From: a virus
IMG/VR virus record: IMGVR_UViG_3300007512_000248
Coordinates: 1 to 20,926 of that record
Length of the DNA: 20,926 bases
Strand: one strand, 5' to 3'
The notes beneath the pieces were generated by a model. The model was not told the origin of the DNA and made no database searches. It was given only the letters and a program-made list of their open reading frames with translations. Below, one piece after another: positions 1 through 20,926 of the stretch. The translations under genes and the position numbers were made by a program. Positions within the stretch are counted from its first letter, which is position 1. Each line of letters opens with the position of its first letter.

Positions 1-899
1 CCACGCTGTGCCAGAGGATCTGAATCGCTAGGCTTAGGGTTCACCACCGCTGGAGTAACGCCGGACTTGCCCTTCAAAGGAACCAGTCCGTAGGCATCAC
101 GGGCAATGATAATCACCGGATAGACATCTGCCTTGGTGCCAGAGGTCGATACCATCGATCCTGCGGTACCGCCTGCATCAGCCCACGGGGTCAGGACTGT
201 AGAGGTGACAAAACGGACACTCTCTACCTTTCCAATCTCGGACTCGAATGGGGTCATAGTGCCGTAGTTCTCGGCAGAGACGAAACCCGGTAGACCACGA
301 AGATCAGCCTCCAGATCCGGATGACAGATCGCCACAAATGCTGGTGCGATCGCCTGGGTTCCATAGGATGGGGTCGACTTCACTACACTGGTGATCACCC
401 GGGCGTTCTGGTTCTTCAGTGAACGGGTTGCCCGGCGGATCGCATTCAAGGTGATTGCAGAGTTGACTGCGTTACGGGCTGCGCCATTGGAGTAGGAGAC
501 ATTGGTCCCCGCCTTGATCACATTGAATCGTAGCGTCTCCAGAGTGTTGGCTGCCTGCTCCCCCATAATGGAGACAGTCTCTTTAAGCACTGGGTCCTCA
601 TGGGTGTCCTGAATCACATCGGTGATGGTCACCAGATCACCATACTGATCAATCGTTGCCGAAACATCGGTACTTGTGAGCTGCTTGGCTGTTGGGGTTA
701 CACCCTCGGTCAATGGTGTTGTTGCATTGGCCAGTGAGTTATAACGACGAAACTTGATGGTCTTAGAAGACTTTCTCGGCAACGGTTTTGCCTGTCCAAA
801 CTTCTCGATTACAAGATGGGGTGTTGCTCGCTCAAGCAACTCGGTTGCCGCATACGCAGCGGTACGTGGTGATATATCACCATAGTTGGTATTAGCCAT
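1..899 (-). CDS. Major capsid protein, N4-gp56 family (partial, C-terminus cut by window edge)
   Basis: The reverse strand reads MANTNYGDISPRTAAYAATE and continues open to the window edge, about 299 residues. Phrases such as LLERATPHLVIEKFG, SKTIKFRRYNSL, EGVTPTAKQLTSTDVSATIDQYGDLVTITD (quoted in parts), followed by VIQDTHEDPVLKE and ICHPDLEADLRGLPGFVSAENYG, are characteristic of the N4-gp56 family of HK97-fold major capsid proteins. It forms the icosahedral shell. The start is supported by AAGGAG eight bases upstream on the minus strand. It directly follows the scaffold-like gene (21-bp gap), the usual scaffold-then-capsid order. The stop codon lies outside the window. The family call rests on remembered motif similarity, not on a search. 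Confidence 0.85.
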   Translation of the reverse strand, partial: MANTNYGDISPRTAAYAATELLERATPHLVIEKFGQAKPLPRKSSKTIKFRRYNSLANATTPLTEGVTPTAKQLTSTDVSATIDQYGDLVTITDVIQDTHEDPVLKETVSIMGEQAANTLETLRFNVIKAGTNVSYSNGAARNAVNSAITLNAIRRATRSLKNQNARVITSVVKSTPSYGTQAIAPAFVAICHPDLEADLRGLPGFVSAENYGTMTPFESEIGKVESVRFVTSTVLTPWADAGGTAGSMVSTSGTKADVYPVIIIARDAYGLVPLKGKSGVTPAVVNPKPSDSDPLAQR

Positions 900-920
900 T
901 GGGTATTCTCCTTAATCAGA

Positions 921-1838
921 CTATCTACTTACACGCTCTTTTTGACGCACAAAGTGGTCAAAGGCTGAATCAAAATCATCTGGCATTCCTCCAGTGGCTC
1001 CTGGTGTGGGGCGACTCTTGATTCCTTGTGACTCTTTCAGCTTCTTCTCACGTTGCGCCTGAATCTCAGCCACTTTCGGGTCTGCTGCTGCAAGCTCCCT
1101 ATTAGGCTGAGGCTTGGAGTGCTCGTATGTATCCAGCAAGAAGGAGGCATCTCTGGCGTCCTCGGATTCCATGAACTTCTGCACTGCCGTGGGTTGGGCA
1201 GAGAGCCATTGGGTAAACGGCTCACTTCTCACAATCTCCTGCCAATCAGGATAAGCGGCATCTAGTGCGGCTACCTGTGACTGAAGAAATCTCTCTCGCT
1301 CGGCATTTTGTAGTGGCTGGACAACTTGCCCAATCTGCCCCTCCACTGTATGACTCACGGATTGCTCCATCGTCGTCATCCGGGCGTTGATTGCCTTGGC
1401 AATCTCCGGGTACTCCTCCTCAAAATTACTCCACTGCTCCGGCGTTACATCCGTATTCGCGGGAGGTGGTTCAGTAGGTTTTGGGGGAGCCACCAACTGC
1501 TGCTCAAGGCTGTTAATCTTCTGTTGGAGCGCGGATACACGCCCCTCATTACTTCTTTTGTACTGCAAGAGCGAGTCTCGCTCCTGCTGAATCTTATCGG
1601 GATCTATCTCGGAGATTGACTCAGAAACTGGTTCAGACTCTTTCGTATCTTCAGAATGCTCGCCTGCACCCTCTTCGTTATCTGGTTCAGGTAGTAGATC
1701 AGGGGATTCATTACCATCCGCGCTTTCTGAAGAACTCTCTCCAGCCTCAACAGGATCATCAGTCTCATTCGTAATCTCATCAAATACTGCATCAAACTCG
1801 TCATCAGGGGACTCCTGGTTAATACTCTCTTCGCTCAT
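921..1838 (-). CDS. Capsid scaffolding-like acidic coiled-coil protein
   Basis: A 305-residue protein whose first ~85 residues are very acidic and Ser/Glu/Asp-rich. A predicted coiled coil follows (residues about 80-120, rich in Q/E/L), then a Pro-rich stretch (APPKPTEPPP) and a charged C-terminus ending in HFVRQKERVSR. Acidic low-complexity sequence plus coiled coil, located between portal and major capsid genes, is typical of scaffolding proteins that direct procapsid assembly and are then lost. I chose the ATG at 1838 because GGAG lies eight bases upstream; the frame stays open to 1874 but that longer form would overlap the upstream gene and has no good ribosome site. The function is inferred from composition and position. 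Confidence 0.65.
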   Translation of the reverse strand: MSEESINQESPDDEFDAVFDEITNETDDPVEAGESSSESADGNESPDLLPEPDNEEGAGEHSEDTKESEPVSESISEIDPDKIQQERDSLLQYKRSNEGRVSALQQKINSLEQQLVAPPKPTEPPPANTDVTPEQWSNFEEEYPEIAKAINARMTTMEQSVSHTVEGQIGQVVQPLQNAERERFLQSQVAALDAAYPDWQEIVRSEPFTQWLSAQPTAVQKFMESEDARDASFLLDTYEHSKPQPNRELAAADPKVAEIQAQREKKLKESQGIKSRPTPGATGGMPDDFDSAFDHFVRQKERVSR

Positions 1839-1854
1839 TTCCAGTTCTCCGGGG

Positions 1855-2055
1855 CTAGTATTCAACCGACTCAACCTCAGGGCTTACTGCCGTAAGGTCG
1901 ATCAGCTTTCTCAGCGCCGCTATCTTGCCCCGCATGAATTCACTCTCGATTGAATCTGTCTGGGGGATCTCCAGATCCAACTGTGTGTTTGTGATCTCTT
2001 CCTCTGCCCACTGAATGACAAAGCGCCATGTAGGGGAATGTTTGTCGATCTCCAC
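1855..2055 (-). CDS. Small phage protein of unknown function
   Basis: A 66-residue acidic protein (starts VEIDKHSPTWRFVIQWAEEE, ends SPEVESVEY). It begins with GTG that shares one base with the portal TAG stop (TAGTG), so translation is probably coupled to portal synthesis. I recognise no domain. Residues 35-55 could form one amphipathic helix. The position between portal and scaffold suggests an accessory head-assembly role, but that is only context. A genuine gene is likely because the spacing is tight on both sides and the frame fills the gap exactly. Confidence 0.6.
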   Translation of the reverse strand: MEIDKHSPTWRFVIQWAEEEITNTQLDLEIPQTDSIESEFMRGKIAALRKLIDLTAVSPEVESVEY

Positions 2056-4199
2056 TAGATACCCTGTCCTGTTGCCAGTTTAAGTTGGGCCTCTTTATTG
2101 AAGAGATCATGCTTGGTGCCAGCCCGCATCTGCTCCAGTCCCAGCTTGGCTTGTAGCTCTGTCACCTTCATGTCTCGGTCTGCTGCCATACCTGCCAGTG
2201 CAAGCTCACGATCCGACTGGATCTTCATCAACTCGATCTGGTTCTTCTCCTGAGCTACCTGCGCCTTCAACTGCTCAATCTGCGCCTGCATCTGAAGCTT
2301 CTCTTGCTCTGGGCTAACCTGTGGCTGTTCCTGAGCCGACTGCTGTTGCTGTGCCACCTCTTCATCAGAAGCCACTAACGCCACGGCATCCAACTGCATA
2401 CTCTGTACGGTTTTACGTACCAGTTCTGGGATCTTGATAATCCCAGCATACTGCGGGGCAATGCTCATCAACTGGATCAGGTTCTGCGCCTGTGTCTCTT
2501 TAGCCAGCAACGCACTCGATCCACGGGCATCTACGAAGTAATCACCCTTAATCTCCGGCTTCTCGTTGTTCTGCATATTCCAGTCATACAACCGAGTCAG
2601 GAAAGTGCGTGTGACATCATCATCAAAGTTCTTTACTGAACGTCTAGTCACTACGTTGGCGGAGTTCATCAGTAGACTCATCCCTGTAGCTGTTCTGGTG
2701 TACTGCCCCTGCTCACCCTGAGCAATTACGGGTAAGTTAGTCTCCTCATCAGCCAGTGATTTGGCCGTCTGCAGGATCGCCTGTAGCTCTCCCAAGTGGC
2801 TGTTGATCTCAAAACTGCCGAAGGCCTCATGGACACTTCGATTACGGTCAGTCATCTGCCACACCTTCTTCGGTGCCAGATTCCAGTCCCCATCAGCGGG
2901 TTTGATCACATGAGGGTTGACTACAATCTGTGGCCCCACTGAGAGACCAGCGTTATCCAGTGACATTCGCCATGCGCCATTGATCGCTCTCTGGGCATTA
3001 CGCATCAGGTAAGGGATACCAAACCCGAAGATCGAGCTGTCATCCTTCTCCCAACTGTAGACACTGTAGGGCCGTGCCTCACTCTCCATTGGATTGATTG
3101 CAGCCTTGATCACTCGGCCATCGACGAACCAAACGATCCCCTCCACCTCATCGAGTGCATCCTCGGAGCATTCACATCCTGCTGCACGCAAATCCTCTTT
3201 GTTGATCGGGCCGTGGTACTCCCAGACCTCATACCTTCCCTCTCGTCTGGCAGAGACCCCATTAATGGAGCGCAGATCGTTAATATGGGAGGCGGTGTTT
3301 TGGTAGAGGGGCTCCTCCTGTTCAATCACCTCACGGATCTGATCAACCAGAAAACCCTCTCGCTTGGCTAGTGCCCGGAGATCTTTCTTCCCCATCAGAT
3401 GACGTTGGAAGATAAATTCTGCATCCTCAAGTGCTGCCCCACTCATATCTGGGAAGAAGTTCCAGGGATCTACCCTCTCCACTGAGGGACGTATGTCTTC
3501 ACGCACCTCGATTACATGGATCTGGTTTCCGGCCCCATCATCCATCGGTCGCCAAGAGCGCTTGGTTCTCCCTACAACTACAGGCCCCTTGAGAATTCCC
3601 GTACCGAGACGCACCGCATCCTTGATCACTTCTCGGCACTTGATGTTGTAACGTGCCTCAGTAAGCTGGTCATCCATCTCGTCCTGCATCGCCCGGGAGC
3701 GCTCTTTGGCCACCTCCAGAATCCCACTGGCCATGTCCCGGTTCTGTACCGGCGCCCCCTCTGGGGTAAAGACGGGAGCACCATCCGGGGTGGTTGCCTG
3801 CTTCTGATCATTGAGTGACTCAGCCAGCTCCGGTACCGGGGTTGGGAGGATCTCCCAGTTACGGTCATCGGTTGGGAACAACATATCCGAAAGCCGTGCC
3901 TCGGCACTGTTGCACTTGGACCGGGTGATATTGACGTAGGCCTGTGACCCCTTCGCTGCCTGTATCGAGGACAGCGTGGCAGAGTCATACTTGCCGGAGA
4001 ACTGACGGATATCCTCCAGCCAACGGTTCTCAATCTCCCGGCGCTGCCCTACCTGCTCCTCAGCCAGATCCTGTAGTCGCCCACCAAAGGCCTGGAGACG
4101 CGCAGACATCTCTCGCTTGAAGGCCTCATGCGCCTCATGCATCCGCGCCTCCTCCTCAAGCAACTCAATCTCGGTGAGCTCTACTATTTGTTCACGCAT
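2055..4199 (-). CDS. Portal protein (P22-type, large)
   Basis: A 714-residue protein, in the size range of P22-type portals (about 725 residues). The dodecameric portal forms the DNA entry/exit vertex of the head and docks the terminase. The N-terminal ~60 residues are a charged helix. The core contains VERVDPWNFFPDMSGAALED, followed by FIFQRHLMGKKDLRALAKREGF, a hallmark of this portal family, then YSWEKDDSSIFGFGIPYLMR and a tail of about 100 residues that is Gln-rich and coiled-coil-like. The start has GGA nine bases upstream. Packaging-gene order (terminase, portal, scaffold, capsid) agrees. Oddly, it is separated from the large terminase by a plus-strand toxin-antitoxin pair, so leftward transcription must cross that module antisense. 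Confidence 0.87.
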   Translation of the reverse strand: MREQIVELTEIELLEEEARMHEAHEAFKREMSARLQAFGGRLQDLAEEQVGQRREIENRWLEDIRQFSGKYDSATLSSIQAAKGSQAYVNITRSKCNSAEARLSDMLFPTDDRNWEILPTPVPELAESLNDQKQATTPDGAPVFTPEGAPVQNRDMASGILEVAKERSRAMQDEMDDQLTEARYNIKCREVIKDAVRLGTGILKGPVVVGRTKRSWRPMDDGAGNQIHVIEVREDIRPSVERVDPWNFFPDMSGAALEDAEFIFQRHLMGKKDLRALAKREGFLVDQIREVIEQEEPLYQNTASHINDLRSINGVSARREGRYEVWEYHGPINKEDLRAAGCECSEDALDEVEGIVWFVDGRVIKAAINPMESEARPYSVYSWEKDDSSIFGFGIPYLMRNAQRAINGAWRMSLDNAGLSVGPQIVVNPHVIKPADGDWNLAPKKVWQMTDRNRSVHEAFGSFEINSHLGELQAILQTAKSLADEETNLPVIAQGEQGQYTRTATGMSLLMNSANVVTRRSVKNFDDDVTRTFLTRLYDWNMQNNEKPEIKGDYFVDARGSSALLAKETQAQNLIQLMSIAPQYAGIIKIPELVRKTVQSMQLDAVALVASDEEVAQQQQSAQEQPQVSPEQEKLQMQAQIEQLKAQVAQEKNQIELMKIQSDRELALAGMAADRDMKVTELQAKLGLEQMRAGTKHDLFNKEAQLKLATGQGI

Positions 4200-4231
4200 G
4201 ATTTATATCCAACAACTTGCATCCTATTTTA

Positions 4232-4268
4232 TTGATCTTGCACACCGTTTGGTGTATATTATGCGCAT
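4232..4268 (+). promoter_or_regulatory. Promoter and operator-like palindrome of the toxin-antitoxin pair
   Basis: A sigma70-like promoter reads TTGATC (4232-4237), 17-bp spacer, TATATT (4255-4260). The spacer contains the inverted repeat ACACC-GTTT-GGTGT (4242-4255), and an 8-bp palindrome ATGCGCAT follows at 4261-4268. An operator inside the spacer is what autorepression by a RelB/DinJ antitoxin or toxin-antitoxin complex would require. The promoter and repeats are seen directly; the autorepression is inferred from the family. Confidence 0.65.
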
Positions 4269-4298
4269 CCATTAAATACTGACTATTTGGAGATTCCT

Positions 4299-4556
4299 AT
4301 GTCAACCGTGCAAACCAGTCTGCGCCTAGATGAAAATCAGTTTCGTGAGGCCAAGGAGATCCTCTCCCAGCTCGGCATGAACTTTACGGAAGCCGTAAAT
4401 ATCTTTACCAATATGGTGGTCTTAAACAGAGGACTTCCATTTCATGTCAAGCTCCCCAACCAGGAGACCGAAAACACACTGCGCGAGATCCGTGGTGGTG
4501 ATGGAGTTGAAGAGATCACCCTCGATCAACTTCATCAAGAAGCAGACCAACTATGA
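4299..4556 (+). CDS. Type II antitoxin, RelB/DinJ family
   Basis: An 85-residue protein beginning MSTVQTSLRLDENQFREAKE, with an N-terminal ribbon-helix-helix DNA-binding region (residues about 1-50) and the family signature GLPFHVKLPNQET near residues 50-62. The Asp/Glu-rich C-terminus should wrap and neutralise the toxin. The start ATG at 4299 is preceded by TTGGAG with six bases between. Its TGA overlaps the toxin ATG (ATGA), the usual coupling of these pairs. It is oriented against the flanking phage packaging genes, so it behaves as an independently expressed cargo module. Confidence 0.85.
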   Translation: MSTVQTSLRLDENQFREAKEILSQLGMNFTEAVNIFTNMVVLNRGLPFHVKLPNQETENTLREIRGGDGVEEITLDQLHQEADQL

Positions 4557-4828
4557 GAAGGCTGTTCCGGCACAAACAGTTCAAGAAAGACTTTCTCAAA
4601 GTACGCTCTACAGACCAACAGACTGAAAAGCTATTTCTCTATATCGCTGCACTACTTGAGGAAAAGACCCTCCCCCCGGAATCCAGAGATCATCCATTAA
4701 CCGGAGAGTGGCGTGATTTCCGGGAATTTCATTTAGGGGGTGACCTCTTGCTCATCTACAAACTGGATGGGGACCGTATCACGCTTGCTCGAATCGGCTC
4801 CCATGCCCAACTCTTCAAAAAGATGTAA
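4553..4828 (+). CDS. yafQ: mRNA interferase toxin, YafQ type (RelE superfamily)
   Basis: A 91-residue basic protein. The C-terminal half contains DHPLTGEWRDFREFHLGGD, then LLLIYKLDGD and ARIGSHAQLF, which is the YafQ pattern. The residues matching the YafQ active site are all present: His47, His60, Asp64, His84 and Phe88. YafQ-type toxins cut mRNA on the ribosome and are held inactive by the DinJ-type antitoxin encoded just upstream. Nothing suggests inactivation. It ends 12 bp before the converging terminase gene, with no terminator between, so the transcripts should overlap. In a prophage the pair may stabilise the lysogen or act in phage defence; that role is inferred. Confidence 0.87.
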   Translation: MRRLFRHKQFKKDFLKVRSTDQQTEKLFLYIAALLEEKTLPPESRDHPLTGEWRDFREFHLGGDLLLIYKLDGDRITLARIGSHAQLFKKM

Positions 4829-4840
4829 CCACTGCAGTCA

Positions 4841-6256
4841 TTAGTAACCGACTACTGCATCCGCAACGGTATGTATCTCCAGCTCGGGTACTGGGCCCGC
4901 CTTGATCTCCTCACCAATCCCCATAAAGGCATACTGCAGTGCGTCATGACAGTGGCTGTACTGGTTCTTGTCAGCCTTGTCGGAGTATCTCTCCCCTGCC
5001 ACCATCATTCGTTTGAATCGATATCCGCCATTGAATCCCTTGCGCAGGGATCGACAGGATGGATCTAGTTTGAAAGAGGGTTCTCCATCACTCATCCGGT
5101 TAAGCCACTGCCGTACCGACTCCCATCGTGCCTGCGGCGCATTGGAGCTAGCCGGTTGGGCAATCAGACCAAAGGTGCGTAACTCATCAAACACCGTGCG
5201 CTCATCGGTATCGGCACGCTTCACCCCAGCCGGGTCACCCACAATGTTCCAGCCGCAATCCCTGTACTTGGTTTTGAGCATCGGTAGCAGCAGGGACTCG
5301 GTAAACTGTTTGATCCCCATATCCTCAGAGACAATCTCATCAAGTACGTTAACTCTCCCTCTAGGGGTCAGTTGTACAATGGCGGCTGCCGGGGTGAGGC
5401 CAAAATCCAGCCCAATATAGATCGGGATTCCAGGGATCACCTTGGTATCGCCTACGTGAAGGGTGTCATTGAACTGCGCATAGATCGGCTTGCCGTCCAT
5501 GTTGTCAGCGTAATCACCGAGCACATAGGCCTTGATCCAGTTATCCTGCTTGCCCGGTATCTGCCGCTCCCAATACTCATATCCGAGGGTATGGTTCTGC
5601 ACATTCTCTGCACTCGGGTTGGGTATATAGATCCCATCATCCCGACGAATCAGTGCCCCCGGCTGTTTGAAGAACCTCCACCCTTTCGGCAGCTCCTCCT
5701 CTGCCAACCGGTACCACCATGAATCCTGTGATGGCGGGTTGGTGTCCATAAAGATCCCTGACCACGAAGGGCCACCCCTCATCTTGGCGGGATAACGACC
5801 GACACGTCCGGTCAGGGCATCCAGAATATCCTTGGGCACCTCACGGGCCTCATTGATCCATGCCCCGGTTAGCTCTAGTGAGAGCAGCTTCTTTGCATCC
5901 TGTGGCCGATCTAACGCCAGAAACAGCACTTCTGCCTCAACCCCACTCCCATCACCAATATCGGGAATAGAGATCTTCGCCACAATCGGTGGCTGCCAGT
6001 TGATCTTGGCAAACGGAATCCACTCCTCAAAGGTCTTGATGGTCGTGGTCTTCAACTCTGGATAGGAGTTTCTGATGATCGCCCATCGAGAACTTCGAAC
6101 ATTGTTATGCGCCTGCTGAGTTAGCGACCGTTGCAGAATCTCAATCACACAAGCCACCGACTTCCCCGAACCCACCGGCCCCATCAACCCCCGGATGAAA
6201 TCATCAGACGAGTGAAAGCGAGCCGGAGTCGCCTCCGCCTGATAAGATATATTCAT
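4841..6256 (-). CDS. Terminase large subunit
   Basis: A 471-residue packaging motor. The N-terminal ATPase has the Walker A motif GPVGSGKS (residues about 26-33) and a downstream acidic strand VLFLALDRPQDAKKLLSLEL with ELTGAWINEAREVP, matching the adenine/Walker B region of terminases. The C-terminal RNase H-like nuclease has IPIYIGLDFGLTPAAAIVQL (first catalytic Asp), VLDEIVSEDMG and GDPAGVKRADTDE, then KNQYSHCHDALQYAFM near the end with the last acidic residue. It cuts concatemeric DNA and drives it into the head through the portal. The start codon has GGA eight bases upstream. Length is normal for this family. Confidence 0.92.
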   Translation of the reverse strand: MNISYQAEATPARFHSSDDFIRGLMGPVGSGKSVACVIEILQRSLTQQAHNNVRSSRWAIIRNSYPELKTTTIKTFEEWIPFAKINWQPPIVAKISIPDIGDGSGVEAEVLFLALDRPQDAKKLLSLELTGAWINEAREVPKDILDALTGRVGRYPAKMRGGPSWSGIFMDTNPPSQDSWWYRLAEEELPKGWRFFKQPGALIRRDDGIYIPNPSAENVQNHTLGYEYWERQIPGKQDNWIKAYVLGDYADNMDGKPIYAQFNDTLHVGDTKVIPGIPIYIGLDFGLTPAAAIVQLTPRGRVNVLDEIVSEDMGIKQFTESLLLPMLKTKYRDCGWNIVGDPAGVKRADTDERTVFDELRTFGLIAQPASSNAPQARWESVRQWLNRMSDGEPSFKLDPSCRSLRKGFNGGYRFKRMMVAGERYSDKADKNQYSHCHDALQYAFMGIGEEIKAGPVPELEIHTVADAVVGY

Positions 6257-6280
6257 ACTGGTTCCTACAAGGAGGAGAAA

Positions 6281-6556
6281 ATGGCGAAAAAATTATTGGC
6301 GATAATCGTGTTGGTCGGTCTCAGCTTCTCAGTATCGGCAGTGCAATGGCCTATCTTCAAAGAGGATCCTGACTCGGTTTGTTACACTACCGATGGAAAC
6401 CTACAAACAGATTGTCCAAACATCAAAAAAGGAGCATTGCTTTATACCAGAGCAATCTCCTCGATTTGTGATCTTACTCAACCAATCTTTATGGCACATT
6501 CACCAATGGTGTATTGTATTTACCGCGGCAAGCCACGGCAGCAATTAAGCAAATAG
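6281..6556 (+). CDS. Small secreted four-cysteine protein of unknown function (candidate moron)
   Basis: A 91-residue protein with a textbook signal peptide, MAKKLLAIIVLVGLSFSVSA, and a likely cleavage before VQW. The mature part (about 71 residues) has four cysteines (CYTTDG, TDCPNI, SICDLT, VYCIYRG), suggesting two disulfides in the periplasm. The start is set by a very strong AAGGAGG site seven bases upstream; the open frame extends further upstream into the terminase gene but without a better start. It lies on the plus strand between the two terminase genes, divergent from the large subunit by 24 bp. Orientation and export suggest a lysogen-expressed accessory gene acting on the host envelope. 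I do not recognise the family. A weak -10-like TATATT lies at 6248-6253. Confidence 0.72.
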   Translation: MAKKLLAIIVLVGLSFSVSAVQWPIFKEDPDSVCYTTDGNLQTDCPNIKKGALLYTRAISSICDLTQPIFMAHSPMVYCIYRGKPRQQLSK

Positions 6557-6674
6557 CCGCTACCTGTAGGCCCACTAAAATTTCCTGAGCCAAACACTAT
6601 ATATTGACGTACACGGGGGCAGTGAGAGTACGCCGCTATCCCGGGGGTCAACTTTCTATCAACCACCCGGCCAA

Positions 6675-7328
6675 CTAGGGATCCTTTTTTTCTCCCCTTC
6701 CAGACTCATCAATCACCTCAACTTCACCAGAATAGCCGTTCACCATCACTGGTAGAGAGGGTGCCGGAGGTATTTTACCTTCCCGACTTCCCTCATTATT
6801 CAATAGGTTATTGACCTCTTGTGCCTCATTTGTGCCGATTACCCCTATTGGAGCCCCCTGTAGGTTCAGATTGAAGACAATTCCAGAGCCAGTCTGCTGC
6901 TGCTTCTCCACAAACACCCCCTTAGCCTTCCCCAGTAGCTCCCACGCCTTCAAACGGATACCGGCCTGGCTGTCCGTGGTCTCATTGAAGATCCCCTTGA
7001 GAATCGCCTCCCGGCTGATATCGAATGACTTTTCGATACGTTCTTCCTCTGCCGCGAGAGCCGTCCGGATTTTCTCTTTTGCCAAGAGCTGGGTACCTAT
7101 GCTTTTTGCGCTCGACTCAGAATAGCCAGCCTCTCTAGCTGCTCTGGCTCCAACGTGATGCCGTGCATAAGAGCGAACAAAGGCCATTTGCTTGTCGCTG
7201 ACCCGGTCTCGTCCCTTGTTGTGACCACCGACCATCAAGCCAGAGGTGTTCCTCTCATGATCCCCACCGAAACCACCAGCAAGGGCAGCCTCAGTCCTGG
7301 CTTGTTCTTTATCTGTTTGTCGTTCCAT
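6675..7328 (-). CDS. Terminase small subunit (Terminase_2-like)
   Basis: A 217-residue protein. The region VSDKQMAFVRSYARHHVGAR followed by AAREAGYSESSAKSIGTQLLAKEKIRTAL is the helix-turn-helix DNA-recognition domain of the Terminase_2 family (residues about 43-95). A central oligomerisation part follows (KAWELLGKAKGVFVEK) and a Pro/Glu-rich tail. It recognises the packaging start site and recruits the large subunit. The two subunits are separated by the plus-strand secreted-protein gene and a 118-bp stretch. The ATG at 7328 is the longest form but has only a weak GAG upstream; an internal ATG about 31 codons in is an alternative start. Confidence 0.85.
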   Translation of the reverse strand: MERQTDKEQARTEAALAGGFGGDHERNTSGLMVGGHNKGRDRVSDKQMAFVRSYARHHVGARAAREAGYSESSAKSIGTQLLAKEKIRTALAAEEERIEKSFDISREAILKGIFNETTDSQAGIRLKAWELLGKAKGVFVEKQQQTGSGIVFNLNLQGAPIGVIGTNEAQEVNNLLNNEGSREGKIPPAPSLPVMVNGYSGEVEVIDESGRGEKKDP

Positions 7329-7451
7329 TCTGTACTCTGGGCTGATTGCTCAGCGCGGCCTTAGTAATGGTTATGAATAAATCGCTCCACACGTCACCAC
7401 GGCTGTTGCTCTACAAGTTAGCGATTGGGGTTCCCGGTGGGTGGAGCAGAA

Positions 7452-7486
7452 ACAAAAACGCCCTGAACTCATTTGTTCAAGGCGCA
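7452..7486 (-). terminator. Rho-independent terminator of the leftward early operon
   Basis: On the minus strand a roughly 10-bp stem (GCCTTGAAC pairing with GTTCAGGGC, one mismatch, loop AAATGA) is followed by GTTTTTG. It lies 84 bp past the stop of the 132-aa gene and upstream of the small terminase gene, so it would separate early/replication from late transcription. The rest of 7329-7567 holds no convincing gene. Confidence 0.65.
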
Positions 7487-7567
7487 AACATCCGTGGGGA
7501 TAATAAGATCATACTTTTCGTTAGATGTCAATCAGATATGAAATATACTTAATGCGCAATATAATGA

Positions 7568-7966
7568 TCAATACCCTAAGTTTTTACTCAGATGTGATGC
7601 TATCTGGTCAGCATATCCATAAAGGATCTGTAGCATTCTACGAATCTCTCTACGACTTCGGATAGGTGTACGCTCCATATGGCTGTCGAGATTAGGCGGT
7701 GGAGTAATGAAGATATTCCATGCAATCATAATTGCATCCTCAGATACCTCATCCCCAAACCGCCTGTTAAGTTCGTTGATCGCTCTGAACTTTCCATAGT
7801 TATCCAGGCAGTAATAGGCTGCAGCAATATCGTAAAGATATCCTGGGAGCCCTGAGAGTGCAGCAGCAATATCACTATGCTCCAGTTTTTCACCAGTAGC
7901 AGGAGAGCATCCATCCAATGAGATTGCCCCAGCAGTTAACCTGGAGAGCATTTCAACACTACTCAC
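7568..7966 (-). CDS. Unknown 132-aa protein at the end of the replication operon
   Basis: A largely helical 132-residue protein (for example YLYDIAAAYYCLDNYGKFRA and a basic stretch RTPIRSRREIRRMLQILYGY near the C-terminus). It starts at GTG 7966, overlapping the preceding nuclease gene by 8 bp, with AGAAGG just upstream; ATG at 7951 is an alternative. I recognise no family. It is the last gene before a terminator and the late packaging genes, the place where lambda-like phages keep a Q-type late antiterminator, and the basic C-terminal region would fit a nucleic-acid binder. That role is only a contextual guess. Confidence 0.6.
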   Translation of the reverse strand: MSSVEMLSRLTAGAISLDGCSPATGEKLEHSDIAAALSGLPGYLYDIAAAYYCLDNYGKFRAINELNRRFGDEVSEDAIMIAWNIFITPPPNLDSHMERTPIRSRREIRRMLQILYGYADQIASHLSKNLGY

Positions 7967-8342
7967 AAACCTTCTCCCGGTAGAGCATCACAAATCCGTT
8001 GAAGGAGAGCTCGGCCGTATAGGTAAGTTCCTTCCAATCAGATACCAGATCATCATTCACCCATTCCAGCGGCACCACTACTCTCCAATGTTGCCGATCC
8101 AGACGGTACATCAAGACAGGGATCAAACCACTACTAGCCTGATCACAACACTGCCGCCACCATGAACCAATAGATCTCTCCTTGGCTCGCTTTACCTCCA
8201 GAGCAACTCCATCCAGCAGCACATCATGCCCGCCATTGGCCCACTGCTGCAGGTTACGAGAGCAATCAAACCCCTCATCACGAAGCATCCGTGCAACCTC
8301 CTGCTCCCCTGCTCTCCCCTTGATCCGTTGTGATCTCCCCAT
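7959..8342 (-). CDS. PD-(D/E)XK nuclease, Holliday junction resolvase-like
   Basis: A 127-residue protein whose N-terminal half matches a small archaeal/phage-type resolvase: GRAGEQEVARMLRDEGFDCS (first catalytic Glu), then GGHDVLLDGVALEVKRAKE with the Asp and the Glu-x-Lys of the PD-(D/E)XK active site. Such enzymes cut branched DNA during replication and recombination or before packaging. ATG 8342 overlaps the polymerase TAA stop by one base (TAATG), giving coupled translation; the frame extends to a TTG at 8357 that is less likely. C-terminal residues 70-127 contain several Trp and are not recognised. It could alternatively be a more general structure-specific endonuclease. Confidence 0.75.
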   Translation of the reverse strand: MGRSQRIKGRAGEQEVARMLRDEGFDCSRNLQQWANGGHDVLLDGVALEVKRAKERSIGSWWRQCCDQASSGLIPVLMYRLDRQHWRVVVPLEWVNDDLVSDWKELTYTAELSFNGFVMLYREKVCE

Positions 8343-11300
8343 TACTTGGCAGCCCAACTAGAGCCAATTGATGCGTCGACCAACTTATTGGTGTCAGCCC
8401 CGGGGAATATCTGTAAGAACCCCTGAGTCATAGCGTCCTCAACAATCAATGCAACATTCTCTGCAGCAGCATCCTCCACCTCAACCACAATCTCATCATG
8501 CACAACTGCAAGGATCTTGGACGGGTATGAGCGCAGCATCTCCTCAAGGATTGCCAGTGCTGCATAAATTACATCGGCAGCAGCCCCTTGGACCGGGTAG
8601 TTGTAGCAGACCGAAGGCGCAGGATTCTTCCCAACATCCACCCGGCGGGCACCTGCAGTGATCAAATACCCCTTCTCCCGACCAAAACGATACTGCTCCT
8701 TTCGCCACTGATTCAGCGTTGGGTACTTCTTCTCCCATGAATCAATATAGGTATCAGCCTCAGACTGGCTCACCTTGAGTCGCTTTGCCAACAGTGCAGC
8801 ACCCATTCCATACTGTTGGCCAAAAGTAACCACCTTGGCTTGAGCACGTTGCCGTTTGGTTACTTTCTCCAATGACACCTTAAACATCACCGCAGCGGTT
8901 GCCTGGTGCATATCCTCACCATTGCTGAACATCTCTTTCAGAACCCTCTCATCAGCAAGCTCAGCTGCCGCACGCACCTCAACCTGTGAGTAGTCACAGA
9001 TCACCATCTTCCTGCCAGCAGGTGCAACAAATAGTCCTCGAAAGGCGTTACTGTTGGGCATGTTTTGGAGATTGGGCCCTGATGAACTCATCCGCCCCGT
9101 TCGCGCACGACTGATTGCAAACGACCCATAGATTCGCCCATTGATAACCTTACGTGCCAACCCCTCACCAAAGGTCTTGAGAATCGTCCCCCGCTTTTGT
9201 CGTAACAGGAATACAGCAAAGATCCGCTGGTACTGTGCAGGGATCACTCTCTTATCAAACAACTCCCGGAGAGCATCACCACCCGTTGAGAGTGCCCCAC
9301 TCTTGGTCCGTGGCCATCTTCGTAGCACAGGAACCGGCATCACCTGACGAACCCATCCAGCAATCTGTTTCGGAGAGTTCCAGTTCTTTACAGCAGGAAC
9401 ACGTCTCTCCAGAAAACTGGTTGCCAATACATGCCCACGTTCCAACTTATGAATCATCCGGCGATGAGCCAGTAGATCCAGCTGCATTCCGGAGCGCTCC
9501 ATCTCAATGACCGGTCGTGTTGCATTACGGAGTAGCTCATAACCACCCCACACACCCAGTTCCTCCATCTGCGTATTCAAGATATTCCAGAGCAGCCAGG
9601 CAACCTCCGCATCCTTCAGCGCATACTCAAGCTGGCCTCTACTCAACTCACCGTGCCAATTAGACTTCTGATACTGCTTGTCTAGCCTCACATCCAACAG
9701 TGCAAGAGAGGCAACATCAAGACCGATAGTGGCACCAGAGATAGCTGCCCATGCCATCATCCCATCCTCACACATCACATCGCACCCAGCTTCCTGCATC
9801 CAGCGCATCTCAAACGATGCATTCCAGACCACAAAGTGGCCGCCCTCCATCACATCCGCTATTGCAGAGAGACCTCCCACACAATCCAGGTCCACAATGA
9901 AACCATCCCCATCACGCCAGAACTGGGCAAGGCGCACCCGGTTCACCTCTGGACTATCAAGGGATCGCAAACCGACCGTCTCAAAATCCATCCCCACAAC
10001 GCCACCCACACAAATGTTGCGGATCAGCTCCTTCGCCTCTGAGATATCAGTAACAACCAGAATTGACGTGGCATCCTCCGGGGAGTCCTCAAGAGCCAGA
10101 TTTCCAGAAATGTTACCTGTAACTGTTACCCCACCCCTGTTTGTACTCTCTATAGGGTAAACAGTAGTAGTAACAACATCCCTGTTCCTCTCTATATTGT
10201 TTGTAATAGAAGATTTAGGGGTAACAGGTAACAAACCAGTAGTTGTTCCACTATTTACAACAACTTGCGCTGTTACCTCTTCTGTTACCCCATCCGTTAC
10301 CCCACCACTAGAGGTAACCGAAGCGTGGGCAACCACGTTACCTGTAACCGTTACCCCATCCTCTTTTTCTAAAACTTTTGGCTTCCAACCAGCGCTTACC
10401 TTCTTTTTTACCGGGTGGCGCAGCTTGGTTTTCTCCCAACCCATCTTCGCAAGCGTCTGGGCGACTACAATATGCTGCACTCTTGTTACCCTATTGGTGT
10501 CCATCGTGAAGCGATCCATCCAGAAATCAGCGGGGAAAAACTTGTCCAGCGGCTCTGGACGCTGTCGCCAACCAACATTTTCAATCCGATCACTACCATC
10601 TATGGTCTCTGGAATAGGCTCATGGGTGATGTACATCTTCACCTCCTCAGCCATCAAGTCCTCGGCGTAACGCTCATCCTGCTCCTGTTGGGCTATCTGC
10701 AGGATGGTCTTATCCTCAATCCACCACTTGTCTCCCTGCTTATAGCGCACCACAGCCTCTGCCCATAACTGATCCCGATCCCGCTCCAGTGCCGTCAGAT
10801 CAATATCCCGTTCGACAGTGACTGGCCAGAAGCGACGACCACCAGAAGAGTCCTTCAGGTAACCGGTTCCGGTAGGGTTAAAGGTTCCAGCCATAGCGCA
10901 GCGACGAGGAAACTCCTGAACCGTGCGTCCATAAGGGGGGCGAAATTTGTCATTGCGACAAGAGATAAACTCCTTGATATTCCCAACCTCCGCCTTAGAC
11001 ATCGCCTCCAGCTCAGAGATCTCGACAATCCAGTGCCCCAATAACTCCTGCTTTGCATCCTTGTGGCCAATATGACTCAACCCATCCTTGAACCACTTAT
11101 CATTAACAGCCAGTGTCGAGAGCATTGATGACTTCTTGCGCCCCTGGGTACCCTCCAACACCAGAATCGTGTCGCACTTCACCCCAGGATTAAGCCCTCT
11201 TGCTGCCGCACCAATGAGCCACTTGGAACCAACCGCAGTGAGGTACTCCTCTGGCCCCTCTGCATAACAGTAACTCTTCAGCCAATTATCGATCCGTGGC

Positions 11301-12454
11301 ACCCCATCCCAATCAATCCCCTCCAGATAGTTGACCAGATCATCGTATGGGTTCTTGAAAGCCACAGAGATCACCACAGAACGTATCTGCTTCTCACTGC
11401 AGTTGAGTCCCTGCTGGTTCAGCCAGATCGTCAGCTCCGTATCATCTGTATCTCGCCAGATTCTCGGATACTCCTCACCAGCAGCATCCCATGGCATCGG
11501 TGCCATCACATCTACCATTGAGCTGAACAGGTTGAACTTAATCTTCTTCTTTAGCTCCGGTGCGTGCAGCAGTGGCACTGCAATATTGTGAGAGTTCTTC
11601 AGTGGGGTTGGGTTTTTACCATTGGTGTAGTGCCAACGATCCCGCCAATCACTCCAGCGGTCCTCTAGATCCTCCATTGTGGTGATTGGCATCTCAGCCT
11701 GAATCATCCCGCCTAATGTCTTGGGGTCTCCCCCAGCATTTAGCCAGTCACTCACATCCCCATGCTCTTTCAGCCCCGGGAACTCCAGTACGCGAATAGA
11801 GCGAACGACTGGCAACAGACTCTTAACAATCTCCGTCGCATGTTTTCTCCCCACAAGGTCATTATCTGGCAACACCACAACATTAAGACCCTTGAACTCG
11901 GCAGTGTAATGATCCTTCCACTTACCATTGCCCGCACCATCAAAATTACAGGTTGCTGTCAGCCCCAACCCCACCAGCCGATCAACATCCTTCTCTCCTT
12001 CGCAGATAAACACCACCCCTTTGTCTACCCTATCCCCCCAGGAGAACTGGTGGAGCGCAGACAATCGGTATAGCGGCTTGCGGTCGATAAACCCAATCCC
12101 CCCCTTCCAACCATTCTTGTATTTCTCCCCCACGACCCCACAACGAAAACTCTTCTTCCCATCAACAGAGACACTACGCCGTTTGGTGAAGGCGTAACTG
12201 CCATCTCCGTACTCGTAGGTGTAGTCCATTGGTGCCGGTTTAGGCAGTAGCCCGCGCTGAATCAGCTCCTTCTGCACATCCTTGAAATCACACCCAGCGT
12301 GACAATGAAAAATGACATCCCTCTGCTTTCCCGCAGAGATTGAAAGAGAGGCCGTTTTGTCATCATGCGCCGGACATCTGCAGATCCACCCCTCCCCGGA
12401 TACTCTTGCGTCTCCCAGTGCCTGGGCAATTTTCTCGACATCAGTTACACCCAT
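8342..12454 (-). CDS. Multidomain replication protein: zinc finger-Toprim primase, VirE-type helicase, 3'-5' exonuclease and family A DNA polymerase
   Basis: A 1370-residue single chain. From the N-terminus: a CHC2-like zinc finger (CRCPAHDD, then HCHAGC; Cys25, Cys27, His30, Cys51, Cys55); a Toprim domain with VVFICEGEKDVDRLVGLG (Glu152) and VVVLPDND; a VirE/SF3-type helicase with Walker A EGTQGRKKSS (from 434), acidic Walker B region IVEISELEAMSK and sensor AGTFNPTGTGYL; a low-complexity linker (about 690-800) rich in Val-Thr; a DnaQ-like proofreading exonuclease with DFET (Asp823), NASFE and YALKDAE; and a PolA-type polymerase with motif A DYSQVEVR (Asp1154), motif B RQRAQAKVVTFGQQYGMG and motif C VVHDE (Asp1320). 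All catalytic motifs look intact. The ATG at 12454 is preceded by GGAGGGG at ideal spacing; upstream GTG/ATG are weaker. It could prime, unwind and copy phage DNA by itself. Confidence 0.92.
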   Translation of the reverse strand: MGVTDVEKIAQALGDARVSGEGWICRCPAHDDKTASLSISAGKQRDVIFHCHAGCDFKDVQKELIQRGLLPKPAPMDYTYEYGDGSYAFTKRRSVSVDGKKSFRCGVVGEKYKNGWKGGIGFIDRKPLYRLSALHQFSWGDRVDKGVVFICEGEKDVDRLVGLGLTATCNFDGAGNGKWKDHYTAEFKGLNVVVLPDNDLVGRKHATEIVKSLLPVVRSIRVLEFPGLKEHGDVSDWLNAGGDPKTLGGMIQAEMPITTMEDLEDRWSDWRDRWHYTNGKNPTPLKNSHNIAVPLLHAPELKKKIKFNLFSSMVDVMAPMPWDAAGEEYPRIWRDTDDTELTIWLNQQGLNCSEKQIRSVVISVAFKNPYDDLVNYLEGIDWDGVPRIDNWLKSYCYAEGPEEYLTAVGSKWLIGAAARGLNPGVKCDTILVLEGTQGRKKSSMLSTLAVNDKWFKDGLSHIGHKDAKQELLGHWIVEISELEAMSKAEVGNIKEFISCRNDKFRPPYGRTVQEFPRRCAMAGTFNPTGTGYLKDSSGGRRFWPVTVERDIDLTALERDRDQLWAEAVVRYKQGDKWWIEDKTILQIAQQEQDERYAEDLMAEEVKMYITHEPIPETIDGSDRIENVGWRQRPEPLDKFFPADFWMDRFTMDTNRVTRVQHIVVAQTLAKMGWEKTKLRHPVKKKVSAGWKPKVLEKEDGVTVTGNVVAHASVTSSGGVTDGVTEEVTAQVVVNSGTTTGLLPVTPKSSITNNIERNRDVVTTTVYPIESTNRGGVTVTGNISGNLALEDSPEDATSILVVTDISEAKELIRNICVGGVVGMDFETVGLRSLDSPEVNRVRLAQFWRDGDGFIVDLDCVGGLSAIADVMEGGHFVVWNASFEMRWMQEAGCDVMCEDGMMAWAAISGATIGLDVASLALLDVRLDKQYQKSNWHGELSRGQLEYALKDAEVAWLLWNILNTQMEELGVWGGYELLRNATRPVIEMERSGMQLDLLAHRRMIHKLERGHVLATSFLERRVPAVKNWNSPKQIAGWVRQVMPVPVLRRWPRTKSGALSTGGDALRELFDKRVIPAQYQRIFAVFLLRQKRGTILKTFGEGLARKVINGRIYGSFAISRARTGRMSSSGPNLQNMPNSNAFRGLFVAPAGRKMVICDYSQVEVRAAAELADERVLKEMFSNGEDMHQATAAVMFKVSLEKVTKRQRAQAKVVTFGQQYGMGAALLAKRLKVSQSEADTYIDSWEKKYPTLNQWRKEQYRFGREKGYLITAGARRVDVGKNPAPSVCYNYPVQGAAADVIYAALAILEEMLRSYPSKILAVVHDEIVVEVEDAAAENVALIVEDAMTQGFLQIFPGADTNKLVDASIGSSWAAK
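10112..10358. repeat. Iteron-like GTTACC/GGTAAC cluster, candidate replication origin inside the replication gene
   Basis: Ten copies of the hexamer GTTACC, on either strand, lie in 247 bp (starts 10112, 10125, 10220, 10227, 10272, 10284, 10296, 10313, 10337, 10350), with an eleventh at 10485. Three are spaced exactly 12 bp apart (10272, 10284, 10296). Two composite blocks, 10112-10133 and 10337-10358, are identical at 21 of 22 positions. The hexamer is used in different reading frames, encoding Val-Thr, Gly-Asn or Leu-Pro, so the repetition is held at DNA level and not only at protein level. Lambda places its origin iterons in the linker-coding part of its O gene, and this is the same arrangement. 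Origin function is inferred. Confidence 0.6.
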
Positions 12455-12548
12455 TGCCAACCCCTCCATCACTATTGGAGACCAAGCAATCTATTGACGG
12501 CAAGTTCTGGTAACAATCATCCATATTCATCAGCTTCTCCTTGAAGGG

Positions 12549-12587
12549 TTTGGTGACCCCCTAGCCCGCTAGTTCACCAAAGGGGGT
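12549..12587 (-). promoter_or_regulatory. Pseudoknot-capable or mutually exclusive hairpins in the leader between cro-like and replication genes
   Basis: Two perfect inverted repeats interlock: TTTGGTGA (12549-12556) with TCACCAAA (12574-12581), and ACCCCC (12556-12561) with GGGGGT (12582-12587). A third small one, CTAG-CCCG-CTAG (12561-12572), sits inside. The interlocked order allows either an H-type pseudoknot or two alternative hairpins. It lies 95 bp before the replication-protein start in its own leader, so it could act as an attenuator, a translational regulator or a protein-binding site. No U-tract follows on the minus strand, so a simple terminator is unlikely. Confidence 0.5.
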
Positions 12588-12626
12588 TTGGGTTAAGTTA
12601 AAACGAGCCAGGGGATCATTAAGTGT

Positions 12627-12830
12627 TCAGCAGCGGAAACCCTCCTCCCAGCGAGTCAATTCGCGGTCGAGTTTTTCCAGCTGCTTGATAGTCGGGTTCT
12701 CAATCCTTGAGTTCGCAAATTTCGACAACCAAGAGAGATCCAATCCCGTGCATTTGCACATCTGGGAGTAGTGTCCCCGGTGGTTTCTGAGCCGATTTCG
12801 AAGCTCTGAGACAATCTGTTGCGCATTCAT
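12627..12830 (-). CDS. Cro-like small helix-turn-helix protein
   Basis: A 67-residue basic protein containing an XRE/Cro-type helix-turn-helix: YSQMCKCTGLDLSWLSKFAN followed by SRIENPTIKQLEKLDREL (residues about 21-58). It is the first gene of the leftward (lytic, replication) operon and diverges from the repressor-like gene, the classic Cro position. It would repress the lysogeny promoter and tune early transcription. No Shine-Dalgarno sequence is visible before the ATG at 12830, so it may be leaderless or weakly translated. The Cro role is inferred from position and fold. Confidence 0.75.
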   Translation of the reverse strand: MNAQQIVSELRNRLRNHRGHYSQMCKCTGLDLSWLSKFANSRIENPTIKQLEKLDRELTRWEEGFRC

Positions 12831-12841
12831 AGTGAGGGCAC

Positions 12842-12950
12842 GTTAAGCAAGTTAAGGGATGAGTGATAGCTGTATTTGCAGAAAAGATACGTTTTATATC
12901 TTTATATTGCTCAAACAGGGGTTGCAACTGTGGATAGTTTGGGGTTTAAT
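12842..12950. promoter_or_regulatory. Divergent lysis/lysogeny control region with operator palindrome and promoter candidates
   Basis: A 21-bp palindrome at 12883-12903 has perfect 7-bp arms, AAAGATA and TATCTTT, around a 7-bp centre, and is a strong repressor/Cro operator candidate. Tandem GTTAAG repeats lie at 12842-12848 and 12851-12856. For the rightward repressor gene, TTGCAA (12922-12927), a 17-bp spacer and TTTAAT (12945-12950) make a plausible promoter. TTGCAA sits in the 8-bp palindrome GTTGCAAC (12921-12928), so the same hexamer reads as a -35 on the minus strand, where TATAAA follows after 15 bp. The palindrome is certain; the promoters are plausible. Confidence 0.55.
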
Positions 12951-12984
12951 GCTCGAAAGACCCTACATAAAAGAGCAGATTCCA

Positions 12985-13761
12985 ATGCATCCATCCTTTG
13001 ACCGACCAGGCCCAGTTGATTCACAGCCAGAAAAAGCACTTCCCATAGAGGAGCTTTTCAGAGAGATCCCAGAACTACCGAAAGTGCATCAATTTGGGTT
13101 TAACTACCATGAAGATTTGGTGATAATCGAAAAGTGGTTAGGGGCCGTACCATGGGAGTCTCACACAATCAGTCGTGCGATTGAAAAGTGTTTTGACCTA
13201 CTGAAACAGACCGGTCTCCCCCCCAGCGATGAGGGGATCAAGAAGAGCGACCTCCCCTACATCTGGCTCGTTTTCAAACTGGGAGGGCAATGCTCTGATG
13301 ACGAACTCCGCACTATCCTCAACAACTACAAGCTGTACCGGGCCAGACTCAATCGTCAGAAGAACACCCCGCCCGAGGCGGAGGTTATCCGTAGAGAGAT
13401 TGCACGGGTGTTACAGGTACGAATGGGCCAGATGCGCGTCTCCACCCATCAGCTAGCGGAAAAGAGCAGAGAGCAGGGACGACAGTATGCCCTGAGCCAA
13501 CGTACCATCTCTAACATGCTCAATGACACAGATTCCAACCCTACCCTGACCAACCTCATAAAACTTGCCGATGTACTTGAAATCGAGCTCTGGCAGCTAC
13601 TCAAACCAAGATTTGCTGACGCTCTGAGAGATGGTGAGATTGATGAGAAGGACGCAGCCACTGCGGAAGAGGTCAACAAGCTCAAAGAAGATGTTCTCAT
13701 GCTCAATAAGCGTCTGCAGGAGCTTGTTGACAAGATTGAGTGGGAGGAGTTGATGAAGTGA
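12985..13761 (+). CDS. Repressor-like transcription regulator with XRE-type HTH in the C-terminal half
   Basis: A 258-residue protein. Residues about 1-125 are an unrecognised N-terminal domain (LFREIPELPKVHQFGFNYHE; SDLPYIWLVFKLGG). An XRE-type helix-turn-helix follows: STHQLAEKSREQGRQYALSQ, RTISNMLNDTDSNPTLTNLI, KLADVLEIELWQLLKP. The C-terminus is a coiled coil (about 215-255). There is no LexA/CI-type serine-lysine peptidase domain, so classical RecA-triggered self-cleavage is not expected. Position and divergence from the Cro-like gene indicate the prophage repressor. I chose ATG 12985 because it lies 35 bp past the TTTAAT -10 box; the frame is open from 12859, and ATG 12949 is an alternative with little ribosome-site support. 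Confidence 0.75.
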   Translation: MHPSFDRPGPVDSQPEKALPIEELFREIPELPKVHQFGFNYHEDLVIIEKWLGAVPWESHTISRAIEKCFDLLKQTGLPPSDEGIKKSDLPYIWLVFKLGGQCSDDELRTILNNYKLYRARLNRQKNTPPEAEVIRREIARVLQVRMGQMRVSTHQLAEKSREQGRQYALSQRTISNMLNDTDSNPTLTNLIKLADVLEIELWQLLKPRFADALRDGEIDEKDAATAEEVNKLKEDVLMLNKRLQELVDKIEWEELMK

Positions 13762-14456
13762 TGTTTGATGCTATTGCAACCTTTGTCAAAGGTACCGTCA
13801 TCGATAGGTTTTTCTCAAAGAACCAAATTGCTCCAGAAACATCACTCACATGGGATCGTGAGGATGAGTTCAAGGACTTTGCCGAGAATTCCTACCAGAT
13901 AGTTACCAAGAACTACCCTACTGTCACTGACCCCAATGCACTCTGGGAGCTGGTTCATGCCCACCTTGTTGAGACTCATGGGATCAGCCTCATTTACAGC
14001 AATGAACACATCTTCCCAGCATTGATCGGCAACGTCATTGAAGAAAACATAGATGGAAAACTTGATACTCAAGGCCCCAAACTACCCACCAAGGTCAACG
14101 GCCGAAACCGTCAAGCAATCTTTCAGGAGGTCTGGGATCAGGAAGCTCTTCCTAATGCCTGGGCTCAGTCCTGCTCCTACTGGATGGAAAAGGCAAACCA
14201 GCGTTGCAGAGAACTCGGTATACGAACTATCAAGAGAAGCTCCATACAGAATTACCGCAAAATTGCAGCCCTCAAATCAGTTCTCAACCATCATGGATTG
14301 CAGGATCTATATCCCAGTTTCAAACGAGGTGGCTGCAAGAATATCGATGATTTTCGTGGGACAACCATAGAGGCATGGGAAAACCGTCACTCCTTCAAGG
14401 GGGTTAGCGTTGCAGACCTGCAAACAGCCATAGACGAAAGTAGTCACTACGAATAA
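13761..14456 (+). CDS. Unknown protein translationally coupled to the repressor
   Basis: A 231-residue soluble protein (begins MFDAIATFVKGTVIDRFFSK) with no recognised domain. Its ATG shares one base with the repressor TGA (TGATG), and GGAGGAG inside the end of the repressor gene is its ribosome site, so the two proteins are made together. The C-terminal half is basic and helical (RCRELGIRTIKRSSIQNYRK), which could bind nucleic acid. Being co-expressed with the repressor in the lysogen, it could be a co-regulator, an anti-repressor target or a superinfection/defence protein; the sequence does not discriminate. No signal peptide or transmembrane segment is seen. Confidence 0.7.
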   Translation: MFDAIATFVKGTVIDRFFSKNQIAPETSLTWDREDEFKDFAENSYQIVTKNYPTVTDPNALWELVHAHLVETHGISLIYSNEHIFPALIGNVIEENIDGKLDTQGPKLPTKVNGRNRQAIFQEVWDQEALPNAWAQSCSYWMEKANQRCRELGIRTIKRSSIQNYRKIAALKSVLNHHGLQDLYPSFKRGGCKNIDDFRGTTIEAWENRHSFKGVSVADLQTAIDESSHYE

Positions 14457-14811
14457 CAGCAAGAATCGGCCAAAAAGATTTCTTTTATATTCAAACAGAT
14501 ACAGAGGAAAACCATTACAAAACAACCGGCCAAAAAATGGCTAAAAGAATTTGAAATTATGGACATTATGTTGCTTGAAGTGGTTCCATAACTGAGGTAA
14601 ATTTCAAGCACTCTTCAGAAATGAAGAACCCTGGAACGACGAAAGCACGCCCTACCTTGGAAAGTAAAAAGCGCGCTCTCTGAGTGACAGACCAGCAAAG
14701 TAGGAAGTCACTCCTCGCATTATGTGACAACACAAATGTGTTCGTCAACAATTTATGCACAGTGTGGCTCCCTTCTTTTTACGAAAATTTGATACGTAAA
14801 TAGGAATTTAG
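14457..14811. promoter_or_regulatory. 355-bp non-coding control region of the rightward arm, rich in inverted repeats
   Basis: There is no convincing gene here. It holds AAAAGA-tt-TCTTTT (14473-14486); CGGCCAAAAA twice (14467 and 14526 regions); GCTTGAA...TTCAAGC (14573-14609); GAGTGAC...GTCACTC (14682-14713); AACACA-aa-TGTGTT (14729-14742); and TTTACG...CGTAAA (14778-14800), which ends seven bases before the AGGA ribosome site of the next gene. The density of palindromes suggests operators for the recombination/integration arm (an OL-like region) or a structured small RNA. I could not place a confident promoter. Confidence 0.5.
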
Positions 14812-15036
14812 ATGAGCTATATATCAGAAATCGAGAGCATCCTCTCCCCCATTCATACCATTACCACTGCAGCACAGCTCCAGAAAGAGTTTCTCACCAA
14901 CGGCTATCCGCTAGCTGTGGATGAAGATATGGTCACCAGTCTCCTCAACGATGTTGTCATCAATGCAGCCAACGAGGCCTTCCGCATCTGCGAGGAACAG
15001 ATAGCCGCCGAACACTCCAAGACACAAGCCGTCTAG
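14812..15036 (+). CDS. Small unknown protein leading the recombination operon
   Basis: A 74-residue acidic, mostly helical protein starting MSYISEIESILSPIHTITTA. AGGA lies seven bases before the ATG, and the stop lies nine bases before the next start, whose AGGAGG site it nearly abuts. No family is recognised. As the first gene after the control region, it would be the earliest product of the rightward operon, a position often used for regulators or host-takeover proteins, but there is no sequence support for a specific role. Confidence 0.65.
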   Translation: MSYISEIESILSPIHTITTAAQLQKEFLTNGYPLAVDEDMVTSLLNDVVINAANEAFRICEEQIAAEHSKTQAV

Positions 15037-15045
15037 GAGGCCTCC

Positions 15046-16464
15046 ATGCAAAACCAAAAGGATCTGGCCATTAAGGCCGGTATGGGGGGAGCGTACACCC
15101 TAGAGAAGGCGGAAGAGCCTCCAAGACTGACCCTTCAACCAAAACAGGTCACCACCAGCAAGTTCCTGGCCTCCAGAAAGCGTGCCTGTGATCTAAGCGA
15201 AATGGGTTTTGGCAAAACCGCTGCAGCATGGGATGCCGCAGATCGCACCAAGGCAAAAAGAGTATTGGTCATCTGCCCCGCCATCGTCTGCACCCATTGG
15301 AAACGGGAGCATGGTCGTGTCAGTACAGTAGAGCGCACCATTCAGATCGTCACCTCCTCCAGCGACAGGATTGAGGGAGATGTAACCATCATCTCCTACA
15401 ACCTGGTAGGAAAGAAGAAGATCAAAAAGCAGCTGATGAACCAGCAGTTTGATGTGGCAATCTTCGACGAGGCGCACTATCTCAAGAACTCAAACGCCAT
15501 CCGCACCGTGGCCATTCTGGGCCCACACTGCGATGGCAGCGGAATTATCTCAAGAGCAACCCACAACTGGTACCTCACCGGCACCCCTATGCCAAATCAC
15601 ATCGGGGAACTCTACCCCCTGCTTCGTGCCAACTGGCCAGAACGCTTTGAGGATATTGGGCTCGACTACCTCTCTTTCATCAAGCGCTATGCGTATCGCA
15701 AGCAGACCAAGTTTGGTACACAAATCTATGGTAGCCAAAACATGGATGAGCTCAATGAGCGGCGCAGTGGCACCTTCATCCGCTTTACGAAGAAGGATCT
15801 GGAAAAGAGCCTTCCTCCCAAACGAATCACCACCGAGGTAATGGACGCATCTACTGCATCCAGTGAACTCTCGATACTGGAACACTCACCAGAATACGAT
15901 GAACTCCGATCTGTTCTGAACGAGACCAGAGACCGCGACCTGGATGAGGTGGTCATCCGTAAAAACCGTGAACTCTCCACACTCAGAAGACTCACCGGCA
16001 TCGTAAAGGCACCCATAGCCGCCAGATACATTAGAGACACCCTCAGTGGCGGCACTCAAAAACTGGTGGTCTTTTATCATCATAAAGAGGTTGGCGAAAT
16101 CCTCCGGGACCAACTGCAAGGAATCCCTCTTGTGCGAATCCTTGGCAGCCAGACCATCCATGAACGCTCAGACGCAGTAGATCGCTTTCAGGACGACCCA
16201 TCCATAAGGGTGGCGCTTATATCACTGGGGGCTGGAAACACCGGCATCACCCTTACCACATCGTCTGACGTGGTGTTTGTCGAGAGTGACTGGTCCCCCG
16301 CAGTCAATTTGCAGGCCGCTAACCGGGTACATCGGGTCGGCCAAACCAACCACGTCTGGATCCGCTTCCTCGCCCTTGCCGGAAGTCTCGATCACGCCAT
16401 CCAACGCACTCTGCAGCGCAAAACCGCTGTGCTAGACCAATTAGAGGTATCCAACAATGTTTAA
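15046..16464 (+). CDS. SNF2-family DNA-dependent ATPase/helicase
   Basis: A 472-residue two-lobed SF2 enzyme. Lobe 1 shows LSEMGFGKTAAA (Walker A, Lys57), LVICPAIVCTHWKRE (Ia), FDEAHYLKN (motif II, Asp141-Glu-Ala-His) and YLTGTPMPNHIGELYPLL (motif III). Lobe 2 shows LVVFYHHKEVGEILRDQL, LISLGAGNTGITLT and QAANRVHRVGQT (motif VI, Gln423). Order and spacing are those of compact SNF2/SMARCAL1-like proteins of phages. It is likely to translocate on duplex DNA and to remodel forks or assist strand annealing. AGGAGG lies six bases before the ATG. It overlaps the Fe-S nuclease gene by 8 bp, suggesting the pair acts together. Confidence 0.9.
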   Translation: MQNQKDLAIKAGMGGAYTLEKAEEPPRLTLQPKQVTTSKFLASRKRACDLSEMGFGKTAAAWDAADRTKAKRVLVICPAIVCTHWKREHGRVSTVERTIQIVTSSSDRIEGDVTIISYNLVGKKKIKKQLMNQQFDVAIFDEAHYLKNSNAIRTVAILGPHCDGSGIISRATHNWYLTGTPMPNHIGELYPLLRANWPERFEDIGLDYLSFIKRYAYRKQTKFGTQIYGSQNMDELNERRSGTFIRFTKKDLEKSLPPKRITTEVMDASTASSELSILEHSPEYDELRSVLNETRDRDLDEVVIRKNRELSTLRRLTGIVKAPIAARYIRDTLSGGTQKLVVFYHHKEVGEILRDQLQGIPLVRILGSQTIHERSDAVDRFQDDPSIRVALISLGAGNTGITLTTSSDVVFVESDWSPAVNLQAANRVHRVGQTNHVWIRFLALAGSLDHAIQRTLQRKTAVLDQLEVSNNV

Positions 16465-17512
16465 AAATATCCCAGAACTGATCTCCGATGAGATCGCCCC
16501 AACCATCTTCAAAACCCAGGATGGAGAGATCTATACCGGGCGTAATACCCACGGCAGTGCATCAGAACTCAACCAGTGCTCCAGAATGCTCTGCTTTAAG
16601 AAAAGTGGCGCGGAAATGGACCCAGGCACGGTAGAGAGTTGGGGCTATACAGAGCGCGGCAATGTTGCTGAGGAGTGGTTTCAGGGTAACCTGAAATCTG
16701 CAGTCCAGCGTCAAGGGATGGATCTTCTGTATGCAGGAGATGCCCAAGTGACACTGGTCGATAAGGATCTCAGCGCAACACCGGATGGCCTGATCACAGG
16801 TGCTCCCAGAGATATCCTGATGGACTTTGGTATTCCTAATATCCAATCTGATTGCATAGCACTGGAAATCAAGTCTCGTGATCCCCGCACCGTCTCCAGA
16901 AATCCAAAGAGTGATCACATTATCCAGAACCAGCTCCAGCAGGTGCTCTTCAACAAGACCACCGACCACTCCCCACGCTTTGGGCTTCTGGTCTACATCA
17001 ATGCTAGTGACTATTCGGATATTGATTCCCACGTCATCCCCTACTCAACCACCATTGAGACAGCCATGCGCAAACGTGCTACAGAGATCCTCAGCAGTGA
17101 CCCGATGGATCTGATGCCAGAGGGCAAGGTGGATGGCACTTGCAAGTGGTGCAACTACAAGCAGCGTTGTGGACAGGCAATTGTTGATGAGTTTCCCACT
17201 CAGAAGAATCCGCCAATCCCAGATGATGTGGAAGAGCAGATCAGTGAGTTGGCCATGCGTCACAGTGATCTCAAGAACCGACTTAAACAACTCAAAACCG
17301 AGAAATCAACTATCGACGAGGAGCTGAAGCTCGTATTGCGCAGCAATGATGTACAGCAGTACCAGCTCCCCGAGTACAAAATTTCATACGTCCCCGTAGC
17401 AGGAAGGTCGACCCTTGATACGGAGTCTCTGAAACAGGTGGTAGTCAATTTGGACGACTACTACCAAACCTCCCCTGGCAGTGACAGGTTAACTGTCCGC
17501 CAGACTAACTAA
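16457..17512 (+). CDS. Fe-S cluster PD-(D/E)XK exonuclease (Cas4/AddB-like)
   Basis: A 351-residue nuclease. The active site is visible as SATPDGLI (Asp110), ALEIKSRD (Glu137-x-Lys139) and HIIQNQLQQVLF (the conserved Gln of motif III). Four cysteines fit an iron-sulphur cluster of the Cas4/AddB/RecB-like type: Cys41 in ELNQCSRM before the core, then Cys229, Cys232 and Cys238 with C-x2-C-x5-C spacing after it. A coiled coil (about 255-300) and a short extra C-terminal domain follow. It probably resects DNA ends for phage recombination together with the SNF2 enzyme encoded just upstream (8-bp overlap). GAGG precedes the ATG. There are no Cas1/Cas2 genes or repeats, so a CRISPR role is not indicated. 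Confidence 0.82.
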   Translation: MFKNIPELISDEIAPTIFKTQDGEIYTGRNTHGSASELNQCSRMLCFKKSGAEMDPGTVESWGYTERGNVAEEWFQGNLKSAVQRQGMDLLYAGDAQVTLVDKDLSATPDGLITGAPRDILMDFGIPNIQSDCIALEIKSRDPRTVSRNPKSDHIIQNQLQQVLFNKTTDHSPRFGLLVYINASDYSDIDSHVIPYSTTIETAMRKRATEILSSDPMDLMPEGKVDGTCKWCNYKQRCGQAIVDEFPTQKNPPIPDDVEEQISELAMRHSDLKNRLKQLKTEKSTIDEELKLVLRSNDVQQYQLPEYKISYVPVAGRSTLDTESLKQVVVNLDDYYQTSPGSDRLTVRQTN

Positions 17513-17536
17513 CTCCTAAATATTAAGGTGATTATC

Positions 17537-18133
17537 ATGCAGTTAACGAATGTAAATTCAAATGTAATGTCCGCAATCTCAGCCTTCACCGAGGATGCGG
17601 GTTCTTCCAACATCAACTTTCTCAAGTTCAACAAATCGGGGAACTTTATCTACGGCATGGAAGACCATGTACTGGATGAGAGCGAGCAGTTTACTGTCGA
17701 GTCTCTCGGGGACTTCAGTCATGGATTTATTGCCTGGCAGGATGGCAAGCCAGTCGGTGAGGAGATGACCGCGATCGATTCAGGTCGTGTCATCAACCAG
17801 TCCGGCCTACCAGATCATCCGGGTAGTGATGGATGGAAGGCACAGAAAGCTCTGCGCCTGACCAACATCCACAGTGGTGAGGTGTTCCAGTTCAAGAGCA
17901 CATCCTATGGTGGTCGTAATGCTGTCTCCAACCTGATGAAGGAGATCATCAACCGCTCCAAGCGTGGAGAGGATGACCTGATCCCCGTATTTCATCTGGA
18001 GTCCACCAGCTATAAACATGCGCAATACGGCAAGATTTTTAACCCCGTATTTGCCATTGATAGCTGGCGTGCAGACGAGCCCCTGAGCGCACCGGAACAG
18101 CCCTCAGAGCCAATTGATGTAACAGTCAATTAA
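17537..18133 (+). CDS. Conserved phage protein of the recombination operon, candidate ssDNA-binding protein
   Basis: A 198-residue protein, acidic at the C-terminus. Segments such as NFLKFNKSGNFIYGMEDHVL, GFIAWQDGKPVGEEM, LRLTNIHSGEVFQFKSTSYG and VFHLESTSYKHAQYGKIFNP, with regularly spaced aromatics and glycines, suggest a beta-rich OB-like fold. The short Pro/Glu tail (SAPEQPSEPIDVTVN) recalls SSB tails. It follows a nuclease and an SNF2 enzyme, where phages often keep an SSB or annealing protein. The SSB idea is inference; I do not firmly recognise the family. The start at 17537 is chosen because AAGGTGAT lies just upstream; GTG 17528 would destroy that spacing. Confidence 0.72.
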   Translation: MQLTNVNSNVMSAISAFTEDAGSSNINFLKFNKSGNFIYGMEDHVLDESEQFTVESLGDFSHGFIAWQDGKPVGEEMTAIDSGRVINQSGLPDHPGSDGWKAQKALRLTNIHSGEVFQFKSTSYGGRNAVSNLMKEIINRSKRGEDDLIPVFHLESTSYKHAQYGKIFNPVFAIDSWRADEPLSAPEQPSEPIDVTVN

Positions 18134-18232
18134 CCTAGCCACTGAAGTGCCGCAGCCTCCTCTGTAGTTGGGGCCTGGTCCACCTCACCGGCATTAAACG
18201 GACCACTTTGCCCTTTGACATGGAGAATCGGA

Positions 18233-18289
18233 ATGGAACATACGATTAACAAAAACAGTTGCTCCTCATTTCACATGGAGGTGATCTGA
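18233..18289 (+). CDS. Possible 18-aa leader peptide
   Basis: A short frame, MEHTINKNSCSSFHMEVI, starts at ATG 18233 with GGAG eight bases upstream and ends in TGA sharing one base with the next ATG (TGATG). This could couple translation of the TSCPD-like protein. A hairpin TGGTCC...GGACCA (18176-18205) lies just upstream. It may equally be chance, since the next gene has a perfect ribosome site of its own. Confidence 0.25.
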   Translation: MEHTINKNSCSSFHMEVI

Positions 18290-18846
18290 TGGCAATAAAG
18301 ATAGACAAGCCTATTGTCAGCGCCTCAGTGGTAGAAAAAAGCACAGCAAAGCAGCCGCCAGCTATGCTTAAACGCCCCTCTGAGCTGCACGGCAAGACCT
18401 ACAAATTACGTGATCACTATAGAGAGATCAGCCTGTACGCCACCATTAACAACCATGAAGGCAAGCCGGTAGAACTGTTTGCCAACTCAAAACACAGCGA
18501 GTGTGATCAGTGGGTGCATCTCTCCACACTCCTCATTAGCCATATCTTTCAATCCAATATACCACTCTCTCCCAAGGATGTGGTGCGATTGATGAAGGAG
18601 GTTCGATCCGAGTACCCCTACCCCAGCAGAGAGCTGGGCAGACAGGTCAACTCGATGGTGCAGGAGCTCGGTTTCATCCTTGAACAACATATCGATGAAA
18701 TGAGTAACCCAGCAGAGACCATACAACCTCTTACCAATAAGAAACCGGTAACTGGTGAGGAGTGCCCAAAGTGCCATGAAATGACTCTCATCAAGATGGA
18801 TGGTTGCATGACCTGCACCTCCTGCGGCGAAAGCAAATGCGGGTAG
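18289..18846 (+). CDS. Free-standing TSCPD-domain protein with C-terminal zinc/thiol motif, like the tail of NrdJ
   Basis: A 185-residue protein. RPSELHGKTYKLRDHYREIS followed by LYATINNHEGKPVELFANS and ECDQWVHLSTLLISHIFQSN matches the TSCPD domain found at the C-terminus of B12-dependent (class II) ribonucleotide reductases. The end, EECPKCHEMTLIKMDGCMTC then TSCGESKCG, matches the cysteine-rich reductase tail (GC..C..CG.SKCG). No reductase catalytic domain is encoded nearby. It might act on the host reductase, shuttle reducing equivalents, or simply use the fold for nucleotide or DNA binding. Start ATG 18289 has the perfect GGAGGTGAT site. Domain recognition is from memory of the family; the function is open. 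Confidence 0.72.
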   Translation: MAIKIDKPIVSASVVEKSTAKQPPAMLKRPSELHGKTYKLRDHYREISLYATINNHEGKPVELFANSKHSECDQWVHLSTLLISHIFQSNIPLSPKDVVRLMKEVRSEYPYPSRELGRQVNSMVQELGFILEQHIDEMSNPAETIQPLTNKKPVTGEECPKCHEMTLIKMDGCMTCTSCGESKCG

Positions 18847-18861
18847 CAATTGGAAAGAGAT

Positions 18862-19062
18862 ATGCGTAACAAACCCAAACATTATCGTTACAAGGACTAC
18901 CCATCCATTGTTGCCCTTGCAAAGGCGCACCAAGAGCACGACGACCTCCCAAAACTGAGTGTTGGCTGCATTAGAAAACGGCTACTCAAGGGGTGGTCAG
19001 TCAAAATGGCGGTTGAGACCCCACTACTAAGAACCAATAAACAGCATGGAGTAGCACCATGA
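18862..19062 (+). CDS. Small basic DNA-binding-like protein
   Basis: A 66-residue basic protein, MRNKPKHYRYKDYPSIVALA onward. The pattern of a short helix, then LSVGCIRKRLLKGWSVKMAVETP, resembles the small phage helix-turn-helix modules (often in homing-nuclease tails) that read 'VRKRL..GWSVE.AL..P'. GGAAAGAG lies directly upstream of ATG 18862; TTG at 18850 is a less likely start. Its TGA overlaps the next ATG (ATGA). A regulatory or nucleoid role is possible; no nuclease residues are present. Confidence 0.62.
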   Translation: MRNKPKHYRYKDYPSIVALAKAHQEHDDLPKLSVGCIRKRLLKGWSVKMAVETPLLRTNKQHGVAP

Positions 19063-19220
19063 CCAATCAACCACCAACAGACTACATGCAAATAAAAGAT
19101 GCACAGCTCATTATTCTCCATGGCCTGCTTGCCGCAGGCTGGAACCCGGATGATGCACTTCGTGAGTCCAAAATGCTGGCTGAGCAATTTATCGGAGAGG
19201 ACGATGTTCCTAACCGTTGA
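19059..19220 (+). CDS. Unknown 53-aa protein
   Basis: A short frame of 53 residues (MTNQPPTDYMQIKDAQLIIL, ending EDDVPNR). It is supported by context: its ATG overlaps the previous stop (ATGA) and its end overlaps the excisionase start by 17 bp, so it fills the gap in a tightly packed operon. It is acidic and probably a two-helix protein (HGLLAAGWNPDDALRESKML). No family is recognised. Confidence 0.55.
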   Translation: MTNQPPTDYMQIKDAQLIILHGLLAAGWNPDDALRESKMLAEQFIGEDDVPNR

Positions 19221-19539
19221 TGACCTCTCCAAAGAGCTTGGTATACATCCAAAATCCGTTCGCAGACTTGCAAGAGAGAAGAAAATTCCCGGCTCCAAGG
19301 TGGGCGGTAATTGGGTATTCATTAGGGAGGATATTGAATCATCTATCCGCAGGAACTATGATGAAGGTGTTCATGGTGGATTGCGCAAATCTACAGGAGA
19401 TAAATCATGCGCATTTTTGAACAAGAAAATGGCAGACTCGGATATGACGTCCGTTTTGGACCATCCGGACCCGACCAATTACGGACTCGAACACTTACGG
19501 AGTTTGTTAAAGGCCAGGAAAGAGAAGTCCTACTTCTAG
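19204..19539 (+). CDS. Excisionase-like protein (MerR-type/HTH_17 winged helix)
   Basis: A 111-residue protein. Residues 1-50, MFLTVDDLSKELGIHPKSVR then RLAREKKIPGSKVGGNWVFI and REDIESSI, form the excisionase-family helix-turn-helix: a helix pair, then the wing 'PG.KVGG.W.F...DI'. The remaining 60 residues are polar and not recognised. GGAGAGG precedes ATG 19204. It overlaps the integrase gene by 133 bp in another frame, the same sense of coupling as lambda xis-int but with an unusually long overlap. It probably bends DNA at the att arms to favour excision and may also repress transcription. Confidence 0.78.
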   Translation: MFLTVDDLSKELGIHPKSVRRLAREKKIPGSKVGGNWVFIREDIESSIRRNYDEGVHGGLRKSTGDKSCAFLNKKMADSDMTSVLDHPDPTNYGLEHLRSLLKARKEKSYF

Positions 19540-20612
19540 CTGCCAAAGCTCTTTCACAATTAGAACAAACAGCTAAGGTTAAAGCTGGAGAAGCTCGTCT
19601 TGAACATACATGGGGCGAAGCGGTACATAGGTATATTCTGGAAAAAACTCAGAGCGATAAGCTCTCTCTTGATAAGGATATTGCCAAATTCATCTGGATT
19701 GAAGAACACAATCCCGGTGTTTCTGATGTTCTTTTAAAAGATATCAATCGTTACTGGGTGGACCAAAATATACGAAACCCACTCCAGCAGGCCGGCCTGA
19801 AAAAGAGCACCATTAACCGCTATCTGGAGGTCATCAATCACCTACTCAATCTTGCTTGTATGGAATGGGAAGATGAAGGAGGACTAACATGGCTAGAAAA
19901 CGCCCCTAAACTCCGGAGAGAAAAACTCAGTAAACGCGAGAAAAAACGTGTTCGCTGGTTAACCAAACAAGAAGCTGATCGCCTATTAAAAGAACTTCCC
20001 GTTCACCTAAAGCCGATCTTCAAGTTTGGGCTAAACACAGGACTACGTACTGCTAATCTGCGAGACATGGAATGGGAGCAAGTAGACCTGACTCGGAAGG
20101 TAGTGTGGGTACATCCAGATTCAGCCAAATCCGGGAATGCAATCTCGGTTCCTTTGAACGATGAAGCTATAGAAGTTGTTCGGAACCAGATTGGAAAAAA
20201 CCACCGATATGTTTTTACCAATAATTATGGAAGACATATCACAGGTGATTTCACGACTAAGGCTTGGTACAAAGCATTGGACCGTGTAGGAATTCGTAAA
20301 TACGCCAGAAATGATGATCCACGATACCCTATTCATCCTGATTCTGAGTACAAGTATGACTCGTTTTCCTGGCATGACGGTACCCGACACACTTGGGCAA
20401 CGTGGCATATCATGGGGGGAACCCCGATTGAGGTGTTACAGGAGTTAGGTGGTTGGTCCAGTATCGAGATGGTACGGAAATACGCCTACTTTGCACCCGG
20501 CCATAATGCTAAATTTGCCAACAACGCCATCAATGGGGCTGCTGCAAGTGACAAAATTGGAGTTAGAGGTAACAATAATTTTGGGAAATTGCGGGAAGTT
20601 TCCAACGGGTAA
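19407..20612 (+). CDS. int: Tyrosine-recombinase integrase
   Basis: A 401-residue integrase. Residues 1-60 look like an arm-binding domain, about 65-175 is the SAM-like core-binding domain (TWGEAVHRYILEK; STINRYLEVINHLLNLACME), and about 180-370 is the catalytic domain. Catalytic residues are Arg214 (TGLRTANLRDMEW), Lys241, His323, Arg327, Trp350 (LGGWSS) and Tyr359 (MVRKYAYFAP). The box II sequence is HDGTRHTWATW, so His and Arg are separated by three residues instead of the usual two. It lies 195 bp from the tRNA-Arg 3' end, the expected attachment site. AGGAG lies upstream of ATG 19407. It should integrate and, with the excisionase, excise the prophage. Confidence 0.93.
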   Translation: MRIFEQENGRLGYDVRFGPSGPDQLRTRTLTEFVKGQEREVLLLAAKALSQLEQTAKVKAGEARLEHTWGEAVHRYILEKTQSDKLSLDKDIAKFIWIEEHNPGVSDVLLKDINRYWVDQNIRNPLQQAGLKKSTINRYLEVINHLLNLACMEWEDEGGLTWLENAPKLRREKLSKREKKRVRWLTKQEADRLLKELPVHLKPIFKFGLNTGLRTANLRDMEWEQVDLTRKVVWVHPDSAKSGNAISVPLNDEAIEVVRNQIGKNHRYVFTNNYGRHITGDFTTKAWYKALDRVGIRKYARNDDPRYPIHPDSEYKYDSFSWHDGTRHTWATWHIMGGTPIEVLQELGGWSSIEMVRKYAYFAPGHNAKFANNAINGAAASDKIGVRGNNNFGKLREVSNG

Positions 20613-20621
20613 ATATCAATC

Positions 20622-20750
20622 CGCGCCCGGAAGGGACGGCTCTGACGCCCGGAAGGTTTTTTGGGGCAATTCTACATTCACCTTAACTTTTTGAAGCATA
20701 TAGACCCGTTGGGGCATTTTTGGGGCACGCCCGGAAGGTTTTTTGAGGCA
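20622..20750. repeat. tRNA-3'-end copies and TTGGGGCA repeats at the prophage end (candidate att core and arm sites)
   Basis: The sequence CGCCCGGAAGG, part of the tRNA acceptor/T-stem region, occurs three times before the tRNA: 20624-20634 (as the 13-mer CGCGCCCGGAAGG from 20622, identical to tRNA positions 20811-20823), 20646-20656 and 20728-20738. A second motif, TTGGGGCA, occurs at 20661, 20709 and 20720, with a one-base variant at 20743. Repeats of this kind beside an integrase are expected for Int core and arm binding. The copies are seen directly; their use by the integrase is inferred. Confidence 0.6.
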
Positions 20751-20756
20751 CGCATG

Positions 20757-20781
20757 AAAAAAGGAGCTAAAAAGCTCCTTT
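20757..20781 (-). terminator. Rho-independent terminator downstream of tRNA-Arg
   Basis: A perfect 8-bp stem, AAGGAGCT-AAAA-AGCTCCTT, is followed on the minus strand by six T's. It lies 27-51 bp past the tRNA CCA end and would end tRNA transcription; on the plus strand the T-run is weaker, so it may act less well for the integrase. Confidence 0.75.
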
Positions 20782-20807
20782 AATCAACAAGTTACAACTT
20801 TGGTATA

Positions 20808-20884
20808 TGGCGCGCCCGGAAGGATTCGAACCTCCGACACCTTAGTTCGTAGCCAAGTACTCTATCCAGCTGAGCTACGGGCGC
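20808..20884 (-). tRNA. tRNA-Arg (anticodon ACG), prophage attachment site
   Basis: On the minus strand a complete 77-nt tRNA folds from GCGCCCGTAGCTCAGCTGG to an encoded CCA. The acceptor stem GCGCCCG/CGGGCGC is perfect, the T-arm is GGAGG-TTCGAAT-CC(T)TCC, and the anticodon loop CTACGAA gives ACG. The sequence is very like enterobacterial tRNA-Arg(ACG). The anticodon is read by A34-to-inosine editing in bacteria. The integrase gene faces its 3' end, so integration most likely uses that end and leaves the tRNA intact. Confidence 0.96.
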
Positions 20885-20895
20885 ATGAGCGGCGT

Positions 20896-20923
20896 ATTAT
20901 ATAGTGGGAATGGATCTAGTCAA
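20896..20923 (-). promoter_or_regulatory. sigma70-type promoter of the tRNA gene
   Basis: On the minus strand TTGACT (20923-20918) is followed after 16 bp by a perfect TATAAT (20901-20896), with the tRNA starting 12 bp further on. This is host sequence outside the prophage. Confidence 0.85.
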
Positions 20924-20926
20924 GCA

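Follow-up and report, generated by a model that had tools for sequence, protein, structure and literature searches.

A phage gene encoding primase, helicase, exonuclease and family A polymerase in one frame, with a candidate iteron origin in its linker DNA

Primase, helicase, 3'-5' exonuclease and family A polymerase are joined in one polypeptide in the apicoplast protein PREX (PMC8113025). GP55 of the lactococcal phage 1706 is a four-in-one replicase with helicase, primase, exonuclease and polymerase activities (PMC12205980), and the TV-Pol-D5 helicase fusions (Sputnik V13, mobile elements) combine a PolA-related polymerase with an SF3-class helicase (PMC2579912). Origins, in turn, can lie in or next to the gene of their initiator. 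The origin of phage lambda is located inside the initiator gene O (PMC7466680). SaPI origins consist of iterons directly downstream of the rep gene, which are recognised by the C-terminal domain of Rep (PMC7581432). PICI origins comprise two iteron sets flanking an AT-rich region and supported plasmid replication (PMC6092414).

Here we describe a locus in a viral contig of 20.9 kb (the whole stretch analysed is referred to as the window) in which one frame encodes all four modules and the DNA of the linker carries an iteron array. We read it, with a probability of roughly 0.7, as the central replication unit of a temperate tailed phage: a self-loading initiator, primase and helicase in one, that continues across its own origin into its polymerase.

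The fused gene, its modules and its neighbours

The frame 8342–12472 on the minus strand is open throughout. GTG 12472 is a possible alternative start (1376 residues), but ATG 12454 is the likelier one, because a GGAGG motif is located 8 nt upstream. Residue numbers count from GTG 12472. The gene and its parts are as follows:

8342–12454 (−): fused primase-helicase-exonuclease-polymerase gene, 1370 residues from ATG 12454 (open frame, Shine-Dalgarno position, domains)
12287–12409 (−): CHC2-type Zn-ribbon, residues 22–62, with C33, H36, C57 and C61 (Pfam PF01807, 2e-4, just below the Pfam cut-off)
11723–12025 (−): Toprim primase catalytic part, residues 150–250, with E158, D203 and D205 (primase/helicase PHROG matches, motifs common to the relatives)
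10673–11626 (−): VapE-type SF3 helicase ATPase, residues 283–600 (PF05272, AF2, Foldseek)
10373–10657 (−): C-terminal winged-helix-like domain of the helicase, candidate origin-binding, residues 606–700 (AF2, Foldseek)
10070–10366 (−): linker, residues 703–801, about 100 residues, predicted disordered
9566–10057 (−): DEDD 3'-5' exonuclease, residues 806–969 (PF01612, DNA_pol_A_exo1, 4e-11; Exo I–III motifs)
8351–9385 (−): family A DNA polymerase, residues 1030–1374 (PF00476, DNA_pol_A, 3e-70; motifs A, B and C)

The domains were placed by means of Pfam, PHROG and NCBIfam, and none of the three contained a single family spanning the entire fused protein. The Pfam VapE-like domain (PF05272) covers residues 383–599 (6e-72), and the polymerase part also matches solved PolI homologues. 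To compare the motifs we aligned eight proteins, the one from the window and seven relatives (six fused and two split forms in all). The Zn ligands are invariant in this alignment. All eight proteins likewise conserve the Toprim EGEKD/DND motif (Glu, Asp-x-Asp), the Walker A Lys, the Walker B Glu, the sensor-1 Asn and the paired Arg of the helicase, as well as Exo I–III and the polymerase motifs A, B and C. Walker A reads GTQGRKKS and lacks the second Gly that is usual there; in Exo II (NASFE), Glu replaces the Asp of Klenow. Since both departures are found in 8/8 proteins, we consider them family traits and not damage, and we rejected decay of these motifs as an explanation. The FE of Exo II is also found in other phage PolAs.

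The original prediction of an uninterrupted 1370-codon frame with four enzyme modules in one chain agrees with the frame being open throughout from ATG 12454 and with the domain matches and shared motifs. Its further claim that all catalytic residues are intact holds for the conserved motifs, but not for the family-wide changes in Walker A and Exo II.

An AF2 model of the helicase module had a pLDDT of 92.8. Its best PDB match in a Foldseek search was 7pds, the self-loading initiator SaPI PriRep1 with dsDNA (TM 0.77, E 1.6e-30), and the alignment spans the whole helicase module. It includes the last ~95 helicase residues, which are winged-helix-like in the model (secondary structure H-H-β-β). 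By this modelled fold and its alignment to the dsDNA-bound chain, the domain is a candidate origin binder. The helicase half terminates where stand-alone VapE proteins terminate. By its fold the helicase module resembles the SaPI origin initiator PriRep1 and would not serve solely as a fork helicase. For this reason the description of the chain as a complete leading-strand machine, a minimal replisome, does not stand as originally worded; moreover, this phage has further genes of its own for an SSB-like protein, for an exonuclease, for an SNF2 helicase and for a resolvase-like nuclease. The last of these overlaps the fused gene:

7959–8357 (−): PDDEXK / Holliday-junction-resolvase-like nuclease, overlapping the replicase gene downstream (PF24608, 1e-8; phrog_244, 3e-20)

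Judged by these matches, the nuclease is probably a replication accessory. The SNF2 helicase, a RecE/Cas4-like exonuclease and the SSB-like gene are located at 15046–18133 (+) and are transcribed divergently from the fused replicase; the same kit is found in Corynebacterium and Bacteroides phages. A small separate protein encoded at 18259–18846 (+) resembles the TSCPD part at the C terminus of ribonucleotide reductase (phrog_23565, 8e-18; the Pfam TSCPD match is just under the cut-off). A RelB/DinJ-like antitoxin and YafQ-like toxin pair (4287–4828 (+); PF04221, 1e-8; PF15738, 3e-27) lies between the genes for terminase and portal and is encoded on the opposite strand. At 20620–20884 a tRNA-Arg(acg) adjoins the tyrosine integrase gene. 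The motif at its 3' end, GCCCGGAAGG, occurs in three more copies between integrase and tRNA; these copies form the second repeat cluster of the window and are candidate attachment/Int sites.

Recurrence of the fusion and split forms

Among relatives drawn from IMG/VR and GTDB contigs, the same one-frame architecture was present in L174 (3300008952), L203 (3300008253), L392 (3300028844) and L393 (3300025128) as well as in L357, an uncultured Methylophaga contig (CALEHW010000055.1). These five contigs represent four further lineages (L174/L357, L203, L392 and L393) with 30–50% identity. Homologues are not always encoded as two genes, an outcome that would have spoken against the original prediction: the window and the five other contigs are fused, compared with two split ones, L093 and L175. 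The latter have a separate gene for each of the two halves, in unchanged order and abutting. In both (L093:4836-4839 and L175:4836-4839) the polymerase ATG is located 2 nt past the helicase stop, in a different frame and with little or no Shine-Dalgarno sequence. This arrangement suggests translational coupling in the split form.

All eight proteins form one clade in the helicase tree (support 100/100) and in the polymerase tree (99/98), and therefore both halves have travelled together. The split pair is the sister of the fused L203 (100/100 for the helicase, 94/94 for the polymerase). The clade may go back to an old fusion followed by one later fission, or else to two fusions.

A tblastn search of 50,697 phage and 72,556 plasmid records yielded no match covering 80% of the fused query. 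In genome contigs, a scan based on a two-row alignment gave no hit; a wider alignment recovered the Methylophaga contig. Five other genomes of the family of this contig gave polymerase-type or partial matches only, and 368 other genomes of its class gave no further fused copy at E 1e-60. A Toprim-VapE-PolA fusion was not reported in the literature we searched; the coverage of this search was partial, so that the absence is weak evidence.

Iterons in the linker DNA and alternative explanations

The linker had been predicted to be flexible, with a length of ~110 residues. It is indeed predicted to be disordered (pLDDT 23–33 in a second model, residues 262–1376) and has nearly this length, but an iteron array in its DNA had been overlooked:

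10220–10355 (no strand): iteron set 1, GGTAAC/GTTACC copies in both orientations (repeat analysis)
10150–10215 (no strand): AT-richer spacer between the iteron sets, candidate melting site (60–68% AT vs 48% for the gene)
10112–10130 (no strand): iteron set 2, GGTAACAGTTACAGGTAAC on the coding strand (repeat analysis)

No other repeat cluster in the window is as strong as the one in the linker DNA (score 84 vs a median of 6), and GTAAC/GTTAC occurs 13 times in 300 bp compared with 0.5 expected copies. The GGTAAC/GTTACC iterons are found on both strands and in two of the three codon phases. The third GGTAAC phase is absent because it would place TAA in frame, which the open frame forbids. The array (10112–10355) sits inside the initiator coding sequence and directly 3' of the helicase sequence, and its two sets flank AT-richer DNA. 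This is the layout of SaPI/PICI-type origins. The GC skew of the window showed no clear origin inflection.

Every fused lineage has the highest-scoring repeat cluster of its locus in the linker DNA; the iteron sequence differs by lineage (GGTAAC, GGTTGAGCCAC, GGTAAGGTTTTGG, CCTCACCC and CCTCCCAC). As a null we used 500 synonymous-codon permutations encoding the same peptide. The observed score exceeded the largest permuted score in 6/6 fused genes: 84 vs 24±7 for the window, 195 vs 39±12 for L174, 269 vs 45±13 for L357, 308 vs 48±13 for L203, 171 vs 13±6 for L392 and 91 vs 21±8 for L393. The window spacer shows a modest AT enrichment; that of L203 is stronger, with two iteron sets flanking a stretch of 87% AT. 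In the split relative L175 the repeats straddle the helicase/polymerase gene junction; in L093 the repeat signal is weak.

We also located the top repeat cluster in VapE loci without a fused polymerase, sampled from among the matches listed. The top repeat cluster was located near the VapE stop (−350 to +650 nt) in 64 out of 112 loci (57%) vs 11% expected; this figure is descriptive, because redundancy among the loci was removed only in part. The loci share ancestry and form a sample and not a census. The same test gave 6% at the VapE start, 10% at the polymerase stop and 7% at the polymerase start. The stand-alone Toprim-VapE gene L013:4881-7298 ends in a tail of ~160 residues that consists of translated TGGACCA-type iterons. 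At the sequence level it shows an intermediate state with an origin-like array inside the gene end and no fusion.

Helicase-primase and polymerase might nevertheless act separately, owing to a polyprotein or an internal start, as reported for the processing of apicoplast PREX. Maturation of the PREX primase by proteolysis is described in work cited in PMC8113025. An internal ATG is present in L174 at position 4845, behind AAGG, and the split relatives L093 and L175 do encode two proteins. Hence the polymerase could be separated in vivo by internal initiation or proteolysis. In the window gene, however, we found no start with a convincing Shine-Dalgarno sequence between helicase and exonuclease, and the open frame is kept in five divergent lineages despite TAA or TGA in one iteron phase. 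We consider separate action unlikely.

Iterons can also serve as operators or as copy-control/incompatibility sites. If the array were such a site, bound by the helicase or a repressor, replication would not start there. The two sets, the AT-richer spacer and the position directly 3' of the initiator, however, match tested SaPI/PICI origins (PMC7581432, PMC6092414), which makes such a role rather improbable.

The fusion could also be real and the repeats a low-complexity spacer that arose by slippage and was kept for flexibility, with the origin elsewhere. The predicted disorder of the linker fits this explanation, as do the VEPQVEPQVEP-like repeats of L174, which resemble a tandem duplication. 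Slippage does not readily account for copies that occur on both strands and in two codon phases, for repeats in excess of the synonymous permutations, or for a position that is conserved while the repeat sequences differ. Nor does it explain why repeats occupy the same position, without translation or with translation of a part, behind VapE genes that lack a polymerase. We therefore give it little credence.

Finally, two genes joined by an assembly or frameshift artefact can practically be dismissed: the window is a metagenomic fragment, and L001 (IMGVR_UViG_3300007509_000085), a contig of a nearly identical phage (99.5% identity across 6.8 kb, window positions 2345–9147), terminates within the polymerase and does not itself cross the linker, but neither a frameshift nor a misassembly was found in the linker, and the same architecture with unrelated linkers is present on five further, independently assembled contigs including the Methylophaga MAG.

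Proposed mechanism and comparison with known systems

Based on the reading as a self-loading initiator fused across its origin to its polymerase, and by analogy with SaPI Rep and PICI origins, we propose the following mechanism. The first ~700 residues would form a SaPI PriRep-like initiator composed of the Zn/Toprim primase, a hexameric SF3 (VapE) helicase and an iteron-binding winged helix. The iteron origin would be located directly 3' of the initiator sequence, an arrangement known from SaPIs and related elements. The frame, however, runs through this origin, which would thus be translated as a disordered tether of ~100 residues, followed by a complete proofreading PolA. The protein, presumably working as an unprocessed chain, would bind the iterons within its own gene and assemble or load as hexamers. 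The AT-rich spacer would be melted and the DNA unwound. In the next step the Toprim domain would prime, and the tethered polymerase, already at hand, would extend the primer. Ring formation would bring up to six polymerases.

On balance, we lean towards going one step further and regarding the locus as a one-gene replicon. In that case a single frame would encode origin recognition, melting, priming, unwinding, synthesis and proofreading, the origin would be the coding DNA of the protein's own tether, and the initiator would be handed its polymerase there. Linker peptide and cis-acting origin would then be one sequence under double constraint. Initiation and elongation would be covalently joined in one phage protein of ~1370 residues whose gene carries the origin too. 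This would provide a compact, testable model for the handover from an SF3 initiator to a polymerase and possibly a self-contained replicon for in vitro use. It would also explain the long disordered tails behind some VapE helicases, since such a tail can be a translated origin. The rule that iterons sit at the VapE stop would predict origins in many uncharacterised phages and elements.

SaPI/PICI PriRep1 (7pds) shares with the window protein the VapE-type SF3 helicase, and its C-terminal dsDNA-binding domain has a candidate counterpart in the modelled winged helix. In both, the helicase sequence is followed directly on its 3' side by iterons that surround AT-rich DNA. In SaPI/PICI elements, however, the chain contains no DNA polymerase, and the origin lies downstream of the gene and is not translated within a larger frame. 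Those elements are satellites, whereas the window belongs to a phage with capsid, portal and terminase genes.

PREX, known from Plasmodium and Toxoplasma, has the same four modules in the same order in one chain. It is encoded by a nuclear gene, targeted to the organelle and processed, and its helicase is of the Twinkle/T7 gp4 kind, in contrast to the VapE/SF3 helicase of the window. We know of no origin inside the PREX gene. GP55 differs by its order, with the helicase first, and by an archaeo-eukaryotic primase and a family B polymerase in place of Zn/Toprim and family A; an iteron linker is not described for it. In the TV-Pol-D5 fusions the polymerase is N-terminal, and both exonuclease and Toprim primase are missing.

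The lambda O gene, like the fused gene, carries iterons and an AT-rich stretch in the middle of an initiator coding sequence, but the O initiator is small and lacks helicase, primase and polymerase modules. The fused protein has no Pfam or PHROG match pointing to homology with O, and the sequences are unrelated. Corynebacterium, Bacteroides and Clostridia phages (L003, L004, L005 and L011) share the exonuclease/SSB/PolA/VapE/nuclease/SNF2 kit. In these, PolA and the primase-helicase are separate genes with PolA upstream of VapE, and the VapE partner does not match the Zn/Toprim primase.

PREX and GP55 are precedents for four activities in a single chain; the set Toprim-VapE-Exo-PolA was not found described, nor was an iteron origin serving as replicase tether found in the literature. 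Against this background, the window protein is best read as an initiator of the PriRep type that is joined to its polymerase, with the join spanning its origin.

Follow-up and report, generated by a model that had tools for sequence, protein, structure and literature searches.

The closest described counterparts of the locus analysed here are the PICI/SaPI origins, in which the gene of a self-loading helicase, Rep or Pri-Rep, is followed immediately on its 3' side by two sets of iterons that flank an AT-rich region (PMC6092414), and in systems of this type the iterons are recognised by the C-terminal domain of the helicase (PMC7581432). In SCCmec, the Cch2 helicase binds AAGTG direct repeats downstream of the operon via its C-terminal domain (PMC7581432). 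The Sfi21-type origin of Streptococcus thermophilus phages is a 302-bp noncoding element in the replication module that displays origin behaviour (PMC6356513). In phage lambda, the origin iterons lie inside the initiator gene O and are longer than hexamers. The DNA analysed here is a virus record of IMG/VR (hereafter the window, meaning the whole stretch of 20,926 bases), and it resembles the PICI/SaPI origins in carrying a repeat array next to a helicase of the self-loading SF3 type, with iterons on both sides of an AT-rich gap.

The array (10112..10355, assigned to neither strand) spans 244 bp and holds ten exact copies of GTTACC/GGTAAC in both orientations, with starts at 10112, 10125, 10220, 10227, 10272, 10284, 10296, 10313, 10337 and 10350; an eleventh copy at 10485 lies beyond the cluster. 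Three copies form a GTTACC triple on the plus strand (10272..10301, starts 10272/10284/10296) with an exact spacing of 12 bp, and GGTAAC is the most strongly clustered hexamer in the whole window. An 89-bp gap within the array (10131..10219, no strand) has an AT content of 0.62 versus 0.50 for the window and is a candidate melting region, and the repeats that border it (10220/10227 versus 10112/10125) are in opposite orientation. As the far side of this gap has only two exact copies, the dyad in the window is lopsided. A BLASTN search of the array region against phages returned only 8 weak, chance-like matches.

The array lies inside an open reading frame, where it corresponds to a linker of amino acids 705-787, and a referee might therefore object that a low-complexity Val-Thr/Gly-Asn linker has been selected and that the hexamers are a by-product of repeated codons. 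In favor of this explanation, translation runs through the repeats, and GGTAAC also underlies the repeated GN/VT units of tail-fibre-like proteins. Against it, random synonymous codons drawn from the gene's own usage gave a mean of 2.0 hexamers (maximum 8) and synonymous codons shuffled within the linker a mean of 2.9 (maximum 9), with 0/20000 recodings reaching ten in either control. In addition, the copies occupy two strand orientations and several frames, and the arrays of five VapE relatives with the same hexamer are mostly non-coding. Dinucleotide shuffles of the same 247 bp (n=5000) averaged 0.69 hexamers with a maximum of 6, and none reached ten. As shuffles and synonymous recodings all stay below ten, the cluster is explained by neither composition nor peptide; it is real, and the by-product explanation is all but ruled out. 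A preliminary description of this locus, made from the sequence alone, had reported ten clustered hexamers with three of them 12 bp apart, which held except that the end of the cluster is corrected from 10358 to 10355. Its expectation of about 0.1 copies by chance was a little low, given the shuffle average, its reading of the encoded dipeptides in the gene's frame as Val-Thr, Gly-Asn and Leu-Pro held, and its proposal that selection seems to act on the DNA is backed by both synonymous controls.

The frame containing the array is a single minus-strand ORF of 1376 amino acids (8345..12472) that combines a primase-type N-terminus, a VapE helicase, a predicted winged helix, the translated array, an exonuclease and a polymerase. 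A DnaG-type CHC2 zinc ribbon at aa 22-62 (12287..12409, minus strand; Pfam PF01807, E 2e-4) is a weak match, at 21.6 bits under the curated cut-off of 24.9, and is separated from the helicase by a stretch that looks Toprim-like by eye. Membership of the VapE family is met by the VapE-like SF3/AAA+ helicase domain at aa 383-599 (10676..11326, minus strand; Pfam PF05272, E 6e-72), which scores 242 bits against a cut-off of 25. Beyond the array, a 3'-5' exonuclease at aa 806-969 (9566..10057, minus strand; PF01612, E 4e-11) is followed by a family A DNA polymerase at aa 1030-1374 (8351..9385, minus strand; PF00476, E 3e-70). The array begins at aa 705, approximately where the VapE proteins of relatives end.

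Between helicase and array, a C-terminal winged-helix domain of the helicase is predicted at aa 606-698 (10379..10657, minus strand) from an AF2 model of aa 290-710 built from 41 sequences, with a mean pLDDT of 90.9. At its C-terminal end (model residues 317-409), this model forms a helix-helix-strand-strand unit, which we interpret as a winged helix; the mean pLDDT in blocks of ten residues there is 72 to 94. In both Foldseek and VIA, the top match was 7PDS, the staphylococcal VapE-like PriRep1, a VapE-family helicase solved with dsDNA (Foldseek E 5e-29; VIA Z 33.0, 391 residues aligned, rmsd 7.0), and the next structures, from NrS-1, SaPI5 and poxvirus helicases, were far behind (Z about 11-15). 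A profile search returned 7PDS, titled 'Similar to D. nodosus vapE', as its sole match. A family missing from the lists of these fold comparisons is not thereby ruled out.

It could also be argued that VapE and the polymerase are separate proteins and that the open frame arose by accident or by misassembly, or that internal starts bypass it. Several observations favor this: the linker is covered by a single assembly, the records and loci searched contained no second fusion, in-frame GTG and TTG codons within the array are potential internal starts, and the polymerase gene is separate in four named phages. In a search of 50,697 phage and 72,556 plasmid records, none contained at least 80% of the fusion protein in one place, and the only close locus among viral contigs (L004) shares just aa 1110-1376, at 100%. 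Where the stop could be read (155 VapE loci), the ORF extends no more than 462 nt beyond the VapE match, which is too short for a fused polymerase. In all four named phages that have annotations for both genes (IME1320_01, phiFL4A, NatCom_11578 and phiPaco), the polymerase gene lies upstream of VapE, and the polymerase of the window is therefore differently placed, joined through the proposed origin. Against separate proteins, all 1376 codons are open, whereas each of the other two coding-strand frames has several stops across the array, and aa 788-821 contain no in-frame ATG, GTG or TTG, yet the exonuclease match already begins at aa 806. We consider separate proteins unlikely, and the origin reading would survive them. 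The fusion remains our preferred reading of the gene.

Clusters of the same hexamer were also found elsewhere. In five VapE phages (L020, L025, L050, L057 and L084), a GGTAAC array starts between -35 and +20 nt from the VapE stop codon. As these phages were chosen through the hexamer, only the place of the array carries information, not the hexamer they share. Two of them (L050 and L084) have similar triples spaced by 12 bp, followed by a pair 8 bp apart. GGTAAC arrays also occur at the 3' end of helicases unrelated to VapE, namely those with DUF927 (L054/L062), D5_N (L030), DUF5906 (L005/L110), Toprim (L048) and AAA_25 (L060) domains; a scan of the DUF927 alignment covered four loci only. In a separate observation, the C-terminus of a Toprim/AAA_25 protein (L047) has two stretches that resemble winged helices, with a translated GGTAAC array between them (8251-8440). 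Four other loci (L007, L010, L021 and L038) have long in-frame GN-V-T-GN coding repeats in tail-fibre-like proteins, with GGTAAC nearly all in one orientation, and we regard such coding repeats as an unrelated source of hexamer clusters.

A collection scan with GTTACC and with its reversed control CCATTG returned at least 120 rows for each, so the totals cannot be compared, and mixed-orientation clusters were in modest excess for GTTACC (38/120 versus 11/120). Neighboring genes, picked by eye, were scanned for 28 of these 38 clusters, the first ten of which were selected for an adjoining large ORF; 15 clusters neighbored primase or helicase genes of several families, seven neighbored terminase genes and six neither. 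These neighborhoods bear on the possibility that the repeats serve packaging (pac/cos), partition or operator functions and adjoin the helicase by chance or synteny. It is supported by the seven terminase neighbors, some of which have the cluster in small ORFs directly upstream of the large subunit, and opposed by the 15 primase/helicase neighbors. It is further opposed by VapE loci collected without regard to the hexamer, which carry an array downstream of VapE whose sequence tracks the winged helix, and we judge this explanation very improbable for the window. In three of the scanned collection's loci (L027, L028 and L113), GTTACC clusters lie in or near a ~200-aa ORF that immediately precedes the gene for a GpA-type terminase large subunit, and those clusters may possibly be packaging sites.

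To return to the origin reading, VapE loci were gathered by protein similarity without regard to the hexamer, taking the best 80 of 590 relatives in viral contigs and the best 80 of 581 in bacterial and archaeal genomes; members of these sets are often closely related. Clusters were called by a Poisson test across all hexamers at a score of at least 8. An array was present in the downstream region of 58/78 viral and 54/77 genomic loci. In stretches of up to 3.5 kb, a cluster was found downstream of VapE at 50/71 loci in viral contigs and 42/68 in bacterial genomes, versus 1/71 and 1/68 in equal stretches upstream. When only 600-nt windows around the VapE stop were considered, 38/73 viral and 29/70 genomic loci passed, and none of the matched 600-nt windows upstream of or inside VapE did. 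An array was missing at score 8 from roughly one quarter to one third of the loci. The repeat sequence differs between lineages: GGTAAC is not clustered in the viral VapE set, and other types are, such as TGGGAC, TGGTGA, TTGGAC and CCGGGT. Six of eight named phage records passed (Marinobacter PS3, Pseudomonas U5 and Haddon, Corynebacterium IME1320_01, Enterococcus phiFL4A and Fusobacterium phiPaco), NatCom_11578 fell under the threshold with a cluster score of 7.1, and Bacteroides BF503P4 had no array.

Across 73 non-redundant arrays, the median values are 10 copies and a span of 277 bp, and the largest gap has a median of 87 bp (quartiles 79, 104). Of these 73, 46 start no more than 100 nt from the VapE stop, 11 within 1 kb and 16 beyond 1 kb. 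The largest gap is richer in AT than its own locus in 68/72 arrays, and the repeats flanking it run in opposite directions in 63/74, versus 38.3 expected from shuffled orientations. With its ten copies over 244 bp, 89-bp gap and opposite inner repeats, the window array matches this architecture of its relatives. Other arrays are partly translated too: at five loci (L245, L249, L263, L276 and L292) they overlap the end of the VapE ORF, and at L263 the ORF contains the whole array. The window goes furthest, with a frame that continues past the array into a polymerase. Near-perfect dyads around the gap were observed in three arrays (L155, L238 and L248) and suggest two head-to-head helicase hexamers. 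An GCGCGTAAG element was found in three named phages and, with one mismatch allowed, in 16/81 downstream stretches; it is absent from the window array. In three phages from different hosts (L211, L213 and L215), a word resembling GCGCGTAAG lies close to the distal end of the stretch taken as the origin.

Among 49 non-redundant viral arrays, sharing of the same repeat tracks winged-helix identity after ATPase identity is removed (partial r 0.49, 0/2000 permutations), and the reverse test, with the winged helix removed, gave a partial r of -0.29 for ATPase identity. The 25 pairs listed as most similar in the ATPase domain (96-99% identity) while differing in their repeats had winged-helix identities of 0.60-0.82. 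Individual residues also go with repeat type, in rows made non-redundant at 95% from which four array loci were excluded, the motif not being found. A Gln four residues after a conserved Trp accompanies GTGAC arrays in 5/5 viral cases versus 0/33 others, and in 5/6 versus 1/30 in the separate genome set, where L272 is the miss and L276 the extra. A Ser after RV accompanies TT-type repeats (8/8 viral, 5/6 genomic), and a Gly at this place is found with GT-type repeats in 16 viral and 7 genomic rows, with other repeats in 8 and 8, and with TT repeats in 0 and 1. The Fisher values (2e-6, 9e-5) are descriptive only, as relatedness remains among the rows. These rules come from proteins 31-45% identical to that of the window and do not predict its hexamer. 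That array sequence follows the C-terminal winged helix of VapE and not the ATPase suggests that the winged helix reads the repeats, and the winged helix at aa ~606-698 of the fusion is the likely reader in the window, with binding inferred in the absence of binding data.

This covariation also bears on the alternative that the segment is a structured RNA of an early transcript. The transcript does fold better than its shuffles (z -5.1), but repeats in both orientations form stems automatically, no Rfam family matches the array, and the array sequence of relatives covaries with a winged helix of DNA-binding type, which together leave a structured RNA next to no room. We retain the origin reading. 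The preliminary description had proposed the cluster as a candidate replication origin, which sequence comparison supports, with activity untested. The check it suggested, that repeats should persist in related phages while the linker protein varies, is met as far as sequence allows, as the arrays of the five GGTAAC-bearing VapE relatives are mostly non-coding and lie beside the VapE stop, so that the repeats persist without a linker protein to conserve. The binder it named, the N-terminal half or a Cro-like protein, is corrected to the likelier winged helix in the middle of the fusion. Its view of one protein as both initiator and polymerase is matched by VapE helicase and A-family polymerase domains in a single ORF, with their coupling inferred.

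Taken as a whole, the cluster very likely represents the phage's origin of replication, in the form of an iteron array. The array, its place and architecture, the protein domains and the covariation in relatives are shown by computation; binding, melting and firing are inferred, as is the coupling of the polymerase to the origin. In the mechanism we propose, the winged helix following the VapE helicase domain would bind the hexamers on both sides of the 89-bp AT-rich stretch, the self-loading helicase would assemble at the array (as two hexamers, by analogy with SaPI Rep) and melt that stretch, and synthesis would be started by the primase and polymerase parts of the same chain. In relatives, the array is an intergenic element 3' of the VapE gene. 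In the window, the origin would double as a translated linker between domains, as the frame stays open through the array into the exonuclease-polymerase.

Elsewhere in the window, two small genes at 4287-4828 (plus strand), which we take to be a DinJ/RelB-like antitoxin and a YafQ/RelE-like toxin, lie on the strand opposite to the structural genes. The only Rfam match was a tRNA past the integrase, at the right end of the window (20811-20884, minus strand). CCGGAAG-type repeats form a small cluster beside this tRNA (20625-20823), and the region could be an attachment site.

This analysis proposes a specific origin for many phages and prophages whose replication start sites are unmarked, and the iteron sequence may be partly predictable from a few residues of the winged helix. 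In the literature searched, no paper was found on GGTAAC repeats, on VapE with downstream repeats or on VapE with iterons. A bolder joint reading is that the whole initiation machine (primase, origin-reading helicase and polymerase) resides in one chain whose linker is the translated origin, and that VapE phages use a large family of such dyad origins, the iteron sequence of each being set by a few residues of the winged helix in a protein-DNA code that is exchanged as a cassette. We lean toward this reading by a narrow margin. If true, the protein would nucleate on the DNA encoding its own hinge, and polymerase delivery would be tied to the choice of origin.

In comparison with known systems, lambda shares with the window the placement of iterons inside the coding sequence of the initiator. 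The lambda parallel drawn in the preliminary description holds only for this position, and the PICI/SaPI origin is closer. Unlike lambda O, the initiator of the window is a VapE helicase with its own ATPase, and its iterons are hexamers; no Pfam match to an O-family initiator was found in the fusion protein, which has VapE and polymerase domains instead, and the criterion for an O-type initiator is not met. The Sfi21-type origin is noncoding, whereas the window array is coding. SCCmec Cch2 is alike in having repeats downstream of the helicase gene and a C-terminal domain as their reader, the latter inferred for the window, and differs in having only three repeats and a polymerase that is a separate protein. 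With PICI/SaPI origins, the arrays analysed here agree on all computable points. An array immediately 3' of the helicase gene is met, with the window array in the corresponding place but inside an extended ORF, and two iteron sets around an AT-rich stretch are represented by the opposite inner repeats across the gap. A self-loading helicase with a C-terminal DNA-binding domain is met by fold only, through the match to 7PDS, and binding is inferred. The window does not fit a PICI satellite, which has no complete complement of capsid and packaging genes of its own, as it encodes what we take, judging from the ORF translations, to be terminase-, portal- and capsid-like proteins, and the element reads as a phage and not as a PICI. 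The layout known from PICI/SaPI origins (PMC6092414, 2018) here appears in VapE phages, named isolates included. In contrast to the PICI/SaPI origin, the window array lies inside an ORF, where it encodes the linker that joins an A-family polymerase to the helicase, making it the extreme case of a proposed origin that also codes for a helicase-polymerase hinge.
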